DNA from: Amycolatopsis cihanbeyliensis
GTDB taxonomy: Bacteria > Actinomycetota > Actinomycetes > Mycobacteriales > Pseudonocardiaceae
Reading direction: 5' to 3'
Length of the DNA stretch: 64,000 nucleotides
Assembly (NCBI RefSeq): GCF_006715045.1
Contig: NZ_VFML01000001.1
Location: 2,882,501-2,946,500, forward strand
A program made the position numbers and the translations under genes. Under the pieces are notes generated by a model. That model did no database searches, was not told the DNA's origin, and worked only from the letters and a program-made list of their open reading frames with translations. Of the stretch, positions 1-64,000 are shown in pieces; within the stretch, counting starts at the first letter, position 1, and each line of letters opens with the position of its first letter.

Positions 1-731
1 TCGTGCTCGTGCACGGGCACCCGTTCGACCGCTCGATGTGGCACCCGCAGGTGTCCCGATTCACCGCGGCCGGGTGCCGGGTGATCGCCGCGGATCTGCG
101 CGGCTACGGGCGGAGCACGGTGGTCCCCGGCGACACCCCGCTGGAGACCTTCGCCCGCGACCTCGTGGGCCTGCTCGACCACCTCGGCATCGACCGGGTC
201 GTGCTGGGCGGGCTCTCCATGGGCGGGCAGATCGTGCTGGAGTTCCACCGGCTGTTCCCCGAGCGGCTGCGTGGCCTGGTGCTGGCCAGCACCTCGGCCA
301 GGGCGGACACCCCGGAGGTGCGGGACCGGCGCCGCGCGACCGCCGACCGCCTGCTGCGCGAGGGGCTCACCCCGTACGCGGAAGAGGTCATCGACAAGAT
401 GGTCGCCCCGCACAACATCCGCGAGCTGCCCGAGGTCGCCGAGCACGTACTGGCGATGATGAAGGCGGCCCCGCCGGAGGGGGCGGCCGCGGCACTGCGC
501 GGGCGTGCCGAGCGGCCGGACTACCTGGCGATGCTTGCCGGGGTAGCGGTGCCCACGCTCGTGGTGGTGGGTACCGAGGACGGGTTCACCCCGGTCGCCG
601 AGGCCAGGCTGATGCACGAACGGATCCCCGGCTCGGTGCTGCGCGTCATCGAGGGCGCCGCCCACCTGCCGAACCTGGAGCGGCGGGTCGAGTTCGACGC
701 GGCGCTGGAACGGTTCCTGACCGGGTTGTGA
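1..731 (+). CDS. Alpha/beta-fold hydrolase, 5' end outside the window
   Basis: The readable part (about 242 residues from the first in-frame GTG) opens directly on the oxyanion-hole motif LVHGHPFD, which in this family normally lies 20-30 residues after the start, so the gene begins upstream of base 1. The nucleophile elbow GLSMGG (Ser nucleophile), the acid region VVVGTEDGFTP and the final histidine in GAAHLPNLE complete the Ser-Asp-His triad. It resembles the small 3-oxoadipate enol-lactonase/haloperoxidase-like hydrolases, but the substrate cannot be read from sequence. The next gene on this strand starts about 160 bp downstream with its own ribosome binding site, so co-transcription is uncertain. 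Confidence 0.85.
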   Translation, partial: VLVHGHPFDRSMWHPQVSRFTAAGCRVIAADLRGYGRSTVVPGDTPLETFARDLVGLLDHLGIDRVVLGGLSMGGQIVLEFHRLFPERLRGLVLASTSARADTPEVRDRRRATADRLLREGLTPYAEEVIDKMVAPHNIRELPEVAEHVLAMMKAAPPEGAAAALRGRAERPDYLAMLAGVAVPTLVVVGTEDGFTPVAEARLMHERIPGSVLRVIEGAAHLPNLERRVEFDAALERFLTGL

Positions 732-812
732 CCGCGGGCCGACGCGCCGGCGGTTCGTGTCCGATCCGACGTGACCCGGTTGGATACCGCACAGCTATCG
801 AAACGAGGGTTT

Positions 813-844
813 CACCACCACGCGGCGAACCAGCGTGGTAGGTG
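813..844. promoter_or_regulatory. Inverted repeat upstream of the patatin gene
   Basis: ACCACGC (817-823) pairs with GCGTGGT (833-839), extended by CACC/GGTG outside a single bulged A at 840. It lies about 50 bp before the patatin start and could be an operator or a leader hairpin. There is no T-run to suggest a terminator for the hydrolase. Confidence 0.3.
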
Positions 845-893
845 GTAGATGCGGCAACGCACCCTACGCTCGGTCCGATCTCCGGAGGTGGCC

Positions 894-3173
894 ATGACGG
901 CCGCAGACCCCATCAGCCAGGTCGAGCAGCTCGGGCTGGACGACCCGACCAGGTACACCACGGGGTTCGAGGCGGAATGGCTGCGCTGGTCGCCCGCGGA
1001 GGCCGACGAGCACGCGAGGGACGGCGACGACCGGTACCAGCGCTACGTGGACCGCTCCTGCGACCTGACCATGCGTGGCGGCACAACCAGTGGGGTGATC
1101 TACCCGCTGGCCGTGTGCTCGCTTGCCCAGCACTACCAGTTCCGCTCGGTGGGTGGCGCCTCGGCGGGTGCGATCGCGGCGGCGGCCACCGCGGCGGCCG
1201 AGCACGGTCGGCTGGCCGCGCAGCCCACCGAGGTCCCGGAGGGCTCGGTTCGACCGGGCTTCGCCGGGCTTGCCGGGCTGATCAACTGGATGATCAGCGG
1301 GACCGGATCGGAACGCTGGCGGCTGGTGCAACTGTTCCAGCCGAACACCGCGTTGAGCCGGCTCTACCGGGTGGTGATCGCCACCATGCAGCAGCCGGCC
1401 ACCACCGGCCGCAACCGGTTCGCCTCGGTGCTCGCCGCGCTGCTGCTGGCGGTGAGCCCGCTCGCCACCGTCGCGCTGGTGCTGGTGCTCGCCGGCTGGC
1501 TGGCCGGGCCGGTCGCGCTGCCGGTGCTACTGCCGCCGCCGCGGTGGGAGGCGGTGCCACCGGTGGTAGCCCTGCTCGCCGCGGCGGCCGCGCTGATCGC
1601 CGGGGTCTGGACGATCACCCTTGCCGCGGCACGTGTCCGCAAGGCCACCCTGGTGCTGGTGATCCCGCTGGTACTCGGGATCGGGACGCTGCTGGCCGTG
1701 GCCGTCGCCGGGGACGCGGCGGTGTCCTGGTCGGCCTGGGTGACCGTGGGCGCGGCGACGGTGCTCGGGTGGTTGCTGCTGAGCGCGGCCGGGCTGACCG
1801 CGTTCGCGGTGATCTACACGAAGGCGAGCTGGCCGCTGATCGCCGAGGCACAGCGGTTCCGTTATGGACTCGTCCCCGGGGCATGGCCGTACACCGCGAC
1901 CTGGGTGGACCGGTTGGCCGGCATGCCGCGCTCCACCGGCGTGCCGCCGCTGGCGACCTGGCTCGCCGACCGTATCGACGACCTCGCCGGGTCCACATCG
2001 GATGTCGAGCCGGGAGAGGACCGGCGGGCGTTGACCTTCGGCGACCTCTGGCTCGGCTCCGGCGCCGAGCGCGACCTGGCCGAGCTGGAGGCGTGCGCGT
2101 TGCGGAGCGAGCGCCGGATGATCAACCTGGCGCTGATGAGCACCGACCTGTCCGCTGGCAGGCCGTTCCGGTTGCCGTTCCGGGTCGCACGGCACCCGAG
2201 CGAGCGCTGGCAGTTCTGCGAACGCTGCCTGGACGGGATCGTGCCGGACCGCGTCGTGCGGCAACTGAAGGAGACCGGACCGGTCAAGGGGCAGCACTGC
2301 CCCCGGCACCCCGAGGCCGGGCTGCACTGGCTGCCGGAGCCGTGGGATATGCCGGTGGTGCTCGCCGTGCGGATGAGTCTCTCCCTGCCCGGGCTGATCT
2401 GCCCGGTGCCGCTGTGCCGGGAGGGTCGGATGCACTGGTTCTCCGACGGCGGGATCACCAGCAACTTCCCGATCCACTTCTTCGACACCCTGCTGCCGAG
2501 GTGGCCGACCTTCGGGCTGAACCTGGACCGCCTCGACCGTGAGGTCGGCCCGGAGGAGGAGATCTACCTCGCCAAACAGGACGCCACCCCGTTCGAGCAT
2601 CCGTGGGCGAAGGTGCACGACGGCGCGGCCAGCTTCCTCAGCCGGATTCTGGAGACCTTCCTCGCCTGGCGGGACACCATGCAGTCCGGGTTGCCCGGAT
2701 TCCGCGGCCGGATCGTGAGCGTGCGGCAGGGCACCGGCGAGGGCGGCACGAACCTGTTCATGCCGCCCGAGGTGATCGCGACGCTCGCGCTGCGCGGCTA
2801 CAAGGCGGGTACCGAGCTCAAGCGGCGGTTCACCGTGGAGAGCCACGACGGCGAGGCGCCCGGATACACGCAGACCGACCGCTACCGCTGGATCCGGATG
2901 CGGATCGCGCTGCGCGAGTATCGCGAGCTCGTCCGGCAGGCCGACGACCGCGGCCCGCTCTACCGGCAGCGCACCGCCAGGTACCGCATTCCGGAAGGGC
3001 TGGCCGGGTGGTTCGACGAGGAGATCGACACCTGGCCGTGCCCGGAACCGCACACCGAGTCGATCGAGGCCACCTTCGCGGAGCTGAGCAGGCTGGCGGA
3101 GTCGCATCTCGCCGAGAAGTTCGACGGGACCGCTCCGGTCAACCCGGTGCTGCGGCTCACCCCGCCGGAGTGA
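894..3173 (+). CDS. Patatin-like phospholipase with inserted membrane segments
   Basis: A 759-residue patatin-fold lipid acyl hydrolase. ATG 894 is chosen over the in-frame ATG 849 because GGAGGTG (884-890) sits at ideal spacing. The glycine-rich oxyanion motif RGGTTSG is at about 61-67, the serine elbow GGASAG at 87-92 and the catalytic Asp in DGG at 518-520, so the Ser-Asp dyad is intact. Between elbow and Asp, residues about 178-307 form four hydrophobic stretches, so the catalytic halves appear to be anchored by an internal membrane domain. A CxxC (442, 445) followed by CxxH (469, 472) could bind a metal. Classical patatin domains are about 200 residues, so over 400 residues are inserted. 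The neighbour is a convergent STAND NTPase. A membrane lipid substrate is inferred. Confidence 0.8.
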   Translation: MTAADPISQVEQLGLDDPTRYTTGFEAEWLRWSPAEADEHARDGDDRYQRYVDRSCDLTMRGGTTSGVIYPLAVCSLAQHYQFRSVGGASAGAIAAAATAAAEHGRLAAQPTEVPEGSVRPGFAGLAGLINWMISGTGSERWRLVQLFQPNTALSRLYRVVIATMQQPATTGRNRFASVLAALLLAVSPLATVALVLVLAGWLAGPVALPVLLPPPRWEAVPPVVALLAAAAALIAGVWTITLAAARVRKATLVLVIPLVLGIGTLLAVAVAGDAAVSWSAWVTVGAATVLGWLLLSAAGLTAFAVIYTKASWPLIAEAQRFRYGLVPGAWPYTATWVDRLAGMPRSTGVPPLATWLADRIDDLAGSTSDVEPGEDRRALTFGDLWLGSGAERDLAELEACALRSERRMINLALMSTDLSAGRPFRLPFRVARHPSERWQFCERCLDGIVPDRVVRQLKETGPVKGQHCPRHPEAGLHWLPEPWDMPVVLAVRMSLSLPGLICPVPLCREGRMHWFSDGGITSNFPIHFFDTLLPRWPTFGLNLDRLDREVGPEEEIYLAKQDATPFEHPWAKVHDGAASFLSRILETFLAWRDTMQSGLPGFRGRIVSVRQGTGEGGTNLFMPPEVIATLALRGYKAGTELKRRFTVESHDGEAPGYTQTDRYRWIRMRIALREYRELVRQADDRGPLYRQRTARYRIPEGLAGWFDEEIDTWPCPEPHTESIEATFAELSRLAESHLAEKFDGTAPVNPVLRLTPPE

Positions 3174-3197
3174 CCGGCGCTCGGGCCGCCGTGCACG

Positions 3198-3274
3198 GCA
3201 AACTCGCGCGCGTGGGGAGCAAACTCGCGCGCGTGGGCGGCAAACACGCGTACGTGGGCGGCAAACACGCCGGT
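3198..3274. repeat. 21-bp tandem repeat between convergent genes
   Basis: Three full units and one partial unit begin with GCAAAC at 3198, 3219, 3240 and 3261, exactly 21 bp apart. Units 1 and 2 differ at their last bases, and unit 3 diverges in the centre (ACGCGTACG for TCGCGCGCG). The array fills the gap between the convergent patatin and STAND genes. It could contribute to bidirectional termination through the self-complementary CGCGCG and CGTACG cores, but no classical stem plus T-run is present. Confidence 0.8.
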
Positions 3275-3284
3275 TGACCTGGGG

Positions 3285-6200
3285 TTATTTACATGGCGGT
3301 TGGTAGTCCAGCTGGGGGAGGTACTCCCGCCACGCCTGCTCGGTCAGCGAGCCGCGGGAGTCGGTGCAGATTCGCTGGATCGCCTGCTCCATGTCCAGCC
3401 GCCACACCCTGGTCGTGTTGTCCCGGCCACCGGTGGCGAGGAACTCCCCGTTCGGGCCGCCCACGATCGACAGCACCGCGCTGGTGTGCCCGGTGAGCAC
3501 GCGCTGCGAGCGCACCGCCCCGCCCTCGTCGAGGTCCCACAACCGCACCGTGCCGTCCATCCCGGTGGACACCAGGCCGGTGTGCCCCGACCGGAAGGCC
3601 ACCTCGGACACCGCGTCGGTGTGCCCGGTGATCGGCTCACCGACCGGGCGCACCGACCCGGGGTCGCTGATGTCCCACAGCCGGATCGTCCGGTCCCCGC
3701 TCGCGGTCGCCAGCCGCTCGCCTTCCGGCCCGAAGGCCACCGACCACACCGGTCCGGTGTGCCCGGCGATCGGCTCGCCGACCGGGGTGGGCGCGGTGCG
3801 GTCGGACACGTCCCACAACCGCACCGTGTGATCGAAACTGCCGGTGGCCAGGGTGCGGCCGTCCGGGCTGAACACCATCGCGGGCAGGTACCCCGCATGC
3901 GGGGAGGGCGCCGTGGCCAGCGAGGAGGGGTGCGCGGGGTCGGTGACGTCCCACAGCTCCACGGTGGTGTCGTTGGCCGTGGCCAGCGTGCGCCCGTCCG
4001 GGGCGAAAGCCATCGGCCCGCCGGCGGCCCCGGTGAACGACGCGCCGAGCGGCACCGGCTTCGCCGGATCGGACACGTCCCACAGCCGTACCGTGTCGTC
4101 GTTCCTGCCCACCGCGAGCACCCCGCCCGCAGGGCTGAACAGCACCCGGTTCACCGCGGCCTCCGCGACGATCCGCGGGCCGAGCGCGGCAGGAAGAGCC
4201 GGATCGGACACGTCCCACAGCTGCACGGCACCGTCGTCCCCGCCGGAGGCCAGGGTATGTCCCTCCGGGCTCCAGGAGACCGAGGACACACTCGCCGAGT
4301 GCGCGACCAGCAGCCCCGGTGGCAGCGACCACAGCCGCACCACCCCGTCGTCCCCGCCGGAGGCCAGGGTCCGCCCGTCCGGGCCGAAGCCCACCGCGTA
4401 CACGGCGCCCGCGTGCCCGGTGAGCGCGTCGCCGACCAGCCCGGGCCGTGCCGGGTCGGCGACATTCCACAGCCGCACCGTGCCGTCCTTGCTCCCGGAG
4501 GCCAGCACCCGCCCGTCCGGGCTGAAGGCCACCGACCAGACCAGCTCGTTGTGCGCCGCCAACGGGTGCCCGATGGGTTCCAGCCGATCCGGGGTGGAGA
4601 CGTCCCACAGCCGCACGGTGTCGTCCTCGCCGCCGGTCGCGAGCGTGGTGCCGTCCGGGCCGAAGGTCACCGAGTGGACCCCACCGGGGTGCGCACCGAG
4701 GTGCTCGGCCGCCAGCGAGGGGCGCTCGCCGGTGAGGTCCCACAGCCGTACCGCGCCGTCGTTGCCGACCCCGGCGAGGGTCCGCCCGTCCGGGCTGAAG
4801 GCCACCGACCGGACGGGCGCGCTCGCGTCGGCGAGCGGCGTGCCGAGCAGGCCGGGCTCGGACGGGTCGGTGAGATCCCACAGTCGCACCGCGCCGTCGT
4901 CGTTCGCGGTGGCCAGCGTCCGCCCGTCCGGGCTGAACGAGGTCAGGTAGATCGTGCCGCCCCCGCCCGGCAACGGCGGGCCCAGCCGCACCGGATCGGC
5001 GGGGTCGGAGACGTCCCACAGCCGGATGGTCGCGTCGTGCCCCGCGGTGACCAGCGTCTCGCCGTCCGGGCTGAACACCGCGGAACTGACCCAACTGGTG
5101 TGCCCGGTCAGCGGGTCACCGAGCGGTTTCGGGTGGGCGCGGTCGGACACGTCCCACAGCCGCACCGTGTTGTCGTAGCCCGCGGTGGCCAGGGTGCGCC
5201 CGCCCGGACCGAACGTGGTCAGGTACACCGCGCCGTCGTGCCCGGTCAGCGGGATGGCCAGCGGCCGGTGCTGGGTGGAGAGCACCCGCGCCGCCACGCC
5301 GGTCTCCCCCGGCCGCAACCGGTGCGCCAGCAGGTCGAACTGGGCGGACAGCGAGGGGTCCCTGTCGGTGAGCCGGTCGGCCTCGGCCACCACCTGACCG
5401 AACCGCGCGTCGTCGCGCTCCTGGATGGCCACCGCGGCCGCCACGGCGGTGGCGACGGCGAACAGCACCACGGTGAGTACGGCGGCCCGCCGCAACCACG
5501 CGCTGCGCCGGGCGCTCCGGTTCGAGGTGGCCAGGAACTCCCGTGCCAGCTCGGTCGATCCCGTGCGGGCCGCCTGGCGGGCCGTCTCCAGCCTGCTGCC
5601 GCGGTACAGCAGCGAGGAGTCCCGGTCCTGCTCGGCCCAGGTGACGGCGTCGGTCTCCAACCGCTGCCGGGCCACATTGCCTGCCCGGTCCTGGTCGATC
5701 CAGTCCCGTAGCCGGGGCCACGCCTGCAGCAGGGCCTCGTGGCTGATCTCGGCCGAGTCGGCGTCCAGGGTCACCAGCCTGGCCTTCACCAGTGTTTCCA
5801 GCACCACCTCTGCCGCGGCCTGGTTGCCCGCGTGCTCGACGAGGTCGGTCCGGGTGGCCCGGCGCCGGGTGTCCTGGGTGTCCTCTCCCACATGCACCAG
5901 CCGCAGCAGCAGCGGGCGGGCGGCGGCCTGCGCGGCCGGGCTCAGATCCGCCCAGGCCCGTTCGGCGGTGGCCGCCACCGCGCCGTGGATGCCGCCGGCG
6001 GCTCGGTAGCCCGCGATGGTCAGCCTGCCCGCCTGCCTGCGCTGCCAGGTGGCCAGCAGGGCATGGGACAGCAGCGGCAGCGCCCCGGCCTCGTAGGTAC
6101 GGTGCTGCCCGCCCGCCTCGCGGTTCGCACCGAGTCCGAGGTCACGCAGCATCAGGTCGATCAGGCCGGCCTCCAGTTGCAGGCCGACCGACTTCGCCGG

Positions 6201-7286
6201 CCTGGACACCGCCTCGCGCAGCTCGCCGGTGGCCATCGCACCCAGCACGAGCTGCCGTTCCTGCAGTGCCTCGGCCAGCTCGGGGTAGTCGAGGCAGCGC
6301 CCGTAGAAGTCGGCACGCACGCCGAGCACGACCAGGCCCGGTGGGGCCTCGCCCTCGGCGGCCGGGGTGCACGCGGCGTGCAGCGCCTGCACGAACAGCC
6401 GCTGCACCCGCTTGTCCGCGTTCAGGGTGAACAGCTCCTCGAACTGGTCCACCACGATCACCAGTCCGGCGCCCGGACCGGCCAAGCGCCGCGCGCAGGC
6501 CGCGACCGCCGTGCGGACCAGCGCGGGGAACCCGCCGGTCCGGGCCGGGTCGGCGTCCTGGGCCTCCTCCAGCTCGGTGGCCAGCTCCGGGATCAGCCTG
6601 CCGAGCTCCTTCAGCGGGTTCGCGCCGGGGGACATGGCCGCCACCGGTGGCCGGGTGCCGTCGTCACCGGTCAGCGCGTCCCGCTCCATGGCGGGCACCA
6701 GGCCCGCCCGCAGCAGCGAGGACTTGCCCGCACCGGACGCGCCGACCAGCACCACCATCCCGCCGGTCTCCAGCGCGGACTCCAGCTTCCCGAGCAGCGC
6801 GGTGGTGCTGCGTTCCCGGCCGAAGAACCGGTCGGCGTCCTCCGGCCGGAACGCGGCCAGCCCGCGATAGGGGCACACCCCGGTGTCCTCCGGGTCGGGC
6901 TCGGGCTCGGCCTCCGCCCCTGCCGGGCCATCCTGGTCCTCGGCCGCCGGGGTGCGCAGCGCCTCCTCCCACAGCCGCCGCCATGCCTCCAGCTCGTACA
7001 GCCCGCGCGCGACGGGGTGGTGGCGCAGCCTGCGCGCCTCCCCGATGAGCATCTCGAGCACGATCGCCAGCGGCGCGAACCGCGCGGGGACGTTGCGACC
7101 CCGGCGCCAGTCGCTGATCCGCTGGGCCGAGACGCGGACCGGGCGCCCCCGCTCGTCCCGCCGGTTGACCCGGGCCACCGCCTCGGTGACCCGGCGCAGC
7201 GTCGGGTCACCCGCCTCGGCGTAGAGCAAGGCGAACCGCTCCGCGAACACCTCGCGGGCGCTCCGGCCACCCTCCTGCTCACTCAT
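3285..7286 (-). CDS. STAND NTPase (nSTAND1 type) with HTH and 14 WD40 repeats
   Basis: A 1333-residue signal-transduction NTPase. Residues about 10-110 hold an HTH-like region (recognition-helix-like RVSAQRISDWRRG at 51-63). The NTPase follows: Walker A GASGAGKSS at 182-190 and Walker B LVIVVDQFEE at about 275-284, with arginine-rich winged-helix-like parts to about 590. A single hydrophobic segment at about 601-621 is preceded by arginines and could be a membrane anchor, putting the C-terminus outside. From about 682, 14 WD40 repeats of 44-47 residues (VRLWDVSD endings) suggest two seven-bladed propellers. Such proteins are thought to sense a ligand with the repeats and oligomerise through the NTPase. 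The ligand and output are unknown. It converges on the patatin gene, so it is not in its operon. Confidence 0.88.
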   Translation of the reverse strand: MSEQEGGRSAREVFAERFALLYAEAGDPTLRRVTEAVARVNRRDERGRPVRVSAQRISDWRRGRNVPARFAPLAIVLEMLIGEARRLRHHPVARGLYELEAWRRLWEEALRTPAAEDQDGPAGAEAEPEPDPEDTGVCPYRGLAAFRPEDADRFFGRERSTTALLGKLESALETGGMVVLVGASGAGKSSLLRAGLVPAMERDALTGDDGTRPPVAAMSPGANPLKELGRLIPELATELEEAQDADPARTGGFPALVRTAVAACARRLAGPGAGLVIVVDQFEELFTLNADKRVQRLFVQALHAACTPAAEGEAPPGLVVLGVRADFYGRCLDYPELAEALQERQLVLGAMATGELREAVSRPAKSVGLQLEAGLIDLMLRDLGLGANREAGGQHRTYEAGALPLLSHALLATWQRRQAGRLTIAGYRAAGGIHGAVAATAERAWADLSPAAQAAARPLLLRLVHVGEDTQDTRRRATRTDLVEHAGNQAAAEVVLETLVKARLVTLDADSAEISHEALLQAWPRLRDWIDQDRAGNVARQRLETDAVTWAEQDRDSSLLYRGSRLETARQAARTGSTELAREFLATSNRSARRSAWLRRAAVLTVVLFAVATAVAAAVAIQERDDARFGQVVAEADRLTDRDPSLSAQFDLLAHRLRPGETGVAARVLSTQHRPLAIPLTGHDGAVYLTTFGPGGRTLATAGYDNTVRLWDVSDRAHPKPLGDPLTGHTSWVSSAVFSPDGETLVTAGHDATIRLWDVSDPADPVRLGPPLPGGGGTIYLTSFSPDGRTLATANDDGAVRLWDLTDPSEPGLLGTPLADASAPVRSVAFSPDGRTLAGVGNDGAVRLWDLTGERPSLAAEHLGAHPGGVHSVTFGPDGTTLATGGEDDTVRLWDVSTPDRLEPIGHPLAAHNELVWSVAFSPDGRVLASGSKDGTVRLWNVADPARPGLVGDALTGHAGAVYAVGFGPDGRTLASGGDDGVVRLWSLPPGLLVAHSASVSSVSWSPEGHTLASGGDDGAVQLWDVSDPALPAALGPRIVAEAAVNRVLFSPAGGVLAVGRNDDTVRLWDVSDPAKPVPLGASFTGAAGGPMAFAPDGRTLATANDTTVELWDVTDPAHPSSLATAPSPHAGYLPAMVFSPDGRTLATGSFDHTVRLWDVSDRTAPTPVGEPIAGHTGPVWSVAFGPEGERLATASGDRTIRLWDISDPGSVRPVGEPITGHTDAVSEVAFRSGHTGLVSTGMDGTVRLWDLDEGGAVRSQRVLTGHTSAVLSIVGGPNGEFLATGGRDNTTRVWRLDMEQAIQRICTDSRGSLTEQAWREYLPQLDYQPPCK

Positions 7287-7759
7287 GTGATGCCTCGCTC
7301 GTGCTCATCCGGTTCCGGACCGGAAAACTCATGCGAGGCATCTGAGCAGGGATTTCCTCTCCGGTCGGAACGGAAGATCGCCTCTTGGGTCGTCACGGGT
7401 GCGATGCTCGGGTCGTCGTCTCGGGCCGCGGGTTGGTGAGAAGCCTGGGGGTCTTCTCACCGACCCGCCACAGGGGCGGGCCGCGGGTTCCAGCCTAATT
7501 CTCGCAGCCCCTTCTCAATCGATGAAGCGTTCCGCCTCACGTACCCGGCCGCGTGTACCCGGCCGCGCCGGGCGGAGACAGTAGGCCGCCGGCGCCGGAA
7601 CCGGCAAGCCACGGCGCGAGGTCGCGCCTGCCCAGTCTCGCGGTCACCCTGGCGTGGCTCCGGAGGAGGGCGGGTCGAGGCCGAGGACGGAGGGTCGGCC
7701 CTGGGTAGGACCGCCCCTGGTCGGACGCGCACCGGCGGCGGACCGGCTACCGTCGTGGC
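7287..7759. other. 473-bp intergenic region
   Basis: No convincing gene is seen. Upstream of the STAND gene a 10-bp inverted repeat, GATGCCTCGC (7289-7298) and GCGAGGCATC (7333-7342), encloses a second small palindrome (TTCCGGACCGGAA region) and is a candidate operator or leader hairpin for that gene. Further on, a 14-bp unit starting GTACCCGGCC is present twice in tandem (7541-7554 and 7555-7567). The promoters for the STAND gene and the histidine kinase, which diverge here, must lie in this stretch. Confidence 0.5.
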
Positions 7760-8935
7760 GTGCTCACGTCCCGCCTGCGCGCCGTGCTGAACCGGTGGCC
7801 GAAGGGCATGCACCTGTACCTGCTGGACGCCGCCGTCGCGATGGTGACCGCGGCGGTCTACGTCACCTTCAGCTATGTCGAGTCCACGCCGACCCAGCCG
7901 ATGTTCGACGGTCCGGACTGGGTCGGCTGGCTGGTCGCCGCGGTGGTCGGCATGCCGCTGGCGGTGCGCAGGCGCTGGCCGCTGCCGGTGCTGGGCATCG
8001 TGCTGGCCGGGACGATGGCGGCCACCCTGCTGCGGCTGATCCTGGAGCCCTACCTGGCCACCGCGTACGCGCTGTACCTGGTCGCGCTGGTGCGGCCGCC
8101 GCGCTGGTCGGTCCCGGCGCTGGCGGTCACCCTGGCCGGATCGATGCTCGCGATCCTGATCGGCCAGCCGGTGCTGGAGAACACGGGGCTTCCGTTCTAC
8201 GTCTGGCTGTGGCTCGGCCTGGCCTGGGGCGGGGGCTGGGTGGTGCGCGACCGGCGGGCGCGAGCGGCGCGCGAGGCCGAGCAGCGCGCCCGGCAGGCGC
8301 TGGCCGACGAGCGGATGCGGATCGCGCGGGAGTTGCACGATGTGGTGGCGCACAGCATGAGCCTGATCGCGGTCAAGGCGGGGGTCGCCAACCACGTCGC
8401 CACCCAGCGGCCGGAGGAGGCCGCGGCCGCGCTGCGGACCATCGAGAGCACCAGCAGGGAGGCGCTCACCGAGATGCGGCACATCCTGGGTGTGCTGCGC
8501 TCGAACCGGGAACCGGACGCGGGGCTCGCCCCCACGCCCGGGGTGTCCGGGTTGACCGAGCTCGCCGACAACGCCGAACCGGCCGGCGTCCGGGTGCGCC
8601 TCGACCTGCATCACCTGGAAGGGCTGCCGGAGGGGCTGGAACTCTCGGTGTACCGGATCGTGCAGGAGGCGCTGACCAACGTGGTCAAGCACGCGGCGCC
8701 CGCCGAGTGCCGGGTGCTGGTCGAGGCCGGGGACGAGCGGGTGCGGATCGAGGTGACCGACGATGGGCCGGGCCGTCGCACGCCGCCCGACGAGCAGGCG
8801 GGGGCCGGGCACGGCCTGATCGGCATGCGAGAGCGGGTGGCGGTGTACGGCGGGACCTTCAGCGCCGGGCCGCGGCCGGGCGGTGGTTTCCGGGTCGCGG
8901 CGACCTTGCCGGTCGGGGCGGGAGCGTTGGTATGA
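7760..8935 (+). CDS. Sensor histidine kinase, NarL/DesK class
   Basis: A 391-residue kinase of the HisKA_3 class. Residues about 20-165 hold several membrane helices with no large extracellular loop, typical of actinobacterial intramembrane-sensing kinases. The dimerisation helix carries the phospho-accepting His193 in RELHDVVAHS. The HATPase domain follows, with N-box residues in EALTNVVKHA and the G-boxes DDGPGR and GHGLIGMRERV. The start is GTG 7760 with no obvious ribosome binding site. The TGA stop overlaps an ATG (8932) in frame with the response regulator, so the two genes are translationally linked or nearly so. The stimulus is not predictable. Confidence 0.88.
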   Translation: MLTSRLRAVLNRWPKGMHLYLLDAAVAMVTAAVYVTFSYVESTPTQPMFDGPDWVGWLVAAVVGMPLAVRRRWPLPVLGIVLAGTMAATLLRLILEPYLATAYALYLVALVRPPRWSVPALAVTLAGSMLAILIGQPVLENTGLPFYVWLWLGLAWGGGWVVRDRRARAAREAEQRARQALADERMRIARELHDVVAHSMSLIAVKAGVANHVATQRPEEAAAALRTIESTSREALTEMRHILGVLRSNREPDAGLAPTPGVSGLTELADNAEPAGVRVRLDLHHLEGLPEGLELSVYRIVQEALTNVVKHAAPAECRVLVEAGDERVRIEVTDDGPGRRTPPDEQAGAGHGLIGMRERVAVYGGTFSAGPRPGGGFRVAATLPVGAGALV

Positions 8936-9021
8936 GCCCGAGCCCGAGCCCGAAGGTGACGACGAGCGAGCATCGCAGGCCACGCCCGCGGGCCGAGGAG
9001 CGCAGCGAGAAGGAGCCGAGA

Positions 9022-9699
9022 ATGGGCACCGTCCGGGTGGTGATCGCCGACGATCAGGCGCTGCTGCGGGGCAGCTTCCGGATGCTGGTCGACGCGGCCG
9101 AGGACCTGACCGTGGTAGCCGAGGCGGGCACCGGCGTGGAGGCGGTCACGGCCACCCGGCGTACCGCGCCGGACGTGGTGCTGATGGACGTGCGGATGCC
9201 GGAGATGGACGGGATCGAGGCCACCAGGCTGATCTGCGGTGAGGGCGGTTCGGTCCGGGTGGTCATCCTGACCACGTTCGATCTGGACACCTACGTGTAC
9301 TCGGCACTGCGGGCCGGGGCGAGCGGGTTCCTGCTGAAGGACACCCCACCGGCCGACCTGCTGAGCGCTGTCCGCACGGTGGCGGCCGGCGAGGCACTGC
9401 TCGCGCCGACGGTGACCCGGCGGCTGATCGCGGAGTTCGTCCGGCGGCCGGAACGGCGGCGGGACCCGAGCAACCTGCTGGCCCGCTCGCTGGACGGGGT
9501 GACCGACCGGGAGCGCGAGGTGTTGAGCCTGATCGCGTCCGGCCTCTCCAACACCGAGATCGCCGGGGAGCTGCACCTCAGCATGGCCACGGTGAAGACC
9601 CACATCGGCCGGTTGCTGGCCAAGCTGCACGCCCGCGACCGCGCCCAGCTGGTGATCATCGCCTACGAATCCGGCCTCGCCCCCGGTCACGGGGTGTAG
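9022..9699 (+). CDS. LuxR/NarL-family response regulator
   Basis: A 225-residue regulator. The receiver domain has acidic residues ADD (10-11), phospho-acceptor Asp56 in VVLMDVRMP and the switch Lys in FLLKD. The C-terminal LuxR HTH reads LTDREREVL-like then SNTEIAGELHLSMATVKTH. ATG 9022 is chosen because AAGGAG (9010-9015) precedes it and the protein then begins at the first beta strand. An in-frame ATG at 8932, overlapping the kinase stop, would add a 30-residue proline/serine/arginine-rich tail unlike the family. It is the cognate partner of the upstream kinase, and its targets are unknown. Its last 13 bases overlap the end of the convergent RpiR gene. Confidence 0.88.
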   Translation: MGTVRVVIADDQALLRGSFRMLVDAAEDLTVVAEAGTGVEAVTATRRTAPDVVLMDVRMPEMDGIEATRLICGEGGSVRVVILTTFDLDTYVYSALRAGASGFLLKDTPPADLLSAVRTVAAGEALLAPTVTRRLIAEFVRRPERRRDPSNLLARSLDGVTDREREVLSLIASGLSNTEIAGELHLSMATVKTHIGRLLAKLHARDRAQLVIIAYESGLAPGHGV

Positions 9700-10550
9700 G
9701 TGTCGAACTCGGCGAGCAGTTCCTCGTCGGCGAGGAGCTCGGCGCGGGTGCGGGTTCCGGAGCGGAGGGCGACCTCGGTGGCCAACGCCTGCACCAGGGT
9801 GGTGAACGCGGTGAGCGAGCGCAGCACCGTGCCGCCCGCGGTCTCCACGTACAGCGTGACCTCGGCGTACTCGGCCAGCGGTGAGGCCGGGTTGTCGGTC
9901 AGCGCCACCGTGCGCAGGCCGCGCCGGCGGGCGTGGGCGAACGCCCGCACGGTGTCCGCGGTGTAGCGGTGGATGGACAGCGCCACCAGCACGTCCCCCT
10001 CGGCCAGCTCGCGCAGCTCGTCCGGTAGTGCGGCGGCCGCCGCGGCGAGCTGGCGCACCCCGGGCCGGACCAGGCGCAGCAGGTAGGCCAGCAGGTAGGC
10101 GGGCGCGAAGCACTTGCGCAGCCCGAGCACGTGCACCGACCCGGCCTCGGCCAGCAGGCCGACCACCCGCTCCCAGTCGGCGGGGTCGAGCAGGGCCAGC
10201 GTGCGGTCCAGGTTGGCCCTGTCCCGCGCGACCACCCCGGCGAGGTCACCTGCGCGCACCTCGGCCTGGTCGAAACGCCGCACCAGCTGCGCCTGCTCGG
10301 CGAGCTGCTGCCGGCACAGCTCGACCAGCGCGGGGTACCCGCCGAGGCCGAGGGCGGTGGCGAACCGCACCAGCGAGGACTCGTGCACCCCGGCCAGCTT
10401 CGCCGTCTGGGAGATGCTGCGGAACGCGGTGCCCTCCGGGTCGGTCAGCAGCAGTTCGGCGATCCGCCGCTGCCCCGCGGCCAGCCCGGGCAGCCGCGCA
10501 CGTAGCTGGTCGCGGAGTTCGGCGTAGGTACTCGGCGACATACCGCCCAT
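9687..10550 (-). CDS. RpiR/MurR-family transcriptional regulator
   Basis: A 287-residue protein with the RpiR layout: an N-terminal HTH_6 domain (residues about 10-85, with RIAELLLTDP and VHESSLVRFATALG) and a C-terminal SIS sugar-phosphate binding domain (about 125-260, with VHVLGLRKCFAPA and LVALSIHRYTADT). Family members sense a phosphosugar or another phosphorylated ligand. It diverges from a PLP aminotransferase with a palindrome between the two starts, which makes that gene the likely target. ATG 10541 is an alternative start three codons in. Confidence 0.85.
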   Translation of the reverse strand: MGGMSPSTYAELRDQLRARLPGLAAGQRRIAELLLTDPEGTAFRSISQTAKLAGVHESSLVRFATALGLGGYPALVELCRQQLAEQAQLVRRFDQAEVRAGDLAGVVARDRANLDRTLALLDPADWERVVGLLAEAGSVHVLGLRKCFAPAYLLAYLLRLVRPGVRQLAAAAAALPDELRELAEGDVLVALSIHRYTADTVRAFAHARRRGLRTVALTDNPASPLAEYAEVTLYVETAGGTVLRSLTAFTTLVQALATEVALRSGTRTRAELLADEELLAEFDTYTP

Positions 10551-10563
10551 CCTGACGCAAGTT

Positions 10564-10593
10564 CAATTGCGTTGTACAGTAGAAGCGCAATTG
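10564..10593. promoter_or_regulatory. Inverted repeat between rpiR-type gene and aminotransferase
   Basis: CAATTGCG (10564-10571) is repeated in inverted form as CGCAATTG (10586-10593) with a 14-bp spacer, in the 67-bp gap between divergent starts. The AT-rich arms stand out from the surrounding DNA. Autoregulation by the RpiR protein and joint control of the aminotransferase is the natural inference. Confidence 0.65.
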
Positions 10594-10617
10594 TCACTGC
10601 ACTTCGGGAGGCGGATC

Positions 10618-11850
10618 GTGGTTCGGCATTCGGCCACGCTGGCCATCAACGAACGGCTGGAGGCCAAGCGCGCGGCCGGCGAGCGGGTGCTGCACCTCGG
10701 TTTCGGCGAGGCGGGTCTGCCGGTACCGCCGGCGGTAGCCACGGTCCTCGCCGAGGCGGCGGGCAGCAACGGCTACGGCCCGGTGGCCGGCTCGGCACGG
10801 GCCCGCGCCGCCGTCGCCGGGTACTTCTCCCGGCGCGGCCTGCCCACCGAGGCCGACCGGGTGTTACTCGCCCCTGGCAGCAAGGCACTGCTGTTCGCGC
10901 TGCTGTCCGTGTTGCCCGGCGACGTCGTGCTGCCCCGGCCGTGCTGGGTGAGCTACGCCGCCCAGGCCGCGCTGGCAGGCAAGCAGGTGATCGACGTGCC
11001 GATCCCGCCGGCGGCGGGCGGGGTGCCGGAGCCGCGGGTCCTGGAGACGGCACTGGCCGAGGCCCGCGCGGCCGGGGCCGAGCCGGGCGTGCTGATCCTG
11101 ACCGTGCCGGACAACCCGACCGGCACCGTGGCCGGACCCGAGCTGATCGAGCAGGTCTGCGCGGTGGCCGACCGGCACGGGTTGGTGGTGATCTCCGACG
11201 AGATCTACCGCGACCTGGTGCACGAGGGCAGCGTGTACAGCCCGGCGACCGTGCTGGCGCACCGCACCGTGGTGACCGCGGGGCTGAGCAAGAACCTGGC
11301 GCTCGGCGGATACCGGATCGGGTTCGCCAGGCTGCCCAGCGGCCCCGGCGCGACCCGGTTGCGCACCGAGCTGATCGGAGTGGCCAGCGAGGTCTGGTCC
11401 AGCCTGCCCGCCCCGATGCAGGAGGTCGCGGCCTACGCGCTGGACGAGCCGGCGGAGGTACGCGAGCACATCGAGCGTGGCCTGCGCCTGCACCGCACGG
11501 TCGCGGCGGCGGTGCACCGGGAGTTCCTGGCCGCGGGTGCCTCCGCCCGCGCGCCGCAGGCGGGTTTCTACCTCTACCCGGACCTGGAGTCCTGGCGCGG
11601 CAAGGGCTTCGCCACCGGCAAGCAGCTCACCGAGCATCTGCTGAACCGGCACGGGGTCGGGGTGCTCGCCGGCGTGGAGTTCGGGGACGACCCCGGTGCC
11701 CTGCGCTTCCGGGTGGCCACCAGCCTGCTCTACGGCAGCAGCACCGAGCAGCGCTGGGCCGCCCTGCACAGCGAGGACCCGCTGTCCTGCGAGTGGATCG
11801 CCGAAGCACTGACCCACCTGCGCACCGCCCTCACCCCCAGGGAGCCCTGA
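10618..11850 (+). CDS. PLP-dependent aminotransferase, class I/II
   Basis: A 410-residue fold-type I aminotransferase. GTG 10618 is preferred since GGGAGG (10606-10611) lies seven bases upstream. The earlier in-frame ATG at 10567 sits inside the operator palindrome. Signature residues are the Asn of PDNPTGT, the Asp-Glu-Ile-Tyr of ISDEIYRDL (pyridine ring contact) and the Schiff-base Lys in TAGLSKNLALGGYRIGF. The arginine for the carboxylate is in LRFRVATS. It resembles AspC/ArAT-like enzymes acting on amino acids, but the substrate cannot be fixed. The divergent RpiR regulator suggests induction by a metabolite. Its stop codon lies inside the outer arm of a long hairpin shared with the convergent DtxR gene. 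Confidence 0.85.
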   Translation: MVRHSATLAINERLEAKRAAGERVLHLGFGEAGLPVPPAVATVLAEAAGSNGYGPVAGSARARAAVAGYFSRRGLPTEADRVLLAPGSKALLFALLSVLPGDVVLPRPCWVSYAAQAALAGKQVIDVPIPPAAGGVPEPRVLETALAEARAAGAEPGVLILTVPDNPTGTVAGPELIEQVCAVADRHGLVVISDEIYRDLVHEGSVYSPATVLAHRTVVTAGLSKNLALGGYRIGFARLPSGPGATRLRTELIGVASEVWSSLPAPMQEVAAYALDEPAEVREHIERGLRLHRTVAAAVHREFLAAGASARAPQAGFYLYPDLESWRGKGFATGKQLTEHLLNRHGVGVLAGVEFGDDPGALRFRVATSLLYGSSTEQRWAALHSEDPLSCEWIAEALTHLRTALTPREP

Positions 11851-11925
11851 ACGTGGCGTTCAGGGCGTCAGACGTCTCAAAAGTGCCGTTCGGGACGTCT
11901 GACGCCGCGATAGCCACGTTCAGGG
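11845..11925. terminator. Two-tier bidirectional hairpin
   Basis: The outer arms, CCCTGAACGTGGC (11845-11857) and GCCACGTTCAGGG (11913-11925), are perfectly complementary. The inner arms, GGCGTCAGACGTC (11864-11876) and GACGTCTGACGCC (11894-11906), are also perfect. They are separated by unpaired internal loops of 6 and 6 bases and a 17-base apical loop. The element lies exactly between the convergent aminotransferase and DtxR genes, so bidirectional termination is likely. No T-run is present. Confidence 0.75.
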
Positions 11926-11928
11926 CAT

Positions 11929-12660
11929 TTACCGCATGGCTACGGAGAGGGCCTGGGCGATCTCCCTGCCGAGGGCGTGCGTTGCCGAATCCGGTGGGGC
12001 ACCGACCCGCACCACGACCGGGCCGCCGAAGGGCTGCCGCTCCACCACCTCGATCCGCTCGCCGAGGCTGATCGCGTGCTCGGACAGGTACCGCAGCAGC
12101 TCGGGATCGGTGTCCCAGACCCGGACGATCTCGCCGACCGCCCCCGGCTGCAGCTCGTCCAGCAATCGGGTCGGCAGCTCCTCGATACTGCCGTCCGCGG
12201 CCGGGATCGGGTCCCCGTGCGGGTCGCGCACCGGGTTGCCCAGCTTGGCAGCGATGCGTTCGATCAGCAGGTCGGAGACCACATGCTCGAGCAGGTCGGC
12301 CTCGGGATGCACCTCGTCCCAGGTGTAGCCGAGCTCGGAGACCAGGTAGGACTCGATCAGCCGGTGCCTGCGCAGCACCGACCGCGCCAGCAGCCTGCCC
12401 TCCCCGGTGAGCTCGATGCCCCGGTACGGCACGTGCGCCACCAAGCCCTGCTGGGACAGCTTGGTCACCATCCCGGACGCCGAGGACGGGCTCACCGCCA
12501 GCCTGGTCGCCAGCGAGGTGTTGGTGACCTCCTCGCCACGCTCCGCGAGGCCGTAGATCGCCCGCACGTAGTCCTCGATGGCGGAGGATCGCCGGTTGGG
12601 GCTGTCCGAGCTTGTTTCTGAACGCGCGACACGATCGGCTCGGCCGGGCTGGGACTCCAT
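11929..12660 (-). CDS. DtxR/MntR-family metal-dependent repressor, start inside a repeat
   Basis: A 243-residue member of the DtxR family: N-terminal winged HTH (residues about 28-90, AIEDYVRAIY, SSASGMVTKL), the metal-binding/dimerisation domain (about 90-165, with HRLIESYL, LEHVVSDLLIERI) and a C-terminal SH3-like FeoA domain (about 175-240). Family members bind Fe2+ or Mn2+ and repress uptake or siderophore genes. ATG 12660 follows GGAAGGTG. Start and signal both lie inside dispersed repeat copy A, and no ATG, GTG or TTG occurs between the repeat edge and the HTH core except a GTG within helix 1. The first 17-18 residues are therefore repeat-encoded. Isochorismate synthase about 8 kb away is a possible but unproved target. 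Confidence 0.82.
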   Translation of the reverse strand: MESQPGRADRVARSETSSDSPNRRSSAIEDYVRAIYGLAERGEEVTNTSLATRLAVSPSSASGMVTKLSQQGLVAHVPYRGIELTGEGRLLARSVLRRHRLIESYLVSELGYTWDEVHPEADLLEHVVSDLLIERIAAKLGNPVRDPHGDPIPAADGSIEELPTRLLDELQPGAVGEIVRVWDTDPELLRYLSEHAISLGERIEVVERQPFGGPVVVRVGAPPDSATHALGREIAQALSVAMR

Positions 12661-12830
12661 CACGAACGTCACCTTCCGCAGGTCGTGCGCCCGACCTCGC
12701 CGCTCGTGGGCAGCTTGCCGCGAGCACCGTGGCGCGAAGCGCATCCGTGTGGGCGACGGTGGGAGACGGGCGGGCGCGTCCTCCTACTCGCCTCGTGTGG
12801 TCGAGTCCAGTTCGGGAACAGACGCTCGAG
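12608..12830 (-). repeat. Dispersed repeat, copy A (223 bp)
   Basis: Read on the minus strand it aligns along nearly its full length with copy C (27181-27400) and, apart from a central segment, with copy B (20377-20540). Its ends are imperfect inverted repeats: GAGCTTGTTTCTGAAC at 12608 and, inverted, GTTCGGGAACAGACGCTC up to 12830. The central part contains CCCGTCTCCCACC. The element covers the promoter-proximal region, ribosome binding site and first codons of the DtxR gene. No transposase is present, so it is MITE-like at most. Confidence 0.8.
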
Positions 12831-12863
12831 CATGGCACCCACGATACGGCGACCGGCCGGCGT

Positions 12864-13310
12864 TCACGCGCCTGGCCGCCAGCGGTAACGCACCCAGCCC
12901 GGGACCGGCAACGCGCCGAGCTCGGCGTAGAAGGCGGCCGCCTTCCGGTTGTCCGCCTGCATGTCCCACTCGACCCGGCCACTGGTGCGGGCCCGCAGCT
13001 CGGCCAGCAGCTCCCGGCCGAGCCCGTGCCTGCGATACGCGGGCCGGACGAAGATGTCGTCCAGCCAGATCCCCGGCCTCGCCTCCCAGGTGGAGAAGTT
13101 CCAGCAGCAGAACGCCATCCCGGCCACCGTGCCCGGCGCGTCCGGCGGTTCGGAGATCAACACCCACGCCTTGGGGTCCGCGCCGAACAGGTGGCCCTTC
13201 ATCTCGGCGCGGTCGAGCACCAGCTCGTCATTGCCCTCGTACCGCGCGTGTTCCTCGATGAGCGCGCAGATCTCGTCCACATCGCCTGGTTCGGCGTCCC
13301 GGACCGGCAT
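12864..13310 (-). CDS. GNAT family N-acetyltransferase
   Basis: A 148-residue single GNAT domain. It begins VRDAEPGDVDEICALI (beta1-alpha1), has the acceptor-side motif WLDDIFVRPAYR and the acetyl-CoA pyrophosphate loop RRHGLGRELL (R-x-x-G-x-G), then the DNRKAAAFYAELGA C-terminal motif. Spacing and the DDIFV motif resemble diamine (spermidine/spermine) acetyltransferase-like proteins, but many GNATs share this. ATG 13310 follows GAGGAGAGG. It lies downstream of, and on the same strand as, the YtcJ-type amidohydrolase with 64 bp between them, so they may share a transcript. Confidence 0.82.
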   Translation of the reverse strand: MPVRDAEPGDVDEICALIEEHARYEGNDELVLDRAEMKGHLFGADPKAWVLISEPPDAPGTVAGMAFCCWNFSTWEARPGIWLDDIFVRPAYRRHGLGRELLAELRARTSGRVEWDMQADNRKAAAFYAELGALPVPGWVRYRWRPGA

Positions 13311-13332
13311 CGGTCTCCTCTCCTCGTTCTCG

Positions 13333-13377
13333 GGCCATTCCGGCCACTCGGCCCACTCAGGCCATTCAGACCATTCA
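13333..13377. repeat. 9-bp tandem repeat at a gene junction
   Basis: Five consecutive 9-bp units variant on GGCCATTCA occupy 13333-13377. The last unit contains the stop codon of the amidohydrolase, and the array fills most of the gap to the GNAT gene. Slipped-strand expansion could alter intergenic length, but no function is evident. Confidence 0.75.
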
Positions 13378-14982
13378 GGACCGCTGATACACCAGCTCGC
13401 CGCCGATGACCGTGCCGAGAACCCGCACCGAGTCCAGGTTCGCCTCCTCGGTCGGGTCCGCGGACAGCACCGCGAAGTCGGCCAGCTTCCCCGGTTCCAG
13501 CGTGCCGAGGTCCCGCTCGCGGAAGGCCGCGTAGGCGGAACCCGCCGTGTAGGCGCGCAGGGCCTGCGCCGGGGTCAGCGCCTCGGCGGCGCCGAGCGGT
13601 TGCCCACCCGCGGTCCGCCTGCGCACCAGGTCGGCGATGCCGAGCAACGGCGCGCCCCGCACCACCGGCCGGTCCGAGCTGCCGGGCAGCACGCAGCCCG
13701 CGTCCAGGAAACTGCGCCCCCGGTAGCACCAGTCCGCGCGCTCCGGCCCCAGCGCGGCCAGCATGCCGTCGCCGATCTCGTGCACGAACCGCCCCTGTGG
13801 CACCGGGATCAACCCCAGTCCGGCCAGCCTGCGCAGTTCGCCGGGCGGGATCACCCCGCAGTGCTCGATCCGGTGCCGGTGGTCGGCCCGCGGGTACCTG
13901 GCCAGCGCCGCGGCGTAGGCGTCCAGTACCGCGGTGACCGCCCGGTCGCCGATCGCGTGCGTGGCCACCTGCCAGCCGGCGGCATGCGCCCGCAGGATGG
14001 TCTCGGCCAGCTCCCGCTCCGGTAGCTGGAAGTAACCCCGGTTGCCCGGTTCACCCGCGAAGTCCTCGTGCATCGCCGAGGTCCGGCCGATCAGCGAACC
14101 GTCGGCGAAGATCTTCATCGGCCCGATCCGCAGCCAGTCGTCGCCGAACCCGCTGCGCATGCCGAGGTCGAGGGAGAAGGCGACCTCGTCGGACTCGGCG
14201 TGCTCGATCTCGTGCAGCACGCTGGAGGCCACCATCAGGGTGCCGCGTACCCGCAGCACGCCCTCCTCGCGGGCCCGCTGGTAGGCGGCCAGCTCGCACG
14301 GCGTCTCGCCGACCAGCCCGCCACCGATCCCGGCCTCCTGCACGCTGGTGATCCCCTCGGCGAGGAACCGCTCGCTCGCCCGGTCGATCGCCCGGACCAC
14401 GGTGTCCAGCGGGGTCGGGTAGATCAGTGGCCGCAGCAGCAGCTGCGCCTGTTCCCGCAGCAGCCCGGTCGGCGAACCGGTGGCGTCGGTCACCACGTCC
14501 CCGCCCACCGGCACGTTGCCGAGGTCGAGCCGCTCGAGCACGGCCGAGTTGACCACCGACATGTGCCCCGAGGTGTGCTTGAGCCGCACCGGATGCTCCG
14601 GCGCGGCCCGGTCAAGGCCCTGCCGGGTGGGGTGCCCGCCGGCCAGCTTGTTCTGGTCGTAGCCGCTGCCCACGACCCAGCGGCCAGCGGGCAGGGTCGC
14701 GGCCCTGCGCGCGATCGCGTCGTAGACGTCCTCGACGCTCGCGCAGGCATCCGGGCCGAGCGGCACCTCGTCCAGGCTCATCCCGAACCAGGCCAGGTGG
14801 TTGTGCGCGTCGTGGAAACCGGGGACCACGCATGAGCCCGCCAGGTCGACCCGCTCCCGCGCGCTCAGCGCGGCGGCCCCCGCACCGAGCGCCACGATCC
14901 GCCCGTGCAGCACCGCCACGGCCGAGGAGATCCCACCCGGCACGAGCACCCGGGCGTTCTCGAAAACCGCGTCCACCCGCAT
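13375..14982 (-). CDS. YtcJ-like amidohydrolase (amidohydrolase 3 family)
   Basis: A 535-residue metal-dependent hydrolase of the YtcJ/exoenzyme-regulatory AepA type. The N-terminal beta-sandwich is followed by the metal motif GFHDAHNHL (about 54-62). Further ligand regions are KIFADGSLIGRTS, the His of VATHAIGDRA and RIEHCGVI, and the late Asp/Ser region LPGSSDRPV. The C-terminal LEPGKLADFAVL strand closes the composite site. Family members hydrolyse diverse cyclic or N-acyl amides. It diverges from the enoyl-CoA hydratase/acyl-CoA ligase/TetR operon across an 18-bp palindrome, suggesting a shared regulator and a role in releasing a carboxylic acid that the ligase then activates (inference). 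Confidence 0.83.
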   Translation of the reverse strand: MRVDAVFENARVLVPGGISSAVAVLHGRIVALGAGAAALSARERVDLAGSCVVPGFHDAHNHLAWFGMSLDEVPLGPDACASVEDVYDAIARRAATLPAGRWVVGSGYDQNKLAGGHPTRQGLDRAAPEHPVRLKHTSGHMSVVNSAVLERLDLGNVPVGGDVVTDATGSPTGLLREQAQLLLRPLIYPTPLDTVVRAIDRASERFLAEGITSVQEAGIGGGLVGETPCELAAYQRAREEGVLRVRGTLMVASSVLHEIEHAESDEVAFSLDLGMRSGFGDDWLRIGPMKIFADGSLIGRTSAMHEDFAGEPGNRGYFQLPERELAETILRAHAAGWQVATHAIGDRAVTAVLDAYAAALARYPRADHRHRIEHCGVIPPGELRRLAGLGLIPVPQGRFVHEIGDGMLAALGPERADWCYRGRSFLDAGCVLPGSSDRPVVRGAPLLGIADLVRRRTAGGQPLGAAEALTPAQALRAYTAGSAYAAFRERDLGTLEPGKLADFAVLSADPTEEANLDSVRVLGTVIGGELVYQRS

Positions 14983-14992
14983 GCCGCCGACT

Positions 14993-15010
14993 CTATCGAT
15001 CGATCGATAG
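14993..15010. promoter_or_regulatory. Perfect 18-bp palindromic operator
   Basis: CTATCGATCGATCGATAG is exactly self-complementary. It lies 10 bp from the amidohydrolase start and 19 bp before ATG 15030. A TAGGCT at 15017-15022 would make a -10 box seven bases from ATG 15030, so the right-hand gene may have a leaderless transcript with the palindrome over the -35 position. The TetR encoded at the end of the right-hand operon is the obvious candidate ligand. Confidence 0.8.
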
Positions 15011-15029
15011 AACGTCTAGGCTCGCGGGT

Positions 15030-15782
15030 ATGGACACCGTGGAACTCACCCTCGACGGCGGTATCGCCGTGCTCAGGCTGAACCGGCCCGAGCGGCTGAA
15101 CGCCGTGGTCCCCGCCCTGGTGGACGACCTGCTCACCGCGCTGGACAGGGCCGCGGCCGAGCCGGGAACCCGCGCGCTCGTGCTGACCGGTAACGGTCGC
15201 GCCTTCTGCGCGGGCCACGACCTCAAGGAACCGGCGCCCGAGGGCGACTCGCGGGCCCGGTTGGAGCGGCTGCAGGAGGTGACCCGCCGGATCAGGGCAC
15301 TGCCGCAACCGGTGCTCGCCGCCGTGCACGGCTACGCGATCGGCGCGGGCGCGGAGTTCGCGCTGGGCTGCGACCTGGTGCTGGCCGCCGAGGACGCCGT
15401 GTTCGGCTTCCCCGAGGCCGGCCTCGGGCTGAGCGTGACCGGGGCTGCCTCCCGGCTGCTCCCGCTGCTGGTCGGCCCGCTCAAGGCCAAGGAGCTGCTG
15501 CTGCTCGGCGAGCGGATCGACGCCGCGACCGCGCGCCGGCTCGGCCTGGTCAACGAGGTGCTGCCGACCGGCGAGCTGATGTCCACGGCGCTGGCGTGGG
15601 CGGGCCGGATCGCCGGGCAGCCCGCTTCCTCGACCACGCTGGCCAAGCGGGCCCTCGACCAGGGCATCGAAGGGGCCGTGGAGACCGCGCTGGAGCTCGA
15701 GGTGAGCCACGCCCTGCTCACCGAGCACTCGGTCGCCCTCGCCCACTCGACCGCGGAGTTCCGCGCGCGGAGCGAACGATGA
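15030..15782 (+). CDS. Enoyl-CoA hydratase/isomerase family protein
   Basis: A 250-residue crotonase-fold protein. It has the CoA-binding/oxyanion motifs ALVLTGNGRAFCAGHDLKE (first oxyanion NH at the GHDL region) and YAIGAGAEFALGCDLVLA. The catalytic position EAGLGLSVTGAA retains the Glu of FPEAGLG that matches the hydratase Glu region. Crotonase family members hydrate, isomerise or hydrolyse acyl-CoA thioesters. ATG 15030 lies seven bases after a possible -10, with no ribosome binding site, hinting at leaderless translation. It overlaps the acyl-CoA ligase by ATGA and is co-transcribed with it and TetR. Confidence 0.87.
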   Translation: MDTVELTLDGGIAVLRLNRPERLNAVVPALVDDLLTALDRAAAEPGTRALVLTGNGRAFCAGHDLKEPAPEGDSRARLERLQEVTRRIRALPQPVLAAVHGYAIGAGAEFALGCDLVLAAEDAVFGFPEAGLGLSVTGAASRLLPLLVGPLKAKELLLLGERIDAATARRLGLVNEVLPTGELMSTALAWAGRIAGQPASSTTLAKRALDQGIEGAVETALELEVSHALLTEHSVALAHSTAEFRARSER

Positions 15783-17326
15783 GCACACTGGACGGAATCG
15801 ACGACCTGCCCGCCCTGCTGGCTCGCGCGGCGCGGAACTGGCCGGAGCGGACCGCCTGGCTGTTCGACGCCACCGGGAAACGGTTCACCTTCGCCGAGGT
15901 GGAACGGCGCAGCGGCGAGTTCGCAGGCGCGCTGGCCGCACTCGGCATCGGCCGCGGGGACCGGGTGGCGGTGATGCTGCGCAACCAGCCCGAGTTCCCG
16001 CTGCTGTGGCTCGGGCTGGCCCGGCTGGGCGCGGTGCTGGTCCCGGTGAACGTCAACTACCGGGAACTGGACGGCAAGCATGTGCTGGCGCACTCCGGCG
16101 CCCGGCTGGCGGTGGCCGCGCCGGAGTTCGTCGAGCTGCTCACCGGGATCGCCCCGGACACCGGCCTCGAGCGGGTGCTGACCCCGGATGCGCTGGAAGG
16201 TGGCGCGGCGCCGGAGAGCTCCGCCGTGCCCGAGCTCCCGGTGAACATCCAGTACACCTCCGGCACCACCGGCGCGCCGAAGGGCTGCGTGCTGCCGCAC
16301 CGGTACTGGAGCACGCTGGCGCGCGGCATGGTGACCGAGTTCCCGCACATCGGCGAGCGGGACGTGCTGCTGACCGCGCAGCCGTTCCACTACATAGATC
16401 CACAGTGGAACGTCGCGTTGGGACTCGCGGCCGGCGCGACCCTGGTGGTACTGGACCGCTTCCATCCCGGCACCTTCTGGACGAAGGTCGTCGAGCACCG
16501 GGTCACCTGGTTCTACTGCCTCGGGATGATGCCCACCCTGCTGCTGCGCGCGCCGGAGTCCGCGAGGGACCAGGAGCACCGGGTGCGGGCCATCCATGCC
16601 TCGGCCATCCCCCGCGAGCTGCATGCCGAGTTGGAACGCCGGTGGGGTGTGCCGTGGTTCGAGGCCTTCGGGATGACCGAGACGGGCGGGGACATCCGGA
16701 TGTCGCCCGCGGACCACGACGACACCGTAGGCACCGGCTGCCTCGGCAGGCCGTCGCGGGACCGGGAGGTGATGATCGCCGACGAGTACGGAAAACCCTT
16801 ACCCCGAGGGGAAACCGGGGAGCTGCTGATCCGCGGGATCGGCCTGATGCACGGGTACCACGACGACCCCACCGCGACCGCGGGGGCCCTGCGCGACGGC
16901 TGGTTCCACACCGGGGACCTGGCCAGGATGGACTCCGGCGGCAGGGTGTACTACATCGGCCGCACCAAGGACATGATCCGCCGCAGCGGCGAGAACGTGT
17001 CCGCGGACGAGGTGGAGCGGGCCCTGCTGCTGCACCCGGCCGTGCGGCTGGCCGCCGTGCTGCCGGTGCCGGACGAGGTTCGCGGCGAGGAGATCAAGGC
17101 CTACGTGGTGCTCGCCGAAGGGCACACCCCGACGGACCTGCCGCCCGCCGAGCTCGCCGGGTTCTGCGCCGCCAAGCTGGCCTACTTCAAGGTGCCGCGC
17201 TACTGGGCCTACGCCGACAACCTGCCGATGACCCCATCCGAGCGGGTGGCCAAGGGGGAGCTGCGCCGGGCGAACGCCGATCTCCGGCAGGGCAGCTACG
17301 ACCGGGTGGAGGAGAGATGGCGCTGA
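15779..17326 (+). CDS. AMP-dependent acyl-CoA synthetase (CaiC/FadD-like)
   Basis: A 515-residue ANL-superfamily ligase that activates a carboxylate through acyl-adenylate to CoA thioester. Motifs: P-loop-like YTSGTTGAPKGCVLPH (about 160-175), the A5 motif EAFGMTETGG, the A7/A8 hinge WFHTGDLARMD and YYIGRTKDMIRRSGENVS, and the A10 lysine in PSERVAKGELRR. Length is typical. ATG 15779 overlaps the enoyl-CoA hydratase stop. It is closest in style to CaiC or medium-chain/aromatic ligases, and the acid is unknown. Its last 10 bases overlap the TetR start, so the three genes form one operon. Confidence 0.88.
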   Translation: MSTLDGIDDLPALLARAARNWPERTAWLFDATGKRFTFAEVERRSGEFAGALAALGIGRGDRVAVMLRNQPEFPLLWLGLARLGAVLVPVNVNYRELDGKHVLAHSGARLAVAAPEFVELLTGIAPDTGLERVLTPDALEGGAAPESSAVPELPVNIQYTSGTTGAPKGCVLPHRYWSTLARGMVTEFPHIGERDVLLTAQPFHYIDPQWNVALGLAAGATLVVLDRFHPGTFWTKVVEHRVTWFYCLGMMPTLLLRAPESARDQEHRVRAIHASAIPRELHAELERRWGVPWFEAFGMTETGGDIRMSPADHDDTVGTGCLGRPSRDREVMIADEYGKPLPRGETGELLIRGIGLMHGYHDDPTATAGALRDGWFHTGDLARMDSGGRVYYIGRTKDMIRRSGENVSADEVERALLLHPAVRLAAVLPVPDEVRGEEIKAYVVLAEGHTPTDLPPAELAGFCAAKLAYFKVPRYWAYADNLPMTPSERVAKGELRRANADLRQGSYDRVEERWR

Positions 17327-17979
17327 ACCGCTCCGGTCCTACCAAGGACCGGATCCGGCGGGCCGCGGTGAAGCTGTTCGCCGACAAGGGTTTCCACGGC
17401 ACCGGAATCCGCGACCTGGCGCAGGAGGCGCGGCTGTCCTCGGCCAGCCTCTACCACTACGTGGGCAACAAGGAGGACCTGCTCGCCGGGATCATGCGGG
17501 ACGCGCTGGGCGCCCTGCTCACGGCCGCGCACGAGGTGGTGGACGGGGTGGCCGATCCGGTGGAACGGCTGGGCAGGCTGGTCGCGCTGCACGTCATCAC
17601 GCATGCCGTGCAGCGTGAGGAGACCACGGTGGTGGACAACGAGGTACGGTCGCTCTCCGCGGAGACCCGGCAGCCGGTGGTGAAGCTGCGCGACACCTAT
17701 GAGCGGTTGTGGACCGAGGCCATCCGGGACGGGCTGCGCGCGGGGGTGTTCCACACCGACCGGCCCTCGGTGACCCGGCTGGCGCTGCTGGAGATGTGCA
17801 ACGGGGTGGCCCGCTGGTACTCGCCGGGTGGCGCGCTCGATCTGGAGCAACTGGCCGGCCATTACGCGCGGTTGGCGCTGCGCGCGGCCGGTTGCACCGA
17901 CCCCGGTGCGGTGCCCGACCTCGCCCGCTGCCGCGCGGTGGTGAACACCGTCTGGGCAACGGCCGAAACCGGAAGGTAG
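17317..17979 (+). CDS. TetR-family repressor of the acyl-CoA operon
   Basis: A 220-residue TetR protein. The HTH occupies residues about 8-55 (IRRAAVKLFADKGFHGTGIRDLA, SSASLYHYVGNKEDLL), and the C-terminal domain is of the KstR2/FadR-like type. ATG 17317 is preceded by GGAGA and overlaps the ligase end by 10 bp. TetR proteins in such positions usually bind an acyl-CoA and repress their own operon. The perfect palindrome at 14993-15010, before the first gene, is the best operator candidate. Confidence 0.87.
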   Translation: MALNRSGPTKDRIRRAAVKLFADKGFHGTGIRDLAQEARLSSASLYHYVGNKEDLLAGIMRDALGALLTAAHEVVDGVADPVERLGRLVALHVITHAVQREETTVVDNEVRSLSAETRQPVVKLRDTYERLWTEAIRDGLRAGVFHTDRPSVTRLALLEMCNGVARWYSPGGALDLEQLAGHYARLALRAAGCTDPGAVPDLARCRAVVNTVWATAETGR

Positions 17980-18024
17980 CCCGTACAGGTTGCCCCGGCC
18001 GCGCTGCTGGGGGACGCTCGATGG

Positions 18025-18363
18025 GTGACTGAGGAAACGATCCAACTGGAGCTCACCGAATCGGGTCTCTCGCCTGGCCTCCCGATCCCGGCCGATTCCC
18101 GGGATCAGGTACAGGATGTGCCTTATCGCCCGGTGGAGTTCCGTGATGATGATCTCCCGGCCGCGTTGGAACGGTGTGCCGGGTGGCTGCGTCAGGCGCA
18201 ACAGTGGCTCGGCGAACCGGTGGACGTGCTCGCGGTACACCTCGACTACGACGAGCGCGAGGGTTCGCCGTACTACGACCTCAAACTGCTCTGCAACGAG
18301 GAAGACCTCGCTGGCGTTCCGGTGGCGCTACGCGACCGCCGGGACAGCGCGTCGGCCGACTGA
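18025..18363 (+). CDS. Small acidic hypothetical protein
   Basis: 112 residues, GTG start with GGGGGA upstream. It is strongly acidic, has no signal peptide or membrane segment, and carries a central WLRQAQQWLGEPVDVLAVHLDYDE followed by a YYDLKLLCNEED strand-like region. I do not recognise the family. It is 46 bp after the TetR gene and is followed by a strong terminator, so it may be the last gene of that operon or an independent unit. Base composition and codon use look like its neighbours, supporting a real gene. Confidence 0.6.
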   Translation: MTEETIQLELTESGLSPGLPIPADSRDQVQDVPYRPVEFRDDDLPAALERCAGWLRQAQQWLGEPVDVLAVHLDYDEREGSPYYDLKLLCNEEDLAGVPVALRDRRDSASAD

Positions 18364-18387
18364 TCATTCTCCAACCTTCGAAACGGG

Positions 18388-18418
18388 AGTGCGGGCGCCA
18401 CGAAACGGCGCCCGCACT
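18388..18418. terminator. Intrinsic-type terminator, bidirectional
   Basis: AGTGCGGGCGCC (18388-18399) and GGCGCCCGCACT (18407-18418) form a perfect 12-bp stem with a 7-base loop, followed by TTCGTATTT on the plus strand. It sits between the convergent small hypothetical gene and the acyl-CoA dehydrogenase gene. Confidence 0.85.
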
Positions 18419-18426
18419 TTCGTATT

Positions 18427-19596
18427 TCAGCCCAGGACGCCGCCGACCTTCGCGTGCCCCTTGAGCAGGTTGCGCGCGATGGTCCGCCGCTGGATCTCGT
18501 CGGTGCCCTCGTAGATCCGCAGCAGCCGCAGCTCCCGGTACCAGCGCTCGACCGGCAGCTCCCTGGTGTAGCCCATGCCACCGTGGATCTGCATCACCCG
18601 ATCCACGATCTCGTTCGCCCGCACCCCGCCGTAGAGCTTGGCCATCGACTGCGCGTGCCGGGAGTCCATCCCGGCGTCCACCTGCCATGCCGCCTGCAAC
18701 ACCAGCCAGCGCAACGCCTCCAGCTCCACCCCGGAGTCGGCGATCATCCACTGGATGGCCTGCCGCTCGGCGATCGGGGCGCCGAAGGTCTCCCTGGTGT
18801 TGGCATGCTCGATCGCCATCGACAGCAGCCGCTCGCAGGAGCCGATCGCCCGCGCCGGCAGCAGGTAGCGCCCGCGGCCGATCCACTGCATGGCGAGCTG
18901 GAAGCCGTTCCCTTCCGCACCGAGGATCTGCCGCTCCGGAACCCGGACGTCGGAGAAGATCAGCGAGGCGGGCCCCCACTCACCCATGGTGTCGATGTAC
19001 TCCGAACGCCAGCCCATGTCCCGGTCCACCAGGAAGCAGGTGACGCCGCCCTCGGCCCCCTTCTCCGGGTCGGTGACGGCGAACACCATGGCGAAGTCGG
19101 CCTCGTTGCCGCCGGTGATGAAGGTCTTCTCGCCGTTGATGACCCACTCCGAGCCCTCCTTGCGGGCCGTGGTGCGGATCGCCTTGGCGTCCGAACCCGC
19201 GCCCGGCTCGGTGATCGCGAAGCAGGACCTGCGCTTGCCCTCGATCGTCGGCAGCAGGTACTCGGCCTGCTGCTCGTCGCTTGCCTGGAACAGGATGTTG
19301 TCCGCGGCCCCGCCGAAGTAGAAGGGCACGAAGGTGCGGCCGAGCTCCGCCTCCAGCAGGGCCGTCATGACCGCGGACAGCCCCATGCCGCCGTAGGACT
19401 CCGGCGTCTGCACTCCCCAGAACCCGGACTCCCGTGCCTTGGCCTGTAGGTCGTGCAGCTCCTCGCCGGTCAGTCCCGGTTCGCCGGCCCGCTCCCGCCG
19501 CAGCACCTCCTGCTCCAGCGGCATGAGCTCGCGCTGCACGAAGGTGCGCACCCAGTCCCGTACCGCGGTCTCCTCGACACTCAGACTGAAATCCAT
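18427..19596 (-). CDS. Acyl-CoA dehydrogenase
   Basis: A 389-residue flavoenzyme that introduces the alpha,beta double bond into acyl-CoA, passing electrons to ETF. Motifs are CFAITEPGAGSDAKAI (FAD/substrate contacts), the middle beta-domain INGEKTFITGGNEADFA, and the C-terminal IYEGTDEIQRRTIARNLLKG. The latter carries the catalytic Glu position of short/medium-chain enzymes. ATG 19596 is preferred over GTG 19605 because AAGGAG (complement of 19605-19610) is eight bases before it. A CTAAGC/GCTTAG palindrome lies just upstream. The long-chain or branched substrate preference is not readable. Confidence 0.9.
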   Translation of the reverse strand: MDFSLSVEETAVRDWVRTFVQRELMPLEQEVLRRERAGEPGLTGEELHDLQAKARESGFWGVQTPESYGGMGLSAVMTALLEAELGRTFVPFYFGGAADNILFQASDEQQAEYLLPTIEGKRRSCFAITEPGAGSDAKAIRTTARKEGSEWVINGEKTFITGGNEADFAMVFAVTDPEKGAEGGVTCFLVDRDMGWRSEYIDTMGEWGPASLIFSDVRVPERQILGAEGNGFQLAMQWIGRGRYLLPARAIGSCERLLSMAIEHANTRETFGAPIAERQAIQWMIADSGVELEALRWLVLQAAWQVDAGMDSRHAQSMAKLYGGVRANEIVDRVMQIHGGMGYTRELPVERWYRELRLLRIYEGTDEIQRRTIARNLLKGHAKVGGVLG

Positions 19597-19620
19597 GTTC
19601 GCCACTCCTTTGAGACATTA

Positions 19621-19636
19621 CTAAGCGGTAGCTTAG
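19621..19636. promoter_or_regulatory. Palindrome upstream of acyl-CoA dehydrogenase
   Basis: CTAAGC (19621-19626) and GCTTAG (19631-19636) are separated by GGTA, 25 bp upstream of ATG 19596. This is a TetR-style operator in the promoter region. No cognate regulator is encoded immediately adjacent. Confidence 0.6.
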
Positions 19637-19683
19637 CACTGAAAGGGTGGTGGTGACGCTCGCCGAAGCCGTAGATTCGGCTC

Positions 19684-20376
19684 GTGATCGAGTGCGCTGT
19701 CTGGTGGGCCGCCCCGCTTCCCGCCGCCCCGGAGTTCCTTGCCCTGCTCACTCCCGTCGAGGAAGGCCGGTACGAGGCCTACCGGCAGGACATCGACCGG
19801 CGCCGGTTCCTGACCGGCCGAGTGCTGGCCAGGACGGTGGCCGGGCAGCGGCTCGGGGTGGAGCCCGGTTCCGTGGAGTTCGACGCGACCTGTGATGGCT
19901 GCGGCAAGCCGCACGGTGCGCCCCGGGTGCCCGGCGCGCAGCTTGCGCTGTCCATCTCGCATTCCGGGGACCGGATCGGGGTGGCCTTCACCGAGGGCGC
20001 CCCGGTCGGCCTGGACGTGGAGACCGCGGGCCGCAAGGTCGAGGACTCGCTGATCGAGTACGCGTTGAACGACACCGAGCGTCAGTCGCTGCACGCGCTG
20101 TCCGCCGAGGAGCGCTCCGCCGCGTTCTTCACCTTCTGGACCCGCAAGGAGGCGCTGCTCAAGGCCACCGGCCGCGGGCTGCGGCTGCCCCTGCGGGGCA
20201 TCACGCTCTCACCCGCGGGCGAGAGTGCCCGCCTGGTCTCCTCCGCGGAGTCCGTGCTCACCCCCGAGCACACCCGGATGGCCGACCTCGACCCCGGCGA
20301 GGGCTACCGCGCCGCCGTCGCCGTCCTCACCCCCGAGGACATCAAGGTCACCGAGCACACCTGGCAACTACCCTGA
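19684..20376 (+). CDS. Sfp-type 4'-phosphopantetheinyl transferase
   Basis: A 230-residue Sfp/AcpT-type enzyme that transfers phosphopantetheine from CoA to a serine of carrier proteins. It has the Mg2+-binding motif VGLDVE (about 109-114) and FFTFWTRKEALLKATG, the W-x-x-KEA-x-x-K signature, plus SISHSGD upstream. GTG 19684 is the start, with no upstream ATG. It probably serves polyketide, nonribosomal peptide or siderophore synthases elsewhere, since no such synthase is in this window. It converges on isochorismate synthase with repeat copy B between them. Confidence 0.9.
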   Translation: MIECAVWWAAPLPAAPEFLALLTPVEEGRYEAYRQDIDRRRFLTGRVLARTVAGQRLGVEPGSVEFDATCDGCGKPHGAPRVPGAQLALSISHSGDRIGVAFTEGAPVGLDVETAGRKVEDSLIEYALNDTERQSLHALSAEERSAAFFTFWTRKEALLKATGRGLRLPLRGITLSPAGESARLVSSAESVLTPEHTRMADLDPGEGYRAAVAVLTPEDIKVTEHTWQLP

Positions 20377-20540
20377 CAGCCTGTTCCTGAACTGGACCTT
20401 GCCGATCGAGTCGGGTGGAAGAACTCGCGCGGCGACGGCCCACGGGCGGCGAGGCCGGGCGCATGACCTGCGAAGGTGGCTGCAGTGACGGAGTCCGAGC
20501 CCCGCCGAGCCGACCGTGTCGCGAGTTTGGGAACAAAGCA
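20377..20540 (+). repeat. Dispersed repeat, copy B (164 bp)
   Basis: It starts one base after the phosphopantetheinyl transferase stop with AGCCTGTTCCTGAACTGG and ends near GTTTGGGAACAAAGC, an imperfect terminal inverted repeat. It matches copy C at both ends but lacks about 55 bp of the centre. It contains GAAGGTG and then GTG 20485, which opens a 19-codon frame (TESEPRRADRVASLGTKH) ending at TGA 20542-20544. The same frame begins the DtxR gene in copy A. It ends 13 bp from the stop of isochorismate synthase. Confidence 0.8.
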
Positions 20541-20552
20541 CTGAGTGACCGC

Positions 20553-21725
20553 TCAGGTGGACTCGGGGTCGAAGCCCATGGCCCGGAACAGGGTCTGGAA
20601 CTTCGCGGAGGTCTCCGCCAGCTCCGCCTCCGGGTCGGAGGCGGCGAGGATGCCGCCCCCCGCGTACAGCCGCAGCGCCGTGTGCGCCACCTCCGCGCAG
20701 CGGATCGACACCACCCACTCCCCGTCGCCCTCGGCATCCACCCAACCGGCGGCGCCCGCGTAGTAGCGGCGGTCGAACGGCTCCAGCCTGCCGAGCAGCT
20801 CGCGCGCCGCCCCGGTCGGCGTGCCGCAGACCGCGGGCGTCGGATGCAGGGCCGCGGCCAGCCGCAACGCGGTGACGTCCCGGTCGAGCAGCTCACCGGT
20901 GACGGTCGTGCCGAGATGCCACATGGTGGGCGTGCCCACCAGTGCCGGCACGGTCGGCGCGTCCAGCTTGCGGCAGAACGGGCGCAACGTCTCCACCACG
21001 GCCTCGGCGAGCACCGCGTGCTCCTCCTGGTCCTTGACCGAGGCGAGCAGCGCCTCGCCGGCCGCGCGGTCGGTCGCCGGATCCGCGTGGCGCGGGGCCG
21101 AGCCCGCGTGCGGGTAGGCGAACACCCGGTCGCCTTCTTTCGCGACGAGCAGTTCCGGGCTGGTGCCGACCAGGCTCGACCCACCGGGCAGCCCGGCGGC
21201 GAAGGTGTAGCCGTGCGGGTTCTCCCGGAGCAGGTTGTGCAGGATCGCCTCCGGCCGCACCGGATCGGCAAACTCGACGTCCAGCGCGCGGGCCAGCACC
21301 ACCTTGCGCAGCTCGCCGTGGCGCAGCTCGGAGACCGCACGGGCGACCGCCTCGCGGTGCCTGCTGGGTCGCGGCACCGGGCGGGTACCGATCGCGATGC
21401 CGACATCCCGCGCGGTCAGCGCCGCGGCGCCCGGATGGGCGGAGCCCGCGATATGCACCGAGCGGGGCAGTACGACCCGGCTCGGATGGCGGGCGGGGTC
21501 GAAGGGCAGCACCCCGGCGGCGATCGGGACCCGCGCCTCGGCCAGCGCGGCGGTCGCCTGCTCCCCGAGCCGTACCGGGTCCGGCTCGGTCAGGATCTCG
21601 GCCGTTCCGGCGGCCAGGACGGTACGTCGCTCGGTGGCGAGAAAGAAGTCTCCCGCCTCGTACGCCGCCAGCAACTTCACCGGCGCGTCCGCCCGCGCGC
21701 CTGCGCCCTCGGGCGTGAGAGTCAC
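20553..21725 (-). CDS. dhbC: Isochorismate synthase (DhbC/EntC/MenF family)
   Basis: A 390-residue chorismate-utilising enzyme converting chorismate to isochorismate, the first step to 2,3-dihydroxybenzoate, salicylate or menaquinone. Motifs are the GKVVLAR-like ELRKVVLARAL, SPELLV, KDQEEHAVLAEAV, HPTPAVCGTP and the metal-binding GWVDAEGDGEWVVSIR. The PTPAVCG signature and length fit siderophore-type EntC/DhbC better than MenF, but a menaquinone role cannot be excluded. GTG 21725 follows AAGGAG. No DhbA, B or E gene is adjacent, so this is an isolated enzyme beside a phosphopantetheinyl transferase. Confidence 0.85.
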   Translation of the reverse strand: MTLTPEGAGARADAPVKLLAAYEAGDFFLATERRTVLAAGTAEILTEPDPVRLGEQATAALAEARVPIAAGVLPFDPARHPSRVVLPRSVHIAGSAHPGAAALTARDVGIAIGTRPVPRPSRHREAVARAVSELRHGELRKVVLARALDVEFADPVRPEAILHNLLRENPHGYTFAAGLPGGSSLVGTSPELLVAKEGDRVFAYPHAGSAPRHADPATDRAAGEALLASVKDQEEHAVLAEAVVETLRPFCRKLDAPTVPALVGTPTMWHLGTTVTGELLDRDVTALRLAAALHPTPAVCGTPTGAARELLGRLEPFDRRYYAGAAGWVDAEGDGEWVVSIRCAEVAHTALRLYAGGGILAASDPEAELAETSAKFQTLFRAMGFDPEST

Positions 21726-21811
21726 AACGCCTCAGCTCCTTCTCGCACGCGGGATCTCCGCACCACCCTCCAGAATGCACCCGGTGGAGGGATGTACGAG
21801 AAGCAGCACCG

Positions 21812-21861
21812 GTGAGTAGTTAGCGGCGTTACAGTGTCGCCAACCGCCGCCAACTACCCAC
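21812..21861. promoter_or_regulatory. 17-bp imperfect inverted repeat between mihF and isochorismate synthase
   Basis: GTGAGTAGTTAGCGGCG (21812-21828) pairs with CGCCGCCAACTACCCAC (21845-21861) at 15 of 17 positions, with a 16-base loop. It lies 14 bp after the mihF stop and 87 bp before the isochorismate synthase start, both on the minus strand. It may terminate mihF, or act as an operator: read in the gene direction it contains a plausible TTGGCG/TAACTA promoter pair. No consensus iron box was recognised. Confidence 0.5.
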
Positions 21862-21875
21862 CGGCCGGAACGAAC

Positions 21876-22187
21876 CTATTTCAACGCGGCGATCAGCGCC
21901 TCGCGCTGACGCTCGCCAAGCCCGGCCGCCCGCCGGTCCGGGTCGATCCCCGTCTCCTCCAGCAGGGCAGCGACCTTCACCGCGCCGAGACCGGGTACCG
22001 CCTTCAGCAGCTGCGTGACCTTGGTCTTGCCGATGGTCTTGTCTTCCTTCGCCTTGGCAAGCACCTTGTCGATGGTCGTCTTGCCGGCCTTGATCGACGC
22101 AAGCAGATCGGAACGCGCTTTTCGAGCCTCGGCCGCCTTGGCCAGGGCTTCCTTACGCTGCTCCGGAGTCAACGTAGGCAGAGCCAA
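21876..22187 (-). CDS. mihF: Actinobacterial integration host factor (mIHF/sIHF)
   Basis: A 103-residue basic nucleoid protein. The lysine-rich N-terminal helix is followed by the helix-two-turn-helix DNA-binding region TKVTQLLKAVPGLGAVKVAALLEETGI, diagnostic of mIHF/sIHF and unrelated to proteobacterial IHF. It bends DNA and organises the nucleoid. The frame must begin with TTG 22187, because the only upstream ATG/GTG candidates are out of frame, and an AAGGAAGG lies at good spacing. The usual mihF neighbours (guanylate kinase, omega subunit, pyrF) are absent, so this is either a relocated gene or a second copy. Confidence 0.85.
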   Translation of the reverse strand: MALPTLTPEQRKEALAKAAEARKARSDLLASIKAGKTTIDKVLAKAKEDKTIGKTKVTQLLKAVPGLGAVKVAALLEETGIDPDRRAAGLGERQREALIAALK

Positions 22188-22566
22188 CGCACTAGTCCTT
22201 CCTTCTCAGGCCTTCTCAAGGCTCAAACCCCCACCCAGCCGGTCCGGCAGGACCGCCAGCGCGGAGGTCGTTCGTCGACGCCCTGGTCGGCGTAGTGCTT
22301 GCAAGAGCAAGCGCTGGCCAGGCCGTCTCCTACCACGGGCCCAGTAAACGCCACCGGCTCCGAACTCGTGAAACCGACACGCACTTAAGCACCCAGTAGA
22401 GCGCATCCGGGCCTGGTGATCGTCACCGCGACTACCGCGGGTGGTCCGCGACATCCGCCCAGCGGGATGGGCCCACGGTTGTGCGAACTGCACATGTCAG
22501 CGAGGCGCTACGGCCGTTAGAGTCGCCCCAAAACTGTGGTTCACCGTCGAGCTAGCGGGAGTCAGG
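22188..22566. other. 379-bp intergenic region
   Basis: Holds the mihF ribosome binding site and the divergent promoters of mihF and the acyl-CoA ligase. A small hairpin, AGTGCTTGC (22294-22302) with GCAAGCGCT (22307-22315), has one mismatch. No coding region with actinobacterial codon bias and no RNA gene was recognised. Confidence 0.4.
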
Positions 22567-24204
22567 ATGTTGAGCACGATGCAGGACGGGCAGTTGTCGC
22601 TGGCACACCTGCTGCGCCACGGCACGAGCGTGCACGCCGACAGCGAGGTGGTCACCTGGACCGGCTCGGAGTCCCGCCGCCGAAGCTATGCCGAGGTGGG
22701 AACCCGCGCGGCACGGCTGGCGAACGCGCTGCGGGGCCTCGGGGTGACCGGTGACCAGCGGGTCGGCACGTTCATGTGGAACAACGCCGAGCACCTCGAG
22801 GCGTACCTCGCCATCCCCGCGATGGGCGCGGTGCTGCACACGCTCAACATCCGGCTGTTCCCCGAGCAGCTGGTCTTCGTGGCCAACCACGCGGCCGACC
22901 ACGTGGTGCTGGTCGACGGCTCGCTGGTGCCGCTGCTGGCCAAGCAGTTGCCGCAGATGAGCACCGTGCGGCACGTGGTGGTGGCGAACGGGGACGCCGG
23001 CACCCTGGAGGCACCCGACGGTGTGCAGGTGCACTCCTACGAGGAACTGCTGGCCGCCGCGCCGGACACGTTCGAGTGGCCGGAGCTGGACGAGCGGTCG
23101 GCGGCCGCGATGTGTTACACCTCGGGCACCACCGGTGACCCCAAGGGGGTGGTGTACTCGCACCGCTCCATCTGGCTGCACTCGATGCAGGTGTGCATGA
23201 GCGACGGGATGCGGCTGTCCGAGGCGGACACGTCGCTGGCGATCGTGCCCATGTTCCACGCGATGTCCTGGGGGCTGCCGTACGCGGCGCTGATGGCGGG
23301 CGCCTCCATGGTGATGCCGGACCGGTTCCTGCAACCGGGCCCGATCGCGGAGATCCTGGCCGCGGAGAAGCCGACCATGGCCGCCGCGGTCCCGACCATC
23401 TGGCAGGGGCTGCTGCAGCACCTGGAAGCCAACCCGCAGGACATCTCGCACCTGCGGGAGGTCGTGGTCGGCGGGTCGGCGGCGCCGCCCTCGATGATGC
23501 ACGCCTTCGAGGAGAACTACGACGTGCCGGTGCTGCACGCCTGGGGGATGACCGAGACCTCGCCGCTGGGCAGCGTGGCCCGGCCGCCCGCGGCCGCCGC
23601 CGGCGACGAGGCCTGGGCGTACCGCTACACCCAGGGCCGCTTCCCCGCCTCGGTGCGTGCCCGGCTGATCGGCGACAGCGGCGAAGAGATGCCGTGGGAC
23701 GGCGAGAGCGTCGGCGAGCTCGAGGTGCAGGGCCCGTGGATCGCGGGCGCCTACTACAGCGGCCAGGAGGGCGTCGACCCGGACCCGGAGAAGTTCCACG
23801 ACGGCTGGCTGCGCACCGGCGACGTCGGCAAGATCACCTCCGACGGCTTCCTCACGCTCACCGACCGGGCCAAGGATGTGATCAAGTCCGGCGGCGAGTG
23901 GATCTCCTCGGTGGATCTGGAGAACCACGTCATGGCCCACCCCGCCGTGGCCGAGGCCGCGGTGATCGGGGTGCCGGACGAGAAGTGGGACGAGCGCCCG
24001 CTGGTGGCCGTCGTGCTGCGCGAAGGCGGGAGCGTCACCCCGGCCGAGCTGCGCGAGTTCCTCGCCGACAAGGTGGCGAAGTGGCAGCTTCCGGAGAACT
24101 GGACCTTCGTGGACGAGGTGCCCAAGACCAGCGTCGGCAAGTTCGACAAGAAGCGCCTGCGCGGCGCCCACGCCGAAGGCAAGCTCGACATCACCCACGT
24201 CTGA
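22567..24204 (+). CDS. Long-chain fatty-acid-CoA ligase (FadD family)
   Basis: A 545-residue ANL ligase. Motifs: CYTSGTTGDPKGVVYSHRS (A3, about 182-200), HAWGMTETSPLG (A5), GWLRTGDVGKI (A7), TDRAKDVIKSGGEWISSVDLE (A8) and the catalytic lysine in KTSVGKFDKKRL (A10). The GEWISSVDLE form and full length are typical of long- or medium-chain fatty acyl-CoA synthetases. ATG 22567 is preceded by GGGAG. The gene stands alone and ends with a strong terminator. It would feed beta-oxidation or lipid synthesis with acyl-CoA. Confidence 0.9.
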   Translation: MLSTMQDGQLSLAHLLRHGTSVHADSEVVTWTGSESRRRSYAEVGTRAARLANALRGLGVTGDQRVGTFMWNNAEHLEAYLAIPAMGAVLHTLNIRLFPEQLVFVANHAADHVVLVDGSLVPLLAKQLPQMSTVRHVVVANGDAGTLEAPDGVQVHSYEELLAAAPDTFEWPELDERSAAAMCYTSGTTGDPKGVVYSHRSIWLHSMQVCMSDGMRLSEADTSLAIVPMFHAMSWGLPYAALMAGASMVMPDRFLQPGPIAEILAAEKPTMAAAVPTIWQGLLQHLEANPQDISHLREVVVGGSAAPPSMMHAFEENYDVPVLHAWGMTETSPLGSVARPPAAAAGDEAWAYRYTQGRFPASVRARLIGDSGEEMPWDGESVGELEVQGPWIAGAYYSGQEGVDPDPEKFHDGWLRTGDVGKITSDGFLTLTDRAKDVIKSGGEWISSVDLENHVMAHPAVAEAAVIGVPDEKWDERPLVAVVLREGGSVTPAELREFLADKVAKWQLPENWTFVDEVPKTSVGKFDKKRLRGAHAEGKLDITHV

Positions 24205-24222
24205 CGGAGCGTCCGAGAGCCG

Positions 24223-24270
24223 CCGGAGCCGGGCGCCCCCTGTCCCGGGGCAGGGGGCGCCCGGCTCCGG
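24223..24270 (+). terminator. Strong hairpin after the acyl-CoA ligase
   Basis: Two perfectly complementary 20-base arms (24223-24242 and 24251-24270, left arm beginning CCGGAGCCGGG) enclose an 8-base loop 18 bp after the stop codon. There is no T-run, as is usual in high-GC genomes. Confidence 0.88.
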
Positions 24271-24459
24271 GGAATCGGTGCCCGGGGGTTGTCATTCCCG
24301 GACGGTGGAATTTCGCCACACTTCGGGCCGGGGTGACAAGGAAGCGCCGAAATATGTGGTGGTTCGAGATTTTCCGTCTCCAGCCTTGCTCCGCGTGACA
24401 TTCAGGCAATACCGTTCTGTCCTGATATTGCCGCGTTGTTTCCGGGGGGTGCGGTTCGC

Positions 24460-25323
24460 GTGTTGTCCGCGGTGCGAAGGCCGATCGGCATCATGTCCGC
24501 CGCCTGCCTGCTGATGCTCGGCGTGGTGGGGCTCGGCGCGGACTCGCCCGAGGCCGGCTCGGCCGAACCCCGGTACGATCGAGCCGGGCCGGCTGAGCCG
24601 GCCGAGCTGGTGGGACCGGCCGGGACGGCCGAGCCGAGGGGAGGGACAGCCCCGGCGGCGGGGACGGCCGTGGAGGGGAACTTCCCGCCCGGACCGGGGC
24701 TGCGATACAGCTTCTGGGTCGACACGAAAAGCCGGGTGGAAAAGCTCGACTCGGAACTCGATTTCCCAAGGGGACATTTCGACCTGGTTGTTCCGATCAC
24801 CTCGGACCCACCGCCGGTGCCGATACGCGGCAATCTGACCCTGCCGAGCACGGAGGGCTACTTCGTCACCTTCGGGTTCATGCCGGTCACCAACACCGTC
24901 GAGATGATCCCGGACGGCGAGTCCGAGGGCACGATCGAAGTCAAGTTCGGCCCACCCGGCGACGACGAGGACGAGGACATCCTCCCCCTGCCGCGCGCCC
25001 GTACCAAGCTCACGCTCGAACTGTTCCTCGAGCTTTCCGATGTCCGGGTGGACGGCAAGGCGCTGGACGTCGGGCCGAACTGCCGGACCGCCGACCCGCT
25101 GACCATCGTCATCGAGTCCACGGTGTACCTGCAGGCGCAGGACCCGGGGCAGCAGCCCCCGGCCACGGACACGACATCGACGTTCGCGCTCCCGCCGCTG
25201 AGCGGGTGCGGCGCCACCGAGGACCTCGACCCGCTGCTGACCGGCCTGATCTCCGGCCCGGGCAACGACCTGTTCACCAGGCTGTCGATCCGCTGCTCGC
25301 CCGCCTCGGACCCGACCTGCTGA
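24460..25323 (+). CDS. Secreted hypothetical protein
   Basis: 287 residues from GTG 24460, which has GGGGGG about ten bases upstream; an in-frame TTG at 24436 is less likely. An N-terminal signal peptide (basic RRP, then MSAACLLMLGVVGLG) precedes an Ala/Pro/Glu-rich linker up to about residue 70. The rest is beta-rich, with an acidic DDEDED loop and cysteines (CRTAD, SGCGAT, IRCSP, PTC) that may form disulfides. I do not recognise the domain. It precedes a Tat-exported metallophosphoesterase and a secreted C39 peptidase on the same strand, forming a run of exported proteins. Confidence 0.7.
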   Translation: MLSAVRRPIGIMSAACLLMLGVVGLGADSPEAGSAEPRYDRAGPAEPAELVGPAGTAEPRGGTAPAAGTAVEGNFPPGPGLRYSFWVDTKSRVEKLDSELDFPRGHFDLVVPITSDPPPVPIRGNLTLPSTEGYFVTFGFMPVTNTVEMIPDGESEGTIEVKFGPPGDDEDEDILPLPRARTKLTLELFLELSDVRVDGKALDVGPNCRTADPLTIVIESTVYLQAQDPGQQPPATDTTSTFALPPLSGCGATEDLDPLLTGLISGPGNDLFTRLSIRCSPASDPTC

Positions 25324-25451
25324 CCCGGCCGGAACCCTCGCAACAAATGTGATTCGATTTCATGTTTGGGTTCCGTGGGGTTCATGGGTCGGCTAACCTC
25401 GGCCGGGATCGTGTGACCGACCGCGGATCGAGAGCGCTGGGGGTTGCCGCC

Positions 25452-27182
25452 GTGCCCGAACTGACCAGACGTGGGTTCGTCGCCGTTGCCGGAGCCTCCG
25501 GTCTCGGGCTGCTGCTGGCCACCCCGACCGCCCGGGCCGTGGACAGGGCACTGCGGGAGACCACCCGGCGCACCGTGAACCCGGCCGGGACCACGCTGGA
25601 GGCGGTGGCCGTGCCGGTGACCCGGGGTCCCCGGTACACGCGACTCACCGAAGGACCCGGCTGGCCCCTGGTCGTACGGGCGGACCTGGTCGCGGCCACC
25701 AGCGGGCGGGACGAGCGGCGCACCGCGCTGGCCTCGTTCGTCCAGTTCACCGACATGCACATCACCGACTCCGAGTGCCCGGCCCGGTTCGAGTACCTGC
25801 ACCCTTTCGTCGGGTCCGCGCACCGTCCACAGGAGACGCTCGGCCCCGTGTCCGCGGCTTCGCTCGTGCGCAGGGTGAACGCCGTGGCGAACGGCCCGTT
25901 CACCGGCAGGCCGTTCGACTTCATGATGACCACGGGGGACAACACCGACAACCACGAGCACATCGAGCTGTCCTGGTTCCTCGGCATCCTCAACGGCGGC
26001 ACCATCACCCCCACCAGCGGCGACCCGCGGCGCTACGAGGGCGTGCAGGACTCCGGTTCGGCGCACTACTGGAACCCCGGCACCCGGCTGGACGACGACT
26101 ACACCGCCAAGGGCTTCCCGCGGCTACCCGGCCTGCTGGACGCGGCGATCGGGCGGTTCGACTCACCCGGCCTGGACATCCCGTGGTATTGCACATTCGG
26201 CAACCACGACAACACCCCGGTCGGCACGCTGCCCGCGAACATCCCCGGCATCGAGTACTGGTACACCGGCGGGCACAAGATCATCGGCAAGGACGAGAGC
26301 ACCAGCCGCAAGCTCGCCGACGCCATGCGCAAGCCCGGCGCGACCGTGCCGGCCACCGAACTGTTCGGCAACTCCGGCCTGATCCGCGAGGTCACCCCGG
26401 ACGAGCGGCGCGCGCCGTACAGCACCGCGGAGTTCGTGCGGGCCCACCTCGACCCGGCCAACACCGGGGCCGGCCCGGTCGGCCACGGCTTCACCGACGG
26501 CAACGCCGACGGCCGCGATGTCTACTACACCTTCCGCATCGCCGAGGGTGTCACCGGGATCAGCCTGGACACCACGACCCTGGGTGGCTTCGCCGACGGC
26601 TCGATCGGGCTCGGCCAGTTCCTCTGGGTCGAGCGCACGCTGCGTGCGGGCAGCTCCGCCTACTACGACGTCTGGGGCAGCAAGGTCACCCAGGACGTGA
26701 GCGACGAGCTGTTCATCCTGTTCAGCCACCACACCAGCGACTCGATGGGCAACCCGCTGCCCGACTCGCGGCACCCGCTGGAGCCACGGCTGAACGGCGA
26801 GACGTTCGTCGGGCTGCTCAACCGGTTCCCGAACGTGCTGGCCTGGGTGAACGGCCACCAGCACCTGAACAAGATCACGCCCCACCCCGGTAGCACGCCC
26901 GCGCGGGGGTTCTGGGAGATCAACACCGCCTCGCACATCGACTTCCCGCAGCAGGCCCGCGTGATCGAGGTGGCCGACAACGCCGACGGCACGCTGTCGC
27001 TGTTCACCACCCTGGTCGAGGCCGAGGGGCCGTACGCAGCCGACTACGACGACACCACACCCCCCGCGCTGGCCTCGCTGTACCGCGAGCTGTCCTACAA
27101 CGACCTGCACGCCGACCGCACCCGCGAGGGCGCGGGCCCCGATCGCAACACCGAGCTGCTGCTGGTCGACCCGCTGGCCTGA
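25452..27182 (+). CDS. Tat-exported metallophosphoesterase, TIGR03767-like
   Basis: A 576-residue protein from GTG 25452 with a GGGGG upstream. The N-terminus has a twin-arginine signal (TRRGFVAVAGASGLGLLLA) and an APTARA-like cleavage region. The calcineurin-like phosphoesterase core shows D-x-H in QFTDMHITD, GD in MTTGDNTDN, GNHD in FGNHDN and late histidines in ILFSHHTSD and VNGHQHLN, so the dinuclear metal site is complete. The overall layout matches the actinobacterial TIGR03767 family of unknown substrate. It is likely folded in the cytoplasm and exported. Its stop codon overlaps the first bases of repeat copy C. Confidence 0.85.
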   Translation: MPELTRRGFVAVAGASGLGLLLATPTARAVDRALRETTRRTVNPAGTTLEAVAVPVTRGPRYTRLTEGPGWPLVVRADLVAATSGRDERRTALASFVQFTDMHITDSECPARFEYLHPFVGSAHRPQETLGPVSAASLVRRVNAVANGPFTGRPFDFMMTTGDNTDNHEHIELSWFLGILNGGTITPTSGDPRRYEGVQDSGSAHYWNPGTRLDDDYTAKGFPRLPGLLDAAIGRFDSPGLDIPWYCTFGNHDNTPVGTLPANIPGIEYWYTGGHKIIGKDESTSRKLADAMRKPGATVPATELFGNSGLIREVTPDERRAPYSTAEFVRAHLDPANTGAGPVGHGFTDGNADGRDVYYTFRIAEGVTGISLDTTTLGGFADGSIGLGQFLWVERTLRAGSSAYYDVWGSKVTQDVSDELFILFSHHTSDSMGNPLPDSRHPLEPRLNGETFVGLLNRFPNVLAWVNGHQHLNKITPHPGSTPARGFWEINTASHIDFPQQARVIEVADNADGTLSLFTTLVEAEGPYAADYDDTTPPALASLYRELSYNDLHADRTREGAGPDRNTELLLVDPLA

Positions 27183-27400
27183 GCTTGTTCCTGAACTGGA
27201 CTTTTGCTGCTCGAGGTGAGTGGAAGAACTCGCCCTCCCGTCTCCCACCACCACCCAAACGGAGGCGCTGACGCGCCACTCTGCTGAGCGGCGAAAGCCC
27301 GCGGGCGGCGAGGCCGGGCGCGTGACCGGCGAAGGTGACGTTTCGTGGCGGAGTCCGAGCCCGGCCGAGCCGACCGTGACGCGAGCTTAAGAACAGGCTC
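27181..27400 (+). repeat. Dispersed repeat, copy C (220 bp)
   Basis: It begins GAGCTTGTTCCTGAACTGG at 27181, within the phosphoesterase stop codon, and ends GCGAGCTTAAGAACAGGCTC at 27400. The ends form an imperfect inverted repeat (14 of 19). It contains the central CCCGTCTCCCACCACC segment lost from copy B. GAAGGTG precedes GTG 27345, which opens the same short frame (AESEPGRADRDAS) as the other copies. There is no transposase gene and no clear target-site duplication. Confidence 0.82.
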
Positions 27401-27547
27401 TGACCGAGCCGGAGCCACGCCGTACTCGAACGACCCTAGAAAAACGCCAAACCGGGGCGAACTGTTTACTCCGCACATCAGGAGAGTGAAAATCCTTGAC
27501 GGCCGGTAACCGTGCCCTGCCGGCCGGAGTTCGAGGGTTGGAGCGAT

Positions 27548-28798
27548 ATGCGCGGACGTCTCGCCACCGTGATCCTGGCCATTGCCGTGACCGCCACGAT
27601 GGCGGCGCCGAATGCCGCGGCGGAGCCCGGCGGCGAGGCCATCGACTACCAGGAATGGAACAGCGCGCGGGACTTCGCCCTGGGCACCGCGGAAGGCGTC
27701 GTACCGGGCCCGTGGGGGCTGCGGATCAGCAGGCCGGTCGGCACGATCGAGCGCACGGAACCGGACCTGGGCACCACCCGCAGCTACGAGTACGGCCGGT
27801 GGACCACGCCGCGGTACCGGCACGGCTTCGACGCCACCGAGTTGGTCGCGTCCTGGAACGCGCGTACCCCGGACTCCACCTGGCTGCAGATCGAGGCACG
27901 CGGCCGCACCGCCGCCGGTACGGACACCGCGTGGTACGTGCTCGGCCAGTGGGCACACGGGGACGGCGACATCCAGCGCACCACCGTCGCCGGCCAGCGG
28001 GACGAGCACGCCTCGGTCAGCGTGGACACCCTGGTCACCCGGTCCGGCGTGACGCTGCGCTCGTACCAGCTGCGGGTAACCCTGTACCGCGAGGCGGGCA
28101 GCTGGGCGTCCCCGCTGGTGCGCGGCGTCGGGGCGATGGCCTCGCACGTTCCGGACCGGTTCGAGGTGCCGACCTCCGAACCGGGCCCGGCCCGCGGGAT
28201 CGAGCTGCCGGTGCCGCGGCACGCGCAGAACCTGCACAGGGGGAACTACCCGGAGTACGGCGGTGGCGGCCAGAACTGGTGCAGCCCGACCTCCACGCAG
28301 ATGGTGGTGGAGTACTGGGGGCGCGGGCCGAGCAGGCGAGAGCTGTCCTGGATCCCGCCGGACTACGTGGACCCGACGGTCGCGCACGCCGCCCGGTTCA
28401 CCTACGACTACTCCTACGAGGGAACCGGGAACTGGCCGTTCAACACCGCCTACGCGGCGCACCACGGGCTGCGCGGGCACGTCACCCGGCTGCACTCGCT
28501 TGCCGAGCTCGAGGGCTACATCGCGCGCGGCATCCCGGTGATCACCTCGCAGTCCTTCCTGGAGAGTGAGCTGGACGGCGCGGGCTACGGCACCGCGGGC
28601 CACATCATGGTGGTGGTCGGGTTCACCGAGCACGGCGACGTGATCGTGAACGACCCGGCCTCGAACAGCAACGAGGCCGTGCGCAACGTGTACCCGAGGG
28701 CGCAGTTCGAGACGATCTGGCAACGCACCAAGCGCTACGACGCCGAAGGGAACGTGGCAGGCGGCCCCGGGGGGATCGCCTACGTGATCAGGCCATAA
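27548..28798 (+). CDS. Secreted C39-like papain-fold peptidase
   Basis: A 416-residue exported protein. ATG 27548 has GGAG five bases before it and starts a clean signal peptide (MRGRLATVILAIAVTATMAA, cleavage near ANAAAE). Residues about 25-215 form a beta-rich accessory region. The C-terminal peptidase-like domain carries the catalytic Cys in NWCSPTSTQMV, the His in AGHIMVVVGF and the Asp in IVNDPAS, in the order expected for C39/peptidase_C39_2 proteins. Without an ABC exporter or leader peptide substrates nearby, it is probably an extracellular protease or amidase rather than a bacteriocin maturation enzyme. Confidence 0.82.
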   Translation: MRGRLATVILAIAVTATMAAPNAAAEPGGEAIDYQEWNSARDFALGTAEGVVPGPWGLRISRPVGTIERTEPDLGTTRSYEYGRWTTPRYRHGFDATELVASWNARTPDSTWLQIEARGRTAAGTDTAWYVLGQWAHGDGDIQRTTVAGQRDEHASVSVDTLVTRSGVTLRSYQLRVTLYREAGSWASPLVRGVGAMASHVPDRFEVPTSEPGPARGIELPVPRHAQNLHRGNYPEYGGGGQNWCSPTSTQMVVEYWGRGPSRRELSWIPPDYVDPTVAHAARFTYDYSYEGTGNWPFNTAYAAHHGLRGHVTRLHSLAELEGYIARGIPVITSQSFLESELDGAGYGTAGHIMVVVGFTEHGDVIVNDPASNSNEAVRNVYPRAQFETIWQRTKRYDAEGNVAGGPGGIAYVIRP

Positions 28799-28799
28799 C

Positions 28800-28827
28800 C
28801 CATGCGGTTGTCGCGATAGCCGCATGG
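28800..28827. promoter_or_regulatory. Inverted repeat upstream of mscR
   Basis: CCATGCGG (28800-28807) and CCGCATGG (28820-28827) are separated by 12 bp, just after the C39 peptidase stop and 20 bp before the dehydrogenase start. It could be a terminator for the former or an operator for the latter. Confidence 0.5.
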
Positions 28828-28846
28828 TCCGTGGCAAGCTGCGGGC

Positions 28847-29947
28847 ATGGCGTACGAGGTATCGGGCGTCGTCGCCCGCGCGCAGGGTGAGCCGGTCACC
28901 GTGGAGAAGGTGCTGGTGCCCGACCCGGGCCCGGGCGAGGCGATCGTGTCGGTGCGGGCCTGCGGGGTCTGCCACACCGACCTGCACTACCGCGAAGGCG
29001 GGATCAACGACGAGTTCCCCTTCCTGCTCGGGCACGAGGCCGCGGGCGTCGTGGAGCGGGTGGGTGCCGGGGTCACCGCGATCGAACCCGGCGACTTCGT
29101 GATCCTGAACTGGCGGGCCGTCTGCGGGGTCTGCCGGGCATGCAGGCGGGGCAGGCCGTGGTACTGCTTCGACACGCACAACGCCGCGCAGCCGATGACC
29201 CTCGCCGACGGCACCGAGCTCAGCCCGGCACTCGGTATCGGGGCCTTCGTCGAGAAGACTCTCGTGCACAGCGGGCAGTGCACCAAGGTCAGTCCCGCGG
29301 CGGAGCCCGCCGTGGCCGGGCTGCTCGGCTGCGGGGTGATGGCCGGGATCGGCGCCGCGATCAACACCGGCCAGGTGGGCCGGGGCGACACCGTCGCGGT
29401 GATCGGCTGCGGCGGGGTCGGCGACGCGGCCATCGCCGGCGCGCGGCTGGCCGGCGCGGGCACGATCATCGCGGTGGACACCGACGCCAGGAAGCTGGAG
29501 TGGGCGCGGAGTTTCGGCGCCACGCACACCATCCACGCGCGGGACCGCGGCGAGGACGAGATCGTCGCGGAGGTCAGGGAGCACACCGCCGGATTCGGCG
29601 CCGACGTGGTGATCGACGCGGTCGGCAGGCCGGAGACCTGGCGTCAGGCCTTCTACGCCCGTGACCTCGCCGGCACGGTGGTGCTGGTCGGGGTGCCGAC
29701 ACCGGACATGCGGCTGGCCGACCTGCCGTTCATCGACTTCTTCGCGCGCGGCGGTTCGCTCAAGTCGTCCTGGTACGGCGACTGCCTGCCCTCGCGGGAC
29801 TTCCCCATGCTGATCGAGGCCTACCTGCAGGGCAGGCTCCCGCTGGAGCGGTTCGTCACCGAGCGGATCCCGCTGAACGGCGTGGAAAAGGCCTTCGAAC
29901 GGATGCACCGGGGCGAGGTGCTGCGCAGCGTGGTGGTGTTCGACTGA
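28847..29947 (+). CDS. mscR: S-(hydroxymethyl)mycothiol dehydrogenase
   Basis: A 366-residue zinc alcohol dehydrogenase closely resembling actinobacterial MscR/AdhE2, which oxidises the formaldehyde-mycothiol adduct with NAD+ and also handles S-nitrosomycothiol. Catalytic zinc ligands are Cys in ACGVCHTD and the HE of LLGHEAAG. Structural-zinc cysteines are in [15 protein letters not shown]. The Rossmann motif is [11 protein letters not shown]. Characteristic family stretches are [27 protein letters not shown] and [18 protein letters not shown]. Its presence implies a mycothiol-producing actinobacterium. The gene usually found with it, an MBL-fold hydrolase, is replaced here by a gamma-glutamylcyclotransferase-like gene 17 bp downstream. 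Confidence 0.88.
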
Positions 29948-29964
29948 GCGAGCGGCCGAGAACC

Positions 29965-30660
29965 GTGCGCACCCGCGGTGGTGGCGGCCGCGAACTGAGC
30001 TACGCCGACGCCGACTTCCCTGCCGACCCCTATCCGGGTGCGCGGCCGGGCGGATCCTTCGTGCATCTCGACGAGATCGGCCACGCCCTCGGCCACCACA
30101 CCGGCGGCTGGCACCTCGCCGCGGGGGACGCGCTGGAGGACTGGCTGACCACCCGCGGCGCGCCGGGGCTCGCGCGGCGGCGACCGGTCCTCGCCTACGG
30201 GTCCAACGCCTGCCCCGCCAAGATCACCTGGCTGCGTACCGAACTCGGGCTCACCGGACCGGTTGTCGCGCTGCACGCGGAATGCCACGACCTGGCCGCC
30301 GTGTGGGCGGCCGGGTTGCGGCAGCGGGACGGGCAGCGGCCCGCCACCCTGGCCGCGTTGCCGCGAGCGGTCGAGCGGCACGCCGTCTGGCTGGCGACCG
30401 AGGAGCAGATCCGGGTGCTCGACGTGTGCGAGGGACGGGGTGAGCGCTACCACCTCAGCCGGCTGCACAGTGGCACGGTCACCCTCGAGGACGGCACCGT
30501 GCTCGGCGAGCCGCTGGCCTACACCGCGGCCGGGCCGCAGCGGATGCCGTTACTCGCCGGCGGCACCCCGGTACGGACCGCGGAAGTCGGCCAGGCCGAG
30601 GCGCGCCTGTTACGGGGCGACCCGGCCACCTCACACGGGTTGACCGTCACTGTTCTCTGA
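29965..30660 (+). CDS. Gamma-glutamylcyclotransferase-like fold protein
   Basis: A 231-residue protein from GTG 29965. The motif PVLAYGSNACPAKITWL contains the YGSN loop diagnostic of the gamma-glutamylcyclotransferase (BtrG/GGCT) fold, followed by a cyclotransferase-like strand order and the LATEEQIRVLDVCEG helix where the catalytic Glu normally lies. The roughly 75-residue N-terminal extension is unusual. It follows mscR by 17 bp and is probably co-transcribed, so a role near thiol or formaldehyde metabolism is a guess. Its end overlaps the convergent FAD oxidase by 14 bp. Confidence 0.65.
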   Translation: MRTRGGGGRELSYADADFPADPYPGARPGGSFVHLDEIGHALGHHTGGWHLAAGDALEDWLTTRGAPGLARRRPVLAYGSNACPAKITWLRTELGLTGPVVALHAECHDLAAVWAAGLRQRDGQRPATLAALPRAVERHAVWLATEEQIRVLDVCEGRGERYHLSRLHSGTVTLEDGTVLGEPLAYTAAGPQRMPLLAGGTPVRTAEVGQAEARLLRGDPATSHGLTVTVL

Positions 30661-32299
30661 GGAGTGTGCCCGGGTTGAGGATGCCGGTGGGATCCACGGC
30701 CCGCTTGGCGGCTGCCAGCACCGAGATCCCGATCTCACCGATCTCCCCCGCCAGGTAGGGCGCGTGGTCCGCGCCGACCGCGTGGTGGTGCGAGATCGTC
30801 CCCAGTGGACTTCCCGATCCGGCGATCGCTTGGCAGGCGGCCCGTTTCGCCCGGACCCACTGGCCGACCGGGTCGGCGTCATCCCGCGGAAGGAGAACCG
30901 TGAAGTACAGCGAGGCCCCGGTTTCGTAGGCATGCGACACGTGGCACATGACCACCGGTGAGCGGCCCGGCGCGCGCAGCGAGTCCACCAGCGCCGCACG
31001 CACCTCGGTACGCAGCCTGCTCAGGGTGGACCAGTGCGTCGCCGTCTCCAGCGTCTCCACGCACAGGCCGAGGTCGAGCAGGGCGTCCCGCTGCCGTGGC
31101 CCGGCGAACCGCCCCGCGCGCCAGGCCTCACCCGCCGAGCGGCCCAGCCGCACCGCGCCCGCCGCGCGCAGCATCCGCACGGTCCGCGCGCGGCGGCCGC
31201 CGATCTCCCGCCGCGTGCCGCCGTGCCAGCCGAGTACCAGCAGGCAGGGCTCGGCCACCCCCCTGGCGCGCAGGTAGCGGCGCAGCAGCGCGGTCCGCCC
31301 TCCGCCCTTCAGGGTCAGCGAGATCTCCGTCTCGTCCGCGTCGGACAACCGGGTGACGTCGGCGAGCGCCCCGGCCTGCGCCAGCTCGCGTACCGCCGCG
31401 GTGCCGCGCTCCCAACCGTCCAGCACGAAGCCCTCGAACCGTTCCACGGCGGGCAGCGGTCGCACCCGCACGGTGACCTCGGTGAGCACCCCCAGAGCGC
31501 CCTCGCTACCGACCGCCAGCTCCCGCAGGTCCGGCCCGGCCGCCGAGGCGGGCGCGACGCCGAGCCGCCACTCACCGCGCGGGGTGGCCAGGCGCACCCC
31601 CTCCACCATGTCCTCGAACCGGCCGTAACCCGCCGAGGCCTGCCCCGCGGAGCGGGTGGCCGCGAACCCGCCGATGGTGGCGCGCTCGAAGGACTGCGGC
31701 ACGTGCCCGAGGGTCAGCCCGTGCGCCGCCAGCAGCCGCTCGGCCTCCGGGCCACGCACACCGGCCTGGAACACCGCCAGCCGGGACACCGGATCCACCG
31801 AGACCAGCCGGTTCAGCCGCCGCAGGTCGAGCACGACCACCGCGTGCTTGCCGCCCCGCGCCGCGGTGACGCCGCCGACCACGGAGGTCCCGCCACCGAA
31901 CGGCACCACCGCGAGGTCGTGACGGGCACAGGCCTCGAGCACCCGCTGTACCTGTTCCGGATCGCCGGGCAGCAGCACGGCGTCGGGGACCGGCAGCTCT
32001 CCCGGCAACCGCCTGCGCAGCAGATCGAGATAGGAGAGCCCGCCGCAGCGGCCGAGCCTGGCCACGCGGTCGGTCAGCACGTGCTCCGCGCCGACCACCT
32101 CGGCCAGGTCGGCACTCGCCGCGGGTGGCAGCGCCGACTCGGGCACGGCGAGGTCCGACTCCCGCGCGACGGCTGCGCCGGCCCGCAACGGGCCGATACG
32201 CTCGGCCAGCCTGCGCACGGCCTTCGGCGGCAGGTGTACCGCGGCGGCACCGCCCGGGGTCCAGGCATGCCGAACTCGGTGGTCAAGAAGGTCGCTCAC
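30647..32299 (-). CDS. FAD-binding oxidoreductase, alkylglycerone-phosphate synthase-like
   Basis: A 550-residue protein of the vanillyl-alcohol-oxidase/FAD_binding_4 superfamily. The PP-loop region reads VVPFGGGTSVVGGV, followed by the FAD motifs LGHVPQSFERATIGGFAATRSAG and LAVGSEGALGVLTE. The C-terminal cap has the active-site-like SHAYETGASLYFTVLL and GTISHHHAVGADHAPYL, the latter shared with alkyl-DHAP synthases (AGPS, mycobacterial Rv3107c type). It starts with GTG 32299. It diverges from TetR and glycerol-3-phosphate dehydrogenase, supporting a link to glycerolipid metabolism, although actual ether-lipid synthesis in this organism is unproved. Confidence 0.85.
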   Translation of the reverse strand: MSDLLDHRVRHAWTPGGAAAVHLPPKAVRRLAERIGPLRAGAAVARESDLAVPESALPPAASADLAEVVGAEHVLTDRVARLGRCGGLSYLDLLRRRLPGELPVPDAVLLPGDPEQVQRVLEACARHDLAVVPFGGGTSVVGGVTAARGGKHAVVVLDLRRLNRLVSVDPVSRLAVFQAGVRGPEAERLLAAHGLTLGHVPQSFERATIGGFAATRSAGQASAGYGRFEDMVEGVRLATPRGEWRLGVAPASAAGPDLRELAVGSEGALGVLTEVTVRVRPLPAVERFEGFVLDGWERGTAAVRELAQAGALADVTRLSDADETEISLTLKGGGRTALLRRYLRARGVAEPCLLVLGWHGGTRREIGGRRARTVRMLRAAGAVRLGRSAGEAWRAGRFAGPRQRDALLDLGLCVETLETATHWSTLSRLRTEVRAALVDSLRAPGRSPVVMCHVSHAYETGASLYFTVLLPRDDADPVGQWVRAKRAACQAIAGSGSPLGTISHHHAVGADHAPYLAGEIGEIGISVLAAAKRAVDPTGILNPGTLLREQ

Positions 32300-32307
32300 G
32301 ACTACAG

Positions 32308-32334
32308 TGTGACATATGAACTCAGAACGTCACA
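32308..32334. promoter_or_regulatory. Inverted repeat over the TetR start
   Basis: TGTGAC (32308-32313) and GTCACA (32329-32334) flank 15 bp, spanning the gap between the divergent FAD oxidase and TetR starts and covering ATG 32316. It is a candidate operator for autoregulation. Confidence 0.5.
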
Positions 32335-32951
32335 GTTCGCTCGCCGAGGCCCGCGGCCGGACCGCGGCCGGCCGGGTCTCCGACGACGTACTGCTCGACG
32401 CGGCGCGCGAGTGCGTGCTGGCCGCCGGGGTGCGGCGGACCACGCTGGCCGAGATCGCCCGCACCGCCAAGGTGAGCCGGATGACGCTGTACCGGCGGTT
32501 TCCCGATGTACGCAGCATCCTCGCCGCGCTGATGACCAGGGAGTTCACCGGGTTGCTGCGCCGGACGAGCTCGGAGGCCGCCACCGCGGCTTCCGCCCGC
32601 GAGCGCCTGGTGCGCAGCTCGGTGCACGGGGTCAGAGCACTGGTGGCCGACCCGCTGATGCGCACGGTGCTGGACCTGGACGCCGAGATGATCATGCCGT
32701 ACGTGGTGCAGCGACTGGGCGCCACGCAACGACTCGCCGAGGAGGTCATCGACACGTTGATCGCCGTGGGACACGCCGACGGCTCGATCCGCCACGCGGA
32801 CCGGGCCACCCAGGCCCGCGCCGTCCTGCTCGTGGTCCAGTCCTTCGTGCTGTCCCTGCGCCCGGCCACCGTCGATGTCGATGAGTCGACATTGATGGAC
32901 GAGCTGGGCCACCTGCTGGACGCGACGCTACGACCGGCCGGGCCGGCATGA
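32316..32951 (+). CDS. TetR-family regulator
   Basis: A 211-residue TetR protein with its HTH at residues about 22-70 (LLDAARECVLAAGVRRTTLAEIARTAKVSRMTLYRRFPDVRSIL split around the turn). It diverges from the AGPS-like oxidase by 16 bp and overlaps glpD by ATGA, so it probably controls both. The C-terminal ligand domain is unclassified, and a lipid or glycerol metabolite is a reasonable inference. A short inverted repeat overlaps the start region. Confidence 0.86.
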   Translation: MNSERHSSLAEARGRTAAGRVSDDVLLDAARECVLAAGVRRTTLAEIARTAKVSRMTLYRRFPDVRSILAALMTREFTGLLRRTSSEAATAASARERLVRSSVHGVRALVADPLMRTVLDLDAEMIMPYVVQRLGATQRLAEEVIDTLIAVGHADGSIRHADRATQARAVLLVVQSFVLSLRPATVDVDESTLMDELGHLLDATLRPAGPA

Positions 32952-34498
32952 TCGCGGCCTCGCTGAACGCGCCGCGCCGCGCCGCGGAACTGGACCGGCT
33001 CGCCTCCGGCCACCCGGTCGACGTCCTGGTGGTGGGTGGCGGGGTGACCGGCGCGGGCATCGCGCTGGACGCCGCGGCGCGCGGGCTCTCGGTCGCCCTG
33101 GTGGAGGCGCACGACCTGGCGTTCGGCACCTCACGCTGGTCGAGCAAGCTGGTACACGGCGGGTTGCGCTACCTCGCCAGGGGTGACCTGGCGCTGGCCC
33201 ACGAGAGCGCCGTGGAGCGCGGCATCCTGATGACCAGCACCGCGCCGCACCTGACCCGCCCGCTGCCCCAGCTGTTCCCGCTGCACGGCACGGCCTCGGC
33301 CGGGCAACGGGCGCTGGTCACGGCCGGCCTGTACGCGGGGGACGCGCTACGCAGGGCCGCGCGCACCCCCTCGGCCGTACTCCCCCGCCCGCGCTCGATC
33401 CCCGGCACGGAAGCCATGGCGCTGGCACCGGGGCTGGCCCGTACCGGGCTGCGCGGGGCACTGCTGTCCTTCGACGGCGCACTGACCGACGACGCCCGGC
33501 TGGTGCTGGCCTTGGCAAGGACCGCGGCCTCGTTCGGGGCGCACGTGCTGACCAGGCTCTCCGCCGTCGAACTGGCCGGGGACCGGGTGCGCGCGCGGGA
33601 CGAGCTCACCGGGCGGGAGGTCGTCCTCGGCGCCCGGCAGGTGATCAACGCGACCGGGGTCTGGGCCGGCGAGTTGGAGCCCTCGGTGCGGTTGAGCCCT
33701 TCCCGCGGATCCCATCTGGTGCTGTCCGCGGAGGCCACCGGACTGGCGGGCACCGCGGTGCTGGTCGGCGTGCCGGGGGAACGCAACCGGTACGTGTTCC
33801 TGCTGCCGCAGCCAGGCGGCAGGGTCTACCTGGGACTCACCGACGAGCCGATGCCCGGCCCCCTCCCCGAGGTGCCCGAGGTGCCCGAATCCGATGTGGA
33901 CTTCCTACTCGGGGTCGCCTCCACCGTGCTGGCCAGGGAGCTCACCCGCGCGGACGTGCTCGGCTCGTTCGCCGGGCTACGCCCGTTGCTCGCGGCGGAG
34001 GGCAGCAGCGCGGACCTGTCCCGCAAACACGCGGTACTCACCGGGGACAGCGGAGTGATCACCATCGTCGGTGGCAAGCTCACCACCTACCGCAGGATGG
34101 CGCAGGACGCGGTGGACGCCGCCGTGCGCGCGGCGGCATTGCCCGCCGGACCCGCCCGCACCCGCACGCTGCCACTGGTCGGCGCCGCCCGCAGGCGCGA
34201 TCTGTCCGTTGTGGAGGCTCCGGCACGGCTGGTGGGCAAGTACGGCACCGAGGCGCCGCGGGTGGCCGCGCTCGGCGAGGTGGACCGCGCGCTGGCCGAT
34301 CCGCTGTTCCCCGGCTGCGAGATCACCGGCGCCGAGGTGGTCTGGGCGGTGCGGCACGAGGGCGCGCTGGACGCGGAGGACGTGCTGCACCGCCGGACCC
34401 GCCTCGGCCTGGTGCCCGCGGAGGCCGAGGCGGCCCGGCCGGTGGTGGACGACCTGGTCGACCGCTGCCTGCACGGCTTGCGTACTCGCACTCCGTAG
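32948..34498 (+). CDS. glpD: Glycerol-3-phosphate dehydrogenase (FAD, GlpD)
   Basis: A 516-residue respiratory glycerol-3-phosphate dehydrogenase that yields dihydroxyacetone phosphate and passes electrons to quinone. The Rossmann motif is VDVLVVGGGVTGAGIALDAA. GlpD signatures are SSKLVHGGLRYLARGDLALAHES, the YLGLTDEP-like strand and FAGLRPLL, with VTIVGGKLTTYRRMAQD-like sequence and the C-terminal GlpD_C helical domain from about 390. ATGA overlap with TetR shows an operon. With the divergent AGPS-like oxidase, which in the known pathway acts on acyl-DHAP, it places a three-gene set around DHAP-level glycerolipid chemistry. Confidence 0.88.
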   Translation: MIAASLNAPRRAAELDRLASGHPVDVLVVGGGVTGAGIALDAAARGLSVALVEAHDLAFGTSRWSSKLVHGGLRYLARGDLALAHESAVERGILMTSTAPHLTRPLPQLFPLHGTASAGQRALVTAGLYAGDALRRAARTPSAVLPRPRSIPGTEAMALAPGLARTGLRGALLSFDGALTDDARLVLALARTAASFGAHVLTRLSAVELAGDRVRARDELTGREVVLGARQVINATGVWAGELEPSVRLSPSRGSHLVLSAEATGLAGTAVLVGVPGERNRYVFLLPQPGGRVYLGLTDEPMPGPLPEVPEVPESDVDFLLGVASTVLARELTRADVLGSFAGLRPLLAAEGSSADLSRKHAVLTGDSGVITIVGGKLTTYRRMAQDAVDAAVRAAALPAGPARTRTLPLVGAARRRDLSVVEAPARLVGKYGTEAPRVAALGEVDRALADPLFPGCEITGAEVVWAVRHEGALDAEDVLHRRTRLGLVPAEAEAARPVVDDLVDRCLHGLRTRTP

Positions 34499-34811
34499 CC
34501 GGGCCGGTTCGACAACGATCGGCCACACCCGCGCGGCCGCGCCGGACCGGACGCCGGTGTCTTGTTCACAAGTCGGGCCATTCAGGTCCGCCGCGTGCGT
34601 CATCACTACTGTGACCTGCGACGACCCCCGCCCGTCGCCCACCGCCACCCACGCGGTGGCGCTGCGCGCCGCGGTGACCATGAGCCCGGCGGCCCGCGGT
34701 CGCCGGGCCGTTCCGAACAACCCTCCGGGTCGTGGTGCGATGATGGCGCCCAGGCTGGACCTGAGGCGCCGGCAACGTCCATGAGGGGACAACGTAAGCA
34801 GGAGGAGATCA
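34499..34811. other. 313-bp intergenic region with a repeat fragment
   Basis: No gene seen. Bases 34631-34670 (starting CCCGTCGCCCACC) match the central part of dispersed repeat copy C with only a few differences, but neither terminal inverted repeat is recognisable, so this is a decayed fragment. The ribosome binding site AGGAGGA (about 34799) of the downstream ABC ATPase is at the right end. The promoter for that operon should lie between. Confidence 0.5.
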
Positions 34812-35741
34812 GTGCCTGACAGAGCGCTGGAGTTCGACCGGGTGTCGAAACGCTACGGGGATATCGTGGCGCTGGACGCCGTCAGCTTCGAGGTCCGTCC
34901 CGGCGAGCTGTACGGCTTCGTCGGCAGCAACGGGGCAGGCAAGACCACCGCGATGCGGATCGCGCTCGGGGTGCTCGCCGCCGATGGCGGTGAGGTCCGG
35001 TACGCCGGCAGCCCGGTGACCCACGCCACCCGCACCCGGATCGGCTACATGCCGGAGGAGCGCGGGCTCTACCCGAAGATGAAGGTGCTCGACCAGCTCG
35101 TCTACCTTGCCGAGCTGCACGGCCTCGCGCCCAACGAGGCGCACAGGAACGCCGAGTACTGGATCGGCAAGCTCGGCCTCACCGAGCGGCGGCGGGACGA
35201 GGTGCTCAAGCTCAGCCTCGGCAACCAGCAACGAGTGCAGCTCGCCGCGGCGCTGGTGCACGACCCGGCGGTGCTGGTGCTGGACGAGCCGTTCTCCGGG
35301 CTTGACCCGCTGGCGGTGGACGTGATGAGCCAGGTGCTGCGGGACAAGGCGTCCACCGGCGTCCCGGTGGTCTTCTCCAGCCACCAGCTCGATCTGGTCG
35401 AGCGGCTGTGCGACCGGGTCGGCATCATCCGGAGTGGACGGATGGTGGCGAGCGGGTCGGTGACCGAGCTCACCGCCGACGCGGCCACGCAGCTTTCCGT
35501 GCGAGCCCCGCGGGCCCAGCCTGGCTGGGCGGCGACGCTGCCCTGGGTACGCGTGGTGTCCGACAGCGGCTCGGAGACCGTGCTGGAGCTGGAGAGCGGC
35601 GCGGACGACCAGGCCGTGCTCGCCGCGGCGCTGGCCACCGGGCCGGTGACCGAGTTCAGCAGGCGCAGGCCCACGCTCACCGAACTGTTCCGCAATGTGG
35701 TCTCGGACAATGGTGCCGAGCGGGAAGGAGCCGGGGCATGA
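34812..35741 (+). CDS. ABC transporter ATP-binding protein (NatA/drug type)
   Basis: A 309-residue ATPase subunit. Walker A GSNGAGKTT (about 38-46), signature LSLGNQQRV (a NatA-like variant of LSGGQ), Walker B VLVLDEPFSGLDP and the H-loop SSHQL are intact. The C-terminal 80 residues form the DUF4162-like regulatory extension typical of ABC-2 exporters. GTG 34812 has AGGAGGA upstream. The stop overlaps the permease start (ATGA). The substrate is unknown; Na+ or drug efflux is by family analogy. Confidence 0.88.
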   Translation: MPDRALEFDRVSKRYGDIVALDAVSFEVRPGELYGFVGSNGAGKTTAMRIALGVLAADGGEVRYAGSPVTHATRTRIGYMPEERGLYPKMKVLDQLVYLAELHGLAPNEAHRNAEYWIGKLGLTERRRDEVLKLSLGNQQRVQLAAALVHDPAVLVLDEPFSGLDPLAVDVMSQVLRDKASTGVPVVFSSHQLDLVERLCDRVGIIRSGRMVASGSVTELTADAATQLSVRAPRAQPGWAATLPWVRVVSDSGSETVLELESGADDQAVLAAALATGPVTEFSRRRPTLTELFRNVVSDNGAEREGAGA

Positions 35742-36934
35742 ACGGGTCGCATGTGGTGAGCCCTGCCACCGCCGTACGGCTCATCGCGCGGCGGGAGCTG
35801 AACACCCGGCTGCGCACCCGGGGATTCCTGATCGGCACGGCGGTGATCCTGCTGGTGATGGTCGGGTACATGGTGTTGCAGGCCAACGTGTTCAGTGCGC
35901 GGGGCACCACCACGATCGGGCTGTCCGGCCAGACCTCGAGCATGGCCGCCCCGCTGCGCGTGCAGGCCGAGCAGCTGGACGAGTCCATCGAGATCAGCAC
36001 GGTCACCGACCCGCGGACAGGGCGCGCGCAGGTCGAGGACGGCGAGCTGGACGCGCTGGTGTCCGGCAACGCGGCTGACCCGAGGGTGCTGGTCAAGTCC
36101 GAACTGGACCCGCAGCTGCGGGTGATGCTGAACGAGATCGCGCAGACCGAGGTACTCGGCGCGAAACTCGCCGAGGCAGGGCAGGACGCCGAGCAGGTGC
36201 TCGAGACGGTCGGCTCGACCACGGTCGAGGTCAGTTCGATCGAGGAGCCGGATCCGGAGAGCGGGCAACGGCTGGTGGTCGGGCTGGTGATGATGTTCCT
36301 GCTCTACATGAGCATCACCACCTACGGATCGCTGGTGGCGCAAGGAATCGTCGAGGAGAAGTCGAGCAGGGTGGTGGAGATCCTGCTGGCCACGGTGCGA
36401 CCGTGGCAGCTACTCCTCGGCAAGGTGATCGGACTCGGCCTGGTCGGGCTGGTGCAGTTGGCGATCCTCGGCGGGGTCGGGCTGGTGATGGCCACCAGTA
36501 CCGGCGTGCTCACCGTCTCCGGGGTGGCCACCACGACCCTGCTGTGGGGTCTGCTGTGGTACCTGCTCGGTTTCTTCCTCTACGCCACGGTGTTCGCGGC
36601 GGCGGGCTCCCTGGTGTCCCGGCAGGAGGACATGCAGTCGGTGCTCACCCCGATCACCCTGGTGCTGATCATCGGGTTCATCACCGGGTTCACCGTGGTC
36701 GAGGAGCCGGCGAGCACGGCGGCGACCGTGCTGTCCCTGTTGCCGCCGCTGTCGCCGATCCTGATGCCCACCCGGATCGCCGCGGGCTCGGCCGGCCCGA
36801 TGGAGATCGTCGCCGCGCTGGTGCTGACCCTGGCCGCGATCGCCCTGCTCACCTGGCTCGGCGGCAAGATCTACCAGACCGCCATCCTGCGTACCGGCAG
36901 CCGGATGAAGCTCAAGGACGCGCTGAAGGGTTGA
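35738..36934 (+). CDS. ABC-2 type permease (NatB-like)
   Basis: A 398-residue membrane protein. One helix near the N-terminus (FLIGTAVILLVMVGYMVL) is followed by a large extracytoplasmic domain of about 170 residues, then five C-terminal helices. The motif EEKSSRVVEILLATVRPWQLLLGKVIG is typical of the ABC2_membrane_3/NatB family. It pairs with the ATPase directly upstream, with a 4-bp overlap, and is the last gene before a perfect terminator hairpin. Confidence 0.87.
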   Translation: MNGSHVVSPATAVRLIARRELNTRLRTRGFLIGTAVILLVMVGYMVLQANVFSARGTTTIGLSGQTSSMAAPLRVQAEQLDESIEISTVTDPRTGRAQVEDGELDALVSGNAADPRVLVKSELDPQLRVMLNEIAQTEVLGAKLAEAGQDAEQVLETVGSTTVEVSSIEEPDPESGQRLVVGLVMMFLLYMSITTYGSLVAQGIVEEKSSRVVEILLATVRPWQLLLGKVIGLGLVGLVQLAILGGVGLVMATSTGVLTVSGVATTTLLWGLLWYLLGFFLYATVFAAAGSLVSRQEDMQSVLTPITLVLIIGFITGFTVVEEPASTAATVLSLLPPLSPILMPTRIAAGSAGPMEIVAALVLTLAAIALLTWLGGKIYQTAILRTGSRMKLKDALKG

Positions 36935-36952
36935 GGCCCACCCACCACGGGT

Positions 36953-36990
36953 TGCCCCGTTCCCCGCGAGGGAACGCGGGGAACGGGGCA
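36953..36990. terminator. Bidirectional terminator hairpin
   Basis: TGCCCCGTTCCCCGCG (36953-36968) and CGCGGGGAACGGGGCA (36975-36990) form a perfect 16-bp stem with a 6-base loop between the convergent ABC permease and citrate synthase genes. Confidence 0.88.
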
Positions 36991-37003
36991 CTCGTGGCAG
37001 CGG

Positions 37004-38326
<1,323 letters not shown>

Positions 38327-38554
38327 GCGGGTCCCTCTCGCGGTCACACGGGGTCAGCGGTGCCCGCAGGTCACCCGGGCCACCCGATCGGCGGGCGAGG
38401 AGAACAACGGCCCCGCCGCACACCGCCCCGTTGGGGTATGAGTTTCCCCTTTACGCTAGTCGACCAGGGGCAATGTTCGCAGCCGTTGCGTTACCCAGAG
38501 CTAACCGTTTGCGACAATATTCACACGCTCGCAGCCGATTCGACGCCGAGTGGC

Positions 38555-39496
38555 CTAACGGTACTCGGCCAACTCGGCAGCGGTGGGTGGCTCAGCGCCG
38601 CTGCGGGAGACCGTGATCGCCGCCGCACCGGCCGCGTACTGGAGTGCCGCACGCCACTCCGGCTCACCGAGCGCGCCGGGATCGGTGACGCCCCGCTCGT
38701 GCAGCCAGGCCAGTAGCGCTCCCTGCACCGTGTCGCCCGCGCCGATGGTATCGACCAGCCGGGCGGGCGCGGTCGGCACCCGGACCGGCTCGCCCGCCGC
38801 GGTGACCACCGACAGCCCCTCGGCACCCCGGGTGAGCACCACCGCGCCGACCCCGGAATCCAACCAGGACTTCGCGGCCGTCAGCGGATCGGTGCCTTCG
38901 GCGAGCCAGGCCGCGTCCTCCACCGAGAGCTTGAGCAACCGGACGTCCGGCAGCCAGGAGGCGAAGCGGGCGCGGTAGGCCGCCGGATCGGCGATCAGGT
39001 CGGCCCGGATGTTCGGGTCGAGCGCGGTCAGCACGCCCCTGGCCGCCTCGCGGCGCAGCATCGCCTCGTAGGCGCTCGCGCCGGGTTCCAGGACCATGCC
39101 GAGCGTGCCGATGGACAGCGCCGAGACCTCCTCGGGCAGGGCGCCCCGGTCGGCGAAGAACCGGTCCGCGGTCGCCTCGGTGTAGAAGGTGTACTGCGCC
39201 GAGCCCTGCTCGTCCAGCGCCACCACGGCGAGAGTGGTCGGCTCCTGGCCGCGCTGCACCAGGGAGGTGTCCACGCCGGACGCCCGCAGCCGCCGCAGCA
39301 GCGCCTCGCCGAACCTGTCCCGCGAGATCCTGGACACGAACGATGTCGCGGCGCCGAGCCTGCCGGCGGCGAGCGCCACGTTGTACGGCCCCCCGCCGAG
39401 CCGGGGCCACAAGGGACGTAACTCCGGTGCGCTGCCGTCCACAGTAGACTCATCCGGGACCAGATCGACCAGCGCCTCGCCACCCACCACAATCAC
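38555..39496 (-). CDS. PfkB-family carbohydrate kinase (fructokinase-like)
   Basis: A 313-residue ribokinase-fold sugar kinase. The N-terminal PfkB signature reads GGGPYNVALAAGRLGAATSFVSRISRDRFGE in short motifs, and the C-terminal signature DTIGAGDTVQGALLAWL holds the catalytic Asp (GAGD). Length and GEALVDLVP are typical of fructokinases. The start is GTG 39496; a TAGCAT hexamer about 8 bases upstream suggests a leaderless transcript. It lies upstream of gltA on the same strand with a 228-bp gap, so they are probably separate units. The sugar is not certain. Confidence 0.86.
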   Translation of the reverse strand: MIVVGGEALVDLVPDESTVDGSAPELRPLWPRLGGGPYNVALAAGRLGAATSFVSRISRDRFGEALLRRLRASGVDTSLVQRGQEPTTLAVVALDEQGSAQYTFYTEATADRFFADRGALPEEVSALSIGTLGMVLEPGASAYEAMLRREAARGVLTALDPNIRADLIADPAAYRARFASWLPDVRLLKLSVEDAAWLAEGTDPLTAAKSWLDSGVGAVVLTRGAEGLSVVTAAGEPVRVPTAPARLVDTIGAGDTVQGALLAWLHERGVTDPGALGEPEWRAALQYAAGAAAITVSRSGAEPPTAAELAEYR

Positions 39497-39510
39497 GGCC
39501 GTGATGCTAT

Positions 39511-39585
39511 GCCCACCCGTCGCCCAACCGCCACCCCCCAAGGAGGCGCGCCGCGCCACTGCGCCCACCCGTCGCCCAACCGCCA
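39511..39585. repeat. Repeat fragment with 23-bp direct duplication
   Basis: GCCCACCCGTCGCCCAACCG and three more bases occur identically at 39511-39533 and 39563-39585. The stretch 39515-39560 matches the central part of dispersed repeats A and C. It lies between the PfkB start and the TetR stop. It looks like a partial, locally duplicated copy of the same element family. Confidence 0.65.
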
Positions 39586-39594
39586 GCACACCCG

Positions 39595-40200
39595 CTAGGG
39601 CCGCACATCTGAGCGCTGAATGCCGCCCAGCAACAAATCGGCCAGTGCGGTGAACGCCTCGGCGTCGGACACCCCGGTCCGGGAGCCGACCACCCCGGTC
39701 TGGATGGCCTCCACCAGCAACCCGGCCATCTCCGCGATCAACCCGGCGTGCACGTCCCGGAACACCCCGTCCGCGACGCCGGTGGCGATGAACTCCCTGA
39801 TCCGCGCGGCGGCCGCCTCGGAGTTGACCTGGTAGGTCCGGCGCGCCGGGGCGAAGTCGGCGACATCGCGCATGAAGGTGTCGGTGGCCCGGCCCAGTTC
39901 CTCGGACGCACCGGAGAGGTAGATCTCGATCATCTTGCGCGCGTCGCCGAGGTCGGCCACGCGCCGCTCGATCCGCTCGGTCGCGCCCTTGAAGAAATGG
40001 CCGACCACCCGCACGGCGAGTTGCTCCTTGCTCGGGGCCAGCGCGTACAGCGTGGACTTCGAGCAACGCATCCGCGCGGCCAGGTCCTCGAGCGTGAAGT
40101 GCACGAACCCCTCGGTGAGGAACAGCTCCTCGAGCTCGGCGAGCAGGGCCCGCTGGCGGGCGGTCGGCTGCATGCGGGCCCGCGGCGACCTGGACGGCAT
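39595..40200 (-). CDS. TetR-family regulator
   Basis: A 201-residue TetR protein (HTH at about 12-60: ELFLTEGFVHFTLEDLAARMRCSKSTLYALAPSKEQL in pieces), with a TetR_C-type helical ligand domain ending LLLGGIQRSDVRP. An internal ATG (40173, MQPTARQ) is a plausible alternative start. It diverges from an acyl-CoA dehydrogenase across two perfect TACTG-type palindromes, so repression of that gene with relief by an acyl-CoA is likely. Confidence 0.86.
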   Translation of the reverse strand: MPSRSPRARMQPTARQRALLAELEELFLTEGFVHFTLEDLAARMRCSKSTLYALAPSKEQLAVRVVGHFFKGATERIERRVADLGDARKMIEIYLSGASEELGRATDTFMRDVADFAPARRTYQVNSEAAAARIREFIATGVADGVFRDVHAGLIAEMAGLLVEAIQTGVVGSRTGVSDAEAFTALADLLLGGIQRSDVRP

Positions 40201-40235
40201 CCATCGAGCCTACGCCGTCGACACCGGGAGACCCG

Positions 40236-40275
40236 TACAGTACTGTAAAGGGACCCACAGTACTGTTTTCAGTAC
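40236..40275. promoter_or_regulatory. Tandem TetR operators
   Basis: TACAGTACTGTA (40236-40247) is a perfect 12-bp palindrome, ACAGTACTGT (40257-40266) a perfect 10-bp one, and a further half-site CAGTAC follows at 40270-40275. All lie in the 96-bp gap between the divergent TetR and acyl-CoA dehydrogenase genes. The shared core CAGTACTG points to one regulator binding cooperatively. Confidence 0.8.
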
Positions 40276-40296
40276 GATCTTTTCGTGGAGGGGACG

Positions 40297-41448
40297 ATGC
40301 CCGCCGACCGACTGCTGCCCGACACCGAGGCCGAGGACCTGCTCGCGCTCGCGCGCGAGTTGGCAACGGAGGAGCTGGCCCCGCTGGCGGCCGAGTACGA
40401 GGAGGCGGAGCGCTTCCCGCGGGAGCAGTTCCGGCTGCTCGGCAAGTCGGGGCTGCTGGGGTTGCCGTACTCACAGCGCTGGGGCGGCGGCGAGTTGCCG
40501 TACGAGGTCTACCTGCAGGTACTGGAGGAGATCGCGGCCGCGTGGATGTCGGTCGGGGTGGGGCTGTCGGTGCACACGATGTCCTGCTTCGCGCTGGCCC
40601 ACTACGGCACCGACACGCAGCGCGACCGCTGGCTGCCGGAGATGCTGGAAGGCGGGTTGCTCGGTGCGTACGCGCTGTCCGAGCCGCAGGCCGGTTCCGA
40701 TGCGGCGGCGCTGAGCACCCGGGCGCGGCGGGACGGCGAGGAGTACGTGGTCAACGGCACCAAGGCCTGGACGACCCACGGCGGCGTGGCCGACTTCTAC
40801 ACCACGATGGTGCGCACCGGCACCCCGGACGACGGCGGCAGGGGGATCAGCTGCCTGCTGGTGGGCGGCGAGACCGCTGGGCTGTCCGCCGCACCTCCCG
40901 AACGCAAGATGGGCCTGACCGGCTCCCCCACCACCCAGCTCGCCTTCTCCGACGCGCGGGTGGGCGCCGACCGGCTGATCGGGGCCGAGGGCGAAGGGCT
41001 CAAGATCGCACTGGCCTCGCTCAGCTCGGGCAGGCTGGGGATCGCGGCCTGCTCGGTCGGCCTCGCCCAGGCGGCACTGGACGAGGCGGTGAGCTACGCC
41101 AGGGGCCGCACCCAGTTCGGCCAGTCGATCGCCGACTTCCAGGGCATCGAGTTCCTGCTCGCCGATATGGCCGCGGCGGTGGACTCCGCCAGGGCCACCT
41201 ACCTGGACGCGGCCCGCCGTCGCGACCGCGGGCTGCCGTTCCAGCGGCAGGCCTCGGTGGCGAAGCTGATCGCCACCGACGCCGCCATGCGGGTGACCAC
41301 CGACGCGGTGCAGGTACTCGGGGGCGCGGGCTACACCCGGGACTTCCCGGTGGAGCGGTACATGCGCGAGGCCAAGGTGCCGCAGATCTTCGAGGGCACC
41401 AACCAGATCCAGCGCCTGGTCATCGCCCGCGAGCTGAAGAAGTCCTGA
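40297..41448 (+). CDS. Acyl-CoA dehydrogenase
   Basis: A 383-residue acyl-CoA dehydrogenase. ATG 40297 follows GGAGGGG; a GTG at 40285 would place this motif inside the gene. Motifs are [33 protein letters not shown] and the C-terminal [21 protein letters not shown] with the catalytic Glu. It resembles butyryl/short-chain-type enzymes ([10 protein letters not shown]). It is regulated, by inference, by the divergent TetR through the TACTG palindromes. Confidence 0.9.
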
Positions 41449-41458
41449 TCTCCGGCGT

Positions 41459-42673
41459 TCACGCCTCCTGGTAGGCGCGGGAGGTGACCTCGCCTTCGCC
41501 GGTGGACTCGTTGAAGCGGTAGACCTCGCGACCGCCGACGAGGACGCGCATGGCCCGGTTCATGACGTCCAGCGGGTCACCGGACCAGATGGCGATATCG
41601 GCGTCCAGGCCGGGTTTCAGCGCGCCGATCCGGTCATCGAGGCCGAGGATCGCCGCCGGGTTGACGGTCAGCGCGCGCAGCGCGGTATCCGCGTCCAGGC
41701 CGTCCTTGACCGCCAGCGCCGCCTGGTAGACGAGGAAGTTGATCGGGATGACCGGGTGGTCGGTGGTGATCGCCAGCCGCACCCCTGCGCGGGCGAGGAT
41801 GCCGGCCGAGCGCAGGCTGCGGTTGCGCACCTCCACCTTCACCCGCGAGGTGAACAGTGGCCCGAGAATCACCGGGACATCCCGTTCGGCGAGCAGGTCG
41901 GCGATCAGGTGCCCCTCGGTGCCGTGGTTGACCACCAGCCGGTAACCGAACTCCTCGGCGAGCCGGATGGCGGTGACGATGTCGTCGGCGCGGTGCGTGT
42001 GCTGGTCCCAGGCCAGTTCCCCGTCCAGCACCCTGACCAGTGCCTCCAGGGTCAGGTCGGTGTCGAAGGGCTTGCCCTCGGCGCGGGCGTGATCGCGCTG
42101 CGCCGCGTAGTTGCGCGCCTTGGTGAACGCCTCCCGGATGATCGCGGCCACCCCGAGCCGGGTGGACGGGGTCTTGTCCTTGTTGCCGTAGATCCGTTTC
42201 GGGTTCTCCCCCAGCGCGCTCTTCACGCTCACCGCCTCGGCGAAGACCATGTCCAGCGCGGTGCGCCCCCAGGTCTTGACGCCGACGGTCTGCCCGCCGA
42301 TCGGGTTGCCCGAGCCGGGCTTGACCACCACGCTGGTGACCCCGCCTGCCAGCGCGTCGTCGAAGCCCACGTCGTTCGGGTCGATGCCGTCGATGGCGCG
42401 GAACCGGGCGCCGTTGGGATCGGTCATCTCGTTGGTGTCGTCGCCGGACCAGCCCTCACCGTCCTCGTGCACGCCGAGATGCGCGTGCGCGTCGATGAAC
42501 CCTGGCAGCACCCAGCAACCGGACGCGTCGATGAGGTTCGCGCCCTCGGGCACGTCCACCTCGGCCCCGGTACCCACGGCGAGGATCCGGCCGTCCTCGA
42601 TCAGCACCGTGCCGCCTTCGATGGGATGCCCTTCGACCGGCACCACGTACCCGCCAGTGATCGCGCTCTGCAT
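41459..42673 (-). CDS. Amidohydrolase, imidazolonepropionase-like
   Basis: A 404-residue metal-dependent amidohydrolase. Metal ligands are His in GFIDAHAHLG (about 61-70), His of DQHTHRADDI and VVNHGTEGHL, and the Asp of LAITTDHPVIP. The carboxylated-lysine position is less clear. The terminal LKPGLDADIAIWSGDPLDV strand is family-typical. It resembles the imidazolonepropionase/HutI-like and prolidase-like amidohydrolases often found singly in actinomycetes. No histidine-degradation genes are nearby, so HutI function is not supported. The 19-bp gap to the upstream aldose epimerase suggests an operon. Confidence 0.83.
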   Translation of the reverse strand: MQSAITGGYVVPVEGHPIEGGTVLIEDGRILAVGTGAEVDVPEGANLIDASGCWVLPGFIDAHAHLGVHEDGEGWSGDDTNEMTDPNGARFRAIDGIDPNDVGFDDALAGGVTSVVVKPGSGNPIGGQTVGVKTWGRTALDMVFAEAVSVKSALGENPKRIYGNKDKTPSTRLGVAAIIREAFTKARNYAAQRDHARAEGKPFDTDLTLEALVRVLDGELAWDQHTHRADDIVTAIRLAEEFGYRLVVNHGTEGHLIADLLAERDVPVILGPLFTSRVKVEVRNRSLRSAGILARAGVRLAITTDHPVIPINFLVYQAALAVKDGLDADTALRALTVNPAAILGLDDRIGALKPGLDADIAIWSGDPLDVMNRAMRVLVGGREVYRFNESTGEGEVTSRAYQEA

Positions 42674-42692
42674 AGTTTGACACGCTAACGAA

Positions 42693-43607
42693 CTAGGCCC
42701 GCTCGCGCAGCAGGATCCCCCAACTCCCCTGCCAGGACTCCCCCGCCGCCAGGGTGATCAGGTCGGTACCGGAGTTCAGCGCGTCGGCCGGGCAGGTCAT
42801 CGGCTCGATCGCCACGGCACGTCCCCGGCCCACGAGGTCGTCCGGCGTGAACACCTGCACCCAGCCGAAGTCCGGGTCGGTCCACACCTCCAGCGCGGTG
42901 CCGCCGTGCGTGAGCAGGTGGTGATGGCGGCCGTCCTCGCCGGGGGCCAGACCGCCGAAAGCGGTGTCCAGGTCGAGCTCCGCCAGCGGCCGTCCCGCCC
43001 GCAGGTCGTACTCGGTGCCCTCGACGTCCTGCTCCTCGGCGTAGGGCAGCTGCTCCTCCGCCAGGTAGGGACGCACCCTGCTCGCCGGCAGGGTGAGGGT
43101 GAGGTCGTCGGTGGGGAGATCACCGATCCGGAGGTAGGGATGGGTGCCCACGCCGAAGCCGACCTCCTGCTCCCCGGTGTTGCGCACCTCGTGGGTCACG
43201 GTCAGCTCCCGGGGCGCGAGCGCGTAGGTGATCTGCGCCCGCAGCGGCACCGGCCAGCCGGGTTCGTCCTCGATGTCGATCGCCATGGTGATGGACGATT
43301 CGGCGTGCTCCAGCAGCGTCCATTCCCGGTGCCGGGTCAGGCCGTGTATGGCGTTGCCCCGGGCGGGCTCGGTGACCTCGAGCTGCTGCTCCTCGCCCTG
43401 GTGGGTCCAGCGCGCGTCCTTGGTGCGGTTGGGCCAGGGCAGCAGCACCTGGCCCGCGCCCTTCGGCGGGCGGTCCGCCGGGTCGAAGGTCTCCAGGTAC
43501 GGCGTGCCGCCGACCTCGAAGGCGCGCAGGCCCGCGCCGACCTCGGTGACCACCGCGCGGGCACGGCCCATGGTGAGTTCGAACTGTTCCCCGGTCGGAT
43601 TCGCCAT
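42693..43607 (-). CDS. Aldose 1-epimerase (galactose mutarotase-like)
   Basis: A 304-residue beta-sandwich epimerase. Substrate-binding Arg is in PWPNRTKDARW, the first catalytic His in NAIHGLTRHREW, the second in GVGTHPYLRIG, and the catalytic Glu region in AIEPMTCPADALN. It interconverts alpha and beta anomers of aldohexoses. It is immediately upstream of the amidohydrolase and downstream of the DUF397 gene on the same strand. The role may extend to other sugar phosphates, as for YeaD-like proteins. Confidence 0.88.
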   Translation of the reverse strand: MANPTGEQFELTMGRARAVVTEVGAGLRAFEVGGTPYLETFDPADRPPKGAGQVLLPWPNRTKDARWTHQGEEQQLEVTEPARGNAIHGLTRHREWTLLEHAESSITMAIDIEDEPGWPVPLRAQITYALAPRELTVTHEVRNTGEQEVGFGVGTHPYLRIGDLPTDDLTLTLPASRVRPYLAEEQLPYAEEQDVEGTEYDLRAGRPLAELDLDTAFGGLAPGEDGRHHHLLTHGGTALEVWTDPDFGWVQVFTPDDLVGRGRAVAIEPMTCPADALNSGTDLITLAAGESWQGSWGILLRERA

Positions 43608-43616
43608 GCCGGGAAT

Positions 43617-43811
43617 CTACCGAGCGGCCACCGCGCGCAAGGCACCCCAGGCCGCTTCGGAGAGGAGCAGGGCGCCGCCCGAGGGCAGCTTGGAGTCCCG
43701 TACCGCGACCACCTCGGCGGCGAAGGCGACCTCGACACAGGCCGCGTTCCCACCGCCGTTGCTGTAGCTGCTCCTGCGCCACTCGGCGAACGAGAGGTCT
43801 ACAGTGGACAC
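43617..43811 (-). CDS. DUF397 small protein
   Basis: 64 residues with the DUF397 core WRRSSYSNGGGNAACVEVAF and VAVRDSKLPSGGALLLS. DUF397 genes pair with XRE-DUF5753 regulators, and the proteins are thought to act as partner or antagonist of them (WhiJ/AbaA-like pairs in Streptomyces). The paired regulator lies 24 bp upstream on the same strand. Its start ATG 43811 sits 25 bp after the regulator stop. Confidence 0.88.
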   Translation of the reverse strand: MSTVDLSFAEWRRSSYSNGGGNAACVEVAFAAEVVAVRDSKLPSGGALLLSEAAWGALRAVAAR

Positions 43812-43835
43812 CAGGATCGCCTCGCTCCGGCTCGA

Positions 43836-44669
43836 CTACAGCTGCGCGGCCACCTCCGCGATGAACGTCGCCGACTCCGGCGGCGGCAGCGCCTCGGAAC
43901 GTAGCCGGTCAAAGGCCAGCCTAGCAGCCCGCAGTTGCCTCGGTTTCTCCGTTTGCACCGAGCCGGTGACGCTCTCCTGGTAGAGCAGGTCCGGGTCCTC
44001 GTCCTCGGCGAAGCGCAGAATGATGAAGGTGCCGTCCATACCCGGATGCGGCAGCGGCCCGAACGGGATCACCTGGAGCGAGACGGTGGGCAACTCGGCC
44101 CGCTCCAGCAGGTACCGCAGTTGCTCGCGCATCACCTCGACACCGCCGATCGGGCGGCGCAGCACGGCCTCGTCCAGCACCGCGGTCAGCCGCAGCGGGG
44201 CCTGGGCGTCGGTGAGCCGGTCCTGCCGCCGCTTGCGGACGATGATGTTGTTCGCCACCTCGGCCTCGGTCCACCGCGCGTTGTTCGCCTCGAACACGGT
44301 CCGCATGTAACTCTCGGTCTGTAACAGCCCCGGTAGATGGGAGAGCTGGAACTCGCACACCTCGACGGCCTCGGTCTCCATCCCGATGTAGCCCTGGTCG
44401 TGCACGTCGTAGATCTTCCACCAGCCCCGGCGCCGCCCGGCGCGGGCCAGCTCCAGCAGCTCCTCCTCGTAGGAGTCGTAGAGGTCCATCGCGGAGCGGA
44501 CGAAGTGCACATCGGCACCACCACCGGTCTCGATCCGGTGCAGGGTGGCGCGGGAGACGTCCAGCTTCGGCGCGGCCTCCTCCACGCTCATCCGCCGCCG
44601 CTCGCGCAACCGCTTGAGCCGGGCGCCGAGCCGCCGCCTGCTGAGCACCGGGCTGGTGCGAGTCCACAC
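43836..44669 (-). CDS. XRE-family regulator with DUF5753 domain
   Basis: A 277-residue protein. GTG 44669 is chosen for the near-perfect AGGAGGT (complement of 44677-44683) seven bases upstream; longer in-frame readings lack it. HTH_31/XRE occupies residues about 8-65 (RLGARLKRLRERRRMSVEEAAPKL, SRATLHRIE in pieces). The DUF5753 domain follows (about 90-270), with LPGLLQTESYMRTVF, RKRRQDRLT, LDEAVLRRPIG and LQVIPFGPLPHPGMDG. This architecture is typical of Streptomyces/Pseudonocardiales developmental regulators. It operates with the adjacent DUF397 gene. Confidence 0.88.
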   Translation of the reverse strand: MWTRTSPVLSRRRLGARLKRLRERRRMSVEEAAPKLDVSRATLHRIETGGGADVHFVRSAMDLYDSYEEELLELARAGRRRGWWKIYDVHDQGYIGMETEAVEVCEFQLSHLPGLLQTESYMRTVFEANNARWTEAEVANNIIVRKRRQDRLTDAQAPLRLTAVLDEAVLRRPIGGVEVMREQLRYLLERAELPTVSLQVIPFGPLPHPGMDGTFIILRFAEDEDPDLLYQESVTGSVQTEKPRQLRAARLAFDRLRSEALPPPESATFIAEVAAQL

Positions 44670-44752
44670 TGCTGTTACCTCCTGTGCACGATCGATTACC
44701 GGATCCTGCCAGCAGAGAGCGACAAACTGAGACTCGCAGGCCATTGTTACTA

Positions 44753-44760
44753 GACCGGTC
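44753..44760. promoter_or_regulatory. Candidate LmrA/YxaF-type operator
   Basis: The palindrome GACCGGTC within TAGACCGGTCGTC lies 20 bp before the TetR start. The TAGACC...GTC arrangement resembles operators of LmrA/QdoR-like TetR repressors, the class to which the downstream protein appears to belong. Confidence 0.6.
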
Positions 44761-44780
44761 GTCATAATAAGGTCGGGTAC

Positions 44781-45356
44781 ATGCCTCGCCGTACCGACAC
44801 CCGGCAGCGGATGCTGGACACCGCCGCCGCCCTTTTCCGCACCAAGGGCTACCACGCCACCGGGCTGAACCAGCTGGTCAGCGCGGGCGGAGCACCGAAG
44901 GGGTCGGTGTACTTCCACTTCCCCGGCGGCAAGGAGCAACTGGCCACCGAGGCACTGGACGCCGCGGCCCGGCACCTGTGCGAGCGGCTGCGGGAGATCT
45001 TCACCGGCACCGCGAGCACCGCCGAGGCAATCGACACCGTGGTGGAGACCCTCGGCGCCGAACTACTGGCCTCCGACTTCCAGCGCGGCTGTCCACTCGC
45101 GACGGTCGCGCTGGAGGCCACGGACAGCGAGCCGATCCGGCAATCCTGCGCCGCGGGCTACCTCTCCTGGCAGGAGGTCGTCACCGACCACCTCGCCGGG
45201 CAGGGAATCGACCGCGAGCGGGCGAGCTCGCTCGCCGGTGTCGCCATCGCGGGTATCGAGGGCGGGCTACTGCTCGCCAGGACCCAACGCGACCTGGAAC
45301 CACTGCGCACGGTGGGTCGCCACCTGCGCGCCACCCTGGACAAGGAGTTCTCCTGA
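44781..45356 (+). CDS. TetR-family regulator, LmrA/YxaF-like
   Basis: A 191-residue TetR protein. The HTH at about 8-52 contains GLNQLVSAGGAPKGSVYFHFPGGKEQLA motifs in order. The G-A-P-K-G-S-x-Y-x-H-F-P-G-G-K signature and the C-terminal GCPLATVALE motif are characteristic of LmrA/YxaF-type regulators. It overlaps the MBL hydrolase by one base (TGATG), so they are an operon and the hydrolase is its likely target. A GACCGGTC palindrome sits upstream. Confidence 0.87.
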   Translation: MPRRTDTRQRMLDTAAALFRTKGYHATGLNQLVSAGGAPKGSVYFHFPGGKEQLATEALDAAARHLCERLREIFTGTASTAEAIDTVVETLGAELLASDFQRGCPLATVALEATDSEPIRQSCAAGYLSWQEVVTDHLAGQGIDRERASSLAGVAIAGIEGGLLLARTQRDLEPLRTVGRHLRATLDKEFS

Positions 45357-46189
45357 TGCGCGTTCACCATCTCAACTGCGGCACCCTGCGCCCACTCGGC
45401 GGGCGGCTGGTCGACGGCCAGGGCGGCTTCCTGCACCAGGCCGAGATGGTCTGCCACTGCCTGCTGATCGAGACCGGGTCCGGGCTGGTACTGGTGGACA
45501 CCGGGCTCGGCGAACAGGGGATGCGGCGCCCCCGCGAGTGGTTCGGTGCCCAGTTCAGCACCCTGATCAACCCGCAGGCCGACCTGGAGCAGACCCCGGC
45601 CGCGCAGATCCGCGCCCTCGGGCTCGACCCGGCCGAGGTGCGGCATGTCGTGCTCACCCACCTCGACCTGGACCACGCAGGCGGGCTGGCCGACTTCCCG
45701 GAGGCCACCGTGCACGTGTACGCCGAGGAACTGCGGGCGGCGACCGCGCCGGCGACCCAGCTCGCCCGTACCCGGTACCGCGATATCCAGTTCCGGCACG
45801 AACCGCGCTGGGCCAGCTACGCCGAACCGGGCGAGAACTGGTTCGGATTCCAGGCGGTCCGGCAACTGGACGGCCTGCCGCCGGAGATCCTGCTTGTCCC
45901 GCTTGCCGGGCACACCGCGGGCCATGCCGGGGTGGCGGTGGACACCGGCGCCGGCTGGCTGCTGCACGCAGGGGACGCCTACTTCTACCACGGGCAAATG
46001 GATCCGATCCGTCCACATTGTACTCCCGCGCTGAGCGTGTTCCAGGTGCTGATGCAGACCGACGGCGCCAAGCGCAGGGAGAACCTGGCGCGGTTGCAGG
46101 AACTCGCGGCCACGCACACCGACGAGGTGACTATGTTCTCCGCGCACAGCGCCGTGGAGCTGCGCCAGTCCCGGCGCACCGCGGCCTGA
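45356..46189 (+). CDS. Metallo-beta-lactamase-fold hydrolase
   Basis: A 277-residue MBL-fold protein. The metal motif reads THLDLDHAGG (H-x-x-x-D-H, with Asp at the usual second His position), followed by LAGHTAGHAGV (third His) and LLHAGDAYFYH (Asp), giving a near-complete dinuclear site. HTAGH and the length resemble AHL-lactonase-like or other lactonase/esterase-like enzymes, but lactonase activity is not established by sequence. It is induced, by inference, when the upstream TetR is released. Confidence 0.82.
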   Translation: MRVHHLNCGTLRPLGGRLVDGQGGFLHQAEMVCHCLLIETGSGLVLVDTGLGEQGMRRPREWFGAQFSTLINPQADLEQTPAAQIRALGLDPAEVRHVVLTHLDLDHAGGLADFPEATVHVYAEELRAATAPATQLARTRYRDIQFRHEPRWASYAEPGENWFGFQAVRQLDGLPPEILLVPLAGHTAGHAGVAVDTGAGWLLHAGDAYFYHGQMDPIRPHCTPALSVFQVLMQTDGAKRRENLARLQELAATHTDEVTMFSAHSAVELRQSRRTAA

Positions 46190-46211
46190 GGGCGCCTGCC
46201 GCGCAACGCGT

Positions 46212-47495
46212 TCACCCGGCGGCCTGCGAGCGATAGCGCCAGAACGCGGGCAGCAGCGCCACGGCGCCGAGCGCGCACAGCACGACCAGCACACCACCGC
46301 CGGTGGTCGCCGCGGTGGTGCCCACGGCGGCGCCCGCCCAGCCGTGCACCCCATCGGCGAGCCGCGGACCGCCGGCGACCACCACGGTGTTCACCCCCTG
46401 CAGCCGGCCGCGCATCTCGTCGGTGGCGGCGGCCTGCAGGATCGCGTTGCGGAAGACCATGCTGACGAAGTCGGCCACCCCGCCGAGGGCGAGGAAGACC
46501 ACCGCGAGCCAGAGCGAGTCGGCGAGGCCGAACCCGATCATCGTGATGCCCCAGGCACACACCGCGACGGTGACCCCGACGCCGTGCCGGGCGATCCGGG
46601 TCAGCCACCCGGAGGCGAGCCCGCAGGCCAGCGCGCCGATCGCCATGGCCGCGTACAGCCAGCCCAGCGCGAGCCCGCCGCCCGGCGGGTCACCGAAGGT
46701 CCGCTCGGCCATCTCCGGGAACAGCGCTCTCGGCATGCCGACCACCATCGCGATGATGTCCAGCAGGAAGGAGGCCAGCAGGATCTTCTTCGCGGCCAGG
46801 TAACGGAAGCCGTCGACGACATCGCGCAGCCCGGCGCGGCGGGTCGCGCCGTTCAGCGGCGGCAGCGCGGGCAGCCGGGCGACCACCGGCAGCATCAGCA
46901 GCAGCGCGGCACCGTCGATCAGGAACAGCGCGGGCAGCCCGAGCACGGGCAGCAGCGCCCCGGCCGCCATCGGGCCGAACACGAAGCCGAACACCATCGT
47001 GGTGGCGTTCAACGCGACCGCCGAGGACAGCAGGTCGGCGGGCACCAGGCGGGCGACCATGGCGCTGCGGGCCGGCATGTTCACCGCGACGAACGCCTGC
47101 AGCGTGGCCATCAGCACGAACACCAGCCACACCGACCCGGCCTCGAGGAAGGCCTGCGCCCACAGCAGGAGCACGCTCACCGCGATACCGATGTTGGTGA
47201 CCAGCAGCAGCTTGCGGCGGTCCACGGTGTCGGCGATGGCGCCGCCCCACAAGCCGAAGATCAGCAACGGGACCAGGGCGACCACGCTGGCCAGCCCGAC
47301 GTAGCCGGAGGATCCAGTGAGGTCGAAGACCTGCTTGGGCACCGCGACCGAGGTCAGCTGGCTGCCGACCGCGGTGACCGCGGTGGAGGTCCACAGCCTG
47401 CGGAAGGCCGGGATGCGCAGCGGGCGGGTGTCGACCACGATCGAACCGAGTCCCCGGCGAGCCCCGCGCCGCTCGGCCTCCCCCGGATCAGTCAC
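46212..47495 (-). CDS. MFS transporter, EntS/MFS_3-like
   Basis: A 427-residue membrane protein with about 12 hydrophobic helices. The loop 2-3 motif AIADTVDRRKLLLVTNIG is the G-x-x-x-D-R-x-x-R/K signature of the major facilitator superfamily. The shape (short N-terminus, ARSAMVARLVPADLL, central loop near residue 210) matches the MFS_3/EntS exporter group, which includes enterobactin and drug exporters. It stands alone, converging on the MBL hydrolase. No substrate can be assigned. Confidence 0.85.
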   Translation of the reverse strand: MTDPGEAERRGARRGLGSIVVDTRPLRIPAFRRLWTSTAVTAVGSQLTSVAVPKQVFDLTGSSGYVGLASVVALVPLLIFGLWGGAIADTVDRRKLLLVTNIGIAVSVLLLWAQAFLEAGSVWLVFVLMATLQAFVAVNMPARSAMVARLVPADLLSSAVALNATTMVFGFVFGPMAAGALLPVLGLPALFLIDGAALLLMLPVVARLPALPPLNGATRRAGLRDVVDGFRYLAAKKILLASFLLDIIAMVVGMPRALFPEMAERTFGDPPGGGLALGWLYAAMAIGALACGLASGWLTRIARHGVGVTVAVCAWGITMIGFGLADSLWLAVVFLALGGVADFVSMVFRNAILQAAATDEMRGRLQGVNTVVVAGGPRLADGVHGWAGAAVGTTAATTGGGVLVVLCALGAVALLPAFWRYRSQAAG

Positions 47496-47548
47496 GGCGG
47501 CGGAGCTTAGCCCCGCTAACTACCTCACCGCACCCGCTTTTCCGTGGC

Positions 47549-48238
47549 TCAGGGGGCGATACGCTCCAGGGCCCAGCCGTCCTCGGTGCGGACGTAGCGC
47601 AGGCGGTCGTGCATGCGGTCCTGCCGCCCCTGCCAGAACTCGACCAGGTCGGGACGGATCCGCCAGCCGCCCCAGTGCGGCGGGAAGGGCACCTGCTCGA
47701 CGTCGGCGAACCGGCGCTGGACGCTGTGCAGCGCGTTGTCCAGCTCGCGCCTGCCCCCGACCACCCGCGACTGCGGGGACGCCCAGGCGCCGAGCTGCGA
47801 GCCGCGCGGCCGGGAGGCCCAGTAGGCGGCGGTCTCCGAGACGTCCACCTTCTCCACCTCGCCGCGCACGGTCACCTGGCGGTGCAGCGCGTACCAGGGG
47901 AAGGTCACCGAGGCATACCGGGTGACGGTCAGGTCGTGGCTCTTGGCCGAGGTGTAGTTGGTGTAGAAGACCACCCCGCGCGGGTCCAGCCCCTTGCACA
48001 GGACCGTGCGCGAGGAGGGCCGCCCCTCGGCGTCGGCGGTGGCGAGCACCATCGCGTTCGGCTCCGCGACGCCCGCGGACACCGCCTGGTCCAGCCAGTG
48101 CTGTAGCTGCTCGGTCCAGGTCCCGGCCAGTGCGGCCTCCTCCAGCGGCTCGCTCTCGTAGGAGACCCGCATACCGGGCAGGCACAAGGCCAGGTCACCG
48201 CGGTCGCCCATCGTGTCCACGTCGTCGAACTCCGGCAT
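47549..48238 (-). CDS. pdxH: Pyridoxamine 5'-phosphate oxidase
   Basis: A 229-residue FMN enzyme making pyridoxal 5'-phosphate. Motifs are the FMN-binding SSRTVLCKGLDPRGVVFYTNYTSAKSHDL in short pieces, the substrate loop VRGEVEKV and YWASRPRGSQLGAWAS. The C-terminus has VEFWQGRQDRMHDRLRYV. The preceding region upstream to the citrate synthase 2 gene contains two gene remnants, although pdxH and citrate synthase 2 are commonly adjacent and divergent in actinobacteria. A later ATG (MGDRGDLALCL) is an alternative start. Confidence 0.92.
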   Translation of the reverse strand: MPEFDDVDTMGDRGDLALCLPGMRVSYESEPLEEAALAGTWTEQLQHWLDQAVSAGVAEPNAMVLATADAEGRPSSRTVLCKGLDPRGVVFYTNYTSAKSHDLTVTRYASVTFPWYALHRQVTVRGEVEKVDVSETAAYWASRPRGSQLGAWASPQSRVVGGRRELDNALHSVQRRFADVEQVPFPPHWGGWRIRPDLVEFWQGRQDRMHDRLRYVRTEDGWALERIAP

Positions 48239-48349
48239 GCTCGCCTACCTCCACACCCGCCCACGGCGTTTCCTGGCCCCTCTATCCGCGAAGGTAGGCC
48301 CTGCTCGCAGGCGGGGGAAACCTCCTGAACGGTGATAACCACCACCCGG

Positions 48350-48541
48350 TTACCCGGGCCCCCGCGTGATCGCGGCCAGCATCACCCCTTTGATCTCGGC
48401 GGCGATCTCGGCGACCGGCCACGGCGGGGTACGCGCCTGCCACTCCCGCAGCAGCCCGGTAACCGCACCGACCAGCGCGATCGCGGCCAGCCGGTAGTCC
48501 CGTGCCGGGGCCAGCCCCTGCTCGGCCACGTGCCGCGGCAC
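48350..48541 (-). pseudogene. TetR regulator remnant (C-terminal part)
   Basis: Only about 63 residues remain, ending with LAAIALVGAVTGLLREWQ and VAEIAAEIKGVMLAAITRG, which look like the last two helices of a TetR ligand domain. The HTH and the first about 130 residues are absent. At its upstream end (48541) the sequence passes directly into the remnant of a divergently oriented lipase gene, as if one deletion removed both 5' ends and the promoters. Confidence 0.65.
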
Positions 48542-48861
48542 CGTTCACCCGGCTGAACGATCTGGTCACCATGCGGGACCCGCTCGAAGATCCGCGCTGG
48601 CGGGCCAGGCTGGCCGAGAACCGGGCGGGCGCGCGGGCGCCGAGTACGCCGGTGCTGCTGTACCACGCGGCCTTCGACGAGCTGATCCCGTACACCACCG
48701 GCCGGAAACTGCGGGACCGCTACTGCGGGCTCGGTGCCACCGTGCAGTGGAAGACCATTCCGCTGGCCGAGCACATTGTCGGGGTCGCCGTGGGCGGGCC
48801 GATCGCGATGGAATGGCTCGGCGCGCGGTTCGCCGGCAAACCCGCAGGTAACTCCTGCTAG
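48541..48861 (+). pseudogene. Secretory lipase (LIP family) remnant, C-terminal part
   Basis: About 106 residues from PFTRLNDLVTMRDP to the stop carry VLLYHAAFDELIPYTTGRKLRD (acid residue region), IPLAEHIVGVAVGGP (catalytic His) and the cysteine-containing end AGNSC. These match the C-terminal third of LIP-type lipases of about 400 residues. The nucleophile region and signal peptide are gone. The open frame continues artificially into the antisense of the TetR remnant, so any expressed protein would be non-functional. Confidence 0.7.
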
Positions 48862-49073
48862 CGGGGCTCCGGGCCGGGATATTTTCGGCCCCGGCCGCAA
48901 GTGGGCTGAATCGTTCTCGTAATCGTGACCGAAAGCACCACTTGTTCCTGTTGCTCCCGTCCGGCTGGAGGAGCACTGTTTGGTGACACCGTGCGAAGAG
49001 GCGCGCCGCCTGCGTCGCCCTCGCACGTGCCACCACCACCTGCCGGGGAACGCGCAGTGAAAGGCCTCCTCCA

Positions 49074-50234
49074 GTGACTACCTCAGTGCCTGTCTCGAAC
49101 AGTCAGACCACGACACCCGCAGGGCAGCCGGACGACGGCTTCCGTCCTGGCCTGGAAGGTGTCGTCGCGGCCCGCACCGAGATCGCCGAGCCCGACCGGG
49201 ACGGTGGTGCCCTGCGTTACCGGGGCGTCGATATCGAGGACCTCGCGGGCAAGGTGTCCTTCGGCGACGTCTGGGCGCTGCTCGTCGACGGACGCTTCGG
49301 GCGCGGCCTTCCGCCCGCGGAGGCCTTCCCGATCCCGGTGCACACTGGCGACGTGCGAGTGGACGTGCAGGCCGCGCTGGCCATGCTCGCGCCGATCTGG
49401 GGCTACCAGCCGCTGCTGGACATTCCCGACGAGACCGCGCGCGACCAGCTCGCCCGCGCCTCGGTGATGGCGCTGTCCTACGTGGCCCAGTCCGCCCGTG
49501 GGGTCGGCCACCCCGCGGTGCCGCAGTCCAGGGTGGACGAGGCGACCTCGATCACCGAGCGGTTCCTGGTGCGCTGGCGCGGCGACCCGGACCCGGCGCA
49601 CGTCAAGGCGCTGGACGCGTACTGGGTATCGGCGGCCGAGCACGGCCTGAACGCCTCCACCTTCACCGCGCGGGTGATCGCCTCCACCGGTGCCGATGTC
49701 GCGGCCTGCCTTTCCGGTGCGATCGGCGCGATGTCCGGGCCGCTGCACGGCGGTGCCCCGGCCAGGGTGCTGCCGATGATCGCCGAGGTGGAGCAGACCG
49801 GGGACGCCCGCACCGTGGTCAAGGGCATTCTGGACCGCAAGGAGCGGCTGATGGGCTTCGGGCACCGGGTGTACCGGGCCGAGGACCCCAGGGCGAGGGC
49901 GCTGCGGCGCACCTGCCGCGAGCTCGGCGCCGAGCGTTACGAGGTGGCGGCCGCGCTGGAGCAGGCGGCGCTGGCCGAGCTGCGCGAACGCCGCCCGGAC
50001 CGGGCGATCGAGACCAATGTCGAGTTCTGGGCCGCGGTGATCCTGGACTTCGCGCAGGTGCCGCCGCACATGATGCCCGCGATGTTCACCTCGGCCCGCA
50101 CCGCGGGCTGGGCCGCGCACATCCTGGAGCAGAAGCAGACCGGCAGGCTGGTCCGCCCCTCGGCGACCTACGTCGGCCCCGGCCCGCGCCGGCCGGAGGA
50201 GATCGAGGGCTGGGACAGCGTCTCGCTGCTGTAG
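49074..50234 (+). CDS. citA: Citrate synthase 2 (CitA-like)
   Basis: A 386-residue citrate synthase-fold enzyme. It retains His in PLHGGAPARV and His in MGFGHRVYRAEDPRAR. The third catalytic position reads ETNVEFWAAVIL, a Glu where GltA has the Asp of NVDF. The C-terminal TGRLVRPSATYVGPGPRR strand is as in the actinobacterial second citrate synthase. GTG 49074 starts it, with AAAGG about 12 bases upstream. The function is either citrate or 2-methylcitrate formation. Its last 67 bp overlap the convergent TetR gene. Confidence 0.82.
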   Translation: MTTSVPVSNSQTTTPAGQPDDGFRPGLEGVVAARTEIAEPDRDGGALRYRGVDIEDLAGKVSFGDVWALLVDGRFGRGLPPAEAFPIPVHTGDVRVDVQAALAMLAPIWGYQPLLDIPDETARDQLARASVMALSYVAQSARGVGHPAVPQSRVDEATSITERFLVRWRGDPDPAHVKALDAYWVSAAEHGLNASTFTARVIASTGADVAACLSGAIGAMSGPLHGGAPARVLPMIAEVEQTGDARTVVKGILDRKERLMGFGHRVYRAEDPRARALRRTCRELGAERYEVAAALEQAALAELRERRPDRAIETNVEFWAAVILDFAQVPPHMMPAMFTSARTAGWAAHILEQKQTGRLVRPSATYVGPGPRRPEEIEGWDSVSLL

Positions 50235-50860
50235 GCGAGCCATTCCGCCAGCGCGGGATCGTGGGCCGCGGTGGCGGAGACCATAGCCACGAGCTGGTCG
50301 ACCAGCCAGCCTGCCAGTTCGGCCCTGGCCGGGGTGCCCTCCTGTAACCAGGTGAGCAACGCACCCTCCACCACCGCCGTCCAGCAGCGCAGGGTGACCA
50401 GCAGCAGCGGGGACGGTTCGGTGATCCCGGTGTACCGCAGGATCAGCTCCACCGCCCGGTTGCGCACCCGGTCCACCACGGCGTCGGTCTCCGAGGTGGC
50501 CACCACCGACCCGCTGCGCAGCAGCGCGATGTACCCGGCACGGTACTCGTCCGCCACCGCGATCAGCCCGCGGACCGAGGAACGCAGCCGCTCCAGCGGT
50601 GGCGCGTCCTCCTGGTGCCGGGCCAGCCGGTCGATCAGGCCGTCGGTCACCGACCGCAGTGCGGCCAGGTGCAGCTCACGGATGTTGGCGAAGTAGCGAT
50701 AGAACAGCGGCCGGGAGACCTCGGCCACGGCCACGATGTCGTCCACCGAAACCCGTTCCGGCGGCTGGGTGCTGAACAGCTCCAGCGCGGCGGTGATCAG
50801 CTGCTCCCGCCGGGCCGAAGGTGACATCCGGCGGGGAGTGCGGGCCCGGGCGCCGCTCAC
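50168..50860 (-). CDS. TetR-family regulator of the EphD-like gene
   Basis: A 230-residue TetR protein (HTH about 18-65: REQLITAALELFS, VDDIVAVAEVSRPLFYRYFANIREL). GTG 50860 overlaps the upstream gene stop as GTGA, so it is translationally coupled to the hydrolase-SDR gene; ATG 50827 is an alternative. Its C-terminal 20 or so codons lie inside the 3' end of citA on the other strand, a 67-bp convergent overlap. Autoregulation through the palindromic region at 52609-52717 is the likely control. Confidence 0.85.
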   Translation of the reverse strand: MSGARARTPRRMSPSARREQLITAALELFSTQPPERVSVDDIVAVAEVSRPLFYRYFANIRELHLAALRSVTDGLIDRLARHQEDAPPLERLRSSVRGLIAVADEYRAGYIALLRSGSVVATSETDAVVDRVRNRAVELILRYTGITEPSPLLLVTLRCWTAVVEGALLTWLQEGTPARAELAGWLVDQLVAMVSATAAHDPALAEWLAYSSETLSQPSISSGRRGPGPT

Positions 50861-52608
50861 TTCGGGGTGGGGTCGAACTTGGCCGCCGCCCGCAGCAGCC
50901 CGGGGGTCAGCCGGGAGAGCACCAGCGCGACCTTGGCCTCCGGTGTGGACGGTGCCAGCGCGGTGTTTCGCTCAACCGCACGGAGAATGTCCCTTGCCAC
51001 CTTCTCGGGGCCGAACCCGCGCCGGGCGTAGAGTCTGGTCGCCGTGGCCTGCCGCCGCTGCTGCTCGGCCTCGTCCACGCCGGTGAACCGGGTGGTTCCG
51101 GTGATCCCGGTGCGCACGATCCCCGGGCAGATCACGCTCACCCCGATGCGCTGCCCGGCCAGCTCGGCCCGCAGGCACTCGCTCAGGGTGAGCACCGCGG
51201 ATTTGGTCGCGGCGTAGGCCGACATGATGCGGGAGGGCAGGTAGGCGGCGGCCGAGGCGACATTCACGATGTGCCCGCCCTCGGCACGGTCCACCATCTG
51301 CTCGGCGAAGGCCCGGCAGCCGTGGATGACGCCCCACAGGTTGACGTCCACGACCCGTCGCCAGTCCTCCTCGGAGGTGTCGAGGAAGGACCCCGAGACG
51401 CCGATGCCGGCGTTGTTCACCACGATGTCCGGCACGCCGTGCTCGGCACGCACCCGCGCGGCGAAGGCACGCATCTGCTCGCCGTCCGCGGAGTCCACTG
51501 TGTAATCAGCCGCGATGGCGCCGAAGCTGCGTGCCCGCTTCGCGGTCTCGGCGACGGCCTCGGCGTTGACATCGGTGAGCACCACATCCGCCCCCTGCTC
51601 GGCGAAGGCCAGCGCGGTGGCCCTGCCGATGCCACTGCCCGCACCGGTGACCACCACCAGCCGGTCGGGGAAGCGGTGCTTGTTTCCCCCGTCCACCACC
51701 CGGATACGGCGCAGGGTACGGGTTTCCGTGCCACCCTCGACGGAGTCGATCAGCTCGGCCGCGGCGCGGGCCACCACGGCGGGCTTCGACCTGGCGATCC
51801 AGTGCCCGCCATTGAGGTGGCGCACCCGCAGGTCCGGCACCCAGCGCTGGATCTCGGTCTGCAACGGGGTGCTGACGTACCGGTCGCCGGTGGGCGCGAG
51901 TACCTGCACGGGAATGTCGGTGGTGCGCGGGCGCGGCCTGCTCATCCGGGGCAGCATGTTCGCGCGGTAGAGCTGGATCCCGCGCACCCCGTCCGAGGTC
52001 AGCGGGTTCGGCTCGTCCGGCTCCAGCGCGGCGATCACCCGGCGGGCCAGGCCGAGACGCCAGGCGAGCTCCGGGATCAGCGGCAACTGGAAGAAGCCGA
52101 TATAGCCGGAGTGCAGGAACTGGCCGACCGCGTTGCGCAACGCGCGCGGGCGCGGGCGGAGCTGGGCGCGGAACCAGGCTCCGGCGTAGTCCAGGCAGGG
52201 CCCGGACATCGAGGTGTACGAGGCGACCCTGCCACGTAGCCACTCCCCGGTGACCGCGTGCCAGGCCTGGATCGAGCCCCAGTCATGCGCCACGAGATGG
52301 ACCGCGCCAGCACCGGCCCCGTCCGGCCGCGCCGGGGCGGCCTCGGCCACCACCATGGCCAGGTCGTCGGCAAGCTGGTCGAGCCGGTAGGCGGCGCGCC
52401 GCTTCGGCTTGTCCGACTCGCCCGCGCCGCGCACGTCGTAGACCACGACCCGGAACCGGTCGGCGAGCTCGGCGACCACGCCGTCCCACATCGAGCCGTT
52501 GTCCGGGTAGCCGTGCACGCAGACCACCACGGGCGCGCCCGCCGGCCCGCTGGTCCGCACCGCGAGGCGGACGCCATCACTCGCCGTCACCCAGCTCTTG
52601 GTAAACAC
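50857..52608 (-). CDS. Alpha/beta hydrolase-SDR fusion, EphD-like
   Basis: A 583-residue two-domain enzyme. Residues about 1-290 are an alpha/beta hydrolase with oxyanion HGYPDNGSMW, nucleophile Asp in VAHDWGSIQ and His in NGGHWIARSKP, an epoxide-hydrolase-like triad. Residues about 310-583 are a classical short-chain dehydrogenase with the TGAGSGIGRA cofactor motif, NNAGIG, and catalytic Ser/Tyr/Lys in ASAAAYLP and SAYAATKSAV. This fusion is that of mycobacterial EphD, implicated in lipid (mycolate-related) metabolism. Whether this genus makes mycolates is not shown. It forms an operon with the coupled TetR. Confidence 0.86.
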   Translation of the reverse strand: MFTKSWVTASDGVRLAVRTSGPAGAPVVVCVHGYPDNGSMWDGVVAELADRFRVVVYDVRGAGESDKPKRRAAYRLDQLADDLAMVVAEAAPARPDGAGAGAVHLVAHDWGSIQAWHAVTGEWLRGRVASYTSMSGPCLDYAGAWFRAQLRPRPRALRNAVGQFLHSGYIGFFQLPLIPELAWRLGLARRVIAALEPDEPNPLTSDGVRGIQLYRANMLPRMSRPRPRTTDIPVQVLAPTGDRYVSTPLQTEIQRWVPDLRVRHLNGGHWIARSKPAVVARAAAELIDSVEGGTETRTLRRIRVVDGGNKHRFPDRLVVVTGAGSGIGRATALAFAEQGADVVLTDVNAEAVAETAKRARSFGAIAADYTVDSADGEQMRAFAARVRAEHGVPDIVVNNAGIGVSGSFLDTSEEDWRRVVDVNLWGVIHGCRAFAEQMVDRAEGGHIVNVASAAAYLPSRIMSAYAATKSAVLTLSECLRAELAGQRIGVSVICPGIVRTGITGTTRFTGVDEAEQQRRQATATRLYARRGFGPEKVARDILRAVERNTALAPSTPEAKVALVLSRLTPGLLRAAAKFDPTPK

Positions 52609-52717
52609 ATTGTCATGTTAGACAGTTTGTCAATAACGTTGTCCACCGTTCGATGGACAACCGGGTTCCACCCGCCGGTCGTCCCGCGCGCCCCGCTCGG
52701 CCGCGCAGGATCGGGGC
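52609..52717. promoter_or_regulatory. Divergent promoter region with palindromic core
   Basis: An AT-rich stretch carries GACAGTTTGTC (52621-52631), a palindrome with 4-bp arms and 3-bp spacer, close to the EphD-like start. A further TTGTC occurs at either side. It separates the TetR/EphD-like operon from the ABC/two-component operon. Binding by the TetR encoded to the left is inferred. Confidence 0.5.
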
Positions 52718-53566
52718 ATGGGTGGAGAGACGACGGTGGTGACGGCCCGCGGCCTGCGCAAGGAGTACTCCGGGCGGGCGGCCGTGGCGGGCATCGACCT
52801 GGATATCCGGCGCGGCGAGGTGTTCGCCCTGCTCGGACCGAACGGCGCGGGTAAGACGACCACGGTGGAGATCCTGGAGGGACATCGCAGGCGCTCCGGC
52901 GGCGAGGCACGGGTACTCGGCGAGGACCCTGGCCGGGCGGGTGGCAGGTGGCGGGCACGGCTGGGGATCGTGCTACAGACCGCGACCGATGCCGCCGACC
53001 TGACGGTGGCCGAGACGGTGCGGCACTACGCGGGGTACTACCCGGACCCGCGGGCGCCGGATGAGGTGCTGGAGCTGGTCGGGCTCGGGCGGCAGGCGGG
53101 CAGCAGGATCAAGGCGCTCTCCGGCGGGCAACGCCGCAGGCTGGACGTGGCGCTGGGCATCATCGGCCGGCCGGAGCTGCTGTTCCTTGACGAGCCGACC
53201 ACCGGGTTCGACCCGGAGGCGCGGCGGCAGTTCTGGGACCTGATCCGGCTGCTCGCCGCGGACGGAACCACCATCCTGCTCACCACGCACTATCTGGATG
53301 AGGCCGAGGCACTGGCCGAGCGGGTCGCGGTGATCGCGGGCGGGCTGATCGTCGCCGAGGGCGACCCGGCCACGCTCGGCGGGCGCAACTCCGCCGCCGC
53401 GACGGTGAGCTGGTCCACCGCCGAGGGCAGGCGGGAGCGGCAGACCACCGCCCCGACCGCGCTGATCAGGGAGCTCTCCTCCGGCGGTGGGGAGATCGCC
53501 GGGCTGGAGGTACGCAGGCCCAGCCTGGAGGACACCTACCTGGAACTGATCGGAGAGCGCCGATGA
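52718..53566 (+). CDS. ABC transporter ATP-binding protein
   Basis: A 282-residue ATPase: Walker A LLGPNGAGKTTTVE (about 36-49), signature ALSGGQRRRLDVALG, Walker B LLFLDEPTTGFDP, H-loop TTHYLDEAEAL. The C-terminal 60 residues form the regulatory extension of ABC-2 exporters. It is the first gene of a four-gene operon in which each following start overlaps the previous stop. DrrA-like exporter function is by family analogy. Confidence 0.9.
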   Translation: MGGETTVVTARGLRKEYSGRAAVAGIDLDIRRGEVFALLGPNGAGKTTTVEILEGHRRRSGGEARVLGEDPGRAGGRWRARLGIVLQTATDAADLTVAETVRHYAGYYPDPRAPDEVLELVGLGRQAGSRIKALSGGQRRRLDVALGIIGRPELLFLDEPTTGFDPEARRQFWDLIRLLAADGTTILLTTHYLDEAEALAERVAVIAGGLIVAEGDPATLGGRNSAAATVSWSTAEGRRERQTTAPTALIRELSSGGGEIAGLEVRRPSLEDTYLELIGERR

Positions 53567-54375
53567 CGACCACCATGCGAGCGAATCCGGGCGCCCTGCG
53601 GATCGGGCTGGCCCGCGGCGGGATCGAGCTGCGCCAGTTCTTCCGGCAGCGGGAGCACGCGGTGTTCACCTTCTCGCTGCCCGCGTTCCTGATGGTGCTG
53701 CTGGGCACGATCTTCGACGAGACCTTCCCGAGCGGGGTGACCGCCAGCCAGGTGTTCGCCGCCAGCATCATCGGGGCCGGGATCATCTCGACCTCCTTCG
53801 TCAGCATGGGCATCGGGGTCGCGCTGGACCGGGAGGACGGCACGCTGAAGCGGCTGCGCGGCACCCCGATGCCTGCCACCGCGTACTTCCTCGGCAAGGT
53901 GATCCTGGTCGGCGCGTCCAGCCTGGCCCAGCTGGTGTTCATGCTGGCGATCGCGATACCGCTGTTCGACCTGCGGTTGCCGGACACCGCGGCGGACTGG
54001 CTGACCCTGGGCTGGCTGTTCGTGCTCGGCACGATCAGTTGCGGCCTGCTCGGCGTGGCCGCCAGCGGGATGGCCCGCTCGGTCAGCGGCGCCTCGGCCG
54101 GAATGCAGCTGGTCTACGTCGGGCTACAGTTCACCTCGGGTGTGTTCGTGCCGATCGGGGCGCTGCCGAGCATCATGGTCTCGGTGTCGTCGCTGTTCCC
54201 GGTCAAGTGGATCTGCCAGGGCTTCCGCTCGGTGTTCCTGCCGGAACACATGGCCGTTCGAGAGGTGGCAGGGCAATGGGAGCTCGGAACGACCGCGCTG
54301 ATCCTGGGCGCCTGGTGCGTGGCGGGGCTGCTGCTGTGCAGGCTGACGTTCCGGTGGACCAACCGGGCGGAGTGA
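53563..54375 (+). CDS. ABC-2 type permease
   Basis: A 270-residue integral membrane protein with six predicted helices (for example FSLPAFLMVLLGTIF and IIGAGIISTSFVSMGIGVAL) and the ABC-2 loop LDREDGTLKRLRGTPMPATAYFLGKVI. ATGA overlap with the ATPase gene. It forms the export channel with the upstream ATPase, and the kinase/regulator pair downstream probably controls the same operon. Confidence 0.88.
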   Translation: MTTTMRANPGALRIGLARGGIELRQFFRQREHAVFTFSLPAFLMVLLGTIFDETFPSGVTASQVFAASIIGAGIISTSFVSMGIGVALDREDGTLKRLRGTPMPATAYFLGKVILVGASSLAQLVFMLAIAIPLFDLRLPDTAADWLTLGWLFVLGTISCGLLGVAASGMARSVSGASAGMQLVYVGLQFTSGVFVPIGALPSIMVSVSSLFPVKWICQGFRSVFLPEHMAVREVAGQWELGTTALILGAWCVAGLLLCRLTFRWTNRAE

Positions 54376-55547
54376 GCGGGCCGGAGCAGGACGCCGGGCA
54401 CCGGTGGTTCTGGCTGTGGGACGCCTACTTCACGGTGGTGCTGGGCACGATCGTCGCGCTGACACTGTACGAAGAGGACATCCCAGTAACGGGGCGGTTC
54501 ATCGCGGCCGGACTGCTGGCCGCCATCGGCATCAACTACGTCGCCTGGGGCAGGCGGCCCATCCTGGCCGAAGGGCCGGATCGGCGGCTGCGGCTGTACC
54601 TTGCGAGCCAGCTGGCGCTGTATCTCGGTTCCGTGCTGGCTGGGGCGGACGACCCGATGGCGATGTTCGTACTCGGCCCGATGATCTTCATGTGCCTGCG
54701 GCCGAAGCAGGCGATCCCGGTGTTCGTCGTCGCGATGCTGGTGCCGACCCTGCTGACGCTGTACGGGCTGGACTCGGTGTCCGCGGGCGTTTCGATGGTC
54801 ACGATGATGCTGGCGATCACCCTGATGGGCTCGGTGTTCGGCATCTACACGGACCGGCTGGATCGGCAGAGCGAGGAGCGCAAGCGGCTGATCGCGCGGC
54901 TGGAGGACAGCCAGGCCGAGGTGTCCAGGCTGTCCCACGAGGCGGGTTCCGCCGCCGAGCGGGAGCGGCTGGCCAGGGAGATCCACGACACCCTGGCGCA
55001 GGGCTTCACCAGCATCGTCACCCTGACCCAGGCCGCGGAGTCCGAAGTGGACACAAATCCGTCCGCGGCGCGGCGGCATCTGGAGCTGGCGGGCCGGACG
55101 GCACGGGAGAACCTCGCCGAGGCGCGGGCGATGGTGACCGCGCTGGCGCCACCCGCGCTGGGTTCCTCCTCGCTGGAGGAGGCGATCCGGCGGCAGGCCG
55201 AGCGGGCGGGCGAGGATTCCGGCCTCGCCGTGCGCTGTGTCGTCGACGGTCCGCTGCCGAAGCTGCCGACCGCCACCGAGGTGGTGCTGCTGCGCGCGGC
55301 CCAGGAGTCGCTGGCCAACGTGCTGCGGCACGCGGGCGCGCGTACGGCATCGGTGGAACTCTCGGTCGTCGCCGGCCGCGTGCGGCTGAGCGTCGGCGAC
55401 GACGGCCGCGGCTTCGACCCCGCCGCGCCCGCGGACGGCTTCGGGCTGCGCGGGATGCGGGCGCGGGCCGAGCAGGTGGGTGGCGAGCTGACGGTACACA
55501 GTGGACCGGATGGTGGGACGAGAGTGAACCTGGAGGTGCCGGCATGA
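54372..55547 (+). CDS. Sensor histidine kinase, DesK/NarL class
   Basis: A 391-residue kinase from GTG 54372, which overlaps the permease stop (GTGA). About four to five membrane helices are followed by a short coiled segment and the HisKA_3 motif EIHDTLAQGFTSIV, with His205 as the phosphorylation site. The ATPase domain shows AAQESLANVLRHAGA (N-box), GDDGRGFDP and GFGLRGMRARA. It is likely stimulated by the substrate of the adjacent exporter, by analogy with antibiotic-sensing ABC/two-component modules. Confidence 0.9.
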   Translation: MSGPEQDAGHRWFWLWDAYFTVVLGTIVALTLYEEDIPVTGRFIAAGLLAAIGINYVAWGRRPILAEGPDRRLRLYLASQLALYLGSVLAGADDPMAMFVLGPMIFMCLRPKQAIPVFVVAMLVPTLLTLYGLDSVSAGVSMVTMMLAITLMGSVFGIYTDRLDRQSEERKRLIARLEDSQAEVSRLSHEAGSAAERERLAREIHDTLAQGFTSIVTLTQAAESEVDTNPSAARRHLELAGRTARENLAEARAMVTALAPPALGSSSLEEAIRRQAERAGEDSGLAVRCVVDGPLPKLPTATEVVLLRAAQESLANVLRHAGARTASVELSVVAGRVRLSVGDDGRGFDPAAPADGFGLRGMRARAEQVGGELTVHSGPDGGTRVNLEVPA

Positions 55548-56164
55548 TCAAGGTGCTGCTGGTGGACGACCATCCGGTTGTCCGCGAGGGACTGCGCGGG
55601 ATGCTGGAAGCCGAGGACGATCTCACCGTGGTCGGCGAGGCAGGGTCCGGCGCGGAGGCCGTCGCACTGGTCCCGGCCCGGTGCCCCGAGGTCGTGCTGA
55701 TGGACCTGCGGATGCCCGGTATGGACGGGGTGGACGCCACCCGGCGGCTGCGGCGGGACGCCCCGGACGCGCGGGTGGTGGTGCTGACCACCTACGAGAC
55801 GGACGCGGACATCCTGCGCGCCGTGGAGGCGGGCGCCTCGGGCTACCTGCTCAAGGACGCATCCCGCGCGGAACTGGCCGGGGCGATCCGGGCCGCGGCC
55901 CGGGGCGAGACCGTGCTCGCACCCTCGGTGGCCGGCAAGCTGGTCAACCAGGTCCGCGCTCCCGCCCAGCCGCAGCTGTCCGCGCGGGAGATCGAGGTAC
56001 TCCGGCTGGTCGCCCGCGGCGACACCAACGCCGACATCGGGCGGGAACTGCACATCAGCGAGGCCACCGTGAAAACCCACCTGCTGCGCGTGTTCGGCAA
56101 GCTCGACGTCTCCGACCGCACCGCCGCCGTGACCATCGCCATGCGCCGCGGCCTGCTGAGCTGA
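55544..56164 (+). CDS. LuxR/NarL-family response regulator
   Basis: A 206-residue regulator: acidic pocket DD (8-9), Asp54 in VVLMDLRMP, Lys in YLLKDAS, then a LuxR HTH with SAREIEVLRLVARG and ISEATVKTHLLRVFGKL. ATGA overlap with the kinase. The final codons AMRRGLLS* lie in a 28-bp stretch that reappears, imperfectly, at 60564-60591. A terminator hairpin follows three bases after the stop. Confidence 0.9.
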   Translation: MIKVLLVDDHPVVREGLRGMLEAEDDLTVVGEAGSGAEAVALVPARCPEVVLMDLRMPGMDGVDATRRLRRDAPDARVVVLTTYETDADILRAVEAGASGYLLKDASRAELAGAIRAAARGETVLAPSVAGKLVNQVRAPAQPQLSAREIEVLRLVARGDTNADIGRELHISEATVKTHLLRVFGKLDVSDRTAAVTIAMRRGLLS

Positions 56165-56165
56165 G
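56138..56165 (+). repeat. Left direct repeat flanking the accessory cassette
   Basis: The last codons and stop of the response-regulator gene, starting GCCATGCGCCGCGG. It matches 60564-60591 at 25 of 28 positions in the same orientation, and both copies read A-[MI]-R-R-G-L-L-S-stop. A repeat made from a host gene 3' end is reminiscent of attachment-site duplication or of recombination with a related regulator gene. Confidence 0.7.
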
Positions 56166-56166
56166 C

Positions 56167-56199
56167 AAGGGCGGCCGCGGAGAACGCGCGGCCGCCCTT
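56167..56199. terminator. Terminator after the ABC/two-component operon
   Basis: AAGGGCGGCCGCG (56167-56179) and CGCGGCCGCCCTT (56187-56199) form a perfect 13-bp stem with a 7-base loop. It lies between the convergent response regulator and DUF397 genes. Confidence 0.85.
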
Positions 56200-56216
56200 C
56201 TGGGCACAGCCGATTG

Positions 56217-56405
56217 CTAGCCGTGCTGGCCAGCCCGTATCTCGGAGAGGAACGCGCGGAACGCCGAGTGTTGGAAGGTCAGGTGTCCACGTTCCCTGTC
56301 TTTGGTGTCTCGCACCATGGCCGAGTCCTGCCCGACCGCGAGTTCCACACAGGCGCTCTGCGAGTTGCTGTAGCTGCTCTTGCGCCACCTCTGGTCAGTG
56401 ATCAT
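56217..56405 (-). CDS. DUF397 small protein
   Basis: 62 residues with the DUF397 core WRKSSYSNSQSACVELAV and MVRDTKDRERGHLTF. ATGA overlaps the upstream XRE gene, so the pair is tightly coupled, unlike the first pair at 43617-44669, which has a 24-bp gap. It is the left-hand gene of the accessory cassette. Confidence 0.88.
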   Translation of the reverse strand: MITDQRWRKSSYSNSQSACVELAVGQDSAMVRDTKDRERGHLTFQHSAFRAFLSEIRAGQHG

Positions 56406-57265
56406 GCCTGGTTACCTCTTCCCTTTGCACTCTCGATGATCTCCGCCGACCGCTGGGGCGATGGCGCGGTGGCGGCTATCGCTTCCCAGATGTCGGAGAG
56501 ACCAGCCACGTCTTCGGGCTTCTCCACAGTGTCGAGCCCGGTGACGCTCTCAGCGTAGGCGGAATCCGGTTCGTCGTCCTCGGGGAAGCTGAGCAGGAAC
56601 CACGGCCCGGTCATGGCGCCGTGCGCGCCGTGGTCGAGCGGAACGATCTGGATGGTGACGTGCGGCAACTCGCTCATCGTGATCAGGAGGTCGAGTTGCG
56701 CGGCCATGACCTCTGGCCCGCCGACGACCGTGTGCAGGGCGGCCTCGTGGATGAGCGCGTGCAGCACCAGCGGGTTCCGGTCGCGCAGGAGCAGGGCCTG
56801 CCGGTCCCGGCGCTCGTCACCCGCGTGCTTCTCCCAGTCCGTTGACCGGTCGAGTCGCTTGCGGCCGCGCGCGATCTCGGCCGCGTACTCGGGTGTCTGG
56901 AGCAGGCCGGGCACGATCACGGTATCCAGCGTCCGTTCCTTGACCGCCTCGGCCTCGTCCATCCGGAACCGCCGGTACTTCGCGCTGAGGTTCTCGGCGT
57001 GCTGGATGGTGGTGGTGTCAGCGTTGGCGACCTGCCAGAGCTGCTCGGCGTGTGCCCGTTCCTCGTCGGTCGCCCCGATGACGCCGAGGATGGCCGACAG
57101 GCGGCCGAGGCTCGGCAGCGCGTCGCCGGACTCCAGGCGCTGGACGGTCTGGCGGGAGCAGACCGCGAGCTTGGCCACCTCATCGGGCTTGCGCCCCGAG
57201 CGCTGGCGGATCGGCTTGACGAACCTGCCCAACCTGCGCTTGCCACGTGTGGTCCCTACTGCCAT
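56402..57265 (-). CDS. XRE-family regulator with DUF5753 domain
   Basis: A 287-residue XRE-DUF5753 protein. The HTH lies at about 15-75 (KPIRQRSGRKPDEVAKLAVCSRQTVQRLESGDALPS in pieces). The DUF5753 domain has VPGLLQTPEYAAEIARGRKR, LHALIHEAALHTVVGGPEVM and HVTIQIVPLDHGAHGAMTGP. It is paired with DUF397 by ATGA overlap. It diverges from the rest of the cassette across an AT-richer gap with a CATTTG/CAAATG palindrome. Confidence 0.88.
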   Translation of the reverse strand: MAVGTTRGKRRLGRFVKPIRQRSGRKPDEVAKLAVCSRQTVQRLESGDALPSLGRLSAILGVIGATDEERAHAEQLWQVANADTTTIQHAENLSAKYRRFRMDEAEAVKERTLDTVIVPGLLQTPEYAAEIARGRKRLDRSTDWEKHAGDERRDRQALLLRDRNPLVLHALIHEAALHTVVGGPEVMAAQLDLLITMSELPHVTIQIVPLDHGAHGAMTGPWFLLSFPEDDEPDSAYAESVTGLDTVEKPEDVAGLSDIWEAIAATAPSPQRSAEIIESAKGRGNQA

Positions 57266-57316
57266 GCGTTAACCCTAGCTACTCACCGCAGCCGCGCTGC
57301 GTACACGGATTCACTC

Positions 57317-57347
57317 TTTTGCACTCTACATTTGAGTAGTCCAAATG
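57317..57347. promoter_or_regulatory. Palindrome and TTTGCACTC motif in the XRE divergent region
   Basis: CATTTG (57329-57334) and CAAATG (57342-57347) are spaced by 7 bp. TTTTGCACTCT lies just before (57317-57327), and the TTTGCACTC core recurs at about 57388-57396 and inside the XRE 3' end near 56424. The region is AT-rich compared with its surroundings and is the likely site of XRE autoregulation. Confidence 0.45.
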
Positions 57348-57451
57348 CTAAGTCCAAGTCGTCGGCGGGGTGGCGGTTCGTGTCCCTTTGCACTCCCGTT
57401 GCCCCGCCGGCCTTCGACCGGCCAGCGGACGCACGACAGGGAGGTCGCATC

Positions 57452-57691
57452 GTGGAACGGCGAAGCGGCGACGGACATCTCGCGCGGAGTGAGAACGACC
57501 TGCCTTGGTCGGTATGGACGAGCCTTGCGGTAGTGATGGTGCGTCGAGGGCTAGCGGCCGGTGCGTCACGGCGGGCGCGGAATGAGGCAGGGCGATGGCT
57601 CGATGCGCTTGGGGCCGCGGCCTTGCTTCTCGGCAACCTTGACCAGGCTGCGCCCGGAGAGCATCCCACGACGGGCGGTGAGCGGCGATGA
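57452..57691 (+). CDS. Small hypothetical protein
   Basis: 79 residues. GTG 57452 is preceded by GGGAGG at good spacing and the stop overlaps the next start (ATGA). It has one weakly hydrophobic segment (SVWTSLAVVMVRRGL) and a basic SRRARNEAGRWLDALGAAALLLG. I do not recognise it. Support comes from the ribosome binding site and coupling to the next gene. Confidence 0.55.
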   Translation: MERRSGDGHLARSENDLPWSVWTSLAVVMVRRGLAAGASRRARNEAGRWLDALGAAALLLGNLDQAAPGEHPTTGGERR

Positions 57692-58050
57692 TCGAGTTCG
57701 TAGCCGTCCTGCTGGCCGTTGTGGCCGGCATGGGAATCGCACGGCTGGTGTCCCGGTCGCATGGGTGTCATACCAGCGACGACCCGGCATACTCCGTCGA
57801 GGCGATCATGGTCCGGATCGGGTGGGAACGGATCGAAGCCGAACCGGTCGAAGGCTACGACGAGCCGGTCCCGGCCGTAGACAGTAGGCCCACGGCACCG
57901 TTGTGGAACGTCGAATGCGCCATCTGGCCGGGTACGGATCTGGACGTGCGCCGGGGGCCGGGGGCCGTGCCCCAGCAGATGCAGGCCGACTTCCGGCCCG
58001 CACCGGTTCCGCGCGAGCAGCAGGTCGGCCGCCATGCGTTACGGGTGTGA
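57688..58050 (+). CDS. Hypothetical protein with N-terminal membrane helix
   Basis: 120 residues. The first 20 form a hydrophobic helix (IEFVAVLLAVVAGMGIARLV) with no clear cleavage site, suggesting a membrane anchor. The rest is acidic with YSVEAIMVRIGWERIEAEPVEGYDEP. ATGA overlaps the preceding small gene. The function is unknown; position within the DUF397/ESX-type cassette suggests a role there. Confidence 0.55.
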   Translation: MIEFVAVLLAVVAGMGIARLVSRSHGCHTSDDPAYSVEAIMVRIGWERIEAEPVEGYDEPVPAVDSRPTAPLWNVECAIWPGTDLDVRRGPGAVPQQMQADFRPAPVPREQQVGRHALRV

Positions 58051-58086
58051 CTTCCCGGTGGTCTTCGCTGGGTCGAGGGAGTAACG

Positions 58087-58431
58087 GTGAGCGAAAGCAT
58101 CGGACATGAACTAACCGAGCGGGATCGGCAGCTTGTCGACCGAGTGCGTGAGTTGCGCCGCTACCTCAACCGGGACGCGACGGTGCGCCTGGCCACCAGA
58201 GAGAACAACGGGGAGTTCACCGAAGGGCTTCGGGAACTCGGTCACCTACTGCACGACCTCGGTCGCGACGTGCTGATCCGGGTGAACGCATTGGACGGGG
58301 CGCCGTTCCGCCAGGTGCGGCGATGTCGCCGGCCGGGGGAATCCGAGGAGTGGTGCGGGTTGCCAGCCGGAGCGAAGGCCATGCACAAGGATGAGGAATC
58401 GTGGAATCGCTCCCGTGAGCTGAAACCGTAG
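58087..58431 (+). CDS. Hypothetical protein
   Basis: 114 residues from GTG 58087, with GGGAG upstream. A strongly charged, helical N-terminal half (LTERDRQLVDRVRELRRYLNRDA) precedes LGHLLHDLGRDVLIR and an Arg/Cys-rich tail. There are no recognised domains. It looks like a small cytoplasmic helical protein and fits the ESX-associated cassette as a possible chaperone or accessory, but this is only context. Confidence 0.55.
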   Translation: MSESIGHELTERDRQLVDRVRELRRYLNRDATVRLATRENNGEFTEGLRELGHLLHDLGRDVLIRVNALDGAPFRQVRRCRRPGESEEWCGLPAGAKAMHKDEESWNRSRELKP

Positions 58432-58485
58432 GCTACTCTGGCGCGTCGGAGGGCTACCCGTCGTGACAGGGAGGGGTCGGTACCG

Positions 58486-58935
58486 GTGGCCGAGATCGAA
58501 GGGAAAGCGCTACCCGATCCGAACATCTATATCCCGCCCCCGAGCATCGGGGGAGCCCAGCGGGGTGGCCTTGAGTGGCTGGCCGCCGGCGTGGTCGCCG
58601 GAGCCACCGGGCACGCGGCCAGCGGCCCCGGCTTCAAGTACAGCCGCGAACAGCTGGAGACCATCGCGCAGAAGTGGGAAGACCTCGCTGATCGGTATCA
58701 GGAAGACAAGATCGATGCCCGCATCATGACTCAGGCTCAGGGTCCGGGTGTGGAATACGCAAGCCAGGACAACGCAGCCTTGTTGCGTACCTCCGGAGAA
58801 ACCCTGCTGACCACGCTGGATGAGCGGGTGCAGTACTGCCGAGCGCAGGTAAAGAAGTGCCGGGCGGCGCTTGGGCAGTACGAGGCGGCCGAAGACGAGC
58901 ACGAGGCCGAGATCAACAAGCAGGGGGAGTACTGA
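58486..58935 (+). CDS. WXG100-like/ESX-associated protein
   Basis: 149 residues from GTG 58486. After a Pro-rich start, FKYSREQLETIAQKWEDLADRYQED and RTSGETLLTTLDERVQYCRAQVKKCRAALGQYE form two long helices with a W in the turn region, as in WXG100-type type VII substrates. The exact W-x-G is not present, so membership is inferred from fold pattern and neighbours. It precedes a DUF3558 lipoprotein and a PPE-like gene, the usual order of such actinomycete loci. Confidence 0.6.
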   Translation: MAEIEGKALPDPNIYIPPPSIGGAQRGGLEWLAAGVVAGATGHAASGPGFKYSREQLETIAQKWEDLADRYQEDKIDARIMTQAQGPGVEYASQDNAALLRTSGETLLTTLDERVQYCRAQVKKCRAALGQYEAAEDEHEAEINKQGEY

Positions 58936-58936
58936 C

Positions 58937-59566
58937 GTGCGTCGTGGCGTGCTTCTTCTTGCTGCCGGTGTGTTGTCGCTCGCTGGCTGCTCGGCCGCCG
59001 AGCGCGGTGCCCCTGAACCGGTGCCCACGTCGAGCGGTGTCCCCTCGACTAAAGGTTCGTCACCGAGCCCCAGCGCGGCTGGTGGTGCAGTTCCCAAAGT
59101 GAACGATCCACTCGATCTTTCTCGCTATCAGGACAACCCATGCGCGCTGCTCACCGACGCCCAAGTGACACGGTTTCTCGGCGAACCGATTGAGGGAACG
59201 CCGAAACTTGACGGTCCAACAGGCGACGGTTGCACGTGGAGCGTTCGCGGTGGCGTCGGCGGAGGCATTTTCCTCGACTTACCGACGATCAGCGACACAG
59301 GTTTGGCAGGTATTTATCGTCAGCGTGGGACCTCTTACCAGTTCTTCCGGGAGATGCCGAACGTCGAGGGGTACCCGGCGGTGGCGTATGGGCACGCCGA
59401 CGAGACAGACCAGGGCGAATGTGCCGTTGCGGTCGGAACTAGTGATGATCGAACAGTCGAACTCACAGCCGTGCTGTCTGAACGGACTGTAGGCAAGAAG
59501 GACCCTTGTCAGGCTGCGCATGACACGGCGGTGGAGGTTGTGCAGAACATCAAGGGGGGTCGGTGA
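58937..59566 (+). CDS. DUF3558 family lipoprotein
   Basis: 209 residues from GTG 58937, with GGGGGAG upstream. A lipoprotein signal peptide with lipobox LAGC at about 15-18 is followed by a Ser/Pro-rich linker and the DUF3558 domain: NPCALLTDAQVTRFLGEPIEG, CTWSV, and a conserved Cys pair near ECAVAV and DPCQAAHD. Membrane-anchored on the outside, function unknown, often near ESX-type genes. Its stop overlaps the next start (TGATG). Confidence 0.85.
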   Translation: MRRGVLLLAAGVLSLAGCSAAERGAPEPVPTSSGVPSTKGSSPSPSAAGGAVPKVNDPLDLSRYQDNPCALLTDAQVTRFLGEPIEGTPKLDGPTGDGCTWSVRGGVGGGIFLDLPTISDTGLAGIYRQRGTSYQFFREMPNVEGYPAVAYGHADETDQGECAVAVGTSDDRTVELTAVLSERTVGKKDPCQAAHDTAVEVVQNIKGGR

Positions 59567-60444
59567 TGCCTGAGGGGCCGATGACTGCCGCTCAGATCTA
59601 TCAGGAGATCACGGGTGGTGAGGGCACGGGCAAGCTGTCAGCCGCGCAAGAGGCCGCCGTTCGGTTGCGGCGTCGGCTGGAAGAACGCGCCGATGAGGTG
59701 ATGTCGCTCGGAAGTCTGGTGCAGGAGGGGTGGCAGGGGGAGGCTGGTGCGGCCGCCGCGAACGCCGCTGCTCCGTTGGCCAGGGCTGCGATGCAGGATG
59801 CCGAGCATCTGTCGGCGGCGGACAGCGGTGCGCACGATCAGATCGGGGCATTCGATCGGGCGCGGAGCAGGGTGGTTCCGGTCCCGCCCCAGCCGCCGGA
59901 GCTGACGGCGCAGGACATTGTCGAAGGGCTGAGCACGGGGGATTTCGGGGCGCATCAGCGGCGGTTGGCCGAGTACAACACGAACAGCCAGACCAACATC
60001 GCCGCGTTCTCGGCATATCACCAGGCGAGCATGGCGACCGGGCAGACCTACCCGACCGCGTACACGCCGATGGCCGATCCGGGCGGATCGATCGGACTGG
60101 CCGACGGTGGAACCGGCGGCACGGACAGCGAGATCAATGGGCCGCAGCGGTCGTCGGGACCGGTGATCGGTGGCTCCGCGCCCCTGCCGCCCGGGACCCC
60201 GCCCTCTGGCGAGCGAGACGCCGGTACGGTGCAGTCCCCACCCCCGGAACCCGGCGGTGCGCAGCCGCAACCCGTGCAGTCCACAGCCACGAGGCACGAG
60301 ACCTGCACACCATCCTGGACCAGCCCTACTACGGCATCGGGCAACTCCACACCGCCCACCGACCGCGCGACGGCACCCGCCAGCAAGCCCGAGCATCACT
60401 GTCCTACCTCGACATCGACGCCGGCCGGATCGGACTGGAGCTGA
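59566..60444 (+). CDS. PPE-like protein with out-of-frame C-terminus
   Basis: 292 residues as read. Residues about 1-170 resemble the N-terminal helical part of actinomycete PPE/WXG-type proteins (MTAAQIYQEI, LVQEGWQGEAGAAAA). A Gly/Pro-rich stretch follows to about GGAQPQP (near base 60280). After that, the frame is low-complexity Thr/Ser/Pro with unnatural codon use, while another frame over the same bases encodes an EspG-like end. The gene therefore seems fused or frameshifted near 60285. ATG 59566 is preceded by GGGGGG. Confidence 0.6.
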   Translation: MPEGPMTAAQIYQEITGGEGTGKLSAAQEAAVRLRRRLEERADEVMSLGSLVQEGWQGEAGAAAANAAAPLARAAMQDAEHLSAADSGAHDQIGAFDRARSRVVPVPPQPPELTAQDIVEGLSTGDFGAHQRRLAEYNTNSQTNIAAFSAYHQASMATGQTYPTAYTPMADPGGSIGLADGGTGGTDSEINGPQRSSGPVIGGSAPLPPGTPPSGERDAGTVQSPPPEPGGAQPQPVQSTATRHETCTPSWTSPTTASGNSTPPTDRATAPASKPEHHCPTSTSTPAGSDWS

Positions 60445-60551
60445 CCGATCCAACCGGCAACCAGCACATCAACGTCTTCCCCGGCCAACCAGCCAAACTG
60501 GCCGAGAGAATCGCGAAAGCGAAGACGGCCATGGACAGCCTCGACCATTGA
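60294..60551 (+). pseudogene. EspG-like C-terminal remnant
   Basis: Read in the frame containing CTG 60303, about 85 residues (DLHTILDQPYYGIGQLHTAHR..., SLSYLDIDAGRIGLEL, PAKLAERIAKAKT) resemble the C-terminus of EspG-family ESX secretion-associated proteins, where a G-Q-L/F segment, an S-Y-x-D strand and a final helix are conserved. The N-terminal two-thirds and a start codon are missing, and it lies out of frame with the PPE-like gene. It is best explained by a deletion between the two genes. Confidence 0.55.
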
Positions 60552-60563
60552 CCGATGGTCTCA

Positions 60564-60591
60564 GCCATCCGCCGCGGGTTGCTGAGCTGAG
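60564..60591 (+). repeat. Right direct repeat flanking the accessory cassette
   Basis: Starts GCCATCCGCCGCGGG and ends CTGAG, matching the response-regulator 3' end at 56138-56165 at 25 of 28 positions. It lies 12 bp after the EspG remnant stop and 21 bp before the serine hydrolase start. Confidence 0.7.
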
Positions 60592-60612
60592 TGTTATGCC
60601 GGGCAAGGCAGA

Positions 60613-61980
60613 ATGCACCTCATGCTTCCTTCGACCGAGTTCGCCCTGCTCCGCCGGATCGCCACCGAACAGTCGCTGGGACGCGCGCCGTCCCTGGTCG
60701 CGGGCGTGGTACGGGACGGGGAGCTGGTCTGGTCCGGTGCCCGTGGGTTTGTCGGTGACGCGGCACCCGACAACGACACCCAGTACCGGCTGGGCTCGAT
60801 CACCAAGTCACTGGTCGCCGCGCTCGTCATGCGGCTGCGCGACGAGGGGAAGCTGGACCTGAACGACCAGGTGGACAAGCACCTGCCCGGTACCAGTCTC
60901 GGTGATCGCACGATCGCCCAGCTGCTCGCGCACACCGGCGGGCTCACCTCCGAGTCGCCTGGCTCCTGGTGGGAACGCAGCGAGGGCGAGGGCTGGGGCG
61001 AGCTCGCGGCCGGGCTGACCCCGGAGCAGCTCAAGCACCGGGCGGGCAGGCGATTCCACTACTCCAACCCCGGCTACGGCGTGCTCGGCGAGGTGGTGGC
61101 CCGGCTGCGCGGCAGCAGCTGGCTGGACGCCCTGCGGACCGAGATCCTCGTTCCCCTCGGCATGTCCCGCACCAGCCCGCAGCCGGAAGGCAAGCATGCC
61201 GAGGGCTGGGCCGTGCATCCCTTCGCCGACGTGCTGCTGCCCGAGCCCGCCCCGGACGCCGGGGCGATGGCGCCCGCGGGCCAGCTGTGGTCGACACTCG
61301 ACGACCTTGCCAGGTGGACGGCCTTCGTCGGCGGGCACACCGGCGAGGTGCTGCACCCGGACACCGTGGCCGAGATGCGCGAGGTCGCCACCGTGGACGA
61401 CGGCGACGCCTGGACCGCGGGCTACGGCCTCGGTTTCCAGCTCGCCAGGGTCGGGGGCCGCAGGCTGGCCGGGCACACCGGCTCGATGCCGGGCTTCCTC
61501 GCCTGCACGATGACCGACCCGGCCACCGGCACCGGCGCGCTGTTCCTGGCGAACACCACCGCCGGGGTGACCCCGATGGGCACCACCGTCGACCTGATCA
61601 GCATCGCCGACGAGCACGAACCGAAGCTGCCCGCCCCGTGGCGACCGTCGCCGGTGCCCGCCGGGCTGCTCGCGCTGACCGGGCTGTGGCACTGGGGACC
61701 GATGCCCTTCCACCTGCGCCTGCTACCCGGCGGCTGGGTCAACCTGGCCCCGGTGACCGGGAACGGGCGGGCCTCCCGCTTCCGGCCGCTGGACGAGGCC
61801 GGGGACACCTGGCTCGGGCTGGACGGGTACTACGCGGGTGAGACGCTGCGGGTGGCGCGCGACGCCGAGGGCAACCCGCACCACCTGGACCTGGCCACCT
61901 TCATCTTCACCCGTACGCCCTACGACCCGACCGCCCCGATCCCCGGTGGCGTGGACGAGGCCGGCTGGCGCGGCCGGTGA
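60613..61980 (+). CDS. Serine hydrolase of the beta-lactamase/AmpC-like family
   Basis: A 455-residue DD-peptidase-fold protein. The catalytic S-x-x-K is LGSITKSLV (about 56-60), the Y-x-N motif FHYSNPGYG, and the third H-x-G motif GHTGSMPGF. There is no signal peptide, so it is probably cytoplasmic. Family members are esterases, D-aminopeptidases or carboxypeptidases rather than true beta-lactamases. A C-terminal beta-rich extension of about 90 residues ends the protein. An in-frame ATG (60622) is an alternative start. Confidence 0.87.
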   Translation: MHLMLPSTEFALLRRIATEQSLGRAPSLVAGVVRDGELVWSGARGFVGDAAPDNDTQYRLGSITKSLVAALVMRLRDEGKLDLNDQVDKHLPGTSLGDRTIAQLLAHTGGLTSESPGSWWERSEGEGWGELAAGLTPEQLKHRAGRRFHYSNPGYGVLGEVVARLRGSSWLDALRTEILVPLGMSRTSPQPEGKHAEGWAVHPFADVLLPEPAPDAGAMAPAGQLWSTLDDLARWTAFVGGHTGEVLHPDTVAEMREVATVDDGDAWTAGYGLGFQLARVGGRRLAGHTGSMPGFLACTMTDPATGTGALFLANTTAGVTPMGTTVDLISIADEHEPKLPAPWRPSPVPAGLLALTGLWHWGPMPFHLRLLPGGWVNLAPVTGNGRASRFRPLDEAGDTWLGLDGYYAGETLRVARDAEGNPHHLDLATFIFTRTPYDPTAPIPGGVDEAGWRGR

Positions 61981-61997
61981 CCCTGGTCCCGGGGTAA

Positions 61998-64000
<2,003 letters not shown>

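Follow-up and report, generated by a model that had tools for sequence, protein, structure and literature searches.

The dtxR start region and its insert

The window, by which we mean the whole 64,000-nt stretch of Amycolatopsis cihanbeyliensis DNA that was analysed, carries on its minus strand a gene for a metal-dependent regulator of the DtxR/MntR type (11929..12660 when read from ATG 12660; 243 aa), the first ~17 codons of which derive from a short repeat. Both the winged HTH and the metal-binding/dimerisation domain expected of this group are present: Fe_dep_repress (PF01325), Fe_dep_repr_C (PF02742) and FeoA score above cut-off, their matches are nearly full length, and that of the HTH begins at residue 26. 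An NCBIfam search of the product gave no equivalog at its cut-off, and its nearest named relatives belong to two Amycolatopsis species (85% and 83%). Directly 3' of the gene, between two convergent ORFs, lies a strong, terminator-like inverted repeat with 38-nt arms (84%; 11844-11926).

The repeat at this locus, copy A (12608..12825, minus strand; end positions by family register), is the long form of a MITE, and splits the old start codon of dtxR from the gene body. Target-like triplets flank it (CGA 12826-12828 and GGA 12605-12607), the target duplication itself having decayed. To its left, and directly adjoining it, the ancestral start region is retained: a -10-like box, TATCGT (12841..12846, minus strand), stands 7 nt 5' of the old start, ATG 12831..12833 (minus strand), the same spacing as in relatives. 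From this ATG, an upstream ORF of 54 codons (12669..12833, minus strand) enters the element and is closed by TGA 12671-12669. This stop codon is located immediately 3' of GGAAGG (12672..12677, minus strand), a Shine-Dalgarno-like motif within the element that is partly in a predicted apical loop, and 5 nt ahead of GTG 12663. The latter (12663-12661) and the adjoining ATG (12660-12658), at 12658..12663 on the minus strand and thus 8 and 11 nt past GGAAGG, are the proposed new starts of dtxR.

An earlier note on this DNA had placed the ribosome-binding site, start and first codons of dtxR within copy A, and had seen no usable start between the end of the element and the HTH core. Both observations hold, as no in-frame ATG, GTG or TTG occurs between the element end (12608) and the HTH, the first being GTG 12567-12565, inside EDY-V-RAIY in helix 1. 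Further in-frame starts exist higher up in the element (GTG 12672 and ATG 12744), and no ribosome-binding site is visible ahead of ATG 12744. With no ATG, GTG or TTG left between element and HTH, GGAAGG followed by GTG 12663 or ATG 12660 is the most plausible start, and we infer that translation of dtxR initiates at one of these two codons.

dtxR in related genomes

An orthologue of dtxR is found in all 80 genomes of the genus, and start regions were read in 29 of them, the best-scoring among the 79 other genomes. In each of these 29 relatives TANNNT, a loose motif, is present exactly 7 nt ahead of an ATG or GTG start, which in turn lies 5-12 codons ahead of the HTH motif. By its sequence, the dtxR of relatives therefore looks like a leaderless gene on account of its order of TANNNT, 7 nt and start, and thereby resembles the leaderless genes described for actinobacteria (PMC4633059). 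Unlike in such genes as described there, the insertion puts a long 5' region and an upstream ORF before the body of dtxR (PMC4633059). The earlier note had suggested comparing DtxR N-termini with those of relatives lacking the repeat, and this comparison bears out its view of the start region: in the printed sequences of the 29 relatives no trace of the element was seen, except in the sister species (G001). In alignment with one relative whose gene begins ATG-TCT-GAC-AGC (L155), the old dtxR site furthermore reads as CTGA, which is the target of the element. In G001, the N-terminus of dtxR retains GTTCAGAAACAA, the right end of the element, as a 12-nt scar; here a GTG at leaderless spacing is followed by CGTTCAGAAACAA, again matching that right end. 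We read this scar as the remainder of an element that was present in the common ancestor and was mostly deleted later.

Comparison of the dtxR body in our genome (G000) and G001 gave 31 synonymous changes against 2 nonsynonymous ones (omega 0.022), and omega to three outgroups is 0.17, 0.13 and 0.11 for our gene versus 0.18, 0.15 and 0.10 for that of the sister. Judged by these substitutions, the gene is under strong purifying selection. This bears on whether dtxR was simply disrupted, leaving a non-expressed gene or an N-truncated remnant starting at GTG 12567. The element does separate promoter and old start from the gene body, and GTG 12567 does exist. However, the excess of synonymous changes to the sister, the outgroup omegas that match those of the sister's gene, and domain matches that are nearly full length, with an HTH whose helix 1 would be cut by a start at 12567, all argue against such a loss, which we consider improbable.

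Instead, we think it very likely that a non-autonomous IS5-type MITE entered dtxR, and that the protein now starts at a start codon borne by the element. The insertion, at CTGA/CCGAG, would have hit codon two or three of a dtxR/mntR-type gene that was then leaderless, and would predate the split between this species and its sister. When read outward, the right end of the element would provide GTG/ATG in the exit frame behind a Shine-Dalgarno-like motif, and it may be because of this that dtxR survived, its protein now presumably opening with the ~17 element-coded residues. The promoter and the old start would still precede the element, the latter opening the upstream ORF, and initiation at the new start could be direct or, more likely, aided by termination-reinitiation, given the upstream TGA directly behind the new ribosome-binding site. 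In the sister, the later deletion would have brought a GTG back to leaderless spacing. As such, dtxR may provide a natural series for the gain of a new translation start, from the gene without the insert, through the gene carrying it, to the gene that has lost it again.

A family of short repeats with an IS5-type anatomy

Within our genome, BLAST returned at least 44 matches to copy A and at least 52 to copy C, counts that are lower bounds with 40 of 166 and of 181 candidates scored, respectively. For further analysis 44 copies were extracted from our genome and 38 from G001 (82 in total). The element is short (160-243 nt between its ends, target letters included), multi-copy, and without a transposase. 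Among the 31 both-ended copies of our genome, 14 are of the long form (225-243 nt) and 17 of a short form (165-174 nt) from which the middle is absent, again with target letters included. Matches better than 1e-10 were confined to our genome, G001, G027 and G036 among the 80 of the genus, and no Rfam family reached its gathering score in the window.

The termini are inverted repeats, CTGAGAGCCTGTTCCTGAAC ... GTTTAGGAACAGGCACTGAG. When up to 3 mismatches were allowed, the 19-mer at the end had 58 matches versus 1 for a reversed control, and the repetition thus greatly exceeds what chance would give. Flanks are mostly CTGAG, CTGAC or CCGAG; an identical 5-mer is present at both sides in 26 of 52 both-ended copies, of which 19 are CTGAG, letters that are favoured in this count because the patterns used for finding the ends contain them. 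In 32 of the 53 copies with a placeable left end (82 copies, G000 and G001), the left TGA is the stop of a coding-like upstream ORF, suggesting that the element often lands on stop codons and restores them. The two other copies in the window, both on the plus strand, are of this kind: in the short-form copy B (20377..20541; locus L053) the upstream ORF is closed by the left TGA (20374-20376), and in the long-form copy C (27183..27400; locus L013) TGA 27180-27182 ends the ORF at 25362-27182. As had been noticed before, both carry GAAGGTG followed by a GTG (20485 and 27345, respectively) at the position of the dtxR start in copy A. The frame of GTG 20485 stops at the element's own end, and that of GTG 27345 leaves the element and runs for 54 codons on a strand without a gene.

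One exact match to the 19-mer in our genome is located 220 bp ahead of an IS5-type transposase domain at C1:2478535. At L202 the 19-mer is identical beside a piece of an IS5-family transposase (NF033580 above cut-off); of the two IS copies looked at, L202 is truncated and L204 frame-broken. Both ends are present in another IS copy, which measures 873 bp. Taken together, the ends and the 19-mer match beside an IS5-family transposase give the repeat the anatomy of an IS5-type MITE, which would probably be mobilised by such a transposase. Unlike IS5-family insertion sequences, it measures ~160-240 bp and lacks a transposase; when its interior was compared by eye with two IS copies, no likeness beyond a 12-nt stretch was seen. 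Three insertions are common to both species by both flanks (44 versus 38 copies), a fourth, in a LacI gene, was recognised by eye, and the dtxR scar adds to these. Empty insertion sites are present in relatives.

Some members of the family are smaller still. In our genome, L288, L289 and L295 are forms of ~98 bp without the hairpin, and L292 and L293 are nearly bare pairs of ends, all five standing after CTGA and looking like internal deletions of the same element. Moreover, the middle segment (CCCGTCTCCCACCACCACCCAAACGGAGGCGC, around positions 50-106 of copy C) occurs alone in several genomes of the genus and side by side in G027, G036 and L016, by which it appears to be a separate repeat nested in the element.

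So is it the short frame itself that is selected? The frames that open at the new start in copies A, B and C are similar, as the earlier note had stated, but over the family the frame behind the start is not constant: of 44 copies, 21 have a start where dtxR has it, 13 have it one base off, and hence in another frame, and 10 have it at neither position. A selected short peptide (T/A-ESEPGRADR), encoded by the element with its own start and fused to dtxR, could account for the likeness among the three copies and for the 21 with a start at the same position, but it leaves the 13 and the 10 unexplained, and on these frame counts we discarded it. Furthermore, the letters that encode ESEPGRADRV make up the 3' side of a stem, the two arms of which vary together at several pairs (e.g. 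A-U/G-C) among 18 long and 34 short copies. In genes captured in both species, omega of the element-derived codons is 0.37 for DUF427 and 1.1 for LacI, which amounts to drift in these two pairs, and the 26 element-derived codons of the SDR pair show no change at all; all three retain the gene frame, with 6-nt indels just past the element end in SDR and LacI. A conserved peptide is thus not supported, and the element-coded residues do not seem clearly constrained. Because the frame of the start is inconstant and the residues drift, selection seems to keep an in-frame start rather than a peptide, and we regard a selected peptide as extremely improbable.

The picture of the hairpin given by covariation among copies is mixed. 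The alignments of the 18 long and 34 short copies fold better than 20 column shuffles (z values of -5.6 and -8.4), and in the consensus of the short form the loop of this stem holds the ribosome-binding site and start. When six pairs were scored over 79 copies, with three others left out, more paired cells and more both-sided changes were counted than in any of 500 shuffles, but the number of pair types, 6 versus a mean of 7.2, was reached by 500 of 500, in both cases with kinship ignored. Column conservation is 0.92 for the stem, 0.87 for the Shine-Dalgarno letters and 0.82 for the other loop positions, the second being only slightly above the third. Folding of single copies is weak, with z values of -1.3 (A), -2.6 (C) and -0.1 (B), and the whole region of copy A folds no better than its shuffles, 177 of 200 being at least as good.

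Probable captures at other gene starts

Starting at the right end of each copy and searching away from the element, we found 18 insertions at gene starts in the two sister species, dtxR included, and for 17 of these, element-free relatives show the original start region. The exception is L243, for which neither a relative nor a Pfam match was found. Besides dtxR, and named by Pfam family, our genome has such captures at L003 (Asp23), L014 (SDR), L015, L018 (Redoxin), L022 (DUF427), L025 (GH57), L026 (dioxygenase), L183 (alpha/beta hydrolase), L185 (SDR) and, outside the 44 copies, L273 (LacI). Those of G001 are L191 (glycosyltransferase), L243, L248 (ATP-binding), L253 (HIT), L258 (CN hydrolase), L259 (HpcH/HpaI) and L261 (MarR), and the captures of DUF427, SDR and LacI are common to both. 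At the GH57 gene, seven relatives begin with (G/A)TG AG. ... GAG (or GAA) GG, a sequence that in our genome is split at CCGAG; conversely, our genome reads ATG ACC GAG GTG ACC where G001 is split at CCGAG by L259. The left half of the element is lost in L183 and L253. L258 is an ambiguous capture, with a GTG kept at the third codon, and relatives of L022 outside G001 match over only ~90-125 nt at 74-79%. Two candidates in the sister, L247 and L260, did not hold up as captures, and another, L265, was left out of the second concatenated search.

Captures occur in two frames. In the first (f0; 14 rows) the GTG/ATG is ~60 nt ahead of the right end, and in the second (f1; 6 rows) an ATG is found ~83 nt ahead of it, behind GGGGAGG- or GGCGAGG-like letters. 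An in-frame element start is present in 14 of 14 f0 rows versus 21 of the 68 other copies, and in 6 of 6 f1 rows versus 10 of 76 (82 copies each), figures that describe rather than test, since the classes were set after the open frames had been seen, which makes them partly circular, and two shared insertions are counted twice. A screen of flanks only, over 52 both-ended copies, found 10 in which the joined flanks restore a start on the left, and the element start is in-frame in all 10, compared to 6 of 12 copies whose gene starts on the right; 7 of the 10 also have a right start, those of L020 and L028 being natural, and L003 was missed by this screen. A pass by eye over the copies saw no gene with its start cut off and unreplaced, a decayed gene being hard to spot in this way.

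Several individual sites are worth describing. A third species, G036, has its HIT gene captured (L310) as in G001 (L253), with an empty site in our genome, which may reflect either parallel insertion or loss in one line. In the LacI gene (L273), ~150 bp lie between two ATGAC copies within the element, and the sequence is again homologous to that of the sister from the ATG onward, with GGAGGAG standing ahead of this codon. The SDR gene at L214 in G001 begins with ATGACTGAGAGTCTCGCC, 3 nt longer than in G004, and is possibly the scar of a lost left end.

Does the old start still reach the gene? When traced in all 20 capture rows, the old frame ends between -19 and +17 nt from the new start in 14, a range that was picked after the values were seen. 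It ends 5 nt ahead of the new start in dtxR, L003, L015, L022, L253 and L261, overlaps it (+4) in L185, L268 and L259, and ends at +17 in L018, L026 and L258, and at -19 in L014 and L191. In L025 and L183 it ends far away, and in L243, L248, L256 and L267 it reads through the element in frame into the gene. The upstream frame thus stops short of the gene in 16 of 20 rows, and 16 of the 18 insertions (all except L243 and L248) leave the gene out of reach of its old start in one species or both; for LacI this holds for our copy, in which 45 open codons ahead of the ATG end at a stop. The four read-through rows can be plain in-frame inserts that need no new start, those of L243 and L248 included. 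The proposal in the earlier note of a portable translation-initiation module, captured as a new N-terminus, is supported by comparison, 17 further insertions looking alike, most of them with empty sites in relatives. The DUF427 insertion has two outcomes: in our genome (L022) the old frame closes 5 nt ahead of the element start, and in the sister's copy of the insertion (L267), where two 1-nt gaps in the left half make the difference, it reads through.

Since the old frame ends close to the new start (19 nt or less) in 14 of 20 rows, restart by coupling is likely. For dtxR, ribosomes would load at the leaderless start 12833, come off at TGA 12671 and begin again 5-8 nt further along, the internal site being weak by itself, and we lean slightly towards this as the main mode in which the element-borne start is used. 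It would agree with the promoter and leaderless ATG being retained at 7-nt spacing, and with the short distances, at 5 nt, +4, +17 and -19, in 6, 3, 3 and 2 rows. Conversely, two rows end far away and four read through, and 13 of 44 non-captured copies share the geometry in the f0 phase. Part of this geometry is automatic, as the sequence of the element is fixed: in these 44 controls with a left end, 13 end near and 2 read through in the f0 phase, and 4 end near in the f1 phase. Among 31 both-ended copies, the f0-phase entry frame ends in AAGGTGA in 5. A stop directly beside the start had at one point seemed peculiar to dtxR, L003 and L022, an idea we dropped given its looser form in 14 of 20 rows.

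A more far-reaching reading would be that the element has evolved into a 'soft-landing' transposon, whose insertion at operon junctions and gene starts is nearly harmless because its CTGA/CCGAG target restores the stop of the left gene, and its right-arm hairpin, which would be maintained for this effect, re-starts the right one. We hold this to be conceivable though doubtful. Just as tentatively, the right arm may have ribosome-binding sites and starts for either of the exit frames open to such a target within a coding gene. Ribosomes terminating in the right arm could then be caught, with N-termini rewritten as a by-product, which we again put forward with reserve. The tracing of the old starts (14 of 20 rows near) strengthened this reading a little. 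The many captures may also have a simple origin, in that the target motif occurs in common gene beginnings (ATG ACC GAG, ATG ACT GAC) and ends (CTGA), and only insertions that keep a start survive. By our preferred reading, similar captures would have taken place at these other genes as at dtxR.

Small MITE-like repeats of enterobacteria, RU-1 (ERIC), RU-2 (YPAL) and RU-3, have reading frames fused to annotated genes, and form N-terminal parts of some proteins, e.g. YP_0349 and YPO1552 (Delihas 2007, PMC2759123). The present element resembles these in the in-frame fusion of a small MITE-like repeat to genes. The RU repeats are described as fused frames, and 'start codon', 'Shine', 'ribosome' and 'initiation' are absent from the main text of that paper; unlike RU repeats as described there, our element displaces an identified ancestral start, and brings its own Shine-Dalgarno-like motif and start (PMC2759123). 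Rickettsia palindromic elements and the 107-bp Correia repeat of Neisseria are short palindromic mobile repeats in coding genes, which, according to the account in PMC2229807, the host tolerates. The 4 of 20 capture rows that read through in frame are alike to these, unlike the 16 in which the upstream frame fails to reach the gene and translation must start anew. Among the literature matches listed, we found no account of this family, nor of native starts being replaced by a MITE with a ribosome-binding site of its own. Our results suggest that repair of the stop and start at its landing site can allow a transposon to spread through a gene-dense genome, and repeats should be considered when starts are annotated in such genomes.

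The window holds two other sets of repeats. Between 3521 and 5214 there are seven to nine coding repeats, many of them 138 nt apart, which we take to be probably a propeller of the WD40 type. At 39498-39585, a 36-nt repeat is present in two copies 52 nt apart, ending in CCCACCCGTCGCCCAACCGCCA.
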